Shown here: positions 1 to 64,000 of the stretch, piece after piece
Position numbering within the stretch: position 1 is the first letter of the stretch
Layout: every line of letters starts with the position of its first letter
Assembly (NCBI RefSeq): GCF_011064595.1
Contig: NZ_JAALJI010000004.1
Location: 1 to 64,000, forward strand
DNA: 64,000 nucleotides
DNA from: Paludisphaera soli
GTDB lineage: Bacteria > Planctomycetota > Planctomycetia > Isosphaerales > Isosphaeraceae
Reading direction: 5' to 3'
Notes under the pieces: generated by a model
The model's input: the letters and a program-made list of their open reading frames with translations, nothing else
What the model was told of the DNA's origin: nothing
Databases searched by the model: none
Program-made: the position numbers and the translations under genes

Positions 1-1425
1 ACGACGGACGACGCCTGGCCCTCGCTGGCGATCCGCCAGACTCCGGCCGTGGAAGCCTTCCCGCTGGACGTGCTGCCGCCGCCCGCCCGACACCTCGCCG
101 AAGAGGCTTCGCGGTCGATCGGATGCCCGGTCGACTTCGCCGCCGGGGCGACCCTTGCCGTCGCCGCCGGGGCGATCGGTCGATCCGTCTCGCTGCTCTT
201 GAAGCCGGGGTACTTCGCGTCGTCGTCCCTGTTCGTGGCCGTCATCGGCAAGGCGTCGTCCGGCAAGTCCCCGGCAGTGGAGCACGCCGCGAAGCCCGTC
301 TACGCGATCGACCGCGACCTGACCATCGAGCACGCCGCCGCCGAGCTTCGGTGGAAGGCGGAGTGCGAGGCGTTGGGCCCGAAGCCGAAGGCGTCGGAAC
401 TGCCCCCGCGCCCGCGACCGCGAAGGATCGACCTGGACAACATGACGCTGGAAAAGCTGCCCGGCCTCCTGAGCGACAACCCGCGCGGCCTCCTGATGGT
501 CCGCGACGAGCTGTCCGCACTCATGGGATCGTTCGGCCAGTTCAAGGGGGGGCGCGGGACCGACAAGGAGGACATCCTGTCGGCATGGTCCGGCAAGCGG
601 ATCATCAAGGATCGCGTCGGCGACGACAACGGCGTCCCCCTACGCTCGCCCCACCCCTGCCTGTCGATCGTCGGCGGGACCGTCCCGGCCAACCTGCCGG
701 GGTTCATCGACCCGGCCCGGCCCGGAGACGGGTTCATCGAGCGGTTCCTTTTCTGCTGCCCCGACCCGTTCGACCTGCCGGAAGACGAGGACGAGGACGG
801 CGTGTCCGAGATCGCGACGGCCGATTGGTCCCTCTTGGTCGGACGCCTCTGGGATCGTCCGATGGACGGTGAGAATCCGCAGGTCGCCTACATGACGCCC
901 GACGCCAGGAAGGCCCGGAAGCGGCTGCGGAAGGTCCACGCCCGCGAGGTGAACGATCCCGGCTTCAACCCCTCGCTGGAAGCCGCGTGGGGGAAGCTGT
1001 CCGCCTACGCCGATCGGCTGGCCCTGGTTCTTGGACTCATGGAGCATGCGGGCGACCCGACCGCCGATCCGCTGGCCGTCCCCGACATCGCCGAACGCCA
1101 CGTCGAGGACGCCTGGCGACTCACGACCTACTTCAAGAGCCACGCGCGGCGGGTGCACGCCGGGAGCGACCCGACAGGGGCCGGACCCGAAGCCTCCCAG
1201 GTCAATGCGATCGTCGAATGGCTTCGCGACGGCCGCCGCGAGACGTTCACCGAACGCGACGTGAGACGGGCGCGGCCGTGGATCACGGCCGATTCGCTGG
1301 CCAAAGCCCTGGCCCATCTCGCCAAAGCGAACGCTATCCGCTCACAAGAGACCCCGAGAGGTCCCGCCGGCCCCGGCCGCCCGTCGTCCCCGGTCTACAG
1401 CGTGAATCCCGACCTGCTGGCTTGA
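1..1425 (+). CDS. DUF3987 primase/helicase-like protein (5' truncated by window edge)
   Basis: The reading frame is open from base 1. The 16 codons before the first possible GTG (position 49) continue a typical family sequence, so the true start lies upstream. The protein has a P-loop-like motif GKASSGKS about residue 68 counted from the GTG, and an acidic Walker B-like LLMVRDE about residue 150. Both are hallmarks of DUF3987 proteins found in phages and integrative elements, often next to primases and presumed to act in element DNA replication. The C-terminal 60 residues look like a winged-helix-type region (inference). It is followed after 108 bases by a primase gene in the same direction. 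Confidence 0.8.
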   Translation, partial: TTDDAWPSLAIRQTPAVEAFPLDVLPPPARHLAEEASRSIGCPVDFAAGATLAVAAGAIGRSVSLLLKPGYFASSSLFVAVIGKASSGKSPAVEHAAKPVYAIDRDLTIEHAAAELRWKAECEALGPKPKASELPPRPRPRRIDLDNMTLEKLPGLLSDNPRGLLMVRDELSALMGSFGQFKGGRGTDKEDILSAWSGKRIIKDRVGDDNGVPLRSPHPCLSIVGGTVPANLPGFIDPARPGDGFIERFLFCCPDPFDLPEDEDEDGVSEIATADWSLLVGRLWDRPMDGENPQVAYMTPDARKARKRLRKVHAREVNDPGFNPSLEAAWGKLSAYADRLALVLGLMEHAGDPTADPLAVPDIAERHVEDAWRLTTYFKSHARRVHAGSDPTGAGPEASQVNAIVEWLRDGRRETFTERDVRRARPWITADSLAKALAHLAKANAIRSQETPRGPAGPGRPSSPVYSVNPDLLA

Positions 1426-1504
1426 CGAAATTGACGCAATTGCCAAAACCCCTGTTCGGACCGCATGGGGCTGGGGTTTCGTCAATTCCGTCAATTGCGT
1501 CGAG
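1421..1504. repeat. Large imperfect inverted repeat between DUF3987 and primase genes
   Basis: Arm 1421-1452 and arm 1473-1504 are inverted copies matching at 27 of 32 positions, with a 20-base spacer. Each arm contains the words GACGAAATTGACG or close variants (TTGACG-AATTGACG), so the unit also looks iteron-like. The stop codon of the upstream gene lies inside the left arm. It could be a folded mRNA signal, a terminator-like hairpin or a protein-binding or replication site. Confidence 0.75.
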
Positions 1505-1533
1505 CGGTGGAACTTCAGAATGGAGGCGAATCC

Positions 1534-2703
1534 ATGCCTTCCCCGATCGTCGTCCGCACCCCGACTGAACGTCTCGAATGGGTCGCCATCAAAGACCGTG
1601 TCGACCTGGTGGCCCTGGCCGTCGACCTACTCGGGGAGCCGCCCGGCCGTAGGGGAGGGGGCCGCCTGTGGTGGTGCTGCCCGTTCCACGACGACCACAA
1701 CCCGTCGTTCGTCGTCGATCCCGGCCGGGGCCGCTGGAAGTGCTTCGGATGCGGCGAACATGGGGACGCTGCATCCCTGGCGATGAGGGTGGGGCGATCG
1801 AGCTTCCCCGAGGCCGTCCGGCGGGTGGCGGAGCTGTCCGGCCTGACGCCCTGGGAGTCGAGCCCCCGAGCCCCGACCGCCCCGAGGCCCGCCAAGGCCC
1901 CCGCGAGGCCCCCGGAGCGTCCGTCCGGCCTTCCCCCGGCCGACGCACTGGCGTTGGTGGAAGACGCCGCCGAACGCCTTTGGAGTCCCGAGGGGGCGCG
2001 GACCCTTTCCTACCTGCACGGTCGCGGCCTGGCCGTTGAGACGATTCGCGCGGCGCGCCTGGGGTTCGTCGCTACTGCCCGCATCCCCAAGAAAGACGGC
2101 GACCGATCCTATCGAGCCTCGGGAGTCTCGATCCCCTGGTATGACGGCGATCGGCTGGCCCTGGTCAAGATCCGCCAGCCCGAAGGGGCGAAGCCGAAGT
2201 ACGTCGAAGCCTACCGCGACCGACCGAGAATCTACCCCGGCCCCGAGGCGATCCAATCCGGCCGTCCGCTGATCGTGGTCGAAGGCGAATTCGACGCCAT
2301 CTTGATGGGCCAGCAACTCCACGACGCGGCCTCCGTGGTCACGCTGGGGAGCGCGTCGTCGCGGCCCGACCCGAGCATCCTTGAAGCGATGCTGGCCGCG
2401 CCGCGATGGTTCATCGCCACCGACGCCGACGACGCGGGGGACGGGGCCGCGACCGGCTGGCCGTCCCGAGCAGTGCGGGTTCGGCCCCCCGAGGGATGCA
2501 ACGATTGGGGCGACGTTCACGCGAGCGGATTCGGCCGCATTCGCTACCTGTGGGGGCGGCACCTGCCCTTGTCCGTCGCATGGGAGGAACTGTCCGGCTG
2601 GCGCTGGGGACCGGCCCCGATCGAGCCGACCGAGGAAAACGACGACGGACCCGACGCCTACGCCGTGGCCGAACGCCTGGCGATCCAGTCCGAGGCCCCT
2701 TGA
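1534..2703 (+). CDS. DnaG-type primase with CHC2 zinc finger and Toprim domain
   Basis: This 389-residue protein has an N-terminal CHC2 zinc-binding domain: CCPFH followed by CFGC about 25 residues later, roughly residues 45-75. A primase core follows, then a Toprim domain near residues 225-300 with LIVVEGEFDAI (catalytic Glu) and the acidic ATDADDAG motif. It lacks the long DnaB-binding tail of chromosomal DnaG, which is usual for mobile-element primases. The start is set at 1534 because GGAGG at 1522-1526 lies seven bases upstream; an earlier in-frame ATG at 1465 sits inside the inverted repeat. The role, making primers for element replication, is inferred from the family and neighbours. 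Confidence 0.85.
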   Translation: MPSPIVVRTPTERLEWVAIKDRVDLVALAVDLLGEPPGRRGGGRLWWCCPFHDDHNPSFVVDPGRGRWKCFGCGEHGDAASLAMRVGRSSFPEAVRRVAELSGLTPWESSPRAPTAPRPAKAPARPPERPSGLPPADALALVEDAAERLWSPEGARTLSYLHGRGLAVETIRAARLGFVATARIPKKDGDRSYRASGVSIPWYDGDRLALVKIRQPEGAKPKYVEAYRDRPRIYPGPEAIQSGRPLIVVEGEFDAILMGQQLHDAASVVTLGSASSRPDPSILEAMLAAPRWFIATDADDAGDGAATGWPSRAVRVRPPEGCNDWGDVHASGFGRIRYLWGRHLPLSVAWEELSGWRWGPAPIEPTEENDDGPDAYAVAERLAIQSEAP

Positions 2704-2732
2704 CGGACCGTGCGTGATTGATGGACAAGGAA

Positions 2733-2768
2733 GGGCGGGAAACGGGACCGCTGCGAACGGCCCCGCCC
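2733..2768 (+). other. GC-rich hairpin between primase and integrase genes
   Basis: A GGGCGG/CCGCCC outer stem encloses a second GGG-CCG/CGG-CCC stem. No clear T-tract follows, so it may attenuate or protect the transcript and not fully terminate it. It separates the replication genes from int. Confidence 0.35.
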
Positions 2769-2806
2769 CCTTGATTCGACCCTGGTACTAGCAGGAGACG
2801 AACCCG

Positions 2807-4201
<1,395 letters not shown>

Positions 4202-4227
4202 GTGTGGCAAGTGGGATTGATAGGAGC

Positions 4228-4256
4228 ATCATGACGGGTGAGGGCCCGTTTTGCAA
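4228..4256 (-). promoter_or_regulatory. Possible promoter of tRNA-Lys
   Basis: On the minus strand TTGCAA (4251-4256) and CATGAT (4228-4233) are spaced by 17 bases and lie about 27-55 bases upstream of the tRNA. Each box matches 4 of 6 consensus positions. Confidence 0.35.
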
Positions 4257-4337
4257 GGGGGTGGCGGCCGGGATTCCGGGAAATCGTCGGGCGGGGCGGC
4301 ATGGATGCGGCGAGTAGGATTTCGGCGGGCGGCGGGC

Positions 4338-4343
4338 TATAAT
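4338..4343 (+). promoter_or_regulatory. -10 box TATAAT upstream of the UvrB/C-motif gene
   Basis: A perfect TATAAT stands in otherwise GC-rich DNA, 53 bases before the next start codon. No good -35 box is seen at 17 bases. Confidence 0.4.
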
Positions 4344-4395
4344 TCCTTAGGGGCGGTTGCGGGGCGGACAGGGATGCGCTCGGGGGGGCAGGCGG

Positions 4396-5160
4396 ATGCG
4401 GAAGGATTTGGACGACGTCATCCAGGGGTGGCCCTACGATCCCGAGCCGGGCGAGGTCCTGGCTCGCGAGGTCCGCGCGCGGGACGGTCGCAACGTCTTG
4501 CAGATCCGGATCGAGCTGGGAGTGCTCCAGCTCGAGGTCGCCGGCCGGCCCGACGGCTCGCGGCCGCACGGGGCTTCGACCTACCTGGACTATCTCCGCT
4601 ATCACGCCTCCAGCAAGGGGACCGACCAGGGGCCGAACTGGACGATGTCGCAGCACCATTGCGTCGAGGCCGACCGCGAGTTCGTGCAGTTCTACCACCG
4701 CCGGATGGCCTGGCTCTCGCTCCGCCGCTACGAGCTGGCGATCCGCGACTCCGACCACACCCTGTCGCTGATGGACTTCGTGCGTCGGCACGGCTCGGAC
4801 GAAGATTACATCGCCTCGCACGAGCAGTTCCGGGGCCTCGTGCAGTTCCACCGGGCCCAGGCCCTGGCGGCGATGTCGCTGGAGCGGAGGCGGCCGGAGG
4901 AGGCGATCGACGCCCTCCGCGACGGCGTCGAACGGCTGCTGGCCCATCAGCGGTCGTGGTGGGAAGAGCGCGACGCGACCGACTCGCCGAACCCATCGCT
5001 GATCGAGCAGCTCCGGCTCAACGAGCAGGAGATCCGCCGCAACTTCGCGGTCGAGAAGACCCTGCGCGAGCAGCTCGACGAGGCCGTGGCGCGCGAGGAT
5101 TACGAGCTGGCGGCCCGCATCCGCGACCAGATCCGCGCCCAGGCCAAGTCCCTCCGCTGA
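4396..5160 (+). CDS. UvrB/UvrC motif-containing protein
   Basis: The 254-residue soluble protein ends in a UvrB/UvrC motif (about residues 215-250: a LREQLDEAVAREDYELAARI helix pair). This is the coiled coil by which UvrB and UvrC, and also Clp/McsA-type proteins, bind partners. The rest is not a nuclease or helicase. It looks like a mostly helical domain with a conserved-looking stretch around HHCVEADREF and repeat-like helices in the middle. The start was moved to 4396, giving MRKDLDDV, because the upstream codons are unlikely coding; the ribosome site is weak. The function is unknown; stress or protein-quality-control adaptor roles are possible by analogy only. Confidence 0.75.
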   Translation: MRKDLDDVIQGWPYDPEPGEVLAREVRARDGRNVLQIRIELGVLQLEVAGRPDGSRPHGASTYLDYLRYHASSKGTDQGPNWTMSQHHCVEADREFVQFYHRRMAWLSLRRYELAIRDSDHTLSLMDFVRRHGSDEDYIASHEQFRGLVQFHRAQALAAMSLERRRPEEAIDALRDGVERLLAHQRSWWEERDATDSPNPSLIEQLRLNEQEIRRNFAVEKTLREQLDEAVAREDYELAARIRDQIRAQAKSLR

Positions 5161-5191
5161 GAGGGAAAGGGCGTGGCGGCGGCCCTCGGCG

Positions 5192-6085
5192 TCAGTGCGA
5201 GGGCCGCGACCAGTCGACGCGGTGGGCGGGGAAGACCGGGCCTTCGACGCAGACCCGGCGGAGGTCGGGGCGGCCGTCGTCCTGGAGGATCGGGGTGACG
5301 CAGCTGAAGCAGGCCCCGAAGCCGCAGGCCATGTGGTTCTCCAGCGAGACGTCGCAGGGGATATCGTGGGCCTGGGCCAGCCTGGCGACGGCCGCGAGCA
5401 TCGGCGGCGGGCCGCAGGCGACCACTTTCGCGGGCCGCTCGCCGGCCTGGATGCGATCCGCCAGCAGCTGGGTGACGAAGCCGAGGCGGCCGGCGGAGCC
5501 GTCGTCGGTGGCGATCTCGACGCCGATCCCGGCCCGCTCGAAGTCCTCGACCCCCGCCAGCAGCCCGGCCGATCGCACGCCGTAGAGGAGCGTGGCGGAG
5601 TCGACCGGCGTCTCGCTTTCAGGCTTCGGCCGATCGCCGTAGGACGCGCGGCCGAGCCAGTCCCGGCCCAGGGCCAGGAACGGCGTCTGGCCGATGCCGC
5701 CGGCGATGAAGAGGGCCGAGCCGGAGCCTGGGGAGGGGCCGAAGCCGTTCCCCAGCGGGCCCCAGACGGCGACCCGATCGCCGGGCTTGCGCCGCGAGAG
5801 CGCGGCGGTCCCCCGACCGATGACGAGGTAGACGACGTCGAACGAGACCGGCTCGCCCGACTCGTCGCGCTGGACCTCATAGAGGGCGAACGGCCGGCCG
5901 AGCAGGGGGTCGTCGGTCCCCTCGGCGGCACCCCGAACCATGACGAACTGGCCGGGGAGGATCCGCCGGGCGATCTCGGGATCGCCCAGGCGGAGGCGGA
6001 ACGTGTCCCGCGCGACCTCCCGATTCTCCAGGACGGTCGCGGCGGGACGCATCAGGGCTCGGCTGGGGCAGCTGGCGTCGCTCAT
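5192..6085 (-). CDS. pyrK: Dihydroorotate dehydrogenase electron transfer subunit (PyrK family)
   Basis: The 297-residue FAD/iron-sulfur reductase has a flavin-binding barrel with GRPFALY (63-69), a nucleotide-binding domain with AGGIGQTP (128-135) and CGPPPM (224-229), and a C-terminal [2Fe-2S] cluster ligated by C254, C259, C262 and C279. These match PyrK, which passes electrons from dihydroorotate oxidation by PyrD-B to NAD+ in pyrimidine synthesis. No pyrD is adjacent, so another electron partner remains possible. The start codon overlaps the stop of the upstream rluB-like gene by four bases (ATGA), suggesting translational coupling. Confidence 0.85.
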   Translation of the reverse strand: MSDASCPSRALMRPAATVLENREVARDTFRLRLGDPEIARRILPGQFVMVRGAAEGTDDPLLGRPFALYEVQRDESGEPVSFDVVYLVIGRGTAALSRRKPGDRVAVWGPLGNGFGPSPGSGSALFIAGGIGQTPFLALGRDWLGRASYGDRPKPESETPVDSATLLYGVRSAGLLAGVEDFERAGIGVEIATDDGSAGRLGFVTQLLADRIQAGERPAKVVACGPPPMLAAVARLAQAHDIPCDVSLENHMACGFGACFSCVTPILQDDGRPDLRRVCVEGPVFPAHRVDWSRPSH

Positions 6086-8046
6086 GCCTTGTCGCCCGGC
6101 CGCTTCCGCTTGACGCCCGCGGCCTTACGCAGGGGCCGACGCTTGGGCATGGGCCGCTTGGGGCCCTGCCCGGCGTCCGGCGCGTCGCTCGTCTCGCGAT
6201 AGACCTTGGAGTCCAGGCCGATGATCCGACGCCCCGTCGGCAGGGAGGCCGGCGGCGGTCCGGCCGGGCGTGGCGGCCGACCCGGACCGCCCTGGGGACG
6301 CGGGCCGGGGCCGCCGGGGGGGCGGCCCGATCCGGCCGGGCGGGGAGGCCGCTGCGACGGCGGGCCGCCTTCGGGACGGTAGCCCTGCGGACGCGACGGC
6401 GGGCCGCCTTCGGGACGATAGCCCTGCGGACGGGGCGGCGGGCCGCCCTCGGGGCGGTAGCCCTGGGGACGCGGCGGCGGGGCCCCTTCAGGGCGATACC
6501 CCTGGGGACGGTTTCCCTGCGGGCGCGGGCCCTGGGGACGGCCTCCGGGCGCTCCCTGGCGGGATCGGCCCGAGGGGCGCGAAGGCGGGCCCCCTTCGGG
6601 ACCTGCCTCGAAGTGGGAGCGAGGCGGGCGGACGCCGCTGGGCGAGCGGGCCGGCAGGGCCTCGCGGTTCGGCTCGGGACGGCCTTCAGGCCGGGGCCGG
6701 CGCTGGGAGGGGGGCGGGCCCAGGGCCTCGATGTCGATCTTGTGGCCGGCACCCCGGCCCTCGGCCGGGCGCGGGCCGGCGGGCGGTCGGTTCTGGCCGT
6801 AGGCCTGGCTCGGTCGGCCCTGGCCCGGTCGGTTCTGGCCGTAGCCCTGATTCGGGCGATTTTGGCCGTAGCCCTGGCTCGGTCGGTTCTGGCCGTACCC
6901 CTGATTCGGGCGATTCTGGCCGTAGCCCTGGTTGGGCCGGTTCTGGCCGTACCCCTGGGGCTTGCGGGGGGGGCGGGCGTCGTCCGCAAGGTCTCGCGGG
7001 GGGGAGATGGCGATGCCGGAGGCGACCTTGCGGAGCATGTCGACCTCGGTCCGCGAGAGCGCCCGGTGCTCGCCGACGGGGAGCCCCTTGAGGTTGATCG
7101 GGCCGATGGCGATGCGGGTCAGGATCATGACCTTGTGGCCGAACTTCGCGAGCATCCGGCGGATCTCGCGCTTCTTGCCCTCGGCCAGGACCAACTCCAG
7201 GATGGTGGCGTCGCCCTGGGAGCCGACGATCCGGCTCCGCTTGGCGCGGACCTTCCCTTCGGAGAGCCAGACGCCTTCGGTCAGCCGGGCGATGACGTCC
7301 GGTCCCGGGCTGCCGGCGACGACCGCGCGATAGACCTTCTCGACGCCGAACCGGGGGTGGGCGAGGCGGTTGGCGAGCTGACCGTCGTTGGTCAGGATCA
7401 TCAAGCCGGTGCTCTCCTCGTCGAGCCGGCCGACGGTGTAGACGCGCTCGGGGACCTCGGGGAGCAGGTCGACGACGCGGGGACGGCCGGAGGGGTCGTC
7501 GTTCGTGGAGACGTAGCCCTTGGGCTTGTTGACGGCGAAGTAGACGTGGCGTTCGGCCTTGAGCTTCTCGCCGTCGACCGCGATGACGGCCGAGCCGGGG
7601 TGGACGCGCGCGCCCAGCTCCTTGACGGTCTTGCCGTCGACCGTGACGCGGCCCTGGAGGATGTACTCCTCGCAGGCCCGCCGCGACCCCAACCCGGACT
7701 GGGCCAGGACCTTCTGGAGGCGTTCGCCCTTCTCGTTCTCGGGCCCGGCCTGGTCGACGGGCCGTCGTGGCCGGTGGGGGCCGGGGCCCTTGCGGTCGCC
7801 CTGGCCGAAACGCGGGCCCTGGCCCGGACCCTGCCCCTGGCCGGGACGCGCGGGCCTGCGGTCGCCGTAGTTCGATTGCGGGCCCTGGGACTGCCCGGGC
7901 CGGGGGGGATTGCCCCCGTTGGAGAACCGCTTCGAGCCCGCCCCGGAGAGGCTCCGCTGGGGCCCGCCGGGCGGCTTCGGTCCGCCCCCTTCCTTCCGCG
8001 CCGGACGGCCTTTTCCGCCTCCCTGATAGGATCTTCGCTCCGCCAT
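6082..8046 (-). CDS. rluB: RsuA/RluB-family pseudouridine synthase with long repetitive disordered tails
   Basis: The 654-residue protein has a Gly/Pro/Arg/Gln-rich N-terminal extension (1-105), an S4 RNA-binding domain (about 107-155) and a RsuA/RluB catalytic domain (about 165-350) with GRLDEESTGL, where D209 is the catalytic aspartate. A roughly 300-residue low-complexity tail follows. The tail carries QGYGQNRP repeated five times in tandem plus one diverged copy (about 364-420), and later a YRPEGGPP-(P/S)RPQG repeat. It should make pseudouridine in 23S rRNA; the site cannot be told. The start at 8046 is favoured by GAGGAG a few bases upstream. The usual family length is 240-300 residues, so the tails more than double it. 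It is cotranscribed with and overlaps pyrK. Confidence 0.88.
   Translation of the reverse strand: MAERRSYQGGGKGRPARKEGGGPKPPGGPQRSLSGAGSKRFSNGGNPPRPGQSQGPQSNYGDRRPARPGQGQGPGQGPRFGQGDRKGPGPHRPRRPVDQAGPENEKGERLQKVLAQSGLGSRRACEEYILQGRVTVDGKTVKELGARVHPGSAVIAVDGEKLKAERHVYFAVNKPKGYVSTNDDPSGRPRVVDLLPEVPERVYTVGRLDEESTGLMILTNDGQLANRLAHPRFGVEKVYRAVVAGSPGPDVIARLTEGVWLSEGKVRAKRSRIVGSQGDATILELVLAEGKKREIRRMLAKFGHKVMILTRIAIGPINLKGLPVGEHRALSRTEVDMLRKVASGIAISPPRDLADDARPPRKPQGYGQNRPNQGYGQNRPNQGYGQNRPSQGYGQNRPNQGYGQNRPGQGRPSQAYGQNRPPAGPRPAEGRGAGHKIDIEALGPPPSQRRPRPEGRPEPNREALPARSPSGVRPPRSHFEAGPEGGPPSRPSGRSRQGAPGGRPQGPRPQGNRPQGYRPEGAPPPRPQGYRPEGGPPPRPQGYRPEGGPPSRPQGYRPEGGPPSQRPPRPAGSGRPPGGPGPRPQGGPGRPPRPAGPPPASLPTGRRIIGLDSKVYRETSDAPDAGQGPKRPMPKRRPLRKAAGVKRKRPGDKA
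6360..6510 (-). repeat. In-gene tandem repeat coding YRPEGGPP-RPQG units
   Basis: Four near-identical units of about 39-42 bases in the 3' part of the rluB-like gene encode a Pro/Gly/Arg-rich repeat. Confidence 0.8.
6785..6955 (-). repeat. In-gene tandem repeat coding QGYGQNRP units
   Basis: About six 24-base units inside the rluB-like gene encode QGYGQNRP with small variants. The units drift at synonymous and near-synonymous positions, so this is a coding repeat and not CRISPR. Confidence 0.85.
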
Positions 8047-8753
8047 GGCCCACGCTCCTCGTCTTCTCAACTTGCACGGCAGCGAACGGGCCACCGGAAC
8101 CGATTCGACCGTCCGCCGAGGCTGCTCGCCCTCGGGACGGCTGGATAGTCCTTCATCTTACGATTTTCCGCCCCGCTTCCACCAGCGCAGGCGTGGGATT
8201 GGATACGACTTTCGGATCGCTTTCGTTCGCCCCGATCTCCGGCCGTCCCGATCGCTTCGGCTCCGCCGATCTCCTGCCCGACCGACGAGTTGCGACCCGG
8301 CGGCCGTCGCCGGGGACGTCTCTCGGACCGTCGTCGGCGGAAGCGGCGGCGAGGCCTCGAAAAGGCCCCGGGGATTGGGTTCGATCGCGCGGCTCTGGAA
8401 ACGAAGCCATTCGACGCAAGGCGTGTTTCCGGTTGGCTTTGAGTGGGAAAATCGGGGCCGGGGATTGGGTTCGTTCGGCGCTTTCGACGTGTTTTCGCGA
8501 CGTCCCGCACGCGATTCCACCAGGACGGCTCCCGGTCCGTGGCCGCCCCGACCGCACGATGAGGCCGGGCGGCGTGGGCCGTCGATTCGCGGCCGGCGTC
8601 CCGCATTCGCGCGACGGCCCATCTGTAACATAGGACCTGTCGCGCGAATCGAGCGGGAGGGCGTCGCTCCTGGAGCGACGGCGCCTGGAACCGGCGTCGG
8701 CCGCGCGGTAGCCTGCCGGTCGAGGTGGGGGCCTCGGGTCGGGAGGGCCGCGC
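8047..8753. other. 707-base intergenic region with dispersed-repeat sequence
   Basis: No convincing gene. It is the 5' region of the rluB-like gene on one side and of the deaminase on the other. The block 8375-8515 shares words with 54470-54650, for example ATTGGGTTCGTTCGGCGC followed by TTTCG and CCCGCAC. Confidence 0.5.
8375..8515. repeat. Dispersed AT-richer intergenic repeat, copy 1
   Basis: GATTGGGTTCGTTCGGCGC and a nearby TTGGCTTTGAG match the copy at 54470-54650. A second partial unit, GGGGATTGGGTTCG, stands just upstream. Confidence 0.5.
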
Positions 8754-9224
8754 ATGGATTTCATCGGGCGATTGATCGAGCTGGCCCGGGACAACGTCGA
8801 GGCGGGGGGGCGGCCGTTCGCCTGCCTGATCGTCCGCGACGGGGCGATCCTCGTCGAGGCGGTCAACCTCGTCGCCCAGACCCATGACCCGACCGCCCAC
8901 GCCGAGATCTGCGCGATCCGCGAGGCGTCGGCCCGGCTGGGCACGGAGGATTTTCGGGGCTGCGAGTTCTACATCCTCGCCCACCCCTGCCCGATGTGCC
9001 TGGCGGCCATGTACTACTGCGGGCCCGACCGCGTGACGTTCGTCGCCACCCGCGAGGACTACGCGCCGTTCTACGCCGACGACCGCCGCTACTTCACGCT
9101 CGCCAGCTTCTACGACGAGATCGCCAGGCCCTGGCCGGAGCGGCTCCTGCCCATGGTGCACGAGCCCGACGACGCGGCCCTCGACGTGTATCGACTCTGG
9201 CGCGAGAGGAACGCTTCAGGGTAG
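8754..9224 (+). CDS. Nucleoside/guanine deaminase (CDA-fold, zinc-dependent)
   Basis: The 156-residue protein has the zinc-binding HAE (H49, E51) and PCPMC (C79, C82) motifs of the cytidine deaminase-like fold. The overall pattern, with an early RPFACLIV strand and an alternating C-terminal aromatic helix, resembles guanine deaminase and nucleoside deaminases more than the tRNA adenosine deaminase TadA, but TadA-type activity cannot be excluded. The likely reaction is hydrolytic deamination of a purine or nucleoside in salvage. It stands alone, with a long untranslated region upstream. Confidence 0.85.
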   Translation: MDFIGRLIELARDNVEAGGRPFACLIVRDGAILVEAVNLVAQTHDPTAHAEICAIREASARLGTEDFRGCEFYILAHPCPMCLAAMYYCGPDRVTFVATREDYAPFYADDRRYFTLASFYDEIARPWPERLLPMVHEPDDAALDVYRLWRERNASG

Positions 9225-9504
9225 GTCCAGGCCCGATCCGCGAAGTGGACGACTGGGGAGGAGGTCGCGCGGTGTTTCGGTTCCCGGCTGTGGATCCCCG
9301 GCCGGGCGAGCGTCCCGATCGACGTGCGGTCCCGCCCGATCCGGGCGTCGACGGCGAGCCGGCCGCCGACGCCTTCGGCGCTGTGGAGAGGATCGCCGCG
9401 TCGATCGCGACCGGGACGGCCGCGGAAATCGGAGCCAGCCCGGCTCGCGGGCCGATCCTCGGGAGAGGGGAGGTGGGGGGGCGAGGCCGAGGCCGGGCCC
9501 GCGC

Positions 9505-9816
9505 TCAGTCGGCGAGGTCCTCGACGCGGTCCGGGACGCCCCGGTCGAGGGGGCCGAGGTGGAGGGCGACGCGGACGCTGCGGAGGCAGTCGGCGGCGAC
9601 CAGGAGGGGGCGGATGACGGCCAGGAGGGCCTCGGCGTCGGGGCCGTAGAAGTCCAGGGTGCCGGATTTCAGGTCGACGGCCAGCTCGTGGCCGTCGAAC
9701 TCGCCGACGTCGGCGGTCTCGACCTCGGCTTCCAGGAGATCTTCCAGCTCAAGCAAAGGGTCGAGGCTCTCGTCCGGGTACTCGAACTCGACGATGACGG
9801 CCTGTTGTTCTTCCAC
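9505..9816 (-). CDS. Small acidic protein of unknown function
   Basis: The 103-residue protein is rich in Glu and Asp, especially in its first half (EYPDESLDPLLELEDLLEAE). A purine-rich GGAAG lies about 8 bases before the start, and codon use matches its neighbours, with strong GC at third positions. No motif, signal peptide or membrane segment is seen. I do not recognise the family. Confidence 0.6.
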   Translation of the reverse strand: MEEQQAVIVEFEYPDESLDPLLELEDLLEAEVETADVGEFDGHELAVDLKSGTLDFYGPDAEALLAVIRPLLVAADCLRSVRVALHLGPLDRGVPDRVEDLAD

Positions 9817-10123
9817 GTCCGGCTTCCTTTCGTGCGATCGCCTCTGCGGCCCCGAAACGGGGCGGCGTCGAGTCTACCAGACGGGGTGCCAGGGGTCATC
9901 GACGCAATGGATGCCGGGCGAGGTCCGAGGACTTGCCGGGGACCGGATCGCGAGGGGGCGGCAAGGTGGAGGCGATGGGATCGGGGGGATTCGGGCCGAT
10001 ACGGTCCGGCCGAGCGAGGCGGGATGGATCAACACCGCGCCGCGCCCCGGCTCGGCGGCGGGCCGGCCGGCCGGGGGCGATCGGGCGTTCGGGTTGCTGG
10101 AGCGGGCCGGGGGGCCGCGGCGG
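9817..10123. other. Intergenic, nothing recognised
   Basis: About 300 bases with no gene. A GC hairpin (about 10044-10078) could help end transcription of the Calx-beta gene on the minus strand, but no T-tract follows. Confidence 0.3.
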
Positions 10124-10894
10124 TCAGGCCCCGTAGACCAGGGTGCCGGCGGCCGTCGAGCGGCTGAGCGTCGCGGTGCTGCCGCTGAGCCTGACCAGGA
10201 ACTTCTTGTCGGCGGAGACGATCGAAGTGCCGAAGATCGTCACCGAGAAGGTCTTGGACGTCTCGCCGGGGGCGAAGGTGAGCACCTGCGACTTCGTCTG
10301 GAAGTCGACCCCGGCGATCGCCGTCCAGGCGGACGTGGCCGCCGAGACCGAGACTGAGGTGCGCTGCGCCTGGTTCAGGTTGACGGTGAAGTCCATGGTC
10401 CGGGAGCCGTTGAGCCCGCGCGTCATGCGGACGTCGGCGACCGTCAGGGCCGGGGCCAGGACCGCGTCGTCGTCGAGGGTCGTGCCGGTGCCGGTCTTCG
10501 TGAAGATGGTGGCGTTGACCGGGTTCGTCAGGTTCAGGTCGAAGATCTCGGTCGTCTCGACGAGCGAGTCGGGGATGATCGAGACCGGCACGGTCTTGGC
10601 GGTCTCGCCCGGGGCGAAGGTCAGCGTGCCGTAGGCGGGATTGTAGTCCGAGCCCGCCACGGCGGTCCGGTTGGCCGTGCCGTAGCTGACGGTGACGGGC
10701 TGCGTCGACGGCAGCATGAGCTTGACGGTGAAGTTCATCGTCGTGGCGCCGCCGGTCCCCTCCGTGATGCGGGGGCTGTCGACCGTGAGGTAGGCGGTCA
10801 GGAGCTGACGCTGCTCCATGGGCTCGACGTCGGGGCGGGTGGTCCGGGTGACGGCCTGGCGGCGGCGCCGGGCGATGAGGCGGTCGAAAAGCAT
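10124..10894 (-). CDS. Exported Calx-beta domain protein with N-terminal LEQR-type tag
   Basis: The 256-residue protein starts with a basic stretch (ARRRRQ) and VEPMEQRQLLTA (about residues 23-34). This tag is seen at the start of many planctomycete surface proteins. Two Calx-beta-like repeats follow (about 40-135 and 145-245), each with the TFAPGET-KT core strand. Calx-beta domains bind calcium in cell-surface and adhesion proteins. The start is placed at MLFDRL, with a purine-rich GAGAGAGC just upstream; ATGs at 10909 and 10912 are alternatives. It is probably outside the cytoplasm; the role is inferred as structural or adhesive. Confidence 0.75.
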   Translation of the reverse strand: MLFDRLIARRRRQAVTRTTRPDVEPMEQRQLLTAYLTVDSPRITEGTGGATTMNFTVKLMLPSTQPVTVSYGTANRTAVAGSDYNPAYGTLTFAPGETAKTVPVSIIPDSLVETTEIFDLNLTNPVNATIFTKTGTGTTLDDDAVLAPALTVADVRMTRGLNGSRTMDFTVNLNQAQRTSVSVSAATSAWTAIAGVDFQTKSQVLTFAPGETSKTFSVTIFGTSIVSADKKFLVRLSGSTATLSRSTAAGTLVYGA

Positions 10895-12249
10895 GCGTTG
10901 CTCTCTCATCATCTTGGGGCAAGGATGTTGGAAATGCAGAGCTGTCCAGCGTCGCGCGGAATCGTGGCGGCGCAGGGCGGCTACCCGAACCATAGGTCGG
11001 GAGCCAGCCCGAGGGGTCGTTTTCTGAAATCGGGTTGGGTGGTTTGGGTGATGGAGCGGGCGTGAGGGCGAATCGCCTCACGCCTTGGGAGATCTTCGGT
11101 CGGACTGGGGGCCCGAGGCCAGGATCGCCGGGCGATCTCGCGTCGGGTCGTGTCGAAGGCCACGCTCAGGGTGGCCCGTCGGGATGCGAAGCGAATCTCG
11201 AACGACGAGTTCACATCCACGAGTTGACATGAAGCTAGCTTCGATCGGGTGGCCCGTCAACCCACCGGCACCTGATATCTATTTTTTTTCACAACCCTGC
11301 ATGATGGCGGGCCGCGTCGCCCCGAATCGCAGTTCCATTCGTAGATGTGTGAACTTTCGCTTGCGGTGATGCGTCGGTCGTATGTCGCCTGCGCGTCTGA
11401 GGTTGGGCGTATCGACCTGGGGTCGTGCCTGGCTGATTTCAAGCCTCGATCCAGGGCGTCATGGTCGCAATCAGTCTTCCGCGAGGCGTCGACGAGGGGG
11501 GCGGAAGATCCGCACGGCTCGGGGCCCGTCCCGGAGTCGGGCGAGTCGAGGCCCGGCGCGGCCGAGGCCTGGAGGTCGCGACGAAGTCAGGATGGGTGCT
11601 GTATGATCATGTCGGGATGAATGTTCCGCGTGCTCGCGTGCGGCGGCCCGAGGGGCGGTGGAGTCCGGCCGTCCGGGGCTCGACCCACGTCGCCTTGCCG
11701 GCGCGACGGGCGCGGTCTCGCAGCCGTCGGGCCGGGGCGGTTCCGAGGGCCTCGCCACGCCGACTGACGCCCGGCGGGCTCCTTAGCGGTCGTCGAGGAG
11801 TCCGCCGCTCCCTGATCGTCCTACGGAGGCGTCGCGCGACGTCGGACGCCCTGGGCCGAGATGGGCCGATCGTCGATCCGTGATGGCGATGCGGGCCCAT
11901 CGTCGCCCGATCCCGCCGCCTGGAATTGCAGGCGAGCTGGAGGGCCGGGAGGACTGCGGGGGGGCGGTCTCCGGCCTTCGGGATCGCGACGTCATCTGCC
12001 AGGTTCGAGTCGGCTCAAATCCACAAGATCGCCGCGCCCGGGGATGACGCTCGCCTTGCGGATTCCGCCGGGAGTTCCCTGACAGGGAGCTTCGCCTCGT
12101 GTGCCCCGGTTCGTCCGGGCTCGCACTCGTGCGCACGTCTTCGCGCAGGATGCGGCACCGGGCTGGTCATCGCGGGAAGTTGGAGAGACAGTCGACGGTC
12201 GGCGGGGCGGCGACGGAGTGATGGGAAGAAAGGTGGTGCCCCAATGAGA
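10895..12249. other. 1.35-kb gap without a credible gene
   Basis: Open frames here have random-looking composition and no recognisable domain. The stretch 11220-11480 is clearly less GC-rich than the rest and contains a run of eight T after a weak GGTGG/CCACC hairpin (about 11250-11290). It could hold an unrecognised RNA or a decayed gene. No RNase P, tmRNA or SRP signature words were found. Confidence 0.4.
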
Positions 12250-12284
12250 AACGGCACGCACCCAGGGGCCGGGTGCGTGCCGTT
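12250..12284 (-). terminator. Strong hairpin terminator of the PEP-CTERM gene
   Basis: A perfect 14-base stem, AACGGCACGCACCC (12250-12263) with its inverse (12271-12284), encloses a 7-base loop. It lies 31 bases after the stop codon on the minus strand and is followed there by TCTCATT. Confidence 0.8.
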
Positions 12285-12314
12285 CGGAGAAAGCTCAATC
12301 GGCCGAGGCCGAGA

Positions 12315-12944
12315 TCAGGCCTTGGCGGCCGACCGACGGGCCCGGACGATCAGGACCAGCGGGGCCGCGAGGCCCGCCAGGACGATCGACGACGGCTCGG
12401 GGATGACGGTCACCAGGCCGGCGATCGTCGAACGGCCGCCGTTGGTGGTCGACGGGTTGATGTTGACCCGGCCGGGGGTGAACGAGTCGCCCGAGAGGAT
12501 CGAGTAGGTGACGGGGCCGATCACCGAGGCGATCGACTGGGACAGCGGCCCGTCGAACTGCAGGAAGGCCCCGCTGTTGTCGATGCGGATCGTGCCCGAG
12601 ATCGTGCCGCTGAAGACGACGTCGGGGTCGCCGGTGGGGGCGGGGGACAGCTGGAGGATCGTCAGCGTGAAGCCCGTGACGATGGGGATGTTGACCGGGC
12701 TGGTGATCAGGCTGGTGTCGAACTCGCCGAAGGTGGCCTGCGAGGTCGGGTCGGCGTTGACGAGGTTCAGGCCCTCGCCGAAGAACTGCAGGAGGTTGCC
12801 GCCGCCGAGGTCGAGGGTGCTGGTGCCCGAGGCGGTGAACACGCCCTCGGTGCCGAAGATGACCTCAGCGGCCTGCGAGGCCGGGGCGACGGTCAGGGCC
12901 GCGGCGAAGGCGGCGATCAGCGAGAAGGAGCGGAGCGTTCTCAT
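12315..12944 (-). CDS. PEP-CTERM exosortase-sorted secreted protein
   Basis: The 209-residue protein has a Sec signal peptide (MRTLRSFSLIAAFAAALT, cleavage near AQA-AE) and a beta-rich middle. Its C-terminal sorting signal is VIPEPSS, a hydrophobic segment, then RARRSAAKA. PEP-CTERM proteins are cut by exosortase and released to the exterior or envelope. The exosortase is not in this window. GAGGAA about 12 bases before the ATG supports the start. The middle has no known enzyme motif, so the substrate role is unknown. Confidence 0.9.
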   Translation of the reverse strand: MRTLRSFSLIAAFAAALTVAPASQAAEVIFGTEGVFTASGTSTLDLGGGNLLQFFGEGLNLVNADPTSQATFGEFDTSLITSPVNIPIVTGFTLTILQLSPAPTGDPDVVFSGTISGTIRIDNSGAFLQFDGPLSQSIASVIGPVTYSILSGDSFTPGRVNINPSTTNGGRSTIAGLVTVIPEPSSIVLAGLAAPLVLIVRARRSAAKA

Positions 12945-13570
12945 AGTGGTGCGTTCCTCAATGAATCCGTTGCGTGGTGCGTCCCTGAGAATCCAACCAA
13001 GACCGTGGTCCCGGCAAGCATGCAGCAATTGCCATGCCGCAGACAGGGGTTCTTGAGCACCTGCGTGCTGTCCTGTGCGGTGCGGTGCGAGGGCGTCACT
13101 ATAGAACACTGTGGAGCCGTTCAATGTCAAGTATTATATGGATTTCAAGAATGTTTCGTTTCGCGCCGAGAACTGGCCGTCGAGAAAATGAAACATCGGG
13201 CGAAACCGGACCTTCCGGACGCACGAATCCGCACCCGCGTTTTCTCCAGATGCCCTGAAGCCTCCAAGCCCACCAGGTTTTGCAGCCTTCGACCTTGGGA
13301 CGTCTCCCCTTGCCAACTCCTGGTGCCCGCCGCTCGGGCGAGGGGCCGGACCGAGATTTCGGGGCGACGATCGGGGCGGAAAGCGTTCCGGCCCTGGGCC
13401 CTCCGACGAACCGCGTCGAGTCGGGCGATTTTGCGGCGCGGAAGATCCTTGCAATGGGCTGGGACTGATGTCAAAGATCGGGGTCGGGCGAGAGGGGCGG
13501 CCTGCGCGATCCTTGAGGCCGCGCCTCCTTCGACCCTTCCCAATCCTCGGGCTTTCGACGGAGGAGACGC
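12945..13570. other. Divergent intergenic region with an AT-rich promoter island
   Basis: No gene. Bases 13090-13190 are unusually AT-rich and hold TATAAT and TTGACA words on the minus strand, upstream of the PEP-CTERM gene. The exact box pairing is unclear. On the plus strand the region leads into the metalloprotease gene. Confidence 0.45.
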
Positions 13571-16510
13571 ATGGACCTGCTGAGGCGTTTGCCGGGGCCC
13601 GCGTTCGCGGTGGCCCTGGTCGGGCTGATGGTCGGGACGGGGGCTCACGGCCAGGAGGCGGCGAAGCCGGCCGAGGCCAAGCCGGCGGAAGCCAAGCCCG
13701 CCGAGCCCAAGAAGTTCCAGGACTTCAACGAGCTGGTGAAGGATTCGAAGAAGTACGAAGGCTTCCTCACGCTCCACGAGAAGGAGCAGCACCTCTACGC
13801 CGAGATCAAGCCGAACCAGCTCGACCAGCCGATCCTGGCGCCGATCGTCATCGCGCGGGGCACCGCCAGCGCGGGCAACCCGCTGAACTTCGGCGACGAG
13901 TGGGTCCTCTCGTTCCGGCGGGTGGACGACAAGCTGCAGCTCGTCCGCAAGAACGTCCACTTCACGGCGGCGGCGGGCACGCCGCTGGAGAAGGCCGTCA
14001 AGCAGAACTACACCGACTCCGTGCTGATGGCCCTGCCCATCCTCAGCATCAGCCCCAACGGCGGGGCGCTCGTCGTGGACCTGGCCGACGTCTTCCTGAG
14101 CGACTTCGCCCAGGTCGGCATGGGCGCGTTCGACAAGGCCCGCTCGCGCTGGTTCAAGATCCGGGCGTATCCCAACAACGTCGAGATCCAGGTGGAGGCG
14201 ACGTACTCGGGCGGCCGCTTCGGCTACTACTCCTACGGCGGGGCCTCGCCGATCGCCGACCCGCGCGGGATCACGATGGTGATCCACTACAGCCTGTGCA
14301 AGGCGCCCGACCCCGGCTACAAGCCCCGGACGGCCGACTACCGCGTGGGCCACTTCCTCAACGCCGTGACCGACTACAGCCAGGCGAGCCCGGACACCGA
14401 CGCGAAGCGGATGATCAACCGCTGGCGGCTGGAGAAGGCCGACCCCAAGGCCAAGCTCTCGCCCCCCAAGAAGCAGGTCGTCTGGTGGATCGAGGACAAC
14501 GTCCCGCTGGAACACCGGCCGTACGTGGAGCAGGGGATCCTGGAGTGGAACAAGGCGTTCGAGAAGATCGGCATCGCCAACGCCCTGGCGGTCCGCTGGC
14601 AGAACGACCAGGACGACTTCGAGCCCGAGGACGTCAACTACTGCACCCTGCGCTGGATCACGACCGGGTCGACGTACGCGATGTCGGGCCTGCGGAGCAA
14701 CCCGCTGACCGGCGAGATGATCGACGGCGATGTGATCTTTGATGCGAGTTGGATCAAGACGTGGAAGGAAGAGTACGCGATGCTGGTGGGCGTGCCGACG
14801 CCCGTCGCCCGCGACGGCGAGCCGGCGGCCGTCGTGCCGCTGGCGATGGCCGAGGTCATCAGCCCGATCATGGCGAGCAAGCAGGGCTTCGGCCTCCCCC
14901 TGCCGCCGCCGGGATCGCCGCGCGAGGCGATCCGCAACGCCGCGGCGCTCGGGCTGCCCACCGCCCCGGGGGGCGGCGTCCCGCTGGCCCTCGACGTGGT
15001 GCCGGCCGGCTGGGACCCGATCCAGGCGCAGCTCCATCGCCGGATGGCCCAGGGCCGCACCGCCGCCTGCAACTACTCCGCCGCCAAGTCCAGCGAGATG
15101 CGGTTCGCCTCGCTCGCCCTGGCCAGCCTCGCCCTGGACGACAAGAAGGAGGGCGACGACAAGGACAAGGATCAAGACAAGGAGAAGAAGAAGGACGAGC
15201 CCAAGCTCCCCGAGGAGTTCCTGGGCCAGGCGATCAAGGAAGTGGTGATGCACGAGGTCGGCCACTCGCTGGGCCTGCGGCACAACTTCAAGGCCAGCGT
15301 CATGCTCAAGCCCGAGGAGATCAACGACACCTCGATCACCCGCGCGAAGGGGATGGCGGGGAGCGTGATGGACTACAACCCCATCAACGTCGCCCCCAAG
15401 GGCCAGAAGCAGGGGGACTACGCCTCCACCACCATCGGCCCCTATGACTACTGGGCGATCGAGTACGCCTACAAGCCGATCGACGGCGACGAGGCGGCCG
15501 AGCTGAAGAAGATCGCCGCGAAGTCGCCCGAGCCCGACCTGACCTTCGCCACCGACGACGACTTCGCCAACTTCGACCCCCAGGTCAACACCTACGACCT
15601 CTCCAACGACACACTCGCCTACGGCAAGCAGCGCATGGAGATGGCCGCCGAGCTGCTGAAGGATCTGGACGCCAAGGTGGTCCGCGACGACGAGTCGTGG
15701 AGCCGCCTGCGAACGGCCTTCGGCTCGTGCATCGGCCAGTTCGGCAACGGTGCGTACCTCGCCGCCCAGCACGTCGGCGGCCAGTCCGTCCGCCGCGACT
15801 TCAAGGGGACCGAGAAGGCCCAGGACCCCGTCACCCCCGTCGCCGGCGACAGGCAGCGCGAGGCGCTCAAGCTCCTTGTCGACAGGATCCTCGCCGACAA
15901 GACCTTCCAGTTCTCGCCGGCCTTGCTCCGCAAGCTGATCCGCGAGTCGTGGCAGGACAACGCGTCGTTCTCGTCCGGCAGCGCGGGCTACCCGATCTAC
16001 AACGCGATCCTCAACATCCAGGAGATCGCGCTCGACGAGTGCCTCGCCGGGTCCACCCTCCAGAGGCTCCAGAACCAGGAGGCGCAGAGCGACCCCGGCG
16101 CGAACCCGCTGAAGATCGAGGAGGTCTTCCGCGCCTTCACCGACGGGATCTTCACCGAGCTGGCCCCGCCCGCCGAGGGCGCCACGGCCGCGACGTCGAT
16201 CTCGACCATCCGCCGCAACCTCCAGCGCGAGTACGTCAAGCGGCTGAGCACGATGGTCCTGGGCCCCAGGAGCAACAACGATCTCGGGGCGTACTACGGC
16301 TACGTCATCCTGCTGGGGGGCTCCAGCTCCACGCCCCCCGACGCCAAGAACCTCGCGCGGCTGCACCTGGACGAGATCGGCCGCAAGATCGACGAGGCCG
16401 TCGCCCGCAAGGACGCCAAGATCGACGACACCACCCTCGCCCACCTCAAGGAGATGCGCCACCGGATCGACCAGGTCCTCAAGGCCCAGCTCAACGCCAA
16501 CGAGCCCTGA
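13571..16510 (+). CDS. Exported zinc-dependent metalloprotease (DUF5117/DUF4953 type)
   Basis: The 979-residue protein has a signal peptide ending near AHGQ and an Ala/Lys/Pro/Glu repeat (AKPAEAKPAEAKPAE, about 33-52). A DUF5117-like domain occupies roughly residues 50-260 and a metallopeptidase domain follows. The extended zinc motif HEVGHSLGLRH (H561, E562, H565, H571) is followed by a Met-turn candidate SVMDYNP. These proteins act outside the cytoplasm as zincin-type peptidases of unknown substrate. A lysine/aspartate-rich insert (KKEGDDKDKDQDKEKKKDE, about 524-544) sits just before the active site. GGAGGAG at 13559-13565 fixes the start. A good terminator follows. Confidence 0.9.
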   Translation: MDLLRRLPGPAFAVALVGLMVGTGAHGQEAAKPAEAKPAEAKPAEPKKFQDFNELVKDSKKYEGFLTLHEKEQHLYAEIKPNQLDQPILAPIVIARGTASAGNPLNFGDEWVLSFRRVDDKLQLVRKNVHFTAAAGTPLEKAVKQNYTDSVLMALPILSISPNGGALVVDLADVFLSDFAQVGMGAFDKARSRWFKIRAYPNNVEIQVEATYSGGRFGYYSYGGASPIADPRGITMVIHYSLCKAPDPGYKPRTADYRVGHFLNAVTDYSQASPDTDAKRMINRWRLEKADPKAKLSPPKKQVVWWIEDNVPLEHRPYVEQGILEWNKAFEKIGIANALAVRWQNDQDDFEPEDVNYCTLRWITTGSTYAMSGLRSNPLTGEMIDGDVIFDASWIKTWKEEYAMLVGVPTPVARDGEPAAVVPLAMAEVISPIMASKQGFGLPLPPPGSPREAIRNAAALGLPTAPGGGVPLALDVVPAGWDPIQAQLHRRMAQGRTAACNYSAAKSSEMRFASLALASLALDDKKEGDDKDKDQDKEKKKDEPKLPEEFLGQAIKEVVMHEVGHSLGLRHNFKASVMLKPEEINDTSITRAKGMAGSVMDYNPINVAPKGQKQGDYASTTIGPYDYWAIEYAYKPIDGDEAAELKKIAAKSPEPDLTFATDDDFANFDPQVNTYDLSNDTLAYGKQRMEMAAELLKDLDAKVVRDDESWSRLRTAFGSCIGQFGNGAYLAAQHVGGQSVRRDFKGTEKAQDPVTPVAGDRQREALKLLVDRILADKTFQFSPALLRKLIRESWQDNASFSSGSAGYPIYNAILNIQEIALDECLAGSTLQRLQNQEAQSDPGANPLKIEEVFRAFTDGIFTELAPPAEGATAATSISTIRRNLQREYVKRLSTMVLGPRSNNDLGAYYGYVILLGGSSSTPPDAKNLARLHLDEIGRKIDEAVARKDAKIDDTTLAHLKEMRHRIDQVLKAQLNANEP

Positions 16511-16538
16511 TCGACTCGGACGGACCTCGACGACCAAC

Positions 16539-16574
16539 CAAGGGGCCCCGGCGAGATCCGTCGGGGCCCTTTCC
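16539..16574 (+). terminator. Hairpin terminator after the metalloprotease gene
   Basis: AAGGGGCCCCGGC pairs with GTCGGGGCCCTTT around a short loop, followed by TTCCCTTTC, about 30 bases past the stop. Confidence 0.75.
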
Positions 16575-16604
16575 CTTTCGGCCCCCTCTCGAGGGATTCA
16601 ACTC

Positions 16605-17879
16605 ATGGGATTCGCCGTCTCCTATCGCACGACGCGTCCCCTGGCCCCGGCCGAGGCCGACGCGATCTTCAAGGCCGCCGACGCGGCCAACCAAGGGCGG
16701 TCGTGGCTCGGCTGCGAGCCGGTCAGCCTCTTCGTCGACGAGGACGACGGGCACCTGTCGGGGGGCAGCAGGCTGAATCTCGACGCGCATTGGGACCACG
16801 AGGCGGATGAGCCGCTCCCGGAGGGCACCCTCCGCGACGTCATCGACATCCTCTGCCGCCTCGGCCGCGAGTACGGCGTCGACTGGACGCTCGGCCACGA
16901 CCACGAGCCGGACGTCGGGTGCATCCGGGCCGGCGTCTGCGACGAGCGGGCGCTCGCCCAGATCGAGGCGTTAGCCGAGCTGAGCGAGAGCCTCGGCGAG
17001 CTCGGCGTGGACGAGGAAGACGTGAGGGAGCCCGCCTCGGGGGTGCCGACGCCTCCGCAGGGCCCTGCCCGGGCTTTCACACCGACTCCCATCCGTTCGA
17101 AGGATGGTCGAAGCGGCGACTCGCAGCCGGTCCCCCCGAGGATGCTGCCGAGCCAGGCGGACTTCTGCATCGTCTATCCGCCGCGCCTTCAGGCCTTTCG
17201 CGACATGCAGCCGTATGTCGACCGGTGGGAGGAGGAGTTTACCTTCGACTATAGTTTCCATCCAGGATTCGATGGCGGCGGCGTCTTGAGATTCCCGCTG
17301 CCGGAATCGCTCAAGGACCTGCCGAGTTCCCTCTGGCTGGGCACGTCTTACGCGTTGAACCCGCCTTACGGCCTGGTCCTCGGCAATCGAGCCGGCGAAG
17401 CCCTCGCCCATCGCGTGCGAAGGGCCGTCCGTGGTGAACGGCCCCCGGGCTGGGCCGTCAAGGCCGGGCTCGCCGAGGCGGTCCCCGAGATGAGCGTCGC
17501 GGTCACGGCGGAACACCTGGGCGCCTTGGGCGGGCAGAGGATCCTCCTCGTCGTCCCCAAGATGAAACGCAAGTCGCTCTCCTTCCTGGACCACCTGCCG
17601 GGATGGTTTGCCACCTTCGGCGTCCTGGTCGAAGGTCCCGCCCCTGAGGTTCTTCCACGTTTACGCGGCGAGATGTCCGATTGGTTCGCGGAACCAAGCC
17701 GTCCGATGTTCGCTTTCTCCGTGTCCGGCGGACAGGACGACGTCGGCTGGCAGCTCGCCGTGGCTTGTTACGTCGCGCAGTACTGGGAGATTGAGGCGCG
17801 CGGCCTGGATTCCATCCATCTGCTGACCGACATCGAAGACCGGCCGAACTTCCGGGCGAACTGGACCTCCAACAAATGA
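16605..17879 (+). CDS. Hypothetical protein with two apparent domains
   Basis: The 424-residue protein is not recognised as any enzyme. Residues 1-140 form one compact domain (MGFAVSYRTTRPLAPAEADA..., with a Trp/Gly/Asp-rich GHLSGGS strand) that resembles stand-alone planctomycete hypotheticals. Residues 140-175 are a Pro/Ser/Thr linker. Residues 175-424 form a second alpha/beta region with no motif I can name. It is cytoplasmic by appearance (no signal or TM). It could be a fusion of two genes, since the linker is of low complexity. The start follows GGATTCAACTC, so the ribosome site is weak. Confidence 0.6.
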   Translation: MGFAVSYRTTRPLAPAEADAIFKAADAANQGRSWLGCEPVSLFVDEDDGHLSGGSRLNLDAHWDHEADEPLPEGTLRDVIDILCRLGREYGVDWTLGHDHEPDVGCIRAGVCDERALAQIEALAELSESLGELGVDEEDVREPASGVPTPPQGPARAFTPTPIRSKDGRSGDSQPVPPRMLPSQADFCIVYPPRLQAFRDMQPYVDRWEEEFTFDYSFHPGFDGGGVLRFPLPESLKDLPSSLWLGTSYALNPPYGLVLGNRAGEALAHRVRRAVRGERPPGWAVKAGLAEAVPEMSVAVTAEHLGALGGQRILLVVPKMKRKSLSFLDHLPGWFATFGVLVEGPAPEVLPRLRGEMSDWFAEPSRPMFAFSVSGGQDDVGWQLAVACYVAQYWEIEARGLDSIHLLTDIEDRPNFRANWTSNK

Positions 17880-18309
17880 GCTGTTGAAGCGGCCAAACAT
17901 GGAAGCCTTGTTCTTTGCAATGCAAAGTCAGGTTCCGCCTTGAATGACGCGTTTCCTTGTTTCTCAGGAGCCTTCGACCGGAGCGGGACGACGCTCGCGA
18001 GCCTGGCCGGTCGAGCCCGATCGTGCGACGAACTCGGCGACGCGCCCTCCCGGGAGCGCCGGCTAACGCCGCCGCCTCGCCTGCCCGGGGGCTTCGAAGA
18101 AAAGCTCTCCGCTTCAACGTGGGCGGAAGACGCCGGGCGCTCGCAGGACGCGGCGCATCGCGATATCCTCGACTTCGTCGCTCAAGGCCTCCCGATCAGG
18201 GCGCGGTCGGGGGGCGGAGCACGAGCTGTCCGCCGGTCGAGTCCCGCGCGGACGCGAAGGGTCGCTAGGGGGCGTCCCAGCCTGGGGACGATTCCGCGAA
18301 GGGGCAATC
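17880..18309. other. Intergenic, no gene recognised
   Basis: About 430 bases. The only structure seen is the palindrome CTTTGCA-A-TGCAAAG near 17915-17930. Open frames crossing it have no domain or good ribosome site. Confidence 0.4.
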
Positions 18310-18780
18310 ATGCCGCGATGTCCATCTTGCGATCGTGAGAACCCGGCCGGGGCCGAACGCTGTGAGGGCTGCGGGGCCCGGCTCGTCCCGGATGGCCTGG
18401 AAGATCGACTCCGACCGCTCCTGGCGCAAGGGCGGAACATCGAGGCGATCAAGGTGTATCGCGAGGCCACCGGCGTGGGCCTGAAGGAGGCGAAGGACGC
18501 CGTCGACGGGCTCCTTCGGGGTGACGAACTCCCGCAGTCGAACGCGAAGGTGATGGATATCGAGCCGACGCTCCTCGCGATGCTGAGGCGCAACGAGAAG
18601 ATCGAAGCCATCAAACTCTACCGCGACCGGACCGGAGCCGGCTTGAGGGAGGCCAAGCAGGCCGTCGAGGAGGTCGCCCGGCGGAACGGGATCGTCCCGC
18701 AAGGGGGCGGCTGTGCGGGACTGATCGTCGCGGCCCTGGTGCTTTCCGGAGGCCTGGCGGTCGTGCTGGCGACGGCCTGA
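18310..18780 (+). CDS. Zinc-ribbon membrane protein with two L7/L12 C-terminal-like domains
   Basis: The 156-residue protein has a zinc ribbon (C4, C7, C18, C21), then two copies of a helix-strand unit. These are IEAIKVYREATGVGLKEAKD (about 43-62) and IEAIKLYRDRTGAGLREAKQ (about 97-116). They match the conserved KxxRExTGLGLKEAKxxVD core of the ribosomal protein bL12 C-terminal domain. A final hydrophobic segment (about 134-155) anchors it in the membrane. In bL12 this domain recruits translational GTPases. Here it may bind a partner at the membrane, which is inference. Start ATG 18310 fits GAAGGGGCAATC upstream. Confidence 0.8.
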   Translation: MPRCPSCDRENPAGAERCEGCGARLVPDGLEDRLRPLLAQGRNIEAIKVYREATGVGLKEAKDAVDGLLRGDELPQSNAKVMDIEPTLLAMLRRNEKIEAIKLYRDRTGAGLREAKQAVEEVARRNGIVPQGGGCAGLIVAALVLSGGLAVVLATA

Positions 18781-18796
18781 ACGTCGCGGCCGGGCG

Positions 18797-19822
18797 TCAA
18801 AGCTCGTTGTTGCGGAGGGCGGCCTGGTCGCTCAGATAGGTGGCCCAGCGCGGGGTGAGGGCGGATCGGCTGTGCTTGCCCTCGACCTTCGCCTTGCCGA
18901 TCCCGCCGGGGGCGGGGAAGACGAAGCGGTTCATCACGCCCATCATCTCGGCGAAGAGGCCCGGCGCGATGCCGTGAGCCTTGGCCATCAACTTGGCCGG
19001 CAGCGAGAGGATCGCCTCGGCGTCGCCGTGGCGGGCGGCGTCGACGATCTTCGACGCGGCGGCCTCGGCGCTCATGGAGAGGCCCGGCATCGAGTCGCCC
19101 AGAGCGAACCAGGCGAACTCCTTCTGGTACTGGCCCTTGAACGTCGCCTTGTGGATGCTCCCCGTACGCATCAGGCCGGGGGCGACCGTGGTGACGTAGA
19201 TCCCGTCTTTGACCAGCTCGGCGCGGAGGCCCTCCGACAGGCCGACCAGCGCGAACTTGCTGGAGCTGTAGGGGAGCAGGTGGGGGGCCGAGACCTTGCC
19301 GCCGATCGACGAGATGTTGACGATCCGCCCCTCGCCCCGCTCGCGCATCGCGGGCAGGACGGCCAGGGTCGTGTAGAGCGGCGCCCAGAAGTGGGTCCGC
19401 ATGGCGTCGTCGAAGTCGTCGAGGGTCGTCTCCTCGAACGGGCCGACCTGGATGACCCCGGCGTTATTCACCAGGACGTCGATCCGGCCGAAGCGGTCGA
19501 GGACCTCGGCGATCGTGGCGTCCACTTCGTCCTGCTCGCGGACGTCGCAGACGAACGTCGCCACCTCGGCGCCGAGCCCGGCGAGGTCGACGCGGGCTCG
19601 CTCCAGCTCGTCGGCGTCGCGGGCGAGGAGGGCCACCCGCGCCCCCCGGCCGGCGAACTCGCGGGCCGTGACCAGGCCCAGCCCGCGTGAGCCGCCGGTG
19701 ATGAGGACCACGCGGCCGTCGAGCTCGATCCGCCTGCGATTGCGGACGAACGCCCGGGCGGCGACCGCCGCGCCGACGCCGGCCGCGGTCAGGACGAGGG
19801 CTTTCTTCAGGCCGCTGTTCAT
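18797..19822 (-). CDS. Membrane-anchored short-chain dehydrogenase/reductase
   Basis: The 341-residue SDR has TGGSRGLG (42-49), NNAG (119-122), the catalytic S171/S172, and Y185-K189 in YSSSK. The first 25 residues form a hydrophobic anchor (ALVLTAAGVGAAVAARAFV), and about 60 extra C-terminal residues follow the core. It oxidises or reduces an alcohol/ketone substrate with NAD(P), but the substrate cannot be read from sequence. The start is at 19822 with GGAG eight bases upstream. It converges with the zinc-ribbon gene, with 16 bases between stops. Confidence 0.88.
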   Translation of the reverse strand: MNSGLKKALVLTAAGVGAAVAARAFVRNRRRIELDGRVVLITGGSRGLGLVTAREFAGRGARVALLARDADELERARVDLAGLGAEVATFVCDVREQDEVDATIAEVLDRFGRIDVLVNNAGVIQVGPFEETTLDDFDDAMRTHFWAPLYTTLAVLPAMRERGEGRIVNISSIGGKVSAPHLLPYSSSKFALVGLSEGLRAELVKDGIYVTTVAPGLMRTGSIHKATFKGQYQKEFAWFALGDSMPGLSMSAEAAASKIVDAARHGDAEAILSLPAKLMAKAHGIAPGLFAEMMGVMNRFVFPAPGGIGKAKVEGKHSRSALTPRWATYLSDQAALRNNEL

Positions 19823-19959
19823 GACGACGACTCCAACCGGGACTCGCAAGAGCGACTTCGACTTCGAAGGAAACCGAAGCTTGTCATTGCAAGTCCGATG
19901 CCGTCCGAGTCGGCCCCGGGACGAGGAGGGCCCTCGTCCCGGGAGCGGGTCGATCGCGA

Positions 19960-20142
19960 TCAGGAGCCGTCGGAGGAGACGACCTCGTCGCTTTCGCGGG
20001 TCCCCAGGCTCCGCCAGGTCATGCGGTTGACGGAGCCCTTGACGAAGCGGACGCCGCCGTCGGCCATGCAGGTCTTGACGCCGCCCGAATGGTCGCTGCC
20101 GGTCTCGTAGCGGACGCCGGCGTCCATATTGCAGCCCGCACC
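19960..20142 (-). pseudogene. Remnant of a DUF1559 (type IV pilin-like) protein, C-terminal part only
   Basis: The frame encodes SDHSGGVKTCMADGGVRF followed by VKGSVN-TW-LGT and EVVSSD, ending in a stop. This is the standard C-terminal signature of the very large planctomycete DUF1559 family. The N-terminal prepilin-like methylation motif and about 200 residues are missing, and no start with a ribosome site is present. It is best read as a decayed or deleted gene end. Confidence 0.7.
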
Positions 20143-20555
20143 ACAATCGCCGGAGAAAACTATTGGCAACGGGATGGCTGGATCCGAGGAGGATTTGTCG
20201 AGGAGGTCCGGCCCCCGCGCCGCCGGGGGGGGGCTGGACAGGGCGCCCCCCGAACTTCTACATTACCGGGAGACGAAGGGCCGCGAACGCGGGCCCGAGG
20301 AGGGGGCCGCGATCCCGAGGGCCCTCGACGAGGAACTCACGGAAGGGACGTCGGCGCGACGACGCCCGGGGACCGAGGGCCGTGCCGGACGTCCCGCTTG
20401 GACGACGTCGGCCGGACGACCTACCCCGGCGCCATGTCGTGTCGATGAATCCCTTGTCACGACCGAGGCGGCGCGGGACAATGGGCCCGAGCCTCCGCCG
20501 GCGTCCCGGGCGACGCCGCCGGACCTCCTCGCTATTCCGTACGTCCTTTCGAGTT
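20143..20555. other. Intergenic upstream of the response-regulator gene
   Basis: About 410 bases without a gene. It carries the missing upstream side of the DUF1559 remnant and the leader of the next gene. No repeat or clear promoter is seen. Confidence 0.35.
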
Positions 20556-21416
20556 ATGCCCATGCCGCGCACGGTTCTGATCGTCGATGATGAGCGCGAC
20601 ACCAACGACATCCTGGCCAGCTTCGTTCGGTCTCGCGGCTTCGAACCGATCCAGCTGTACGCCGGCGCGCAGGTGAAATCCGCCATCGCCGAGCATAAAC
20701 CCGCGCTGATCCTGCTCGACGTCATGCTGCCCGACCTCGACGGCTTCGCGATCTGCGACGCCCTCAAGCGCGACCGCGAGACCAACCTGATCCCGGTCAT
20801 CATGGTGACCGCCCTGCAGGAGGACCACCACCGGGTGGCCGGCGTGAGGGTGGGGGCCAACGGCTACCTGGCCAAGCCGTTCACGCCCGAGGGCCTGTTC
20901 AAGGCGATGGACGGGGCGATGGCCTGGCACGAGGAGCATCGCAAGCGCGGGACCTCCGGCGAGATCAACTTCGACATTCGCAGCGAGCTGACCTACCTGC
21001 AGCAGGCCAACGACATGCTGGCCGATCTGTTCGCGCACACCCCGCTGACCGACCGCCAGATCAAGGACCTGAAGCAGGCCGTGATGGAGATGGGGGGCAA
21101 CGCGATCGAGTGGGGCCACCGCAAGAACGCCGACCTGGTCCTGCGGATCACCTACCGGATCGACCCCGAGGGCATCGTCCTGATCATCCAGGACCAGGGG
21201 CCGGGCTTCAACCCGGGCGACGTCCCCCACGCCGCGTCCGACGAGGACCCGATCGGCCACATCGACCTCCGCAACGAGCTGGGCATCCGCGAGGGGGGCT
21301 TCGGGATCATGCTGGCCCGCGGCCTGGTCGACGACTTTCGGTACAACACCCGCGGCAATGAGGTCACGCTCATCAAGCGGTTCGACTCCCCGGCCGACGG
21401 CGCGACGTCTCGCTGA
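20556..21416 (+). CDS. Response regulator receiver fused to an RsbW-type HATPase
   Basis: In this 286-residue protein the receiver domain (5-125) is intact: acidic D11/D12, phospho-acceptor D55 in LLLDVMLPD, T85 and K107 in AKPF. The C-terminal domain (about 139-280) is a GHKL ATPase like anti-sigma kinases of the RsbW/SpoIIAB group. It has an N-box (VMEMGGNAIEWGH), the G1 motif DQGPGF, and GGFGIML. Such a fusion suggests that phosphorylation gates an anti-sigma or serine-kinase activity. The sensor kinase and target are not next to it. Start ATG 20556; a second ATG at 20562 is possible. Confidence 0.85.
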   Translation: MPMPRTVLIVDDERDTNDILASFVRSRGFEPIQLYAGAQVKSAIAEHKPALILLDVMLPDLDGFAICDALKRDRETNLIPVIMVTALQEDHHRVAGVRVGANGYLAKPFTPEGLFKAMDGAMAWHEEHRKRGTSGEINFDIRSELTYLQQANDMLADLFAHTPLTDRQIKDLKQAVMEMGGNAIEWGHRKNADLVLRITYRIDPEGIVLIIQDQGPGFNPGDVPHAASDEDPIGHIDLRNELGIREGGFGIMLARGLVDDFRYNTRGNEVTLIKRFDSPADGATSR

Positions 21417-21502
21417 CCCGGCCCCATCCTCCGAGCTCCCGGACCCGCGGCCGGCGATGCGTCGGCCCGGGCGGCGCCCTTCGCCGGCGCCAAGGGGTCG
21501 AC

Positions 21503-23305
21503 ATGACGGTCCGTGATCTGGATTCCGGGCGGGGGGGCGCGCCGATCGAGGCCGCCGCGGTGCTGGTCGTCGACCCCGACCCGGCCGAGCGCGTCCGCGT
21601 CGGCCGGCTGATCGCGGCCGACTCCGGATGCCAGGTCCGCGACGCCGGGACCCCCGAGGAGGCGCTCGCCTTCCTCCGCGCGGGGGGCGTGGCGGCGGTC
21701 CTGGCCCCCCTCCCCGGCGGCGACGCCGCGGGCGGCCTGGACCTCGTCCGCTCGATCCGGCGCGAGCGGCCCGAGGTCCCCGTGGTCCTGATGATCCCCG
21801 AGGACGACCCCGGAGTCGAGTTCGCGGCCGAGGCCGTCCGCCTGGGGGCCGTCGCCTGGGTCGCCAGGGAACGGCTGGCGTGCGAACTGCAGCCGATCCT
21901 GGGCCTGGCCCTCCGCCCCGAGCCTCACGCCTCGCGGCGGCGACGCGGCCCGATCGGGCTCGTCCGCCAGGAGTCTCGGTTCGTCCTGCCGGCGGACGAC
22001 GCCGAGGCGACGGCCGCCGCGCTCGACCTCGTCCAGGAGCAGATCGAGGCCCTGCGCCGCTGGGACGGCGTCGACGTCCTTCGGATGCGGATCGCGCTGG
22101 TCGAGGCCCTGCGCCACGCCCGACGCGGCGACTCCGGCCGGCCCGACGGCCGCCGGACGTCCCTGACGGTCGTCCACGAGCCCGGGCTCTCGCGGTTCAC
22201 GATCCGCGACGAAGGTCGGGGGCCCGGAACCGACCTCGCCGCCGAGGCGCCGCCCGGGCCTTCGGCGAGCGGCCTGCTCCTGATGCGTTCGTTCATGGAC
22301 GAGGTCCGCTTCCACGCCGACGGCGAGGGCGACGGGGTCGAGCTGGTCAAGCGCGCGGACGACGACTCGCCCCCGCCCCCCGAAAGCGACCCGATCGACG
22401 GCGGCTTCGCCCGACGTCTGCTCGACGCCCTGCCGGACGCGGCCTACTTCGTCGACCCTTCCGGGCGGATCCTCTACTGGAACCCGGCCGCCGCGCGGTT
22501 GATCGGCTACACCCGCGAGGAGATCTCCCGCTCGGCGGCCTCGGCGGACTTGCTCGCGTACACCGACTGGTCGGGCGCCTCGCTGGCCCGGGAAGACTAT
22601 CCCGGCTTCCGCGCCATGCGGGCCGGCCGCCCCGTGGAACTGCTCGTGTTCGTCTGTCGTCGCGACCATCGCCGGGTCTGGGTCGAGGCGCGCGGGGCCC
22701 CGGTTTGCGACCTCGCGGGGGGCGTCGCGGGGGCGGTGGTCGTGCTCCGCGACGCGACCTCGACGATCGCCGTCGAGGAGGCTCTGCGGCAGGCGCGGCG
22801 GGCGGCCGAGAGCGACCCGCTGACCGGCCTGGCCAACCGCCGCAGCCTGGACCGGATGCTCGACCTGCACTTCCAGATGCTGGAGCGCGAGGGCCGGCCG
22901 TTCAGCCTGATCATGGCCGACCTCGACCACTTCAAGGCGATCAACGACGGCTGGGGCCACGACGTGGGCGACCGCGCGCTCCTCGCCTTCGCGGCGATGC
23001 TCCAGAACCAGAGCCGCAGCGAGGACCTGGTGATCCGATTCGGCGGCGAGGAGTTCGTCATCCTGCTGCCGGACCACACGCTGGCCGTCGCCGCGCGGAT
23101 CGCCGAGCGGCTGCGGGCCGCCACGCCGACCGCGGCCCCGCCGGAGATCCTCCACCGCCCCTTCACCGCCAGCTTCGGCGTGGCCCAGGCCGCGGCCGGC
23201 GAGCCCGCGCCCCGGCTCATCCGCCGCGTCGACGCCGCCCTCTACCGCGCCAAGGCCGAGGGCCGCGACCGCGTGGCGGTCGACGGAGCGGCGGGGGGAT
23301 CCTGA
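21503..23305 (+). CDS. Degenerate REC - degenerate HATPase - PAS - GGDEF diguanylate cyclase
   Basis: The 600-residue protein begins with a receiver-like domain (about 14-130) that keeps the fold (LVVDPDP) but has VLAPLPGG where the phospho-Asp should be. A GHKL-like domain (about 150-290) follows with a weakened N-box (LVEALRHA) and IRDEGRG. Then come a PAS domain (about 305-420) and a GGDEF domain (430-590) with active-site GGEEF (514-518) and an intact I-site RSED (505-508) five residues before it. It should make c-di-GMP with product inhibition. The first two domains follow the same order as the preceding gene, suggesting duplication and fusion. It starts 86 bases after that gene and is probably cotranscribed. 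Confidence 0.85.
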   Translation: MTVRDLDSGRGGAPIEAAAVLVVDPDPAERVRVGRLIAADSGCQVRDAGTPEEALAFLRAGGVAAVLAPLPGGDAAGGLDLVRSIRRERPEVPVVLMIPEDDPGVEFAAEAVRLGAVAWVARERLACELQPILGLALRPEPHASRRRRGPIGLVRQESRFVLPADDAEATAAALDLVQEQIEALRRWDGVDVLRMRIALVEALRHARRGDSGRPDGRRTSLTVVHEPGLSRFTIRDEGRGPGTDLAAEAPPGPSASGLLLMRSFMDEVRFHADGEGDGVELVKRADDDSPPPPESDPIDGGFARRLLDALPDAAYFVDPSGRILYWNPAAARLIGYTREEISRSAASADLLAYTDWSGASLAREDYPGFRAMRAGRPVELLVFVCRRDHRRVWVEARGAPVCDLAGGVAGAVVVLRDATSTIAVEEALRQARRAAESDPLTGLANRRSLDRMLDLHFQMLEREGRPFSLIMADLDHFKAINDGWGHDVGDRALLAFAAMLQNQSRSEDLVIRFGGEEFVILLPDHTLAVAARIAERLRAATPTAAPPEILHRPFTASFGVAQAAAGEPAPRLIRRVDAALYRAKAEGRDRVAVDGAAGGS

Positions 23306-23331
23306 GCGACGCCTCGTCCTGCGGCAGACAC

Positions 23332-25665
23332 TCAGGGCGCGGCCGGCAGGAACGGCCCGAGGGCCCGCGACACGTCGGCGGTCGAGCGCGCCCGCAGCAG
23401 GAGGCCCCGAAGCTCGGCGCGACGGTCGGGGGGGAGCGGGGCGACCAGCTCGCGCACGTCGCGGACGCGGTCGACGGCGACGCTCAGCGAGTCCGCCCCG
23501 AGGGCGGCGAGGATGAGCGCCCCGGACGGGTCGGCGGCCATCTCGCCGCAGGCGGAGACCGGCCGCGCGGCGTCGTGGGCGGCGTCGATCACCGAGGCGA
23601 TGATGCGGATCAGGCCGGTGTGCAGCACGTCCTCCCCCCGGGCGCCGACGGGGTGGTCGCGGTCCTGGCCCAGGGCCGAGGCGATCAGGTCGTTGGTCCC
23701 CAGCGAGAAGAAGTCGACCCGGTCGGCCCAGTCGGCGATCAGGGGGGCGGCCGCCGCGACCTCGATCATCGCGCCGACCGGGACGTCGCCCTCGTGGGCC
23801 AGCCCCTCGCGGGCCAGCTCGCACCGGGCCTCCCGGATGGTGTCCAGGGCGAAGTCCAGCAGCGCCGAGCGGTCGACCAGCGGCACCAGGAGCCGCACCG
23901 GGCCGTTCGCCGCGGCGCGGAGGATCGCCCGCACCTGCTCCTTGAACAGCCTCTGCAGCGCCGGCGCCTCCAGGACCAGCCGCCAGTCGAGCGACTGCGA
24001 GGACGACGACGCGGCGACCGAGCCGTGGGCGAGCTTGTCCGGCCGGAGGTCGAACGTGCGGATCGTGACCGACCGCCCCTCGACGGCGTCGACGAGCTTG
24101 CGGTAGATCTCGACCTGTTCCTCCTCGGTCGGCAGCGTGCGACGGGCGAGGAAGATCATCTCCGAGCGGTAGAGCCCCACCGCGCCCGCCCCCGCGCCCA
24201 CCACCCGCCCGGCCTCGCCCAGCAGGTTGACGTTGGCGTCCACGCGGGGCGAGGCGCCGGCCGAGTCGGCCCGCGCGTCCGGTTCGGTCGCATCGGCGAG
24301 GGGCGTCGCAAGCCGCAGGGGGGCGGGCGTCGCGGCCCCCGCCGGTTCGGCCCCGCCGTGGGGCGGGGGGCAGGGGCCGCCGCATCCCGGGGGGGGGTCG
24401 AGGATCAAGGTCCCCTCGCCGCCGTCGATGGCGACCCGGCGGCCCGACCTGACCTGTTCGAGCAGGCCGGGGACCTGGCCCAGCATCGGCACGCCCAGGC
24501 TCCGGGCCATGATGCCGGCGTGGCTCTGCGGCCCGCCGTGCTCCACGGCGACGCCCGCCAGGTGGTCGAGGTCGACCGAGAACAGGTCGAGGACCGAGGC
24601 CTCGCGGGCGATCAGGACGAGGCGTTCGCCGGCGACCACCTCGGCCGCGTCGCGCGGGCGGAGGTGCCAGAAGATCCGCCGGAAGACGTCCTTGATGTCG
24701 TAGATCCGCTCCTGGAAGAACGGGTTGGTCATCCGGGCGAAGGTGGCGACGTACTTCTCCAGCGTCCGGGCCACGGCGGCCTCGGCCGCGTCGCCGGCGT
24801 CGAGCCGGGCGTCGAGGTCGCGCTCGACGCTCCGGTCCTGGAGGATCATCAACTGGGCCTGGAGGATGGCCCCGTGGTCCTCCCCCACCAGCAGCGAGAT
24901 CCGCCGGCTGAGCCGGGCGATCTCCTCGCGAGCCGCCTCGACGGCGACGGCCAGCCGGGCCTTCTCGGCCGCGGGGTCCTCGGCCGGGCCGTCGGGCAGG
25001 GGGCCCAGCCCGGCCTGGTCGTCGATCACGTAGGCGAGGCCGACGCCCCGGCCGGGCGAGAGCCCGCGTCCGCGGAGCGCCGGCGCGGGCTCGGGATGGG
25101 CCGGCGGCTCGGGCGTCTTCGAGGCCCCGGAGGCGGCCACCTGCTCCAGCAGCCGCGCGCCGGTGACCAGCGGCGCGAGCTGCGAGGCCACCGTCACCAG
25201 CATCCGGATCTCGTTCGGCGAGAACGGCCTGCGCTCCCGCGTCTGGACGACCAGCACCCCCTCGACCGCCCCCGCCTCGATGATCGGCACGCCCAGGAAC
25301 GACCGGAACGGATCCTCCCCCAGCTCGCGGAAATACTTGAAGCGGGGGTGGAGCGACGCGTCGGCCTCCATCACGGCCGCCATCCGCTCGGCGACCAGGC
25401 CCGTCAGCCCCTCGTCGAACCGCATCCGCACCGTCCCCACCGACGAGGGGTCCAGGCCGACCGTCGCCGCCAGCACCAGGTCGCCCCCCTGGGGGTCGAT
25501 CAGGTAGACGGAGCAGACGTCGGTCCGGAACCGCCCCTGGATGAGCTGGACGGTGTTCGCCAGCGTCTCCTGAGGGTCGTGGGAATGCGAGACCAGCTGG
25601 CTGACCTCTTCCAGGGTCAGCAGCAACGAGCTCTCCTGATTCGCGGCGATGGCGGCGTGCTTCAT
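23332..25665 (-). CDS. ptsP: Phosphoenolpyruvate-protein phosphotransferase, PtsP type (GAF-EI)
   Basis: The 777-residue protein has an N-terminal GAF domain (about 10-170) followed by an enzyme I module. The phospho-His is H382 in GGPQSHAGIMA. The PEP-binding barrel has GLYRSEM, RTFDLRPDK, SLGTNDLI and the catalytic Cys C706 in CGEMA. It would transfer phosphate from PEP to an NPr/HPr carrier, as in the nitrogen PTS; the GAF domain suggests small-ligand control. The linker after the phospho-His domain is unusually Pro/Gly/Ala-rich (about residues 425-490). RTxDxGGDK is altered to RTFDLRPDK. No HPr or EIIA gene is adjacent. It converges with the GGDEF gene, with 26 bases between stops. Confidence 0.88.
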   Translation of the reverse strand: MKHAAIAANQESSLLLTLEEVSQLVSHSHDPQETLANTVQLIQGRFRTDVCSVYLIDPQGGDLVLAATVGLDPSSVGTVRMRFDEGLTGLVAERMAAVMEADASLHPRFKYFRELGEDPFRSFLGVPIIEAGAVEGVLVVQTRERRPFSPNEIRMLVTVASQLAPLVTGARLLEQVAASGASKTPEPPAHPEPAPALRGRGLSPGRGVGLAYVIDDQAGLGPLPDGPAEDPAAEKARLAVAVEAAREEIARLSRRISLLVGEDHGAILQAQLMILQDRSVERDLDARLDAGDAAEAAVARTLEKYVATFARMTNPFFQERIYDIKDVFRRIFWHLRPRDAAEVVAGERLVLIAREASVLDLFSVDLDHLAGVAVEHGGPQSHAGIMARSLGVPMLGQVPGLLEQVRSGRRVAIDGGEGTLILDPPPGCGGPCPPPHGGAEPAGAATPAPLRLATPLADATEPDARADSAGASPRVDANVNLLGEAGRVVGAGAGAVGLYRSEMIFLARRTLPTEEEQVEIYRKLVDAVEGRSVTIRTFDLRPDKLAHGSVAASSSSQSLDWRLVLEAPALQRLFKEQVRAILRAAANGPVRLLVPLVDRSALLDFALDTIREARCELAREGLAHEGDVPVGAMIEVAAAAPLIADWADRVDFFSLGTNDLIASALGQDRDHPVGARGEDVLHTGLIRIIASVIDAAHDAARPVSACGEMAADPSGALILAALGADSLSVAVDRVRDVRELVAPLPPDRRAELRGLLLRARSTADVSRALGPFLPAAP

Positions 25666-26073
25666 GTCGAAAAGTCGGGCGTCCGGCGTGCCTCGCCTGT
25701 CGTGAAAGGGGGGGACGTCGCCGTCCCCGGGACGCGGAAGCCGACAAGGTGAGCAAGAAACGTGCCGCTAGCCCCGGCTCACCCTCCCGAAGGCCCAGCG
25801 TGCGGGCGGGGACGCCCGGGAAAGCCATCCCGGCTCGGCGCGGAGCCCGGCCGCGAGGCAGGACTTGCGCGAGACGTGGGCACTCCCGGGGCGAAGGCCC
25901 GGTCGGGATTCTCGCCGGGGGGTCGATTCGAGGACCAGAGGGGGTATACTCGTCCTCGTCTCCATTCCGTTCCGCCCGGAAGTGACGCGGGCCGGCGGTG
26001 ACCCTCGGCGACGGGTCGTGGTCGCGGCGGGGGCCCGTCCTCGCGCCGACCCTGGATCGAGGACCTCCGCATC
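25666..26073. promoter_or_regulatory. Divergent upstream region of ptsP and the DUF1080 gene
   Basis: About 400 bases without a gene. TATACT at 25945-25950 (plus strand) is a possible -10 box for the DUF1080 gene, but no good -35 box is spaced to match. Confidence 0.35.
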
Positions 26074-27198
26074 ATGATCGCGCGCACCATCCGGCTCGGC
26101 CGCTTCGTCCTGGGGGGCTCGGCGGTGGTCGCGGCCTCGCTGGCGACGGCCGGGGATCAGCCCCGAATCGCCTCGATCCCGACCCCCAGCGGCTGGCGCC
26201 AGCACGACGTCCAGCGTCCGAAGCCGACCGTCGCCGAGCCGGCCGAATGGTCGCTCGGCACCCCCGCGCCCCCGGACGCCGTGGTCCTCTTCGACGGCCG
26301 CGACCTGGGCGCCTGGCGATCCGCCGACGGCGGCCCGGCCGGCTGGAAGGTGGCCGACGGCGCGTTCGTCGTGACGCCCGGCAAGGGGGCGATCCGCACG
26401 AAGGAGGAGTTCGGCGACGTCCAGATCCACCTGGAATGGGCCTCTCCCAACCCGCCCAACGGCAACGGCCAGAACCGGGGCAACAGCGGCCTCTTCCTGA
26501 TGGGGGCGTTCGAGCTCCAGGTGATCGACTCGTACAAGGCCGACACCTACGCCGACGGCATGGCCGGCGCCCTTTACGGCCAGTACCCGCCGCTCTACAA
26601 CGCCGCGAAGCCCCCCGGCGCGTGGCAGGCGTACGACGTGGCCTTCCGCGCCCCTCGGTTCAGCCCCGACGGCGCGCTCCGCGAGCCCGCCCGGGTCACT
26701 GCGTTCCTCAACGGGGTGCTCGTGCAGGACAACGAGTCGCTCGTCGGCGGGACCTCGTGGCTGGAGGCCGTCGCGTACGAGCCCGGCGTCTCGACCGGCC
26801 CGATCCAGCTGCAGGACCACGGCCACCCGGTCAAGTTCCGCAACATCTGGCTCCGCAAGCTCCCCGAGCGCCGGCCCCCCACCGAGGCCGAACGCCAGGT
26901 CCCGAAAGTCGTCGAACTCCCCGCCGCCGACCTCGACGCCCTGGCCGGGACGTATGTGGAGCAGTCGAACGAGCCCGGCCTGACCATCCGGGTGAGCCGG
27001 CAGGACGACCACCTCTTGATGAAGCTCCCGTTCCGCGCCACGCCCCTGCGGATCGTCCCCGTCGCCCCGCTCCAGTTCGTCCTCCCCTACACCCAGGGGG
27101 GCCTGGCGTTCCAGAAGGACGAGGAAGGCAAGCCGACCGGCGTCTCCCTCACCATCGGCGACGGCGCGCCGCGGCCGATGCGGCGGGTCGAGGATTAA
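26074..27198 (+). CDS. Exported DUF1080 (3-keto-disaccharide hydrolase-like) protein
   Basis: The 374-residue protein has a signal peptide ending near ATAGD. A DUF1080 jelly-roll domain (about 60-265) follows, with the typical openings VVLFDGRDL-W and GNSGLFLMG-FELQVIDS, and HG-PVKFRNIWLR at its end. A beta-rich domain (about 285-374) closes the protein. DUF1080 proteins are lectin-like or act on 3-keto-glycosides and are abundant in planctomycetes that feed on polysaccharides. No sugar gene is adjacent. GAGGACCT lies upstream of the ATG, and a terminator follows. Confidence 0.88.
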   Translation: MIARTIRLGRFVLGGSAVVAASLATAGDQPRIASIPTPSGWRQHDVQRPKPTVAEPAEWSLGTPAPPDAVVLFDGRDLGAWRSADGGPAGWKVADGAFVVTPGKGAIRTKEEFGDVQIHLEWASPNPPNGNGQNRGNSGLFLMGAFELQVIDSYKADTYADGMAGALYGQYPPLYNAAKPPGAWQAYDVAFRAPRFSPDGALREPARVTAFLNGVLVQDNESLVGGTSWLEAVAYEPGVSTGPIQLQDHGHPVKFRNIWLRKLPERRPPTEAERQVPKVVELPAADLDALAGTYVEQSNEPGLTIRVSRQDDHLLMKLPFRATPLRIVPVAPLQFVLPYTQGGLAFQKDEEGKPTGVSLTIGDGAPRPMRRVED

Positions 27199-27205
27199 AC
27201 GAGAC

Positions 27206-27235
27206 GACGCCCCCTCCACATCCGGCGGGGGCGTC
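27206..27235 (+). terminator. Hairpin terminator after the DUF1080 gene
   Basis: GACGCCCCC (27206-27214) pairs with GGGGGCGTC (27227-27235) around a 12-base loop; TTCT follows. It lies 8 bases past the stop. Confidence 0.7.
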
Positions 27236-27283
27236 TTCTGGTTCGTCCTGGCGGGAAGCCGCTCCGGAGGCGGAGGCCGCCGG

Positions 27284-27544
27284 TCAGGCGCAGGGCATGT
27301 CGAACGAGTTCGTGGCCACCCTCCTGTTGAGGATGTCGCTCTCCGCCGAGGTCATCGCCGTCCATTCGGCGGTGACCTCGGTCACGAACTCGTTGTGCTC
27401 AACCTCCAGGCCTGCCAAGGGCTTATTAGCCAACGATTTGGAGCAGGAATACCCGCGATTGCAGCGGCTGACGACCGTCCAGTAGCCTGCGGGTCGCGTG
27501 CCGTCCGCTGGGTGGTAAGTCCAGGTGCAATAGCCTTTGCTCAT
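27284..27544 (-). CDS. Small Cys-containing protein downstream of a kinase gene
   Basis: The 86-residue protein starts MSKGYCTWTYHP and has four cysteines (positions 6, 33, 39 and 85), plus many Trp and Tyr residues in the first half. AGGAG eight bases before the ATG makes it a credible gene. No signal peptide or TM is present. It follows the Ser/Thr kinase gene by 62 bases in the same direction, so it may be cotranscribed and could be a substrate or partner. I do not recognise the family; a metal- or disulfide-held fold is possible. Confidence 0.65.
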   Translation of the reverse strand: MSKGYCTWTYHPADGTRPAGYWTVVSRCNRGYSCSKSLANKPLAGLEVEHNEFVTEVTAEWTAMTSAESDILNRRVATNSFDMPCA

Positions 27545-27606
27545 CGCTCGCTCCTGATCGGATGGTGAGATGGCCACGGAGGGCCGAACTTGAAAAAAGC
27601 CATGGG

Positions 27607-30207
27607 TCAAGGCGTTGCGTCGTCCACCAGGGTCCGCGCCAGGCGGAAGCCGGAGGGGATCATCGGGGGCGTCGCGGGGCCTGGGGGGTGCATCGGCTCG
27701 CAGGTGAGGCCTATCGGGGACTGGATGCCCGACATCCCGCAGAGGGAGACCTGGTTCTGCCGCCCGAACGGCTCTTCCAGGGGGCCGTCGAAGTGGCACT
27801 GCTCCAGGCCGTTGCCGATCGCGTCGAACAGCCCCAGGTCGTTCGGCTTCAGGCGCCCCACGGCCTGGACGCTGGGCCGTCCCAGGGTGTCGGCCGTGAA
27901 GGCGTAGTACGGGATCAGCTCGTCGACGTCGCCGAAGTAGCAGGGCGTCGAGGTCCCCGCCCGGGCCGCCAGGAGGTACTCGCCCGTCGTCGGCGGCCGA
28001 TAACCCCGGGTTGCGACGACTTCCGACGCGAGCGGGACCGTGTGGGCGTCCAGGCCGAGGGCGAACGTCGGCGGCGCGCCCGAGCCCGCGCCGAAGGCGT
28101 TCGCGAACGCGGCGGCGTCCAGGAAGCCGACCCCCAGGACCGGCTCGTCGTCGGCGAGCACGTGGCCGTACCCGGGACCGGGGAAGTCGGGGTCGAAGGT
28201 CCGATAGAGCCGCCAGGGGACCTCGGTGTCCGTGATCTCGAACCGGTGGCCGGTCGCCTCGTCGAAGATCGCCACGAAGGTGAGGCCCGAGGGGTCGACC
28301 CGCCATGAGAAGCCCGGGCGATAGTCGCGGCTCGCCAACTCGCGGTCGACGCCGGCGATCCAGGCCGCGAACCCCGAACGCTTCAGGAGCCACTTGGAAG
28401 CCCCGTGCACCCCCGGGTCGGGGTCGTCCCGATAGAGCGACCGGGCCAGCTCCGCGGCCGTCCACCGATCCGCCTCGGTCCACGAAGGATCGGGGACCTC
28501 GCCCAGCGCCAGGAGCAATTGGCGGCGGGCCGCCGGGGGGGTGGACGGGTCGGCCGCCAGCCCGACGATCGCGGCGGGGGGGACGCTCGCGGGGCCCAGA
28601 GAGTGGACGAGCAGCGATCGGGCGGAGGGGTCGTCGAGGTCGGCCAGGATCTCGGCCCCGGCCCGAGGCTCCCCGAGGAGGGCCATGGCGACGGCGGCGT
28701 TCGCGCGACGCCTCGCGGCGGCGAGGGGCTCCTCCCCGGCGGCCTCGGGGCGTCGCCGCGAGGCTTCCGACGCCAGCAGCCTCGACAGGTCCGGGACCGT
28801 CGAGGCGACGAGCCTCGCGATCGGCGCGACGTCCTTCGGGGGGAGCGTCAGGAGGCGGTCGACCGCGTACGCGGCGCATTCGGGGCGGACGGTGGCGAGG
28901 GCCAGGGCGGCGTTGAGCTTGCGGGTCGGCTCTTCGGCCTCGAACATGGCCGCCAGGCGAGGCGCCACCAGCGGGTCGCGCGGGCTCCGCTCGCGGACGA
29001 CCTCGGCGGCGTCGGCGGGGAGGGCCGTCTCCATGCGTCCGATCCATTCCGAGGCCGCCATCGCGCGACGCTCCTCGACGATCCGCCCCCCCTCGGCCGC
29101 CAGGGCGACCGTCAGGCCCGCCAGCGTCGCGCCCGCGAGTTTCGAGCGATGTCGGCTGAGGAAGAAGAACGCCTTCCGGGCCCGGGTCGCGCCACGGACG
29201 GGCCGGCCGTCGGCGAGCCGCTTCAGGTCGTCGGCCATCTCGGCGGCCGAGGCGTAGCGGTGCCCCGGCTCCTTCCTCATCGCGGTGTCGACCACCGTGC
29301 ACATGGCGCGGGACGGCCTCTGGCAGGCTTCCCGCAGCGAGGGCGAGGGGAGGGTGCTCTGGAGCAGCTCGAAGATCTCGCCGCGCGAGGCGGAGGCGTA
29401 CGCCCGCCGGCCGGCGACCATCTCGAACAGCACCCCGCCGAGGCCGTATACGTCGCTGGGCCGGCCGATCTCTTTGCGCGAGCCCCGGACCTGCTCCGGC
29501 GCCATGTAGGCGACCGTCCCCACCGGGCCCTCCCGGAGCGAGGCCGAGGCCTCGGGGTCGTCCAGGAACGAGGCCAGGCCGAGGTCGGCGATCTTGGGCC
29601 GGAAGTCGGGAAGGTCGCCGTCCCCGCCCTCGCCGACCCGGGCCAGCAGGATGTTCCCCGGCTTCAGGTCGCGGTGGCAGAGGCGCTCCTGGTGCAGCCG
29701 ATGCACCCCGTCGGCGACCTGCGCCATCAGCCTGGCGGCCCATTTCTCGTCGGCGCGCCACCCCTTCGGCCGCCCTTGCAGCCAGGAGGCCAGCGAGCGG
29801 TCGCGGCAGTACTCCATGACGAAGTAGGGGCGGCCGGCGCCGTCGTCCTCGCCCGCCTGGACCACGCGGACGACGTTCGGATGGTCGTCGATCCTCTGGA
29901 GGTTCCGCGCCTCGCGCAGGAACTCCAGCCGGAGCAGGGGGCTGCCCAGGACCAACTCCGTGGGGACCTTCGCGGCGCGATCGCAGCGGAGGTCGGGGTC
30001 GTGCACGCGGTAGACCCGGCCGAACGTCCCCGCGCCCAGCTCTTCCAGGATCGGGAACTTGTCGATCCGCCCGGCCGCGGGGGGGGCCTCGCCCGGGCTG
30101 CGGAGGATCCCCCGCGCGAGTTTGCCGAAGGCGTCGAGGTCGAACGACGAGGGGTCGGCGCCTGCGGCCTCCGTCTCGATCTCGTCGGATTCGTGCGGCC
30201 GGGTCAT
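27607..30207 (-). CDS. Serine/threonine protein kinase with C-terminal SUMF1-like domain
   Basis: In this 866-residue protein the PknB-type kinase domain (about 50-330) has GAGTFGRVY (58-66), K80, E98, HRDLKPGN (178-185), DLG (208-210, in place of DFG) and APE. A probable single membrane segment (about 350-372) follows. Next come alpha-helical repeat-like sequence (about 380-640) and a C-terminal domain of the formylglycine-generating enzyme/SUMF1 type (about 655-866) ending in SGFRLAR. The second half is likely extracytoplasmic. The SUMF1 part is diverged and is probably a binding domain, not an enzyme (inference). It lies 103 bases downstream of an ECF sigma gene, a common planctomycete pairing. 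Confidence 0.88.
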   Translation of the reverse strand: MTRPHESDEIETEAAGADPSSFDLDAFGKLARGILRSPGEAPPAAGRIDKFPILEELGAGTFGRVYRVHDPDLRCDRAAKVPTELVLGSPLLRLEFLREARNLQRIDDHPNVVRVVQAGEDDGAGRPYFVMEYCRDRSLASWLQGRPKGWRADEKWAARLMAQVADGVHRLHQERLCHRDLKPGNILLARVGEGGDGDLPDFRPKIADLGLASFLDDPEASASLREGPVGTVAYMAPEQVRGSRKEIGRPSDVYGLGGVLFEMVAGRRAYASASRGEIFELLQSTLPSPSLREACQRPSRAMCTVVDTAMRKEPGHRYASAAEMADDLKRLADGRPVRGATRARKAFFFLSRHRSKLAGATLAGLTVALAAEGGRIVEERRAMAASEWIGRMETALPADAAEVVRERSPRDPLVAPRLAAMFEAEEPTRKLNAALALATVRPECAAYAVDRLLTLPPKDVAPIARLVASTVPDLSRLLASEASRRRPEAAGEEPLAAARRRANAAVAMALLGEPRAGAEILADLDDPSARSLLVHSLGPASVPPAAIVGLAADPSTPPAARRQLLLALGEVPDPSWTEADRWTAAELARSLYRDDPDPGVHGASKWLLKRSGFAAWIAGVDRELASRDYRPGFSWRVDPSGLTFVAIFDEATGHRFEITDTEVPWRLYRTFDPDFPGPGYGHVLADDEPVLGVGFLDAAAFANAFGAGSGAPPTFALGLDAHTVPLASEVVATRGYRPPTTGEYLLAARAGTSTPCYFGDVDELIPYYAFTADTLGRPSVQAVGRLKPNDLGLFDAIGNGLEQCHFDGPLEEPFGRQNQVSLCGMSGIQSPIGLTCEPMHPPGPATPPMIPSGFRLARTLVDDATP

Positions 30208-30310
30208 GGCGTTGATCCTGGAACGAAGGGGCCCGACCGGATGGATGCGCCGCCGCGGATTCGCGGGACTTGGACACCCGGATTTTCCCGTGCGTCCGGG
30301 GCGGGCATGG

Positions 30311-30967
30311 TCAGGAGAGGTCGAGCGTACCGCCCTGCGCCGCGTAGGCCGCGCGGAGCCGTTCCAGGGCCCGACGGCGGAGCCGGCGCACATAGCTGTC
30401 GCAGACGCCCGTCCGGGCGGCGATCTCCCCGCTCGACTTCCCCTCGACCAGCGTGAGGGCCAGGATCTCGCGATCCTGGGCGTCGAGCGACCGCATCGCC
30501 CGCGCCAGCGCCTCCTCCCGCGCGGCCCGTTCGAGCTTGCCGCTGGGCGTGGTCCCCGGGTCGGCGACCTCGTCCCCTGCGATCAGGACAGTCGCCGCGC
30601 CGCCGCGTCGCAGCGCCTTCCTTTTGCGCCACGCCAGGGCGACCTTGCGGACGAGGATGGTCCGGAGCCAGGCGGCCTCGGCTTTCTCGGACGATGCCGG
30701 ACCCGCTCCCCGGGCGCGGGCCTCCAGCGCGGCGACCCACGCGTCCTGCGCGTGGTCCGAGGCGGTCGTCGCGCCGTCGCCGCGGGAGCGGCCCGCGCGC
30801 CTCGCCAGCCTTCGCACGAAGGGATCATGCCTCGCCAGCCGTTCCGCCGCGGCGAGGTGAGTCGATGGATTCTTCACGGTCGAGTCCCGGTTCTCGAGGT
30901 CACGGCATCCAGGACTGAGGTGGGATGGCCCGCGGCCACCGTCCGACGATCCTGGGTCGGAATCCAT
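30311..30967 (-). CDS. ECF-type RNA polymerase sigma factor (planctomycete kinase-linked group)
   Basis: The 218-residue sigma-70-like protein has region 2 about residues 40-115 (SDHAQDAWVAALEA) and region 4 about 150-205 (LDAQDREILALTLVEGKSSGEIAARTGVCDSYVRR, a helix-turn-helix). It should redirect RNA polymerase to a regulon that may be controlled by the neighbouring kinase. The start is uncertain. TTGAAA-16-TATCCT (30973-31000) would start transcription at about 30966, too late for the ATG at 30967. The GTG at 30877 (188 residues) may therefore be the true start. Confidence 0.8.
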   Translation of the reverse strand: MDSDPGSSDGGRGPSHLSPGCRDLENRDSTVKNPSTHLAAAERLARHDPFVRRLARRAGRSRGDGATTASDHAQDAWVAALEARARGAGPASSEKAEAAWLRTILVRKVALAWRKRKALRRGGAATVLIAGDEVADPGTTPSGKLERAAREEALARAMRSLDAQDREILALTLVEGKSSGEIAARTGVCDSYVRRLRRRALERLRAAYAAQGGTLDLS

Positions 30968-30972
30968 GCCCC

Positions 30973-31000
30973 AGGATAGTAACCGTTAAGAAGATTTCAA
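30973..31000 (-). promoter_or_regulatory. Possible promoter of the sigma/kinase run
   Basis: On the minus strand TTGAAA (30995-31000) and TATCCT (30973-30978) are spaced 16 bases in an AT-rich patch directly before the sigma gene. Confidence 0.45.
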
Positions 31001-31102
31001 GATCGAGCGTCCCGCACGTCCGCGGATCGGCCCCGATCCGCGACGGACGATGCGGCGCCGGGACCGGCGTCGGCCCCCGAACGAGGCACCAAGGAGATGG
31101 TC

Positions 31103-31823
31103 ATGAGACGAACGACCTGCTTGATGGGGATCTTCATCGTCGCGGCGACCTCGGCTGCGACGGCGCGTGCGGAATTCATGGTGCGGGACGTCCGCTCGAC
31201 GGGGTCGATCGCCAGCCTCGACGAGGCGGACGCGCTGCTCGGCGGCGCGGGGGTGCTTCGCGAGGCCACGGCGACCCGGGCCTTCCTCGACCTGTTCGAC
31301 GCCGCCGCGGACACCGGCGAGGGGAGGGGAAGGTTCGGCAACGACCTGTCGTTCCCCGGCGACGTCGCGGGGGTGGCCGGGAGGGAGTCGCGGTCCGCGC
31401 GACGGCCTCGATCGTCGTCGGCGCGGCCGGGACATACACGTTCGGCGTCAATTCGGACGACGGCGTGCGGCTGAGGATCGACGCGGGCGCCGGGTTCCAG
31501 GACGTGATCGTCGACCCGGCGGTCCACGCGCCGTCCACCATTTCGGCGTCTTCACCTTCGCCGCGGCTGGCGTGTACGCGCTCGACCTGGTCTTCTTCCA
31601 GCACGGCGGCGAGGCGACGCTCGAGCTGTTCGCGGCGGCCGGCTCGTTCGGCTCGTTCAACGAGACGACCGCCTGGCGGCTCGTGGGCGACGTCGCGAAC
31701 GGCGGCCTGGCGACGACGTCCGGCCCGACCGCCGTCCCCGAGCCGCCGGCCCTGGCCCTGCTCGGCCTGGGGGCGGGGGTCGCGGGACTCGTCGCGCGGC
31801 GCCGAGGGCCGCGCCGCTCCTGA
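31103..31823 (+). pseudogene. PEP-CTERM protein gene broken by two frameshifts
   Basis: The start (AAGGAG six bases before ATG 31103) and signal peptide (TTCLMGIFIVAATSAATARA) are in one frame, to about 31380. The middle, ASIVVGAAGTYTFGVNSDDG, continues in a second frame to about 31545. The end, GVFTFAAAGVYALDLVF through TAVPEPPALALLGLGAG and RRRGPRRS, is in a third. Joined, they give one PA14-like beta protein with a PEP-CTERM sorting signal of about 240 residues. Both shifts go the same way, as if one base were missing at each point in GC-rich sequence. It is either a true pseudogene or two sequencing errors. Confidence 0.75.
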
Positions 31824-31889
31824 GGCCGGATCGGATCCGCCGCCGGCGCGGGGCGAGGGCCCGGCGCCGGCGGCCGTCATCAAGGGGGG

Positions 31890-33939
<2,050 letters not shown>

Positions 33940-34728
33940 TCAACCGCCCGGCGGGCCTCCGACCCGCAGCAAGGGCACGACGTACCGCGACAGGAAGCGC
34001 GGCGAATCCGGGCCCAGGTGGCCGCCGAAATAGCCCGAGAGGCTCATGGCGGGGGTCCAGCGGACCTGGCGGAGCTTGGCGTAGGCCTCGACCCGCCGGG
34101 GGGCGTCGGCCGGGCCCGGCGTGCGGAAGCCGACGAGCCCCGCGCCCCGGCCCCAGACGCGGTCGGACGTGCCGAAGACGCCCGTGCCGACCCCCAGGAA
34201 GAAGACGTCGAGCGGCGACCAGAAGACGACCAGCTCGCGGCGGACGCGCTCCAGGGCCCGCGTCAGGTCGTATCCCGGGGAGAGGGCGGGGGCCAGCAGG
34301 ACGGCCCGCTCCACGTCGGCGGCGTCGAGCCGCTCCAGGGCCTGGACCATCACGGCGCAGCCGCCGGACTTGCCGACGAGGAAGATCGGCGCGTCGGGGC
34401 GTCGGGCCCGGAACAGGCGCACCGTCTCGGCCACGTCGCCGGCGCGGGCGGCGCAGTCGGCGGCGTTGGTGAGGTCGGCGTACCACCGGCCGACGCCGTG
34501 GCCCCAGCGCACGACCCAGGTGGTGTAATCCAGCCCCGCCCGGCGGACGGCGCCGGCCAGGGCGCGGCCGCAGAGGTCGAACCCGCCGATCCCGTCGGCC
34601 ACCAGCACCAGGCCCTCGCAGGGGACCGCGGGGTCGGTGATCGCCTCGACGGCCGCGGCGGGCGAGGTCCGCCGCCGCGGGCTGGGGCTCGCGGGGGGGC
34701 GCGGGGGTCCTTTGCGTAGCCAGCTCAT
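33940..34728 (-). CDS. Alpha/beta-fold hydrolase
   Basis: The 262-residue protein has an early LVLVADGIGGFDLCG strand-loop and a nucleophile elbow GKSGG (VGKSGGCAVM), typical of the alpha/beta hydrolase fold. Late Asp and His candidates are LDVFFLG and GYFGGHLGPDSP. The latter resembles the catalytic His region in related planctomycete proteins with GHxGPDSPxFL. No signal peptide or TM is seen. The substrate is unknown; it may be an esterase or lipase-like enzyme. GGGAG precedes the ATG at 34728. It follows the Tat-exported TIM-barrel gene by 41 bases in the same direction. Confidence 0.8.
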   Translation of the reverse strand: MSWLRKGPPRPPASPSPRRRTSPAAAVEAITDPAVPCEGLVLVADGIGGFDLCGRALAGAVRRAGLDYTTWVVRWGHGVGRWYADLTNAADCAARAGDVAETVRLFRARRPDAPIFLVGKSGGCAVMVQALERLDAADVERAVLLAPALSPGYDLTRALERVRRELVVFWSPLDVFFLGVGTGVFGTSDRVWGRGAGLVGFRTPGPADAPRRVEAYAKLRQVRWTPAMSLSGYFGGHLGPDSPRFLSRYVVPLLRVGGPPGG

Positions 34729-34769
34729 GAAGCTCCCTCGCCCCGGCGGGCGGTCGCGCTCGGTTCGGT

Positions 34770-35789
34770 TCAGTCGTGCCAGGGGCGGTCGCGCTTCCGC
34801 GTCCGCTTCAGGGCCTTCACGGCGATCTCGACGTCGTCGGCCACCTGGAAATCGAACATGCCGGCGATGATGAAGTCGGCCCCGGCGGCGTAGGCCTGCT
34901 GGAAGCCCACCTGGGGGGGGATCGCGCCGGCGGCCATCACCTTGAAGGCCAGCCAGGGGCGGTCGACGGCCCGCATGACCTCGATCGTGCGGCCCGGGTC
35001 CACGCAGAAGATGTTGTCGTGGTACTTGTCGTGGTCCTGGCTGTACTCGCGATACCAGCACCATTCGTCGCGGGCCTCGGGGGGCGAGGCCGACCAGTAG
35101 GCGTCCGGGTGGAACGTCTTGACGTAGTAGTCGGGATTGAAGCCGCGCTCCTCGCTGGCGATCGTGGTCAGGAGCGAGTGGCTGCCGACCCCGGCCGGGA
35201 CGCCGGCGGCCTTGATCGCCTCGACGATCTTCGCCACCGCGTCGAACTTCTCGTTCATGATGCAGCGGTCGGTGTGCATGCCGTGGGTGTAGAGCGCGGC
35301 GGCACCCCGGCCGACCAGCTCCTGGATCTGATCCTTGACGGCGGCGATGTCCGCGAAGTCGGCGTCGACGCAGAGGATCGCCCGGATGTTCCCGCCGCGC
35401 TCCTTGTTGTAGCGCTCGACGTACGGGTAGCAGCCGGGGTTGAGCTGGATCGCGTCGATCCCGGACTTCTCGGCCAGGGCCAGGGTCTCGAAGATGCGTT
35501 CGTCGGTGTTGTACTCGCGGAGCAGGCGGGAGACGTAGAGCAGGTCGCGGCTGTGGGCGTAGCCGCCGATGAGGTTCCCCCCCAGGATCAGGCGGCCGAG
35601 GGCGAGCGGCCCGAGCTTCCCCTTGGGGAGCGGATCGCCCGCATAGACGGCGCGGGCCGGCGCGGCGGCCGGTCCCTCCTCCACGGCCGCGCCCAGGATG
35701 CGCTCTTCTCGACTCAGCAACGCCCCGGCTGCGGTCGCGCCGAGGAGGGCCGAATTGAGGAAACCCCGACGGTCGGTTCGTTCCGCCAT
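34770..35789 (-). CDS. Tat-exported TIM-barrel protein
   Basis: The 339-residue protein has a twin-arginine signal (TDRRGFLNSALLGATAAGALL). The mature part has alternating strands and helices of a TIM-barrel type (LALAEKSGIDAIQLNP, AILCVDADFADI, GADFIIAGMFDFQVADDV). It resembles uncharacterised planctomycete exported aldo/keto-reductase- or xylose-isomerase-like proteins, but catalytic residues are not clear. Tat export suggests that it folds, perhaps with a cofactor, before export. It is probably in an operon with the hydrolase gene downstream. The start is the first ATG of MAERTDRRG. Confidence 0.75.
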   Translation of the reverse strand: MAERTDRRGFLNSALLGATAAGALLSREERILGAAVEEGPAAAPARAVYAGDPLPKGKLGPLALGRLILGGNLIGGYAHSRDLLYVSRLLREYNTDERIFETLALAEKSGIDAIQLNPGCYPYVERYNKERGGNIRAILCVDADFADIAAVKDQIQELVGRGAAALYTHGMHTDRCIMNEKFDAVAKIVEAIKAAGVPAGVGSHSLLTTIASEERGFNPDYYVKTFHPDAYWSASPPEARDEWCWYREYSQDHDKYHDNIFCVDPGRTIEVMRAVDRPWLAFKVMAAGAIPPQVGFQQAYAAGADFIIAGMFDFQVADDVEIAVKALKRTRKRDRPWHD

Positions 35790-35914
35790 GGTCGAACCTC
35801 CTGAGAGTGCGGGCGGGAGGGAGGCCCGCGGAGGGGGGATCGCCGGCGATGCGGGCTGGCGACCTGAATTCTACCACGCCCCGGCGGCGCCCACCAACGG
35901 GTGCGCCGCTCCGA

Positions 35915-36541
35915 TCAGAACCTCCGGGGGCCGAGCCCTTCCGCTTTTCCTTCGATCTTCTCGATCGTCCGGCGCCGCCGGTTCTCGTCCAGGGACGCCG
36001 CCAGCCGCAACGCCGCATCGGGGTCGTCGGGGGCGATCACCAGCGCCGCTCGTTCCAGTTGACGCCGCCGCTTTCGATTGGCCGCGTCCCGGCAATCCTT
36101 CAGGAAGGGCGCGAGGACCCGGTCGCGAAGCTCCCGCCGCGTCGGGGACAGGGCGTGGACGTGGAACAGGAGGGCGTCGGCCCGTGAGGCGGGGCTCGGC
36201 TCCTCGACGATGGTCCTGATGACCCGGGCGACGGCCTCGAGCAGCACGCGGTCGATCCGCTCGCTCGCCTCGCGTCCGGGATCGCTCCGGTTGGCGAGCG
36301 CGGCGACGGGCCAGGCGACGACCGTCACCGACCGGTTGGCGCCCTCGACGGACCACCCGTCCTCAAGCGAATCGGCGATCAGGCTGAGGAACGTCTTCGG
36401 ATCGGGCGCATGCCGGGCGACCGAACTCAGGGCCTGGCACCGATACCAGGGATCGCCGATGTTCCGCGCGATTCTCAGCGCCTGGTCGTTATTCCAGCCC
36501 GCCATCCGCGCGGCGTGATCACGGTCGTTGGTCGCGGACAT
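35915..36541 (-). CDS. Helical-repeat hypothetical protein
   Basis: The 208-residue protein is mostly helical, with short repeating units such as DQALRIARNIGDPWYRCQAL and DPDAALRLAASLDENRRR. These are reminiscent of HEAT/TPR-type repeats spaced along the chain. No signal, TM or catalytic motif is visible. It may be a protein-binding scaffold, but that is a guess from the repeat look. The ribosome site is weak, and composition fits the surrounding coding DNA. Confidence 0.55.
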   Translation of the reverse strand: MSATNDRDHAARMAGWNNDQALRIARNIGDPWYRCQALSSVARHAPDPKTFLSLIADSLEDGWSVEGANRSVTVVAWPVAALANRSDPGREASERIDRVLLEAVARVIRTIVEEPSPASRADALLFHVHALSPTRRELRDRVLAPFLKDCRDAANRKRRRQLERAALVIAPDDPDAALRLAASLDENRRRRTIEKIEGKAEGLGPRRF

Positions 36542-36613
36542 GGTTCGCGGACGCCCCTCGCTCGGGTTCGGACCTGGCTCGTTTCTGATGAGGGGATGGC
36601 GCCCGCCGAGGGC

Positions 36614-36838
36614 TCAGAAGTCCGCGTCCGGCTTGCTTTTCGCGTCGTCGGCCAGCCCGCAGTTCGCGCGGAGGCGATCGAGCGTGTAGTCGTCGAGGTA
36701 GGTCGCCACCGCGCCGCAGTCGAGGCACGCGGTGGCCGAGATCGTGGCCCAGCGCCACCAGCGGTACTGGAGCCCCCCGTGGAGGGTCCCGTGCTGCAGG
36801 CGGCCGCCGCCGCAGGTCGGGCATCGGCTCGGTTTCAT
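36614..36838 (-). CDS. Small zinc-ribbon protein
   Basis: The 74-residue protein has two CxxC pairs (CPTC near residue 6 and CLDC near residue 39), a typical zinc ribbon. The stretch between is rich in Trp and Tyr (GGLQYRWWRWATIS). Such small proteins occur widely in planctomycetes without a known role. It stands between the helical-repeat gene and the diadenylate cyclase gene, all on the same strand. Confidence 0.7.
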   Translation of the reverse strand: MKPSRCPTCGGGRLQHGTLHGGLQYRWWRWATISATACLDCGAVATYLDDYTLDRLRANCGLADDAKSKPDADF

Positions 36839-36964
36839 GCGATCGGTCTCCGGGGCCGATGACCAGGGCGGCGACGCGGTCCGGCGTCCACGCCCCTCCT
36901 CTCCGGCGATTCGTGAAAGCCGCGGTGATCTGGGGCGGGGGACCCGGTCGGGAAAACGGCCGGC

Positions 36965-38008
36965 TCAGCCCGGCCGAGACGGGGCGGACGGCGCGCCTTC
37001 GGGGGGCTTCTCGGGGGCCTTGGCGGGCCGGTCTCGTTCCCGCTCGCGCTCGCGTTCTCGGGGGCGAGGGAGTTCGCCGGGCTCGGTCTCGGCGTCCTGC
37101 CACTTCATGGCGCGGGCGTGGCGCATGGGGGCGATGCGGAGGATGACCTCGCCGTCCTGGAAGATGCGGACGGTGCCGTTGGACTGGCTGACGACGACGG
37201 CGACCGCCTTGGTGACGCTGGTGATGGCGGCGGCGGCCCAGTGCCGGGTGCCCAGCCCCTTGGGGAGCGTCAGGCCGGCGACCGGGGCGTCGATCAGCCG
37301 GCAGGCGGCCTCCACGGTGCCGTCGCGGGCGACGACGAACGCGCCGTCCATCTGGGCGATCTCCTTGATCGCCTCGCGGACCTTCGGGTCGCGCACGTTG
37401 CGTTCCTTGCGCTTGTAGCCCTTGAACGGGTCGAAGCCGAGGGGGCGGGTGCGGACGAGGACGTTGCGGGCGTCGCCGACGACGATGAGCGAGCCGACGG
37501 CCTTCCCCTCGCGGCCTTCGCGGCCGATCTCGACGGCCGTGTCGACCACGGCCTTGAGGGTGTCGAACGGGACGGAGGTCTCCAGCGCCCGGAGGTCGCG
37601 TGCGGAGAGCCGCTCCAGGTGCTCGCCCAGGCGGATGACGCTCATCGAGTCGAGCGCCTCGGCCTCGAAGCCGGAGTAGACGACGACCACGCGGGCGCCC
37701 GCCTTGACGTGGTCGTAGGCGACGGCCTCGATCAGGGCGAGCGTGATCCGCTCGGCGATCGCCGCCTCGCTCGGCTCCAGCTCGATCGCGATCAGGCCCG
37801 CCTCCCGGACGGCCTCGATCTGGCGGTCGGACGAGCTGGCGATCAGGAAATCCACCCCGCCGTTGGCCACGGAGCGGACGAGGTCCCACTCCAGCGGCCC
37901 CTCGGGCATCACCAGGACGGCGGTCGCCCCCAATCGTTGCGCCGACCCCGAGGCGATCGACAGGATCGGCAGCGGGGCGGTCCCCTTGGAGGTGTTGGGC
38001 GGGGTCAC
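36965..38008 (-). CDS. Diadenylate cyclase (DisA_N/DAC domain, DacZ-like)
   Basis: The 347-residue protein has an N-terminal domain (about 5-145) resembling the pyruvate-kinase C-terminal-like domain of DacZ-type enzymes. A DAC domain (about 150-300) follows with DGA (221-223) and GTRHWAAAAIT (253-263), and the chain ends in an Arg/Glu repeat (RERERERERD). DAC domains join two ATP to c-di-AMP, a signal for potassium and osmotic balance. The second motif is normally RHR; here it is RHW, so activity needs testing. The start is a GTG at 38008 with AGGCAGGA upstream; no suitable ATG exists. No c-di-AMP phosphodiesterase is adjacent. Confidence 0.82.
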   Translation of the reverse strand: MTPPNTSKGTAPLPILSIASGSAQRLGATAVLVMPEGPLEWDLVRSVANGGVDFLIASSSDRQIEAVREAGLIAIELEPSEAAIAERITLALIEAVAYDHVKAGARVVVVYSGFEAEALDSMSVIRLGEHLERLSARDLRALETSVPFDTLKAVVDTAVEIGREGREGKAVGSLIVVGDARNVLVRTRPLGFDPFKGYKRKERNVRDPKVREAIKEIAQMDGAFVVARDGTVEAACRLIDAPVAGLTLPKGLGTRHWAAAAITSVTKAVAVVVSQSNGTVRIFQDGEVILRIAPMRHARAMKWQDAETEPGELPRPRERERERERDRPAKAPEKPPEGAPSAPSRPG

Positions 38009-38060
38009 GGAAATCCTGCCTCGATCGGTCGGACGGGTCGGTCGGGAGTGGAAAGAACGA

Positions 38061-38083
38061 CGCCCGGAAGAAGCTTCCGGGCG
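38061..38083 (-). terminator. Hairpin terminator after the K/E/P/A-repeat gene
   Basis: CGCCCGGAAG pairs perfectly with CTTCCGGGCG around a 3-base loop. On the minus strand TCGTTCTTTCC follows. Confidence 0.7.
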
Positions 38084-38144
38084 CGAGGCGAGGACGCGGT
38101 CGGCGCGGCCGGCGGGATGGTGAGAGGGGGCGACGGCGTTCGTG

Positions 38145-38210
38145 CTCGTCCTCCCCCTCATCCGCCCTTCGGGCCACCTTCCCCCGCCGGGGGGGAAGGA
38201 CTTGAGGTTG
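38145..38210 (+). repeat. REP-like repeat, copy 1
   Basis: CCCTCATCCGCCCTTCGGG-CCACCTTCCCCCGCCGGGGGGGAAGG matches the family found four more times at 50.6-51.04 kb. It lies between the K/E/P/A gene stop and its terminator. Confidence 0.75.
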
Positions 38211-38224
38211 CGGCCTCTTGGTGG

Positions 38225-39043
38225 TCACTCGGCCTTGGGGGCCTCGGCGGGGGCTTCAGCCTTGGGGGCCTCGGCCGGGGCTTCAGCCTTGGGGGCTTCG
38301 GCCTTGGGGGCCTCGGCGGGGGCTTCGGCCTTGGGCTCCTCCTTGGGGGCTTCGGGCTTAGGTTCCTCGGCCTTGGGGGCTTCGGGCTTGGGCTCCTCCT
38401 TGGGTTCCTCGGCCTTGGGGGCCTCGGCCGGGGCGGCGGCCGGGGCGGGCTTGTCCTTGCGGACGGCCTCGATGTGGCGGTTCAGGATGGCGGCGCGCTG
38501 GTTGTACCAATCCTTGAGGCCGGCGTTGGGGTTCACGATCCGGACGTCCTGGACGTAGTTGACGCCCTCGATCTTGCCGAAGCCGGTGAACCACGCGCCG
38601 AGGACCTCGGGGCTGACGGCGTAGGGCTTCTTGCCGTCCTTGTTCTTCAGGGTCTTGCCGTCGTCGGCGTAGCCCTTGATGAGGATGTCGAGGATCGGCG
38701 GCGGGTCGATCGAGGAGTCGACCAGGCCGGCGTCCTGCGCCGCGACGATCGCCTCGGCGACGGCGTGGCGGGCGGCCTCGAGCTTGGCCTCGACCTCGGG
38801 GGGGATGGTCGGCGGGGCGGTGTCGGCGGGGGTCTCGGCCTTCGGGGCCTCGGCCTTGGGCTCCTCGGCCTTGGGGGCCTCTTCCTTCTTCGGCTCCTCG
38901 GGCTTGGGAGCCTCGACCGGGGCTCCTGCCTTCTCAACCTCGACCTTGGCCTCCTGGGCGAACCCGCGGCCGAGGCCGACGACGCCCAGGGACACCACGA
39001 GGCCCGCGGACCATGCAAGCAAGACGTTGCGGCGCAACACCAT
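38225..39043 (-). CDS. Exported Lys/Glu/Pro/Ala-repeat protein
   Basis: The 272-residue protein has a signal or anchor segment (NVLLAWSAGLVVSLGVVGLG, cleavage near FAQE). A first charged repeat (EAPKPEEPKKEEAPKAEEPK, about 43-75) follows. Then comes a folded middle (about 80-205) with TIPPEVEAKLEAARHAV and NVNP-like loops but no known motif, and a long C-terminal (E)APKAE repeat (about 210-272). AAGGAG before the ATG at 39043 supports the start. The repeats look like flexible spacers or wall- and polymer-binding stretches. The middle domain is not recognised. Confidence 0.75.
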   Translation of the reverse strand: MVLRRNVLLAWSAGLVVSLGVVGLGRGFAQEAKVEVEKAGAPVEAPKPEEPKKEEAPKAEEPKAEAPKAETPADTAPPTIPPEVEAKLEAARHAVAEAIVAAQDAGLVDSSIDPPPILDILIKGYADDGKTLKNKDGKKPYAVSPEVLGAWFTGFGKIEGVNYVQDVRIVNPNAGLKDWYNQRAAILNRHIEAVRKDKPAPAAAPAEAPKAEEPKEEPKPEAPKAEEPKPEAPKEEPKAEAPAEAPKAEAPKAEAPAEAPKAEAPAEAPKAE

Positions 39044-39463
39044 CGTTCTCCTTTGATTCGGCTCGTCGCCGGTCGCGGCGCGGCGGTGGGATCCGTCCGC
39101 GCCCGGGGAATCCGTCGTTCCCGAGGTCGACTTCGTTTCAATCCCCGCTTCCAGTACGTCCCGGCGGAAACATCCCGCCAATGTAACGGTCGAATTTCCC
39201 CGACGCCAGGGGACGGCGGGCCCGCGAAGCCCCCGAATCGACGGCGATGGCGGTCGGCGAGCCGGCTGCGAGACGCGCGTCGGGCCGGGGATCTTCGCTG
39301 GATTATCCAGTTTGCCCGGTTTCGATCTTCTTGCGCCGGTCCTCGGGGTGGGTTGAGTTATGCCAAGGGGGTCGGATTGCCGAAATGAAGGGAGGAAGCC
39401 GTTTGGTCGCGAGATCAGGACGAGTCGCGATCGTCGCCCGGTCAGGTTTCAGGGAGGGATGCG
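39044..39463. other. Divergent intergenic region, no gene
   Basis: About 420 bases between the repeat-protein gene and the 729-residue exoprotein gene. The only structure is the palindrome CTGGAT-T-ATCCAG near 39300. The promoter positions are not clear. Confidence 0.35.
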
Positions 39464-41653
39464 ATGGGACGCTCGCCGTCGGACACCAGGAGGAGCCTGA
39501 TGCGTCGGGTTCGGCCCATCATGGAAGACCTGGAGCAGCGTCGGGTCATGACCGCGACCCCGCAGGCCGTGATGGCCGGCGGGTCGGGGGTCGATCCGAT
39601 GACCTACGCCTCCGCCCCGGTCGTCGCGCCGGGCGCGACGGGAGAGGACGCGCCGATCCTCTACACGACGACCGCCGGGCCGGGCGAGATGCAGCCGATC
39701 TCGACGGGCGAGGTCCCATACGACCCCCGCATCGCCGAGACGGGGGCCCCGGTCGTGGCGAGGGCACCTCGGGGTCGGACGGCGACCCCGGCCGCGGCCA
39801 CGCGGGCGACGCCCGGGGTCTTCTCGAACAACTTCCAGCAGTTCTCGTACACGACGCCCCGGGGGACGCGGGTCACGCTCTCGATCCAGGGCCGGGGCAG
39901 CCTGGAGGGGACGTTCGTCGACTCGGCCGGCGCCCTCAACCTGCGCTACGACCTGAGCAACGCCTACACGAAGATCGTGTCGAACGTCCACGGCGGGACC
40001 GGCCGCGCCGACCTGGCCTCGGTCATGAGCCGCGACCAGGCGGAGAGCGGGGCGATCAACAGCCTGAGCGGGATCGGCTCGCCGTTGATCGGCATGATCA
40101 ACCTCCGCCAGTTCGACCTCGTCCCCGGCGGCACGGTGAACGTCACGGCGGGCATCGGCGTGCTGGGGCTGCGGTCGGCGGGGCCGAACTCGCAGATCCA
40201 GCTCCGCGCCCTGCCGGAGAGCGTGACGCTCGACGCCTCCGAGCGGAGCGACACGACGGGCAACACGCCGACCTACAACAACAGCCTGGCGAACATCATC
40301 GACGTCGAGTCCAGCAACGGCACCGACTCGAACAACATCCAGAATCAGGTCGTCAGCGACGTCTTCTTCGTGCAGTCGCTGGCCGGCTCCGACGGCGAGT
40401 TCATCTCGGCGGGCGACTTCGCGCTGCAGTCCGACACCCGCGACCCCGGCCCGCCGCCGCCGCCGCCGGGCGTGGTGCTGACCATCGACAACATCCGAGG
40501 GAACCTGCCGGTCGTCCCCGACCTGCAGACCGACCCGCGGATCTTCGGCTACGACCCGGTCACGGGCCGCGTGCTGCGGTTCCAGGTGAATCTGAACCAG
40601 GGGACCGGCGTGGTCGACACGGCCTTCGCCCCGATCGCCGTGGCGGGCGCGCCCGAGGACGTCGGGGTGGCGCTCGGGAAGGTCGGCCGCCGCCAAGTGC
40701 TGGTGGTGAACACGGGGACGACCGCCTCGGTCTACGACGCGACCTACGGCACCGGCCTGGGCTCGTTCACCGTCCCGGCCGGGTTCAGCGAGACGGCCTC
40801 GACCGACTCGCTCACGGTGATCGGCAGCACGGCGGCGAACCAGCTCCTGCAGGTCGACCTGGCGTCGAGCCTCGCGGCCGGGACGGTCGTCGCCCCGCCG
40901 GCGAACCCCGCACCGTACACGCCCCCCGCCGGCGTCTCGCTGCTCGGCGGGATCACCGGCCTGCCGGGCTCGTTCCAGGTCTATTCCACGGTCGGGGCGG
41001 CCTTCAACACGCTCCAGCCGCTGCAGGACCAGCTCGGCTACCTGAACGTCGCGGCCGTGACCACGACGACCGACCCCCAGGGCGGCCTCAATCTGGTGAA
41101 CCGCTTCAGCACGACCCAGCTCCAGGCGTTCGCGCCGGGCGGGAACTACACGCCGATCCCCGGCGGCAACCCGAACGACGTCGGCACCTCGGTCGGCAGC
41201 ATCGACCGCAGCATCGCCGTGAACACCGGCCTCGCCAACGGCGCCTCGGCGCCGAACACGATCCAGCTCTTCAGCCAGCAGACCCAGACCCGGCGCGGGA
41301 CGGTGGTCCTGGACTACGGCAACCAGCTCTCCGACCTGAGCGAGGGCTTCCGCCCCGACCTCGCCGGCTCCGTCCTGATCGACGTCCAGGGGACGATCCA
41401 GTCGATCCGGGGGACGACGGCCGACGGAATGGTGCTGAACAACGCGGGGCTGCTGAACCTCGTCTCGTTCCAGCAGGTGACGAACTCGGCGATCGTCGGC
41501 GAGCCGGTGGGGCACATCCGCATCAACCGCCGCGACAACGTGACGATCTCGTCGACGGCCCGCTCGGTGGCCGGCCGAGGCGGCGTGACGTTCGTCCCGG
41601 CCCTCCAGCAGATCGGCCCGCTCTCGCAGACCTTCGACCGCCCGCAGCCCTGA
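39464..41653 (+). CDS. Large exported surface protein with LEQRRVMTA tag
   Basis: The 729-residue protein begins with basic residues and MEDLEQRRVMTA (about residues 21-32). This is the same type of N-terminal tag as in the Calx-beta protein, in place of a classic signal peptide. The rest is rich in Gly, Thr, Asn, Val and Ser, with beta-strand character and a Pro run (about 330-336). A propeller-like middle section begins FGYDPVTGRVLRFQVNLNQG (about 360-380). No catalytic motif is seen. AGGGAGGG precedes the ATG. It is probably a cell-surface structural or adhesion protein. Confidence 0.75.
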   Translation: MGRSPSDTRRSLMRRVRPIMEDLEQRRVMTATPQAVMAGGSGVDPMTYASAPVVAPGATGEDAPILYTTTAGPGEMQPISTGEVPYDPRIAETGAPVVARAPRGRTATPAAATRATPGVFSNNFQQFSYTTPRGTRVTLSIQGRGSLEGTFVDSAGALNLRYDLSNAYTKIVSNVHGGTGRADLASVMSRDQAESGAINSLSGIGSPLIGMINLRQFDLVPGGTVNVTAGIGVLGLRSAGPNSQIQLRALPESVTLDASERSDTTGNTPTYNNSLANIIDVESSNGTDSNNIQNQVVSDVFFVQSLAGSDGEFISAGDFALQSDTRDPGPPPPPPGVVLTIDNIRGNLPVVPDLQTDPRIFGYDPVTGRVLRFQVNLNQGTGVVDTAFAPIAVAGAPEDVGVALGKVGRRQVLVVNTGTTASVYDATYGTGLGSFTVPAGFSETASTDSLTVIGSTAANQLLQVDLASSLAAGTVVAPPANPAPYTPPAGVSLLGGITGLPGSFQVYSTVGAAFNTLQPLQDQLGYLNVAAVTTTTDPQGGLNLVNRFSTTQLQAFAPGGNYTPIPGGNPNDVGTSVGSIDRSIAVNTGLANGASAPNTIQLFSQQTQTRRGTVVLDYGNQLSDLSEGFRPDLAGSVLIDVQGTIQSIRGTTADGMVLNNAGLLNLVSFQQVTNSAIVGEPVGHIRINRRDNVTISSTARSVAGRGGVTFVPALQQIGPLSQTFDRPQP

Positions 41654-41684
41654 GCCCGGGCCCTCGACCGCACGCGAAGCGCAG

Positions 41685-41725
41685 GCCGACGGCCTCGATC
41701 CCGACCGGGGACCGAGGCCGTCGGC
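41685..41725 (+). terminator. Strong hairpin terminator between convergent genes
   Basis: GCCGACGGCCTCG (41685-41697) and its exact inverse (41713-41725) form a 13-base stem with a 15-base loop, followed by GTTTC. It lies 31 bases past the exoprotein stop and may also serve the convergent small gene. Confidence 0.75.
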
Positions 41726-41752
41726 GTTTCGAACAGCGGCTTCACAATCGGG

Positions 41753-42168
41753 TCAGTACGGCGACATCGTGCCGTCCGCGTGGGTGATGTAGCGGGCGCC
41801 CCCGTAATTGATGAGGTAGCCGGCGGGCGTGCCGTAGTAGCCCCCCGGGATCTGGTATCGCCGGGCGACGGGGGCCGCGTAGCGACCCGGCCCGAAGCCG
41901 CTCCGCCCTCGGCCCCGACCCCATCCCCAGTCGCCCCGGTTGCGGACGGGGTACGACCCCGGCTGGGCCGGGATCACCCGACCGCCGGGCGCGCCCGGGT
42001 CGTAGCCGGGCACGAGCCGACCCCCGGACGGCCCGGGTCGATCAGGACGCGACCCCCCGGGCGGCCCACGTCGATCACCCCGCCGCCCTGCGCCCGCGCC
42101 TCGACCCCGCCGGCCGCCAGGCCGAACGCCGCGACGGCCGCCATGAAGACAGTCCTGGAAGCATTCAT
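41753..42168 (-). pseudogene. Small secreted Gly/Pro/Arg-rich protein gene with a one-base frameshift
   Basis: One frame gives a signal peptide (MNASRTVFMAAVAAFGLAAG, cleavage near ARAQ) then GRPGGRVLIDPGRPG. Another frame continues naturally as PGYDPGAPGGRVIPAQPG and ends YITHADGTMSPY. Adding one G to the five-G run at 42021-42025 joins them as PGRPGGRLVPGYDPG. The restored protein would be about 138 residues, secreted and Gly/Tyr/Arg-rich. It is either a real frameshift, a slippery tract that switches the gene, or a sequencing error in the run. Confidence 0.7.
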
Positions 42169-42341
42169 CCGATCAACTCCTCGATTCGAAACCTGCGGGC
42201 GGGCGATCCTCGGCCCGCTTCCTCGGGAGGGGTGTCTCGCAAGCCTCGTGCCGAGCTTACCCCCTCGCCAGGCCCCTCCGGAGGGGCTATGATGACGAAG
42301 TCTTCATGGATGCAGGATCACGGCTTTCGGGGGCGTTCGAC

Positions 42342-45320
42342 ATGGCCCGATTCGCCATCATCGCGGGGCTGGGATTCGTCGCGGCCGGGCTCGCCGCGCG
42401 GGGCGACGACGTCCTGCCCTCGCTCGACCGCCGCATCGACTTCGAGGCCGAGGTCCGCCCGCTCCTGACCGCCCGTTGCGCGGCCTGCCACGGCCAGCAG
42501 ACCCAGAAGTCCGGCCTCCGGCTCGACCGCAAGAAGCCCGCCCTGCGCGGCGGCCACGAAGGCGCGGCCATCACCCCCGGCGACGGCGAGGGGAGCCTTC
42601 TCGTCCAGCTCGTCACCGGGCTCGACGAGGACCGCATCATGCCCCCGAAAGGGGGCCGGCTGACCGCCGACGAGGTGGCCCTCCTCCGCACCTGGATCGA
42701 CCAGGGCGCCGAGTGGCCCGAGGAAGGGGACGACCCGCGCTCCTGGTGGTCGCTCCGCCCGCTGGCCCGGCCCGCCGTCCCGGCGTCTCCCGCCTTCGCC
42801 GACGCCCCCCCCGCGCGGAACCCGATCGACGCCTTCCTCCGCGCGAAGCTCGCGGAGAAGGGACTGAAGCCCTCCCCCGAGGCCGATCGCCGCACGTTGA
42901 TCCGCCGGCTCGCCTTCGACCTGACCGGCCTGCCGCCGTCGCCCGAGGAAGTGGCCGCGTTCGTCGCCGAGCCCGACCCGCGGGCTTATGAGAAGCTCGT
43001 CGACCGCCTGCTCGCCAGCCCGCGATACGGCGAGCGCTGGGCGCGGCACTGGCTGGACGTGGCCCACTACGGGGACTCGCACGGCTACGACAAGGACAAG
43101 CCCCGGCCCAACGCCTGGCCCTATCGCGACTATGTGGTCCGCGCCTTCAACGCCGACAAGCCGTACGACCGCTTCGTCGCCGAGCAGGTGGCCGGCGACG
43201 TGCTGTTTCCGGACGATCCGGCGGCCGTCGCCGCGCTGGGGTTCCTGGCCGCCGGGCCCTGGGACTTCGTCGGCCACGCCGAGGTGTTCGAGACCAAGTC
43301 CGACGGCAAGGTCGCCCGCCACATGGACCGCGACGACATGGTGGCGGTGACGATCAACTCGTTCCTCGGCCTGACCGTCGGCTGCGCCCAGTGCCACGAC
43401 CACAAGTTCGACCCGATCGCCCAGGAGGACTACTACCGCCTCCAGGCCGTCTTCGCCGCCGTCGACCGCGCCGACCGGCCCTTTTACGACGACCCGGCCG
43501 TCGCCCGCCAGGCCCGCGACCTGCTGGCGAAGGTCGAGGAGGCCGATCGCGAACGGAAGCGGCTGGCCGACGCGGTCGCCGCCCAGGCTGGGCCCGCGCT
43601 CGCCGAGCTGGACGGCCGCATCGCCTCGGCCGGCTCGCCCGCCGCCGAGCGTCCCGAGTACGGCTACCACAGCGCCCTGGCGAGTCGCGACGACGAAGCC
43701 CGATGGGTCCAGGTGGACCTCGGCCGCACGGTCGCGATCGCCAATGTCGTCCTCTGGCCGTGTCGCGACGACTTCAACGGCATCGGCGACGGCTTCGGCT
43801 TCCCCGAGCGCTTCAAGGTCGAGGCGTCCGACGACCCGGCGTTCGCCCAGGGCGTGACGACCCTCGCCGACCGCACCGGGGCCGACGAGCCGAAGCCGGG
43901 CGTCGCCCCCCGAAGCTTCGAAGCGAAGGCCTCGGGACGCTACGTCCGCGTCACCGCGACCCGGCTGGCCGAGAGGCTGAACGACTACAATTTCGCCCTC
44001 GCCGAGCTGGAGGTCCTCGACCCCTCCGGCGCCAACGTCGCCGCCGGCGCGAAGGTCGCGGCGCTCGACACGATCGAGGCCCCGCCCCGCTGGCGGGCCG
44101 CGAACCTCGTCGACGGGATCGCGCCCGGACGCCAGTCGGCGGACGTCGAGCGGCTCAGGGCCGATCGCCGGGCCCTGCTGGCGAAGGCCGTCGACCCGGC
44201 CGTCCTCGAAGCGCAGGCGAAAGCCGAGGAGGCGATCCGCCGGCTCGATGCCGAGAAGGCCGCGCTCCCGGCCCCGAGGAAGGTCTACGCCGCCACGATC
44301 TACGACGGCGGCGACGCCCCGTTCCGCGGAACCGGGCCCGACGGCGGCCGGCCCCGGCCGATCTTCGTGCTCGATCGCGGCAGCGTGGACAAGCCCGGCA
44401 AGGAAGTCGGCCCCGGGGCCCTGAACGTCTTCCGCGAGCTTCCCGGCGAGCTGGCCGTCTCGCCCGACCGCCCCGAGGGGGAGCGTCGCGCGGCGCTGGC
44501 CAAATGGCTGGTCGACGACCGCAACCCGCTGACCTGGCGGGTGATCGTCAATCGGGTCTGGCAGTACCACTTCGGCCGGGGGATCGCGGCGACCTCCAGC
44601 GACTTCGGCAAGATGGGCCAGACGCCGACGCACCCCGAGCTGCTCGACTGGCTGGCCGCCGAGTTCCGCGACGGCCGCCGGTCGCTCAAGGACCTGCACC
44701 GTCTGATCGTGACGAGCGCCGCGTACCGCCAGGCTGCGGCCGGAAACGCCGAGGCCGAGGCGGTCGACTCCGAAGACGCCTACCTCTGGCGCTCCCCTCG
44801 CCGCAAGTTGGAGGCCGAGGCCGTCCGGGATTCGGCCCTCGCCGTCTCGGGCCTGCTCGACCCGTCGATGTACGGCCCGGCCTTCGCGGAGTTCGTGATG
44901 GAGCGGCCCGAGCACTCGCCGCACTATGAATACGACCTGATGCGTCCCGACGACCCGTCGATCCGCCGGCGGTCGATCTATCGGTTCCTGGCCCGCTCCA
45001 AGCCCCAGCCGTTCATGACGGTCCTCGACTGCGCCGACCCGTCGATGCAGGTCGACCGGCGGGGCGAGTCGGTCTCTCCGCTCCAGGCCCTGGCCCTCTA
45101 TAACAACGGGCTGATGCTCACGTGCGCGAAGGCCCTCGCCGCCCGCGTCGAGCCCGCCGGCGACCGCCGCGCCCAGGTGGCCGAAGCCTTCAAGCTGGCC
45201 CTCGCCCGCGAGCCGTCGCCCGACGAGCTGGCCGGCCTGGATGCGCTCGCCGCCGAGCACGGCGTCGCCAGCGCGTGCCGGGTGATTTTCAATATGAATG
45301 AGTTTGTGTTCGTGGATTGA
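42342..45320 (+). CDS. PSD1-type protein: planctomycete cytochrome C - DUF1549 - DUF1553
   Basis: The 992-residue protein has a signal peptide (FAIIAGLGFVAAGLAARGDD). An N-terminal planctomycete cytochrome C domain carries heme motif CAACH (46-50). DUF1549 (about 145-350) has a second CxxCH (CAQCH, 348-352). A discoidin/F5-8C-like insert (about 440-570) and DUF1553 (about 700-985) complete the chain. These envelope proteins are abundant in planctomycetes and usually pair with DUF1501, probably in redox-linked breakdown of complex substrates (inference). The start at 42342 leaves the signal peptide at the terminus; ATG 42306 is an alternative. The paired DUF1501 gene lies 0.6 kb downstream. 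Confidence 0.88.
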   Translation: MARFAIIAGLGFVAAGLAARGDDVLPSLDRRIDFEAEVRPLLTARCAACHGQQTQKSGLRLDRKKPALRGGHEGAAITPGDGEGSLLVQLVTGLDEDRIMPPKGGRLTADEVALLRTWIDQGAEWPEEGDDPRSWWSLRPLARPAVPASPAFADAPPARNPIDAFLRAKLAEKGLKPSPEADRRTLIRRLAFDLTGLPPSPEEVAAFVAEPDPRAYEKLVDRLLASPRYGERWARHWLDVAHYGDSHGYDKDKPRPNAWPYRDYVVRAFNADKPYDRFVAEQVAGDVLFPDDPAAVAALGFLAAGPWDFVGHAEVFETKSDGKVARHMDRDDMVAVTINSFLGLTVGCAQCHDHKFDPIAQEDYYRLQAVFAAVDRADRPFYDDPAVARQARDLLAKVEEADRERKRLADAVAAQAGPALAELDGRIASAGSPAAERPEYGYHSALASRDDEARWVQVDLGRTVAIANVVLWPCRDDFNGIGDGFGFPERFKVEASDDPAFAQGVTTLADRTGADEPKPGVAPRSFEAKASGRYVRVTATRLAERLNDYNFALAELEVLDPSGANVAAGAKVAALDTIEAPPRWRAANLVDGIAPGRQSADVERLRADRRALLAKAVDPAVLEAQAKAEEAIRRLDAEKAALPAPRKVYAATIYDGGDAPFRGTGPDGGRPRPIFVLDRGSVDKPGKEVGPGALNVFRELPGELAVSPDRPEGERRAALAKWLVDDRNPLTWRVIVNRVWQYHFGRGIAATSSDFGKMGQTPTHPELLDWLAAEFRDGRRSLKDLHRLIVTSAAYRQAAAGNAEAEAVDSEDAYLWRSPRRKLEAEAVRDSALAVSGLLDPSMYGPAFAEFVMERPEHSPHYEYDLMRPDDPSIRRRSIYRFLARSKPQPFMTVLDCADPSMQVDRRGESVSPLQALALYNNGLMLTCAKALAARVEPAGDRRAQVAEAFKLALAREPSPDELAGLDALAAEHGVASACRVIFNMNEFVFVD

Positions 45321-45372
45321 GGGCGGGCGGCCAGGCCGGATTCGGTCGGCACCGAGGAGTTCGTCGGGGGCG

Positions 45373-45930
45373 ATGATGACCGAGACGGCCGAGAAAACAG
45401 CCGTACCGCCGAAGCCCGGCCCGAAGTCGTCCAACTGGAGGCGAGCCGTCCGGGTCGCGCTCGTCGGCCTCTCGCTCGTCGTCGCATGGACGTGGATCAA
45501 GTCGGGCGTCTACGGGGCTTATACGCGATCGTTCGTCGACCAGATGAATCAAATCGGGCGGACCTTGAAGCCCGGCCAAGTTGGGACGGTTCGCGTGCCA
45601 AGCTTTCTGGCCGACGAGATCATCCTGCTCGCTCCCTATAGCCCATGGGGGCCGGCGGGTGCGATGCAGAGCAACGAAGAATGCCTCCTTCTCTGGTTGA
45701 AGCACCGCCGCGTTGTGACGATTGTCACTTTCCCGACGTCGTCCCTCCGGTTCGTGATGGATGGGGACTCGAATCCACCGAAGTGGAGGATCGACCCACA
45801 CGGCGAGATCCGCGTGGAGGTAGTTCACAACCCCAGCTCCAAGGGGTGGTCGGGCGCGACCCTGCGTCTTCCCGGCCCCAACAACCTGGGCCGCGTCATC
45901 GAGACATCACATGAGGTTGACAAGCCATGA
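45373..45930 (+). CDS. Small membrane protein between DUF1553 and DUF1501 genes
   Basis: The 185-residue protein has a short cytoplasmic N-terminus, one membrane segment (about 26-46: VRVALVGLSLVVAWTWI) and an exported beta-rich domain of about 135 residues. No motif is recognised. Codon use is a little less GC-rich than its neighbours. The stop overlaps the start of the DUF1501 gene by four bases (ATGA), so the two should be translated together. Its position inside the DUF1553/DUF1501 pair is unusual and suggests a role at the same envelope complex. Confidence 0.7.
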   Translation: MMTETAEKTAVPPKPGPKSSNWRRAVRVALVGLSLVVAWTWIKSGVYGAYTRSFVDQMNQIGRTLKPGQVGTVRVPSFLADEIILLAPYSPWGPAGAMQSNEECLLLWLKHRRVVTIVTFPTSSLRFVMDGDSNPPKWRIDPHGEIRVEVVHNPSSKGWSGATLRLPGPNNLGRVIETSHEVDKP

Positions 45931-47399
45931 ACCGACGTGATTTCCTGTGGCGGAGCGGGGGGGGCCTCGGCGGGCTGGCGCTGGCGAGCTTGCTAGGGGT
46001 GGACGGGCTGCTGGCGGCGGACGCGGTCGGGGGCGGGTTGAAGCTCCGGCCGGACGGGGGGCTGCATCATGCGCCGAAGGCGAAGCGGGTGGTGCAGCTG
46101 TTCATGGCCGGCGGGGCGAGCCACGTCGACCTGTTCGACTTCAAGCCGGAGCTGATCAAGCGGCACGGGCAGCCGTCGAGCTTCGGCGAGAAGGTGGAGA
46201 CGTTCCAGGACGGCCTCGGCCCCTGGCTGCGGCCGATCTGGGACTTCAAGCCCTACGGGCAGTCGGGCAAGATGCTGTCGGACGTCGTCGCGCCGCTGGG
46301 GGCGGTGGTGGACGACATCGCGTTCATCCACAACATGGTCGGCAAGACGGGCGTGCACAGCCAGGGGACGCTCTTGCAGACGACCGGCTTCAACCGGCCG
46401 GGGTTCCCGTCGATGGGGAGCTGGGTGTCTTACGGGCTCGGGCGGCTGAGCGACGACCTGCCGTCGTTCATCGTCCTCCCCGACCCGCGCGGGCTGGCCT
46501 CGAACGGGTCGAAGAACTGGGACGCGGCGTTCCTCCCCTCGCGGCACCAGGGGACCGTCGTGAACCCCGGCGCGAAGACGCCGATCGCCGACCTGTTCCC
46601 CGACGACCGCGTCGCCTTCGCCGGCCGCGCGGGGGACGACGCCGGCGTGGCCCTTTTGAACCGCCTCAACCGCGCCCACGCCGACGCCCGGCCCGGCGAC
46701 GACCGCCTCGAAGGCCGGATCCAGGGCTACGAGCTGGCCGCCCGCATGCAGCTCGCCGCGCCCGAGGCGCTCGACATCTCCAGGGAATCGCCCGAGGTCC
46801 TGAAGCTCTACGGCCTGGATCACATCCCGGAGTCTTACCCTGCCAAGATCAACGCGGAGGAGGAGACGGCCGTCTTCGGCCGCCGCTGCCTGGTGGCGCG
46901 TCGGCTGCTGGAGCGGGGCGTCCGGTTCGTGCAGATCTGGAGCGGCAACGACAACGGCTTCCCGCGCCGGAACTGGGACTCGCACGAGAACGTCGAGCAG
47001 GACCACGGCCCGCTCGCCATCGGGATGGCGCGGGGGGCGTCGGCCCTGATCCAGGACCTCAAGCGGACGGGCCTGCTGGACGACACGATCGTCCTCTGGA
47101 CCACCGAGTTCGGCCGGATGCCGTCGAGCCAGGGGGGGAAGGGCCGCGACCACAACCCCCACTGCTTCACGAGCTGGATGGCCGGCGGCGGCGTGCGGCC
47201 GGGCGTCTCGTACGGGCCCAGCGACGAGACCGGCTTCAAGCCCCTCGACCGCGAGCACCCGACCGAGGTCTACGACCTGCACGCGACGATCCTGCACCTG
47301 CTGGGGGTCGACCACACCCGGCTCACCGTCCGCAACAACGGCGTCGACCGCCGCCTGACCGACGTCCACGGGCACGTCATTCGCGACGTCCTGGCCTGA
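45927..47399 (+). CDS. Tat-exported DUF1501 protein
   Basis: The 490-residue protein has a twin-arginine signal (MNRRDFLWRSGGGLGGLALA). The DUF1501 domain belongs to the alkaline phosphatase/sulfatase-like fold, with AKRVVQLFMAGGASHVDLFD at its start and TEFGRMPSSQGGKGRDHNPH near the end. Metal-binding Asp and His candidates lie in these motifs. Exact chemistry is unknown for the family. It is coupled to the membrane protein gene upstream, and with the DUF1549/DUF1553 gene forms the common planctomycete pair. Confidence 0.9.
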   Translation: MNRRDFLWRSGGGLGGLALASLLGVDGLLAADAVGGGLKLRPDGGLHHAPKAKRVVQLFMAGGASHVDLFDFKPELIKRHGQPSSFGEKVETFQDGLGPWLRPIWDFKPYGQSGKMLSDVVAPLGAVVDDIAFIHNMVGKTGVHSQGTLLQTTGFNRPGFPSMGSWVSYGLGRLSDDLPSFIVLPDPRGLASNGSKNWDAAFLPSRHQGTVVNPGAKTPIADLFPDDRVAFAGRAGDDAGVALLNRLNRAHADARPGDDRLEGRIQGYELAARMQLAAPEALDISRESPEVLKLYGLDHIPESYPAKINAEEETAVFGRRCLVARRLLERGVRFVQIWSGNDNGFPRRNWDSHENVEQDHGPLAIGMARGASALIQDLKRTGLLDDTIVLWTTEFGRMPSSQGGKGRDHNPHCFTSWMAGGGVRPGVSYGPSDETGFKPLDREHPTEVYDLHATILHLLGVDHTRLTVRNNGVDRRLTDVHGHVIRDVLA

Positions 47400-47437
47400 T
47401 CCGCACGAATGAGACGCAGCAGCAAAGGGGCGAACCC

Positions 47438-48025
47438 GTGTCCAGGATCGACGACGAGCAGTTCCAGGCGTTCACGAGGACCACGCAGATCATCGTCGGC
47501 TCCCTGGCGGCCGGGGTGGTGATGTTCTGGGTGATCGTCACGGTCGTCCTCTCGGACGGGGGCGGTCCGAAGCCGGCGGCCGGCGGCGGGGCGGCGGGGC
47601 CGCCGATCCTCGGCCTGCCGCTCCTGACGGCGGTCTCGGTCCTCTTCGGCGCGGTCAGCGTCGTCGCGTCGATCCTCGTCCCGAAGCTCATCGTCGACGG
47701 CGCGATCGGGCAGATGGCGAAGGGGATCCGGCCCGACTCCACCACGTCGGCCCCGACGGGCGCGAAGCAGGTGGACCCCGAGAGCGAGGCGGACAAGCTC
47801 CTGCCCATCTATCAGACCCAGCTCATCATCGCATCGGCCCTGAACGAGGGGGGGGCGTTCCTCGCCGGCATCGCCTACATGATGGAAGGCCACGCCGCGG
47901 CGATCCTGGTCGCCGGCGTCCTCCTGGCCCTCCTGCTCAGCCGCTTCCCGACGGCCGAGCGCATCCAGGCCTGGATCGCGGCGCAGCTCGAACGCCTGGC
48001 CGCCAAACGCCGGGACGACTTCTGA
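47438..48025 (+). CDS. Four-transmembrane protein of unknown function
   Basis: The 195-residue protein has four hydrophobic segments: IIVGSLAAGVVMFWVIVTVV (about 19-40), LLTAVSVLFGAVSVVASILV (about 57-78), LIIASALNEGGAFLAGIAYM (about 127-147) and HAAAILVAGVLLALLLS (about 149-166). The C-terminus is basic. A GTG start at 47438 is supported by AAAGGGG seven bases upstream. The phenylalanine-rich N-terminus (IDDEQFQAFTRTTQ) precedes the first segment. The family is not recognised. It lies 38 bases after the DUF1501 gene and is probably cotranscribed. Confidence 0.7.
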   Translation: MSRIDDEQFQAFTRTTQIIVGSLAAGVVMFWVIVTVVLSDGGGPKPAAGGGAAGPPILGLPLLTAVSVLFGAVSVVASILVPKLIVDGAIGQMAKGIRPDSTTSAPTGAKQVDPESEADKLLPIYQTQLIIASALNEGGAFLAGIAYMMEGHAAAILVAGVLLALLLSRFPTAERIQAWIAAQLERLAAKRRDDF

Positions 48026-48038
48026 GCGGGGCCGACCG

Positions 48039-49265
48039 TCAGGGCCGGACGGCCTCGAAGTAGGCGTCGAAGGCGCGCGCCAGCTGGCCGCCGTAACGCT
48101 CCCAGTGCGCGGCCGAGGGATGGTCGTCCAGCCCGGCGATCCAGTTGCAGTTCAGCTCGTGGACGGCTGCGTCGACGCCGTACCGCAGCAGCCAGCCCTC
48201 GCCGAGCGTCCCGGCGTTGCGGAACTCGGCCGTCGTGCTCCCTTCGGTGAACCAGGTGTGCTGGCGGAGCAGCGCTTCCAGCGTCTTCATCCGCGCCAGG
48301 TGGCGATCCAGGCCCTCGATCGGCGGCCGGCTCACGTGCAACTGGCCGTTGCCGTCGTTGTGCAATTCGAGCGCCAGGTGCGGCGGCGTCCCGCGCCGGA
48401 TCATGGCCTCCAGCCAGGATTCCAGGGCGTGGTTCTCGGGCGCGAGCACCGGGTCGGCGGGGCCGCCCCAGTCCCGGTTCAGGTCCTTGCCGCGCACGTT
48501 GAACCGGGTGCGGCCTCGCGCGACGCCGTCCTTGTTGGCCATCGGCAGCACGTAGACGCAGTAGCGGTCGAGGTAGGTCTTCGCCTCGTCGTCCCCCGCG
48601 AGCAGGCGGGCGACCAGCCCCTGGACGACCCAGTTCCCGCCCGACTCCCAGGGGTGGGCCCGCGCCCGGAGGAAGACCCGATAAGGAGCGTCGGGACGGC
48701 CGACGCGGACGATTTCCAGCCCGCGCCCCTCGGCCGTCTTCCCGATGTTCTCGACCTCCACGAGCGGGCTCGCCGCGATCGACGCCAGCCAGCGGTCCAG
48801 GTCCGAGATCCGATAGGGCTCGACGCGCGCGACGTACAGCTCGGGCCCGGGCATCGTCACCGACAGGCGGACCCGGTCGCCGGGGAGCCGCTCCAGCGGG
48901 ACCGGCCTCCACGCCTTGCCGTCGGTCGAGACGACCGCCGCCTTCAGCTCCTCCGCGATCGTGGCTCTGCGGCCGTTGTAGACATTCTCCAGGTTCCGGA
49001 ACTCCAGGGTGAGCGAGGCGCCCGGTCGCGCGTGGATCCGGAAATGGAAGTGCCCCGCCGCGCGGTTCGGCGAGGTCCGCTCATGGTCGTAGACGAGGTT
49101 CACGAGGATCGCCCCGTCGGGCCCGAACTCGTACCAGAGCGGCGAGGCGTTCTCGAAGCTGGTGTCGATGAACTCGAACCCCGCCTCCTCGGGATGGGCC
49201 GCGCCCTCGAGCGTCGCGAGGATCGCCAGGAGTCCGAAGGTCCGCAAGGGGCTCGTGAATCGCAT
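48039..49265 (-). CDS. M14-family zinc carboxypeptidase, exported
   Basis: The 408-residue protein has a signal peptide (TFGLLAILATLEGAAHPEE). An N-terminal beta domain (about 28-150), as seen in cytosolic-type M14 carboxypeptidases, precedes the catalytic domain. Zinc ligands are H204 and E207 in AHPWESGG and H302 in ELHNDG. Substrate-binding N263 and R264 are in DLNRDWGG, and a catalytic Glu candidate is in AVHELNCNW. It would remove C-terminal residues from peptides or cell-wall substrates. It converges with the four-TM gene, with 13 bases between stops. Confidence 0.88.
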   Translation of the reverse strand: MRFTSPLRTFGLLAILATLEGAAHPEEAGFEFIDTSFENASPLWYEFGPDGAILVNLVYDHERTSPNRAAGHFHFRIHARPGASLTLEFRNLENVYNGRRATIAEELKAAVVSTDGKAWRPVPLERLPGDRVRLSVTMPGPELYVARVEPYRISDLDRWLASIAASPLVEVENIGKTAEGRGLEIVRVGRPDAPYRVFLRARAHPWESGGNWVVQGLVARLLAGDDEAKTYLDRYCVYVLPMANKDGVARGRTRFNVRGKDLNRDWGGPADPVLAPENHALESWLEAMIRRGTPPHLALELHNDGNGQLHVSRPPIEGLDRHLARMKTLEALLRQHTWFTEGSTTAEFRNAGTLGEGWLLRYGVDAAVHELNCNWIAGLDDHPSAAHWERYGGQLARAFDAYFEAVRP

Positions 49266-49289
49266 CCGGCCGTCTCCGGGTCTTCGGGC

Positions 49290-49829
49290 TCAGGTGGGGG
49301 TGCCGCCGTCGATCCACGGCCGGGCGGTCCAATCCGCCGGCGCCGAGGCGGCGGCCTTGGCCAGCCGGCGCGACAGGCCGCCGGAGAAGCTCCGGGACAT
49401 CCGGCCGATGGCGGCGTCCGACGGGGCGCCGTCGGGGCCGACGTCGTCCAGGTCGCGCGAGTTCGGCTCCCAGGAGGCGGCCTGCTTCAGGGGGCGGGCG
49501 GTGAGCCAGCCGCGATGGACCGCGAGGATCAGCGAGTCGCCGATCCGAGCGGCGGGGACCTTCGCGAGCTTGAGCAGGTCGTTCATCAGGATCGCCACCA
49601 GGCCTTCCGCGACCGCGCGGTCCGGCTCGCCCGGCAGGCGGGCCAGCAACCTCGCGACGTCCGACGGATGATCGCCGCCGGCCAGGGCGATCTCGCAGAG
49701 CAGGGGGTGGGGGCGTTCGGCCGCCAGGATCCGCGCGTCGGCCCACGCGACGGCCGCGTCGACCCCGAGGAGGCCGACCTTGAGGGCGATCCGCAGGGCT
49801 TCCGATTCGTCGCGCAGGGTGGGCGTCAT
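49290..49829 (-). CDS. Hypothetical helical protein, paralogue A
   Basis: The 179-residue protein shares a clear pattern with the gene at 51035-51556: LRDESEALRIAL, AVAWADARIL, PHPLLCEIALAGG and LPGEPDR line up in order with LRDEAEALAEAL, AVAWADAWIL, PHERLCDVSLASG and FPGEPDR. The fold seems all-helical. No motif or signal is present. The start at 49829 gives MTPTLRDES; the ribosome site is weak. The two paralogues flank another unknown gene, which suggests an old duplication in the same strand block. Confidence 0.65.
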   Translation of the reverse strand: MTPTLRDESEALRIALKVGLLGVDAAVAWADARILAAERPHPLLCEIALAGGDHPSDVARLLARLPGEPDRAVAEGLVAILMNDLLKLAKVPAARIGDSLILAVHRGWLTARPLKQAASWEPNSRDLDDVGPDGAPSDAAIGRMSRSFSGGLSRRLAKAAASAPADWTARPWIDGGTPT

Positions 49830-49861
49830 CCGGGCGATCGTACGGCGGCCGGGGGGCCTCC

Positions 49862-50605
49862 TCAAGGGGCGGCCCCGCCCTCGCGACGCGCCTGGTGCAA
49901 CGCCAGTGCCAGCCCGGCGCGGGGGCTGAGGCCGCGGGGCGTGAAGCCCAGGGTGCGGCCCGCCTCGTCGCCGTACAGGCATTCCATGACCGTACGGGTC
50001 AGCGACTCGTCCAGGTGGGGTTCGAGGACGCTTCGGGTGTATTCGAGGTCGTCGGCGTCGAGCGTCGGGGCCTCGCAGCCGGCGTCGGCCAGCGCCCGGC
50101 CTTCCTGCGCCAGGAACTCGCGGAGCGTCTTCGCCTGGCCGTGGCGTTGGACGTGGGCCGCGCGGTGGATCGGCGTCAGGACGGCCTCGCGGACGGCGCG
50201 GGCCGAGGCGGGCTCGCTCGACCAGAGGACGCCCGCCAGCCAACCGCGACGGATCGCGGCGGGCGACCCGGCGGCCCAGGCGTGCTCGCACGCCCAGCGG
50301 TTCGTCCAGCCCCCGCCGACGTCGTCCGCGACCACCAGGCCGATCCGGTACTCGCCCGGCTCGTCCGCGAGGAGCGCGGCCGCCTCATTGACCGCCTCGG
50401 CCGCCAGGCGGTCGGCGTCGAGGCCGATCAGGGCGTCGATCAAGGCCGGGACGTGGTCGCGCGCCATTGGGTTCAGGGCGACCAGCGGGGCCGCCTCCGG
50501 GTCGTCCCGCATCATGCGGACGTAGGGACCGAAGCGGGCCGGTCCGCGCGGGATGCGGTACAGCTCGCGCTGGGCGGCCAGGAGAGGGATGAATTCCAGG
50601 TTCAT
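49862..50605 (-). CDS. Hypothetical protein (MNLEFIPLL type)
   Basis: The 247-residue soluble protein begins MNLEFIPLLAAQRELYRIPR and has helix-rich sequence through the middle with several conserved-looking Trp and Arg residues (GGGWTNRWACEHAWA). The pattern is familiar from uncharacterised planctomycete proteins, but I cannot name a domain. The start at 50605 leaves the family-like N-terminus intact. It lies between two paralogous genes, 32 bases before paralogue A. Confidence 0.6.
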   Translation of the reverse strand: MNLEFIPLLAAQRELYRIPRGPARFGPYVRMMRDDPEAAPLVALNPMARDHVPALIDALIGLDADRLAAEAVNEAAALLADEPGEYRIGLVVADDVGGGWTNRWACEHAWAAGSPAAIRRGWLAGVLWSSEPASARAVREAVLTPIHRAAHVQRHGQAKTLREFLAQEGRALADAGCEAPTLDADDLEYTRSVLEPHLDESLTRTVMECLYGDEAGRTLGFTPRGLSPRAGLALALHQARREGGAAP

Positions 50606-51034
50606 GGTGGGCCCTGGCAGGGAACGTATCATGGCTTACGCATGTCTTCCCTTCCCCCCCGGCCGGGGAAGGTGGCCGAAGGCCGGATGAGGGGGATCAT
50701 CAAGGCGGATGTCGCGAGGAAGCTCCGGAGTGCCGGCCCGCTTGCTTGATCCTCCGGATGCCTCTCGTGCTGGTCCTCCCCTCATCCGGCCCTCCGGGCT
50801 ACCTTCCCCGGCCGGGGGAGAAGGATTTGTTTGCGGTCTTCCCCCCTCGCGGGGGAAGACAGACCGCGCAGCGGTCAGATGAGGGGGGGACGCTCGCGAA
50901 GAGCTTCGGAGTTCGAGGCCTCGCCCGCACGGCCGACGGCCCCGGGGAAGACTCGCCGGGACTCCACCGGCCATCTTGCTCGTCCCCCCCATCCGGCCCT
51001 TCGGGCCACCTTCCCCCGCCAGGGGGGAAGGACG
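50606..51034. repeat. Cluster of four REP-like repeats
   Basis: The gap is almost filled by copies of one palindromic family, consensus CCTCATCCGGCCCTTCGGGC-ACCTTCCCC-CCGGGGGAAGG. There is a reverse copy at about 50645-50695, a forward copy at about 50770-50830, a variant at about 50845-50890 and a forward copy at about 50985-51035. A fifth copy is at 38.15 kb. Confidence 0.75.
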
Positions 51035-51556
51035 TCAGGATGTCGCCCCGGAAGGCCCCCGACGGTGGGGTCGAAGGTCGATCGACCATCGGGCCGGCGT
51101 CGAGGCGGTCGCGGCATCGAGGGCGCTCCTCAGGTTGGCCGCCACCTCTTCTACGGTGATCCCGAGGTCGTCCGCGTCCGCGAGTTCGTGGCGGGCGCAC
51201 CAGGCGACCTCGCAAAGATGGCCGTCCGGGAGACGACCTTCGTGGGCCATCCGATTGAGGATCCACGCCACCTCGGCGGTCGGCGCCGGTTCTCGCCGCA
51301 TGCGATCGGCGAGGATCGTCAGCACCAGGCCATCGACGGCACCCCGGTCCGGCTCGCCCGGGAACTCGTGGAGCAGGTCCATGACGGCCCTCGGGGTGCG
51401 TCCGCTGGCGAGGGAGACGTCGCAGAGCCGCTCGTGGGGTACGTCTTCCCGGAGGATCCAGGCGTCGGCCCAGGCGACGGCGTCGCGGACGTCGCAGAGG
51501 CCGAATTCCAGGGCCTCGGCCAGCGCCTCGGCCTCGTCGCGTAATCGCGCCATCAT
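51035..51556 (-). CDS. Hypothetical helical protein, paralogue B
   Basis: This 173-residue protein is related to the gene at 49290-49829 over its first 80 residues (see that entry); the C-terminal halves differ. It is helical, with no signal or known motif. Two ATGs stand together at the start (MMARLRDEAEAL), with GGGGGCG upstream. Its end abuts a REP-like repeat. Confidence 0.65.
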   Translation of the reverse strand: MMARLRDEAEALAEALEFGLCDVRDAVAWADAWILREDVPHERLCDVSLASGRTPRAVMDLLHEFPGEPDRGAVDGLVLTILADRMRREPAPTAEVAWILNRMAHEGRLPDGHLCEVAWCARHELADADDLGITVEEVAANLRSALDAATASTPARWSIDLRPHRRGPSGATS

Positions 51557-51666
51557 GGACGCCCCCAGCCGATGCTCGCGAGGTCGACCCGGTATAACCG
51601 GCGAGCCTCAGCCGTTATGATGTTGGAGAACGGTTGAATGGGCCACCCGGTTCCTTCAGGAGCGTC

Positions 51667-54468
51667 ATGATGCGGACATGGATCGCAGCCGCAGGGTTGC
51701 TCTGGGCGACTTCGGCGGCGGCCGAGGACGCCGCCTCGGCCAACGCCAAGGCCGAGGCCATCCTGGCGAACTCCTGCGTGCGATGCCACGGGGCGGACTC
51801 CCGGAAGGGGGGGCTGGACCTGAGCCGGCTCGCCTCGTCCCTGGAGGGGGGCGAGAGCGGCCCGGCGATCGAGCCCGGGAAGCCGGAAGAGAGCCTGCTC
51901 ATCGAGAAGGTCGAGGGGGGCGAGATGCCTCCCAAGACCCCGCTCAAGCCCGAGGAGGTCGCGATCCTCCGCGCCTGGGTCGCCTCAGGCGCCGCCTACT
52001 CCCGCGAGCCGCTCGCGCCGCCGAGGGCCGGGGCCGACTGGTGGTCGCTCCGGCCGATCGCCGCGGTCGAGCCGCCGAAGCTGGACGCCGCGTCCGAGGC
52101 CCAGGTTCGCACGCCGGTCGACTCGTTCATCCTGGCGAAGCTCCAGGAAGCCGGCCTGACGCCGGCCCCCGAGGCCGACCGCGCGGCCCTGATCCGGCGC
52201 GTCTCGTTCGACCTGGTCGGCCTGCCGCCGACGCCCGAGGAGGTCGCGGCGTTCGTCGCCGACCCCGACCCGCTGGCCTACGAGAAGCTCGTCGACCGCC
52301 TGCTCGCCAGCCCGCAGTACGGCGAGCGCTGGGGGCGTCACTGGCTGGACGTCGTCCGGTTCGGCGAGAGCGAGGGGTACGAGACGAACATGCCCCGGCC
52401 CAACGCCTGGCCGTACCGCGACTACGTGATCCGGTCGTTCAACCGCGACACTCCGTTCCCCCGCTTCGTCGCCGAGCAGCTCGCGGCCGACGCCCTCCCC
52501 CCCGAGCCGGGCGACGACTGGCTCACCCAGGCGGCCACCGGCTTCCTGGTGGGGGGCACCCACGACATCGTCGGCAACCTGGCGATCGAGGGGATGAAGC
52601 AGCAGCGGGCGGACGACCTGGACGACATCATCACGGCGACCTCCACCGCGTTCCTCGGCCTGACGGTCAATTGCGCCCGCTGCCACGACCACAAGTTCGA
52701 CCCGATCCTCCAGAAGGACTACTACGGGATGCAGGCCGTCTTCGCGGGGGTCAACCACGCGTCGCGGCAGGTCGAGGCGTCCGACGTCGAGGACCGCCGG
52801 GCCCGCGCGGCCGAGGTCCGCGAGGAGGTCGCCAAGGTCGACCTGGAGCTGGACGCCCTGGAGCCGCTCGCCCGCCTCGACGCCGACGCGCCCGCCCGGC
52901 CGATGGTCGACCCTCGGCGCAACGTCGAGCGGTTCGCGCCGGTGAAGGCCCGGATGGTCCGCATGACGATCCTGGCGACCGCCGACCCGGCCGAGCCCTG
53001 CCTGGACGAGCTGGAGGTCTATTCCGCCGGCGACTCGCCCCGGAACGTCGCGCTGGCGACGGCGGGGGGGGAGGCCTCGGCGTCGTCCGAGTACCCGGGC
53101 GCGGCGATCCACAAAATCGCCCACCTGAACGACGGCCTCCACGGCAACGGCCACAGCTGGATCTCGCAGTCGACCGGCCGGGGCTTGGCGACGGTCGCCT
53201 GGCCCGAGCCGGTGCTGATCGACCGCGTCGTCTGGGGCCGCGACCGCGAGGGGGCCTACAAGGACCGCCTGCCGGCCCATTACATCATCGAGGCCGCCGA
53301 GGCGCCCGGCACCTGGCGCGTCGTCGCCTCGTCGCTCGACCGCGCGGCCTACCAGCCGGGCTCCGCCGAGACGCCGGCCCCCGCGCCGGCCGACCCCGAG
53401 GCCGCGGCGCGTCGCGAAGCGCTCCGCAAGCGGCGGGCCGAGCTGGCCGCCGAGCTGGCGACGCTGGGCGACACCATCGCCGTCTACGCCGGCATGTTCA
53501 CCCAGCCGGGACCCACGCACCTCCTGCGACGGGGCGACCCGATGCAGCCGGGCGACGAGGTCTCGCCGTCGGCGATCGCCGCTGTGAAGCCCGCGATCGG
53601 CTGGGACGCCTCCCCCGGCGCGCCCGAGTCGGAGCGTCGGCTGGCCCTGGCGCGCTGGATCGGCGACGCGGCCAACCCGCTGCCGGCCCGGGTGATGGTC
53701 AACCGGCTCTGGCACTACCACTTCGGCCGGGGGATCGTCGCCACGCCCAGCGACTTCGGGTTCAACGGCGCGCCGCCGTCGCACCCGGAGCTGCTCGACT
53801 GGCTCGCCTCGCGCTACATCGCCGAAGGCTGGAAGCTGAAGCCGATCCACCGGCTGATGGTCCTCTCCGCCGCCTACCGCCGGTCGTCCCGGATCGACCC
53901 GGCGGCCCGCGAGGTCGACGCCCAGAACCGCCTGCTCTGGCGCATGACCCCCCGCCGCCTGGAGGCCGAGGCCGTGCGCGACGCCGTGCTCGCCGCCAGC
54001 GGCCAGCTCGACCCCCGGATGGGGGGCCCCGGCTACAACATCTGGGAGAAGAACTCCAACTACGTCGCCATCTACAAGCCCCGCGCCGAGCTGGGCCCGG
54101 ACGCCTTCCGGCGGATGGTCTACCAGTTCAAACCGAGGAGCCAGCAGGACCCGACCTTCGGCTCGTTCGACTGCCCCGACGCCGCGCTCGTCGCCCCGCG
54201 CCGGAACACGTCCACCACCGCGCTCCAGGCGCTCGACCTGCTCAACAGCGGCTTCGTCGTCCAGCAGTCCGAGGCCTTCGCCCGTCGGATCGCCGCCGAG
54301 GCCGGGCCCGACCCGGAGAAGCAGGTCGAGCGCGGCTTCGCCCTCGCCCTGGCCCGGCAACCCACCGCCGCCGAGCGCGCCGCCGGCGCCGCCCTCATCC
54401 GCTCCCACGGCACCCCCTCTTTCTGCCGGGCGCTTTATAATGCGAATGAATTCGTTTACGCTCCGTGA
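51667..54468 (+). CDS. Second PSD1-type protein: cytochrome C - DUF1549 - DUF1553
   Basis: The 933-residue protein has a signal peptide (MRTWIAAAGLLWATSAAAE). The cytochrome C domain has CVRCH (37-41) and DUF1549 has CARCH (336-340). A discoidin-like insert (about 420-555) is followed by DUF1553 (about 640-925). The domain order is the same as in the protein at 42342, but no DUF1501 gene is adjacent, so its partner must be elsewhere. AGGAG at 51658-51662 lies four bases from ATG 51667 and seven from ATG 51670; the second may be the real start. A long repeat-filled gap follows. Confidence 0.88.
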   Translation: MMRTWIAAAGLLWATSAAAEDAASANAKAEAILANSCVRCHGADSRKGGLDLSRLASSLEGGESGPAIEPGKPEESLLIEKVEGGEMPPKTPLKPEEVAILRAWVASGAAYSREPLAPPRAGADWWSLRPIAAVEPPKLDAASEAQVRTPVDSFILAKLQEAGLTPAPEADRAALIRRVSFDLVGLPPTPEEVAAFVADPDPLAYEKLVDRLLASPQYGERWGRHWLDVVRFGESEGYETNMPRPNAWPYRDYVIRSFNRDTPFPRFVAEQLAADALPPEPGDDWLTQAATGFLVGGTHDIVGNLAIEGMKQQRADDLDDIITATSTAFLGLTVNCARCHDHKFDPILQKDYYGMQAVFAGVNHASRQVEASDVEDRRARAAEVREEVAKVDLELDALEPLARLDADAPARPMVDPRRNVERFAPVKARMVRMTILATADPAEPCLDELEVYSAGDSPRNVALATAGGEASASSEYPGAAIHKIAHLNDGLHGNGHSWISQSTGRGLATVAWPEPVLIDRVVWGRDREGAYKDRLPAHYIIEAAEAPGTWRVVASSLDRAAYQPGSAETPAPAPADPEAAARREALRKRRAELAAELATLGDTIAVYAGMFTQPGPTHLLRRGDPMQPGDEVSPSAIAAVKPAIGWDASPGAPESERRLALARWIGDAANPLPARVMVNRLWHYHFGRGIVATPSDFGFNGAPPSHPELLDWLASRYIAEGWKLKPIHRLMVLSAAYRRSSRIDPAAREVDAQNRLLWRMTPRRLEAEAVRDAVLAASGQLDPRMGGPGYNIWEKNSNYVAIYKPRAELGPDAFRRMVYQFKPRSQQDPTFGSFDCPDAALVAPRRNTSTTALQALDLLNSGFVVQQSEAFARRIAAEAGPDPEKQVERGFALALARQPTAAERAAGAALIRSHGTPSFCRALYNANEFVYAP

Positions 54469-54469
54469 A

Positions 54470-54650
54470 CGAAAGCTTTCGGGCGGGCGGCGAAATTGGC
54501 TTCGTTTGGCTTCGTTCGCGCCCCTCCGGAGGCCGAGAACGGTCGGCGCAAATTGTTGGCTTTGAGGAATTTGGGTTTGGATTCGGGAGCCCGAAAATTG
54601 GGTTCGTTCGGCGCGTTTCGCAACACTCCCCGCACACCGCCGCCAAATCG
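54470..54650. repeat. Dispersed AT-richer intergenic repeat, copy 2
   Basis: It shares ATTGGGTTCGTTCGGCGC, TTGGCTTTGAG and CCCGCAC words, in the same order and orientation, with 8375-8515. The repeat is less GC-rich than the genes around it. Confidence 0.55.
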
Positions 54651-54665
54651 CAAGGGAAAGCCTTC

Positions 54666-54768
54666 GGGTGCCATGGGTTCCCCGAACCCGTGGCCCGGCC
54701 GGGGATCTCGGCGACGGCTCCGGTGCGGCCCGACGCCGATCCACGGGTTCGGGGAACCCGTGGCACCC
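54666..54768. repeat. Inverted pair of hairpin elements, 28-base arms
   Basis: Arms 54666-54693 and 54741-54768 are inverted copies matching at 27 of 28 positions, 47 bases apart. Each arm contains its own hairpin, CCACGGGTTC-GGG-GAACCCGTGG. This is the structure of paired REP elements (BIME-like). Confidence 0.8.
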
Positions 54769-55096
54769 GAACTCGGGCCTCTCAAGCATCCCGCTCCGGT
54801 GGCGTCGAGTGAGGGGAGCCCGTTTCGCCCTTCTTTCGCGTGCCCGTCCGCTGCGTCGGCGAGGCTCCGGCCCGCAGCCTTGGAGAAACCGTGGCGCCCC
54901 GGAGCTTCGCCTGGACATAGGGGGGGACGGGCGTCGAGCCTGGATTCGCCTCACTTCGGATCGCCTCGCTTCGACCGCGCCAGGACCTTTGTCGAACGCC
55001 CCCCGCGCGGAGCATCCCTTAGGTAGAGGATGCATCGGGACGCCGGGACGCGCACCGGCCGCCGCGAATTCGCCACCCTCTTGGGAGTCCTGCGAC

Positions 55097-57082
55097 ATGC
55101 ATCGAGCCGCGCCGTTCCTCGTCCTGCTGGCGATCGCGACGTCCGCCCTCACCTCGGCGCAAGAGCCGACGGTCTCCGTGCCGGACACGATCCGGGCCGA
55201 AGGGGTGCCGGCGATCCCCCGGTCGATCGCCTCGGCGCTCAACCGGTATCAGAACATCCGAGGGGCGGGCTTCCAGGGGTGGGACCGCGACAAGCCCCGG
55301 GCCCTCTACATCACGACCCGGTTCGCCGATACGATGCAGGTCCACCACGTCCCGGCCCCGGGCGCGGCGCGTCGGCAGCTCACGTTCTCGCCCGAGCGGG
55401 TGCTCGGCGTCTCGCCCCGGCCGCGGAGCGACCAGTTCCTGTTCGTCATGGACGAGGGGGGCGCGGAGAACTACCAGCTCTTCCTCCAGAACCGCGCCGG
55501 GGGCGAGCCCGTCCGGCTGACCGACGGCAAGAGCCGGCACGAATCGGCGAAGTGGTCCCCCACCGGCGAGCTGCTGGCCTGGAGTTCCAACGCCCGCAAC
55601 GGCAAGGACATGGACCTGTACATCGCCTCGCCGGCCGACCCCTCGTTCCGCAGGCTGCTGAAGGAAGTGTCGGGCCAGTGGCTCGTGAGCGACTGGTCGC
55701 CCGACGGCAAGACGCTGGCGGTCGAGGAGTACATCTCGATCACCGAGTCCTACGTCCACCTCGTCGAGGTCGCGACCGGCGCGGTGCGGACGATCACCCC
55801 GAAGCCGGCCGAGGGCGAGCCCAGGGTCGCCGTCTCCGGGCCGAAGTGGTCGAAGGACGGCAAGTCGATCTTCTACACGTCCGACAAGGAGAGCGAGTTC
55901 CGCCGCCTCGCCCGCCACGACCTGGCGACGGGCAAGGAGACGTGGTTCACCTCGGACGTTCCCTGGGACGTCGAGGAATTCGACCTGTCCGACGACGGCC
56001 TGGTCGTCGCCGCCTTGACGAACGAGGACGGCCTGAGCGTCTTGCACGCCTTCCAGGCGGCGACCGGGACGCGCGGTTACGCCCCGCAACGGTTCCTCGG
56101 CCGGGCTTCGGGCCTGGAGTTCCGGCCGGGTTCGCATGAGCTGGGGTACACCCTGGATTCCGCCCAGGCTTCCTCGGACGTCTTCTCATTCGATCTGGAT
56201 CCCTCGAAGGAGACCGGCCGCGTCGGCAAGCTGGAGCGCTGGACCGAGAGCGAGGTCGGCGGCCTGGACGCCTCGACGTTCGTCACGCCCGAGCTGGTCC
56301 GCTACCCGACGTTCGACGGCAAGGAGATCCCGGCGTTCGTCTACCGCCCCGCCGCGAAGTCCGACAAGCCACGGCCGGTCCTGATCCAGATCCACGGCGG
56401 GCCCGAGGCCCAGTTCCGCCCCGGCTTCATGGGCCGGCTGAACTACCTGATCAACGAGCTGGGGATCGTCCTGATCGAGCCCAACGTGCGGGGGTCGGAC
56501 GGCTACGGCAAGTCGTACCTGAAGCTCGACGACGGCTTCCTGCGGGAAGACTCGGTGAAGGACATCGGGGCGCTGCTGGACTGGATCGCCGCGCAGCCCG
56601 ACCTGGACAAGTCGCGCGTGGCCGTCTCGGGCGGGTCGTACGGCGGGTTCATGTCGCTGGCGGTGCAGACGAACTACAACGACCGGATCAGGTGCGGGAT
56701 CGACGTGGTGGGCATCTCGAACTTCGTGACCTTCCTGGAGAACACCCAGGGTTACCGCCGCGACCTCCGCCGGGCGGAGTACGGCGACGAGCGCGACCCG
56801 AAGATGCGGGAGTTCCTGGAGAAGGTCTCGCCGCTGAACCACGCCGAGAAGATCAAGACGCCGATCCTGGTCGTCCAGGGGGCCAACGACCCCCGCGTGC
56901 CGCTCTCGGAATCCGAACAGCTCGTCGCCAAGGTGAAGGAGAACGGCGTCCCGGTCTGGTACGTCGTGGGGAAGAACGAGGGCCACGGCTTCGCCAAGAA
57001 GCCGAATCAGGACTACCAGCAGGCCGTGGACGTGACCTTTTTGAAGACGTTCCTGCTGGGCGAAGGCGGGCCGGCGCGCTGA
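55097..57082 (+). CDS. Exported S9-family prolyl oligopeptidase-like peptidase
   Basis: The 661-residue protein has a signal peptide (APFLVLLAIATSALTSAQE). An N-terminal beta-propeller (about 60-385) has WSPTGELLAWSSN- and WSPDGKTLAVEE-type blades. The C-terminal alpha/beta-hydrolase domain (about 400-655) has a catalytic triad of S514 in GGSYGG, D598 in GANDPRVP and H630 in EGHGF. It should cut short peptides in the periplasm, like dipeptidyl or acylaminoacyl peptidases. GGGAG nine bases upstream of ATG 55097 supports the start. It follows a repeat-rich gap and stands alone. Confidence 0.9.
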   Translation: MHRAAPFLVLLAIATSALTSAQEPTVSVPDTIRAEGVPAIPRSIASALNRYQNIRGAGFQGWDRDKPRALYITTRFADTMQVHHVPAPGAARRQLTFSPERVLGVSPRPRSDQFLFVMDEGGAENYQLFLQNRAGGEPVRLTDGKSRHESAKWSPTGELLAWSSNARNGKDMDLYIASPADPSFRRLLKEVSGQWLVSDWSPDGKTLAVEEYISITESYVHLVEVATGAVRTITPKPAEGEPRVAVSGPKWSKDGKSIFYTSDKESEFRRLARHDLATGKETWFTSDVPWDVEEFDLSDDGLVVAALTNEDGLSVLHAFQAATGTRGYAPQRFLGRASGLEFRPGSHELGYTLDSAQASSDVFSFDLDPSKETGRVGKLERWTESEVGGLDASTFVTPELVRYPTFDGKEIPAFVYRPAAKSDKPRPVLIQIHGGPEAQFRPGFMGRLNYLINELGIVLIEPNVRGSDGYGKSYLKLDDGFLREDSVKDIGALLDWIAAQPDLDKSRVAVSGGSYGGFMSLAVQTNYNDRIRCGIDVVGISNFVTFLENTQGYRRDLRRAEYGDERDPKMREFLEKVSPLNHAEKIKTPILVVQGANDPRVPLSESEQLVAKVKENGVPVWYVVGKNEGHGFAKKPNQDYQQAVDVTFLKTFLLGEGGPAR

Positions 57083-57145
57083 GCCGGGGCCGGGATCGGC
57101 GCGCTGATCCGGAAAGTCACGGATCATTCGGCATGACGTTTGTAG

Positions 57146-57151
57146 TATAAT
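57146..57151 (+). promoter_or_regulatory. -10 box TATAAT upstream of the FHA-PP2C gene
   Basis: A perfect TATAAT in an AT-rich patch lies about 80 bases before the start codon. The matching -35 box is weak. Confidence 0.45.
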
Positions 57152-57231
57152 TCTGAACGAAGATCAGCCGCGGCGGCGCGAGCGACGCCGGCGCGGGGGG
57201 GCGGGTTCGTCGCGTGTCGGGGGCCGTGTCC

Positions 57232-58896
57232 ATGTTTTTCGGGGAGAGCGTCGGCGCCACGCTGGAGATGGTGCGCCAGGGCCGGACGGAGCGGGTGATC
57301 GAGCTGCGGGGCAACGACCTGCACATCGGCCGGCATCCGCTGGTCGGCGTGCCGATCGACCACCCCAAGGTGTCGCTCTACCACGCGCGGATCGAGCGGC
57401 GGTTCGACGGCTCGTACCGCGTGGTCGACCTGATGAGCAAGAACGCGACGCACGTGGACGGCGTCCGGCTGCGGCCGTTCGAGCCGACCGAGGTGCGCGA
57501 AGGGTCGCGGATCCGGATCGTCGACTACGAGTTCATCTTCCACGAGCCCGCGGCGCGGGTGGGGGGGCCGAACGAGGTCGCCCGGTCGACCGTGCTGGGG
57601 GCGGTGGACGACCTCAGCTCGTCGGGCCTGGTCCAGCGCGCGGCCGACCCGGCCGAGGCGCTCCGGGGGGTGATCGAGGTGGTCCGCGCGCTGGGGGGGG
57701 CGTCCGAGCTGGACGAGCGGCTGGCCCGCGCCGTGGACGGCCTGATGACGATCCTGCCGAGGGCCGAGCGGGGCTTCGTGGCGACCGCCGAGCCCGACGG
57801 CTCGCTGCCGCTGCGGGCCTGCCGCACCGCCAGGGGGCCCGCCGGGCCCCCGGTGCTGAGCCGGACGCTGGTGGAGGAGGTCCTCCGCAAGGGCCGCGCC
57901 GTGCTGATCAAGGACGTCTACGTCGACGAGCGGTTCAAGGACCACGAGAGCCTGTCGGCGGCCATCCGCACGGCGGTCTGCGCCCCCCTGCTGGGGCGCG
58001 ACGGCCGGGCCGTCGGCATGGTGCAACTCGACGGTGCCTCGCCCCGGGAACGGTTCCGAGAGGAGGACCTGGAGCTGCTGGCCGCCCTGGCCGTGCCGAT
58101 CGCCGCGGCCGTCGAGAACGATCGGCTCCAGCGCGAGCGGGCCTCCTGGGCCGCCGCCGCCGAGATCCAGCGCGCCCTGCTCCCCCGCTCCCGGCCCGCG
58201 GTCCCGGGCTACACCTTCTGGGAGTTCTACCGCACCGCGGAGGACGTGGGGGGCGACCTCTACGACTACATCGCCGTCGAGGACCCGGACGCCCCCGACG
58301 CGGCCCCCGCGCGCTGGTGCGTCACCCTGGGCGACGTGGCCGGGCACGGGATGTCGGCGGCGATCATCATGGCCGGCGTCTGCCCGGAGGTCCGCCTGCT
58401 CGCCCGCGCCGGCTTCCCCCCGGCCGAGGTCCTGGCGGACGTCAACCGGCACTACTACGACTCGGGGATCGTCAACCGTTTCGTCACGATGGTCCTGGCC
58501 GAGGTCGACCCGGCGGCGCATCGGGTCTCGATCGCCGTCGCCGGCCACCCGGCCCCGCTCGCCCGTCGAGCCGGCGGCCGCGTGGAGGTCCTGGAATGCC
58601 CCGGCGCCGGCCCGCCGATCGGCGTCGATCGCGAGGCCGACTACCGGGCCGCCGACTTCGACCTGGCCCCCGGCGAGATCGTCGTCGCCTACTCCGACGG
58701 CGTGGTCGACGCCCTCGACGCGGAGGGCGCGGCGTTCGGGCTCGACCGGCTCAAGGACCTCCTCGCCCGCACCGACGGCGGCCCCGACCATGTGGGGGAG
58801 GCGATCCTCGCCGCGCTGGGCGAGCACATGAAAGACCGGCCGCCGCTGGACGACCTCTCCCTCGTCTGCTTCGGCCGCGGCTCCGAGGCCGCCTGA
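57232..58896 (+). CDS. FHA - GAF - PP2C (SpoIIE-type) protein phosphatase
   Basis: The 554-residue protein has an FHA phosphothreonine-binding domain (about 18-95) with GRHPLVGVPIDHPKVSLYHA. A GAF domain (about 135-290) and a SpoIIE/RsbU-type PP2C phosphatase (about 310-550) follow. Metal-binding acidic residues are in VGGDLYDY, LGDVAGHG and YSDGVVDA. It should dephosphorylate anti-sigma-antagonist-like proteins, with FHA reading the output of Ser/Thr kinases such as the one at 27607-30207 (inference). The start is set at ATG 57232; a GTG at 57214 is possible. Confidence 0.9.
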   Translation: MFFGESVGATLEMVRQGRTERVIELRGNDLHIGRHPLVGVPIDHPKVSLYHARIERRFDGSYRVVDLMSKNATHVDGVRLRPFEPTEVREGSRIRIVDYEFIFHEPAARVGGPNEVARSTVLGAVDDLSSSGLVQRAADPAEALRGVIEVVRALGGASELDERLARAVDGLMTILPRAERGFVATAEPDGSLPLRACRTARGPAGPPVLSRTLVEEVLRKGRAVLIKDVYVDERFKDHESLSAAIRTAVCAPLLGRDGRAVGMVQLDGASPRERFREEDLELLAALAVPIAAAVENDRLQRERASWAAAAEIQRALLPRSRPAVPGYTFWEFYRTAEDVGGDLYDYIAVEDPDAPDAAPARWCVTLGDVAGHGMSAAIIMAGVCPEVRLLARAGFPPAEVLADVNRHYYDSGIVNRFVTMVLAEVDPAAHRVSIAVAGHPAPLARRAGGRVEVLECPGAGPPIGVDREADYRAADFDLAPGEIVVAYSDGVVDALDAEGAAFGLDRLKDLLARTDGGPDHVGEAILAALGEHMKDRPPLDDLSLVCFGRGSEAA

Positions 58897-58918
58897 CCCG
58901 TCGGACGACGCCGTCGAC

Positions 58919-59806
58919 TCAAGCCTCTCCCAGGCCCCCGAAGGCCCGATGCGCGTGGCTGGCGCATCGGGCGTACCAGGACTTCTCGCGGAACGGCCGG
59001 AGTCGCACGCCGCAGGGGATCGGCCGCCCCTCGTCGTCCGTCACGCCGCCGCCGTGGCTGTCGAGGATCAAGGGCGTCCCGGACGCCGACCGCCCGATCG
59101 GCCCGACCCACAGGACGACGTGGGTGATCGCGCCGCCGGGCTTCCCCCGGATGAACAGCAGGTCGCCGGTCCGCAGGGCGTCGACCTTCCCCGCGTAGCC
59201 CTCGGGCAGCTCGATGCGCCCCAGGCGGTGCGTCCGCCCCTCGCGGCCGAACTCGGCCTCCGTCTGCTCGGCCTGGCGCTCGACGGCGGTGCTCACCCGG
59301 ACGCCGAACGCCTGGTTGTAGACGAAGCCGGTGAAGTTGCTGCAGTCGAACCCCTTGCCGTTGCCGCCCGCGCAGGTCTCCTTCCAGGGCCATCCGGCGG
59401 GGGGCTCCCAGTCGGGGATGTGGTGGTGCTGGTAGCCGTAGCCGACGAACCGGAGCGCCGCGGCGATCGTCCGCTCGCGACGCCACTCCGCCGACCTCCC
59501 CTCGGCGGCCTCGGCCGGCGGATAGGCGCGGGGGGGCGGCCCCCAGGCGCCGAACCGGCGGCGGACGTGCTCCGAGTACCACTCCCGATGCGGGACCGAC
59601 GCCTGCATCCTCGGATCCCCGCGCTCGGTCGTCAGCAGGTCGCCGATCAGCTCGTCGACGGGGTGGCGGAATTCCACGGCGTAGCCGGAACCGGCGGGGC
59701 CCGGGTCGTCCGCGCCGAGGGCGAGGGCCCGGGTCGGGGCGATCGCGGCGGACAGGGCGGCGGCCAGCAGCGACCGCCGGGGGATCGAGACGTCTCGAGG
59801 GTTCAT
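58919..59806 (-). CDS. NlpC/P60-family exported hydrolase
   Basis: The 295-residue protein has a signal with a twin-Arg (SIPRRSLLAAALSAAIAPT). The catalytic domain (about 140-295) has C155 in GFDCSNFTGFVYN, H229 in GAITHVVLWVG and a third polar residue, H251, in LDSHGGG. These match NlpC/P60 cysteine peptidases, which cut peptidoglycan stem peptides or related amides. The first half is a helix-rich segment with no named domain. It converges with the FHA-PP2C gene, with 22 bases between stops. Confidence 0.85.
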   Translation of the reverse strand: MNPRDVSIPRRSLLAAALSAAIAPTRALALGADDPGPAGSGYAVEFRHPVDELIGDLLTTERGDPRMQASVPHREWYSEHVRRRFGAWGPPPRAYPPAEAAEGRSAEWRRERTIAAALRFVGYGYQHHHIPDWEPPAGWPWKETCAGGNGKGFDCSNFTGFVYNQAFGVRVSTAVERQAEQTEAEFGREGRTHRLGRIELPEGYAGKVDALRTGDLLFIRGKPGGAITHVVLWVGPIGRSASGTPLILDSHGGGVTDDEGRPIPCGVRLRPFREKSWYARCASHAHRAFGGLGEA

Positions 59807-60180
59807 CGGGTCGGCGACTCCGGGTCGAGAAGGCGGGGAGGTCGGCTTTCTCCGAGTCTAGAGCGCCGTCCCCCGCCGCGCCGTGCTTCGTCGAGAAGAC
59901 GCGGAGGTCGTCGCGTCCTCTTCTCGCCGGCCGGAAGGATCTCGCTCGTCCGGCCCCGCAGGCCGCTTTCTCCCGTCCGGGTAGAAACGGGGAGGTCGTC
60001 GGCCTGAGGCGGGGCGGGGCGTCCATCCTGGTTGGACCGTCCTTCCTCCCGACGCACGAGGATCGGCCCGCAAAGCCCGCAAGGTCGGGCCCCGGGAATC
60101 GACGCGGCGGGCTGGCGTGGAAAGGGTAAGGGTGTATACTTCCCAGTGGTCATCCGCCCACCTGATCCGGGGAGCCCGCC
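59807..60180. other. Divergent intergenic region
   Basis: About 370 bases without a gene, leading left to the NlpC/P60 gene and right to a small gene. TATACT at 60135-60140 is a possible -10 box for the small gene; the -35 is poor. Confidence 0.35.
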
Positions 60181-60468
60181 ATGCGTTGGAAACTCGAACT
60201 GATCTACGACGACGGCCGTCGCGAGCATCCGCTGGCGGACCTGCCGGGGGAGTGGTTCGCGCAGAACTGGCTCTCGGTCGTCGGCATCATCGGCCGTCGC
60301 GGCGCGTTCCCCCGCATCCGGCTGATCTCCGAGGACTCGCAGGTCCTGGTCCCCGTCCTGTCCGAGACCGATCTCGGCCAGGTGGAGTGGTGGCGCGTGC
60401 TGGGCTCGCCCGTCGTGCGGCCCGACCTGCTCTCGGCGCTCCGTTACTGCCAGTCGCAGAAGGACTGA
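60181..60468 (+). CDS. Small hypothetical protein upstream of tilS
   Basis: The 95-residue protein starts MRWKLELIYDDGRREHPLAD and has no signal, TM or recognised motif. GGGGAG seven bases before the ATG makes it a likely gene. The alternating hydrophobic pattern suggests a small alpha/beta fold. It lies 49 bases before tilS in the same direction and may share its transcript. Confidence 0.65.
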   Translation: MRWKLELIYDDGRREHPLADLPGEWFAQNWLSVVGIIGRRGAFPRIRLISEDSQVLVPVLSETDLGQVEWWRVLGSPVVRPDLLSALRYCQSQKD

Positions 60469-60517
60469 GCCCGCCTCGCCATCCCGCCCGCCTCGGCATC
60501 CTGGTATCCTCCTCGGG

Positions 60518-61942
60518 ATGCGACACGATCCCTCCGCCCCGCCCGACTGGCTGGCCTGCGTCCGGCGACGCCTTTCCCGCTGGATCGGACCCGGCGTCGA
60601 CCCGCCGACCTGGGTGGTCGCCGTCTCGGGCGGGAGCGACAGCGTGGGCCTTCTTTGCCTTCTCCGTCGATTGGGCGAAGAATTTCGCCTGGATCTCACC
60701 GTGGCCCACATGGACCACGGCGCGCGTGGGGAAGCCTCGCTCGAGGACGCCCGTTTCGTCGCCGACTTGGCCGCATCGCTCGGGCTGCCGTTCGATCTCG
60801 GGACCTGGGCGCCGACCCGCGAGGCCCACTTCGAAGCCGACGCCCGCGTCGCGCGGTACGCCTGGCTGGCGGAGGTCGCGCGCGATCGGGGGGCGTCGGC
60901 CGTCGCGGTCGGCCACACCCGCGACGACCAGGCCGAGACGATCCTGCATCGGATCATGCGAGGCACCGGCCTGCGAGGGCTCGCCGGCATCCCCGCGCGG
61001 CGCGCCCTCGCGCCGGGAGTGGCGCTCGTCCGGCCGTTGCTGGGCGTCTCGCGGCGGCAGATCCGCGAGGAGCTGGGGCGGATCGGCCAGGCGTACCGCG
61101 AGGATGCGACGAACCGGGACCTGACCCGCACCCGCGCGCGGATCCGCCACGACCTGATCCCCCGGCTCGCAGCCGACTACAACCCGAAGGTCGTCGACGC
61201 GATCGTGCAGCTGGGGGGGCTCGCGGCGGAGAGTCGGAAGGCGATCGACGCCCTGGCCCTTGCGCTCACGCCCACGATCCTCCGCGTCGCCGAATTCGAC
61301 GTGATCGCGATCGACCGGCGGGAGCTTGCGAGTGCGCCCCCGCTCCTAGCCGCCGAGGTCCTCCGTCGCGCCTGGCGTGCGAACGACTGGCCCGAGCGGG
61401 ACATGACCTCTCATCGCTGGCTCCGCCTGGTCGACGACCTGGCGCGGGGCGAGGGGGAGCCCGACGTCGGCGCGGGGGTCGTTCTGCGGTTCGACGGCGA
61501 CCGCGCCTTCCTGGAACGCCCCGCCCCCCCGCTCGCCCCGCCCGTCATCCCCGTCGATCCGGTCGTCCTGGAGGCGCCGGGTTCGGTCGAGGTCGCCTGG
61601 GCCGAGGCCCGGTTCGAGGCCGAGGAGGTCGACGCCGAGGACGCGGCCGATTGGGACGAGGTCGTCGACGGCGACCGCTTGGCGTTCCCCCTGATCGTCC
61701 GCACGCCGAAGCCGGGCGACCGCTTCGCCCCCCTGGGGCTGGGGGGCCGTCGCCAGCGGCTGGTCGACTTCCTGCGACACCGCCGCGTGCCCGCCGACCT
61801 CCGCCGGGCCGCGCCGGTCGTCCTGGACCGCGAGGGGATCGCCTGGGTCGTCGGCCATCGGATCGCGGATCGCGTGCGGACGACCGAGGAGACCACGCGG
61901 CGGCTGGGGCTCCGTTGGCGGGTCGTCGACGGCGGGGCGTAG
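60518..61942 (+). CDS. tilS: tRNA(Ile)-lysidine synthase
   Basis: The 474-residue protein has the PP-loop motif SGGSDS (37-42), AHMDHGARG and VGHTRDDQAETIL in the N-terminal ATP-pyrophosphatase domain (to about 230). Middle and C-terminal tRNA-binding domains follow (RTPKPGDRFAPLGLGGRRQR near residue 395). TilS changes C34 of tRNA-Ile(CAU) to lysidine so that it reads AUA; it is essential in most bacteria. The length is usual. It is followed by a strong inverted repeat. Confidence 0.95.
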   Translation: MRHDPSAPPDWLACVRRRLSRWIGPGVDPPTWVVAVSGGSDSVGLLCLLRRLGEEFRLDLTVAHMDHGARGEASLEDARFVADLAASLGLPFDLGTWAPTREAHFEADARVARYAWLAEVARDRGASAVAVGHTRDDQAETILHRIMRGTGLRGLAGIPARRALAPGVALVRPLLGVSRRQIREELGRIGQAYREDATNRDLTRTRARIRHDLIPRLAADYNPKVVDAIVQLGGLAAESRKAIDALALALTPTILRVAEFDVIAIDRRELASAPPLLAAEVLRRAWRANDWPERDMTSHRWLRLVDDLARGEGEPDVGAGVVLRFDGDRAFLERPAPPLAPPVIPVDPVVLEAPGSVEVAWAEARFEAEEVDAEDAADWDEVVDGDRLAFPLIVRTPKPGDRFAPLGLGGRRQRLVDFLRHRRVPADLRRAAPVVLDREGIAWVVGHRIADRVRTTEETTRRLGLRWRVVDGGA

Positions 61943-61993
61943 GCCGGCCTCGCGAGATTTCGAGCGAAGCCACGCGAGGGAAGAACGGACGGG

Positions 61994-62064
61994 GTGGTCC
62001 GGGCGGCCCGCCCGGACGTCGGAAATCCCCCGCCTTCGGCGTCCGGGCGGGCCGCCCGGACCAC
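61994..62064. repeat. Perfect 25-base inverted repeat after tilS
   Basis: Arms 61994-62018 and 62040-62064 are exact inverted copies around a 21-base spacer. Each arm holds the smaller palindrome GTCCGGGC-GGCCC-GCCCGGAC. It may end tilS transcription or be a REP pair; no T-tract follows. Confidence 0.85.
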
Positions 62065-62230
62065 GAGGAGCTGGAACGCCGTGCCACCCCAGATCTCCGA
62101 GGACGAGGGTGCCAGCCTCGGTCCCGTCTGAAGTTGACGGTCCCGGCGGTTTGGCATACCATCCGCGCGACTTCGGCCGGTCCCGCCGGGGGATGGAGTC
62201 CGTCCACGTCCCGAGAGAGGATCACCGATC

Positions 62231-63523
62231 ATGGCGCGAACGCCGGGGAGGATCGCGAGGTTCGGCCTGCCGCCGATCCCGGCCCTGGCGATCGCGGTCG
62301 AGGTCGGGCTGCTGCTGCGGGTCCTCGCGGCGGACGTGCTGGAATGGCGGGTGCGTCGGGGGGGCGGCGATCGGGTCTGCCTGCTGCCGGACGCGGAGTA
62401 CTACTGGAAGCTCGCCGAGACGATCCGCGACGGCGAACTGTTCCAGATCGTCGAGTGGGGCGACATCCCCCACTTCGCCCTCCGCACGCCGGGCTATCCC
62501 CTGTTCCTGGCCGCGTGCCGCTGGCTCCTGGGAGACCGGCCGCTCGGCGCGCGGCTCGTCCAGGCCGGGCTCGGGGCGCTCTCCGTCTGGCTGGTCTTCC
62601 GGCTGGCGCGGGCCGCGACGGGCGAGGCCGATCGCCGCGCGGCGCCGGTCGCCTCGGCGTTGACGGCGATACATCCGTATTTCGTGATCATGTCGGTCCT
62701 CCTACTGTCCGAGGCGTTGTTCGTCCCGCTCCTGCTGGCTTTCCTTTGGGCGATGGCCGTCCTCTGGGACCGCGACGCGACCCGGGCGATGCTCGCGCCG
62801 GCGATGGGGGCGGGGGTCGCGGCGGGGGCCTCGGTGCTGGTGCGGCCGTCGTGCCTGCTCTACTTCCCGGCGGCGACGGCGGCCTGGCTGGCGTGCCGCG
62901 CCGTCTCGAAGCGGCCGATGCGGCCGGCGGCGGTCGCGGCGCTGGTCGTCGCGATCGGTTTCGCGGGCGTGATGGCGCCCTGGTGGGTCCGCAACGCGAG
63001 GATCTACGGCGCGTTCGTGCCGACGGCCCTCTGGATGGGGGCCAGCCTCTACGACGGCCTGAACCCGAACGCGACCGGGGCGAGCGACATGCGGTTCCTG
63101 AACGAGCCCGACGTCTGGCCGAACAGCGAGCAGGACCAGGACGAGTTGTTGAGGCGGCGGGCCTTCGCGTTCGCCCGCGAGAATCCGGGGCGGGCGCTGG
63201 AGCTGGCCGTGGTGAAGCTCGGCCGCTACTGGAGCCCCTGGCCCAACGCCGAGGGGGTGCGGTCGCCCTGGCTCACGATAGCCTCGGGCCTGGTGATGAC
63301 GCCGCTGCTGGGGCTGACGGCGTTCGGCCTCTGGACGCTGCGCCGGGACCCCCGAGCCTGGATCCTGCTGGCGGGGCCGATCCTCTATTTCGCCGTGATC
63401 CATGCGGCGTTCGCCAGCTCGATGCGCTATCGGACCCCGGGCGAGGTCCCGGCGATGGGCCTGGCGGCGGTGGGGCTGCTGCGGGCGGCCGACGGGATTC
63501 CGGGGCGTCGGAAGCCGGCCTGA
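62231..63523 (+). CDS. GT39-like membrane glycosyltransferase
   Basis: The 430-residue polytopic protein has an early LLPDAEYYWKLAETI loop with acidic residues and RTPGYPLFLAACRWLL, both typical of the GT39/ArnT-type lipid-linked sugar transferases. About nine hydrophobic segments follow. It probably moves a sugar from a polyprenyl carrier to an envelope acceptor. Substrate and acceptor are unknown and no lipid-A or cell-wall gene is adjacent. ATG 62231 is preceded by GAGAGGATC. It is followed 29 bases later by an AsmA-like gene in the same direction. Confidence 0.78.
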   Translation: MARTPGRIARFGLPPIPALAIAVEVGLLLRVLAADVLEWRVRRGGGDRVCLLPDAEYYWKLAETIRDGELFQIVEWGDIPHFALRTPGYPLFLAACRWLLGDRPLGARLVQAGLGALSVWLVFRLARAATGEADRRAAPVASALTAIHPYFVIMSVLLLSEALFVPLLLAFLWAMAVLWDRDATRAMLAPAMGAGVAAGASVLVRPSCLLYFPAATAAWLACRAVSKRPMRPAAVAALVVAIGFAGVMAPWWVRNARIYGAFVPTALWMGASLYDGLNPNATGASDMRFLNEPDVWPNSEQDQDELLRRRAFAFARENPGRALELAVVKLGRYWSPWPNAEGVRSPWLTIASGLVMTPLLGLTAFGLWTLRRDPRAWILLAGPILYFAVIHAAFASSMRYRTPGEVPAMGLAAVGLLRAADGIPGRRKPA

Positions 63524-63552
63524 TCGAAGTTCGAGGTCGAGGGGGGGATGGC

Positions 63553-64000
63553 ATGAGGTTCGGACGTCGCCTGGCGAAGATCCTGATCTGGGGGACGGTC
63601 GTCGGCCTGGGGCTGGCGGCGGCGTCGGTCTGGTTCGCGTACGCCTTCGTCACCGACAGCGACACCGTGACCCGGCTGATCCGCGCCGAGCTGCGGCGGT
63701 TCTTCCCCCGCGCCGAGTTCGAGTTCGGCAACGTGGAGTTCCGACCCCTGCGCGGCAAGGCGACGCTCAAGCAGATCACGGCGATCCAGCAGGTGGACGG
63801 CCGCCCGTTCACGTCCGCGACCCTCCCCTGGCTGGAGGTCCGGTTCAACACCTGGAAGATGATCCAGGGCGAACAGTCTCCGAGCGAGGTGGTCGTCACC
63901 CGCCCCACGCTCCGGCTCCTGCGCAAGAAGGACGGCGGCTGGAACCTGCTGGACCTTCCGGCGCGACCCTGGCCCAAGGCGGCCATCGAGAACCCGCCCC
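63553..64000 (+). CDS. AsmA/DUF748-like envelope protein (3' truncated by window edge)
   Basis: This is the first 149 residues of a protein with an N-terminal membrane anchor (ILIWGTVVGLGLAAASVWFA). An AsmA-like start follows: ELRRFFPRAEFEFGNVEFRP, LKQITAIQQV, ATLPWLEVRFNTWKMI and VVVTRPTLRLLRKKDGGWNL. AsmA-like proteins are long bridge-like proteins that help move lipids to the outer membrane. The frame is open to the end of the window. GGGGGATGGC lies before ATG 63553. Confidence 0.65.
   Translation, partial: MRFGRRLAKILIWGTVVGLGLAAASVWFAYAFVTDSDTVTRLIRAELRRFFPRAEFEFGNVEFRPLRGKATLKQITAIQQVDGRPFTSATLPWLEVRFNTWKMIQGEQSPSEVVVTRPTLRLLRKKDGGWNLLDLPARPWPKAAIENPP

Follow-up and report, generated by a model that had tools for sequence, protein, structure and literature searches.

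Our data show that a 9-bp word stands in two facing tandem arrays, which pair along the arms of an inverted repeat, between a DUF3987 putative helicase gene and a primase gene at the end of a mobile element. We judge it probable, from comparisons of sequence, that this candidate site is the iteron-type replication origin of the tRNA-integrated element and is cognate to the adjacent helicase. Because facing rows of words recur at the same spot in many related elements while the words themselves change, the site is a likely start point for copying the element.

A mirrored 9-bp array between a DUF3987 gene and a primase gene

The window analysed here is the first 64 kb of contig C132 (G000:C132:1-64000) in a genome of 7.97 Mb. 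Its left 4.2 kb form the right end of a mobile element, with a DUF3987 gene, a CHC2/Toprim primase gene, a tyrosine integrase gene and tRNA-Lys; the element's left part lies beyond the contig start, and the 5' end of the DUF3987 gene, encoding the N-terminus, is cut off. The features are as follows.

1 to 1425, plus strand: DUF3987 (YfjI-type) putative helicase gene, 5' end missing (PF13148, E 5.8e-50; PHROG 2373 'DNA helicase', E 2.2e-30)
1186 to 1422, plus strand: predicted C-terminal winged helix, residues 396-474, proposed iteron reader (AlphaFold2, Foldseek)
1423-1425, plus strand: DUF3987 stop codon TGA, inside the first iteron
1421 to 1452, plus strand: left arm, with TTGACGAAA (1422-1430), TTGACGCAA (1431-1439) and TTGCCAAAA (1440-1448), then CCCC
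1453 to 1472, no strand: loop of 20 bases, 13 of 20 G or C (65% GC), not AT-rich
1473 to 1504, minus strand: right arm, GGGG and then three inverted iterons, which read on the minus strand as TTGACGAAA (1477-1485), TTGACGGAA (1486-1494) and TCGACGCAA (1495-1503)
1534 to 2703, plus strand: CHC2 zinc-finger/Toprim primase gene (PF01807, E 1.8e-17; PF13155, E 0.00032)
2807 to 4195, plus strand: tyrosine integrase reading frame (PF00589, E 1.9e-12; PHROG 1)
4128 to 4201, minus strand: tRNA-Lys(CTT), at the element's right end and likely its integration target

The initial annotation had described a 32-base imperfect inverted repeat, built of low-GC words and placed between a DUF3987 protein and a primase, and each part of that description holds. 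The arms (1421-1452 and 1473-1504) agree at 27 of their 32 positions, on either side of the 20-base loop, and each consists of three contiguous 9-mers, TTGACGnAA, plus CCCC toward the loop. The 84 bases have a GC content of 53.6%, compared with 71.4% for the window. The left array starts in the last codons of the PF13148 gene, which ends at 1425 with a stop codon that belongs to the first 9-mer, and the repeat ends 30 bp 5' of the co-directional primase gene, whose ATG at 1534 has GGAGG a short way upstream. The five arm mismatches are at 1423, 1428, 1437, 1443 and 1445, two of them (1428 and 1437) at the free position n of the 9-mer.

Across 20 dinucleotide-shuffled versions of the 64 kb, the best 32-base inverted repeat (spacing 3-60) had 22-25 matches, and none of 200 local 1-kb shuffles reached 27. 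A default repeat finder did not pick up the repeat at 1421-1504. Two GC-rich inverted repeats in the window outscore the iteron repeat, and arm quality is not unique there. One of them (window 54660-54770, 30/32) has GGTGCCATGGGTTCCCCGAACCCGTGGC and its inverse around a GC-rich loop and is unlike the iteron repeat; the other (window 61985-62065, 28/32) consists of GTGGTCCGGGCGGCCCGCCCGGACG and its inverse.

Arrays recur at the 3' ends of Planctomycetota DUF3987 genes

PF13148 occurs in 80 of 392 sampled Planctomycetota genomes; VirE helicases, considered as a comparison set, were found in 1 of 149 genomes. We fetched 85 PF13148 hits, leaving out rows below 66 bits as well as the partial hit G409:C124 and the row of the window itself. 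Two hits (L077 and L127) have no stop codon in reach and were excluded, and the other 83 together with the window's own gene gave 84 genes with a readable stop. A run of at least seven matches at lag 9 within 200 bp of the DUF3987 stop was found in 36 of these 84 genes, compared with 9/83, 9/84, 7/78 and 6/53 control windows, and was absent by this criterion in 48. Lags of 7, 8, 10, 11 and 12 near the stop gave 5-7 of 84 each. When the set was thinned to 67 clusters (<50% identity), lag 9 was found in 30/67 versus 8/66, 9/67 and 6/62 (p 4e-5 to 1e-5 and 1e-4), and lag 18 was likewise raised (14/67).

The lag-9 excess extends to either side of the stop (22 and 19 of 84, with 2-8 in other bins) and therefore does not reflect codon repetition only. 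Inverted repeats scoring at least 14 were present in 10, 6 and 4 of 84 windows (centres at 0, -150 and +150 relative to the stop); seven other position bins had none. Arrays are plainly visible in, for example, L085, L158, L159, L160, L161, L120 and L123.

Short tandem-word hairpins are known from other bacterial intergenic regions, and the window itself holds two unrelated GC-rich hairpins, so that the repeat might have arisen by chance or be a dispersed intergenic repeat with no link to replication. We regard this as scarcely credible given the position-specific excess over controls, the held-out test described below and the lack of a second copy of the sequence in the genome. The exact 21-base core (TTGACGNAATTGACGNAATTG) is matched once within its own genome, and 44 further genomes of the family gave no match. 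Exact-word search was dropped as a test of conservation because the words change between elements. The initial annotation had proposed a search for the same repeat in other planctomycete elements: among the family genomes searched, the exact repeat was seen in its own genome only, and what recurs is the architecture of facing words, in the 36 DUF3987 genes above and at the primase loci described below.

In seven genes (L083, L108, L137, L145, L149, L157 and L167), the protein tail beyond the winged helix consists of tripeptide repeats. Tail repeats such as NSQNP/SVLSVDSV, GSGGSGG, GQKGQK and LSSLSSLSS are 9-base words read in frame. A different pattern is seen in L119, where dense, dispersed ACGGT words run through and past the DUF3987 tail, unlike the 9-mer arrays.

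Pairing is kept at related primase loci while the words change

The nearest primase relatives in public genomes (L002 and L003) carry different repeated words at the same place, and gave the first hint that conservation lies in the design rather than in the sequence; in L002, an AAA_25 helicase stands in place of DUF3987. A search of 44 relatives found the primase in 18 genomes. We took 13 element-type primase loci with upstream sequence, dropping L200, L212 and L213 at contig ends and seven locus-less places. Ten of the 13 (L195, L197, L198, L199, L201, L202, L205, L206, L207 and L208) have an inverted repeat scoring at least 11 in the 330 bp upstream of the primase match, and this score was reached in 4 of 68 control windows, one of them being the L203 repeat. 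Three DnaG-like control hits had no repeat at this threshold (scores 7.5, 10.0 and 9.5). At the three other loci, L196 has words (GGTTTTGAA) and no scoring hairpin, L203 has its repeat one window further upstream because the match starts inside the gene, and L204 has neither repeat nor words in the upstream stretch.

The locus from a congener (L195) is a homologous copy with 89% column identity over the compared stretch, in which the words have changed and the arms still pair. The initial annotation had staked its reading on the repeat being present at homologous loci with its pairing kept, and this is what the ten loci show, with altered words.

The gene upstream of the primase is DUF3987 in six loci and AAA_25 in six. 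In the sister elements L197, L201, L203, L205, L207 and L208, the AAA_25 helicase occupies the DUF3987 position, and lag runs of 8 or 10, not 9, are present in five of these six (L197, L201, L203, L205 and L207). Chromosomal dnaG upstream regions with TTGACAA words (L017, L027, L028 and L033) were set aside as promoter-like.

A shared word locates the repeat in held-out tests

Expectation-maximisation on 60 array segments from 45 loci gave the consensus TGACARAAN, with a score of 171 versus 116-128 in eight column-permuted nulls (6 restarts for the null versus 40 for the data). With the full matrix, the best tandem pairs of the 64 kb start at 1423 and 1432. A matrix trained without the window placed the best 9-spaced pair in the 64 kb, over both strands, inside the repeat.

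In a five-fold held-out test, the best pair lay at most 250 bp from the stop in 29 of 100 loci, with 9.7 expected (p 5e-8). Other spacings (7, 8, 10, 11 and 13) gave 17, 16, 20, 15 and 12 of 100; spacings 7, 8, 10 and 11 are raised as well, less strongly than 9. At the 13 primase loci, the held-out matrix placed the best pair in the upstream 330 bp in seven, with 1.1 expected; the best pairs of L202 and L204 do not resemble true words.

The stem resembles a DNA site

The initial annotation had offered an origin, an operator or an mRNA switch as possible functions, and had proposed folding the RNA as a check. The fold of 1415-1535 has an energy of -49.3 kcal/mol (z -3.19), matched by 1 of 200 shuffles. 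This stability, and the position of the hairpin across the helicase stop codon and ahead of the primase ribosome site, would suit an RNA element acting in the transcript as an attenuator, terminator, stability element or translation switch of a helicase-primase operon. We consider such a role very unlikely. In stems selected for RNA pairing, G-U mismatches should be tolerated and A-C mismatches avoided, and we counted 22 A-C to 20 G-U mismatches in 37 repeats scoring at least 12 from 92 loci, a coarse test as several of these are not clear word arrays, and 7 to 5 in the set of primase loci. No Rfam 15 family reached its gathering threshold (best E 0.068, 22 bits against a cut-off of 80), and no terminator-like site (GC-rich hairpin plus T-run) was found in 1200-1800. 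A hairpin also has no need of tandem direct words. A scan with the sigma-70 consensus detected no sigma-70-like promoter near the repeat. We favour a DNA site because there is no G-U excess, no Rfam match and no terminator-like or sigma-70-like site, and selection on the stems looks DNA-level.

A DNA site in this position could be an operator, at which DUF3987 or a regulator controls the primase and integrase genes while replication starts elsewhere. The location between two co-directional genes, just upstream of the primase start, fits this idea, inverted binding sites are usual for operators, and the scan that found no promoter was limited to the sigma-70 consensus. We nevertheless think an operator unlikely: three tandem copies per arm at a strict 9-bp spacing, and copies that lie within the coding tail 5' of the stop, suit an initiator array better, and the array recurs irrespective of what lies downstream, be it a primase, a regulator, an integrase or an unrelated gene. 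Among the functions first offered, the mRNA switch is disfavoured; the iteron-like words and their place in a replication module find support in the arrays that recur at other DUF3987 3' ends and upstream of homologous primases.

A predicted winged helix is the proposed reader of the 9-mers

AlphaFold2 predicts a helix-strand-helix-helix-strand-strand order in the last ~80 residues of the DUF3987 protein, a block with pLDDT ~80 except in the wing loop. The best Foldseek matches for this C-terminal block are mostly winged-helix regulators (probability 0.96-1.0), at modest E values (best 9.6e-3). The whole-protein model is poor (mean pLDDT 52.7) and was set aside for fold searches of the helicase part. 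Passages of Kazlauskas and colleagues (PMC5862659) describe DUF3987 as a predicted helicase of mobile-element replication with a C-terminal winged helix predicted to read the origin. We propose that the predicted C-terminal winged helix of DUF3987 reads the 9-mers.

We infer that DUF3987 binds and unwinds the array and that the array functions as the origin. After excision of the element, DUF3987 would bind the 9-mers through its winged helix, with one set of protomers per arm, and the facing arrays would orient two helicase assemblies head to head, perhaps with the aid of cruciform extrusion. The DNA would then be opened by the helicase, and the CHC2/Toprim primase encoded by the adjacent gene would lay the first primers.

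Arrays near DUF3987 genes of plasmids and phages

A further 17 DUF3987 genes, for the most part from other phyla, were taken from phages, plasmids and a single Clostridium contig. Nine of the 17 have a lag-9 run close to the stop, compared with 0/17 control windows, the positives being Streptomyces, Tsukamurella, Bartonella, two Legionella, Paracoccus and Bacteroides plasmids, a faecal phage and the Clostridium contig. Six had no array near the stop (T1, Plesiomonas phage phiP4-7, two E. coli YfjI plasmids, pNDM-CIT and MT836114); in Javan191 and its relative L170, GTGACAAAA-like words form an inverted repeat with no run of 7. Of four viral scans with DUF3987 proteins, three were empty and one gave seven close relatives.

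The Streptomyces record (Streptomyces sp. NBC_00562, L163) is a circular 18.5-kb molecule on which a primase-polymerase gene and DUF3987 are followed by a 300-bp gap, filled with TGACAGAAC in either orientation, and then by an HTH gene and an integrase; it is in effect the excised form of such an element. In the window, too, an integrase and an attachment site lie within 3 kb of the repeat, and AlpA/HTH and integrase genes directly follow some arrays. The words could accordingly be accessory recombination sites, such as arm sites for an excisionase or integrase, or another structural DNA site for transfer or packaging; we hold this to be highly improbable, as the arrays track the helicase gene rather than the integrase, and also occur in phages and plasmids without an adjacent annotated integrase (L165, L169, L178, L180 and L182).

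A Paracoccus versutus pTAV4 stretch (L179) has two copies of a mirrored GTAGCGGGT-type array downstream of its DUF3987 gene, ~250 bp from each other.

Comparison with known origins

Passages on staphylococcal systems state that SaPI Rep and SCC Cch2 act through a C-terminal domain on iterons just 3' of their own gene (PMC7581432), and that in PICIs the ori directly follows the initiator gene and has two iteron sets (PMC6092414). As far as these passages describe them, SaPI and PICI origins, and the putative origin at SCCmec Cch2, resemble our site, with its putative initiator, in having an array directly 3' of the initiator helicase gene; SaPI and PICI further share two sets of short iterons (3 + 3 nine-mers here) and a C-terminal DNA-binding domain on the helicase, here a predicted winged helix only. 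Our site differs in that the helicase is DUF3987 rather than Rep or Cch2, and in that its 9-mers form two mirror-image tandem arrays that pair along the arms. PICI iteron sets are described there as flanking an AT-rich region, whereas the 20-base spacer here is 65% GC.

The Sulfolobus plasmid pRN1 carries a stem-loop 3' of its winged-helix replication protein gene that, according to passages of two papers, is required for replication (PMC4234260, PMC3869888); in one of these, the authors could not recognise iterons by standard criteria, and the replication protein showed no specific binding (PMC4234260). In the sequence, we find that one arm of the pRN1 stem reads TGTCCATAG TGTCCA and the other its inverse, with two 9-bp units per arm, and that the pHEN7 stem likewise has two 9-bp-spaced words per arm. 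The stem regions of pRN2, pDL10 and BIP-1 contain no lag-9 run of 6, and the pRN1 stem is not among that plasmid's five best matrix hits. BIP-1, for which others proposed a pRN1-like stem-loop, was set aside, with no 9-bp array in the stretch examined. The pRN1 family, so far as described in those passages, thus shares with our element a stem-loop 3' of the gene for a replication protein that has a winged helix at its C-terminus (here predicted), and differs in having a fused primase-polymerase and SF3 helicase, where our element has a DUF3987 frame and a separate DnaG-type CHC2/Toprim primase, and in a loop of 58 bases rather than 20.

Phage P4 alpha is a multifunctional helicase-primase whose C-terminal winged helix binds origin repeats (as cited in a passage of PMC4234260); it is likened to our system by description, not sequence, and is one fused protein, whereas here helicase and primase are separate genes. 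For the PrimQH and All3500 primase families with DUF3987 domains, the relevant passages of PMC5862659 name no origin sequence, whereas here a candidate site is located. We found no reported origin for DUF3987 elements in the largely open-access literature searched.

It is possible, though we put it forward only tentatively and with some doubt, that one design (mirrored 9-bp arrays of about TGACARAA, 3' of an initiator gene and read by a winged helix) spans integrative elements, plasmids and phages of several phyla and is distantly shared with the archaeal pRN1 origin, with words drifting along with their reader and primase-linked AAA_25 helicases using 8- or 10-bp units. Counted against the origin reading are the 48/84 and 8/17 genes without a lag-9 run, the empty L204 locus, the loop that is not AT-rich and the other raised spacings, together with the position of the pRN1 stem outside the top five hits and the lack of a run in pRN2, pDL10 and BIP-1.

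DUF3987 proteins are common on mobile elements, and a cognate site that can be found from sequence would provide a testable initiator-origin pair for a domain of unknown function. Such a site would let the origins of integrated elements, plasmids and phages be called from sequence, would explain the odd tripeptide-repeat tails as iterons that the ribosome reads through, and would offer small replicons for planctomycetes and actinomycetes.

Related sequences elsewhere in the genome

An 87-bp block at 4089-4175, which takes in the 3' half of tRNA-Lys(CTT) together with its flank, is found again in identical form on contig C115 (L192, G000:C115:12164-15184), where it adjoins a truncated tRNA and a flank resembling the integrase end. 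This copy probably represents an attachment site, or else the end of another, related element. The same genome also contains, at a contig end, a second primase (L212, G000:C24:197186-198262) with 73% identity to the window's and one internal TGA, which probably marks a second, perhaps decayed, element.
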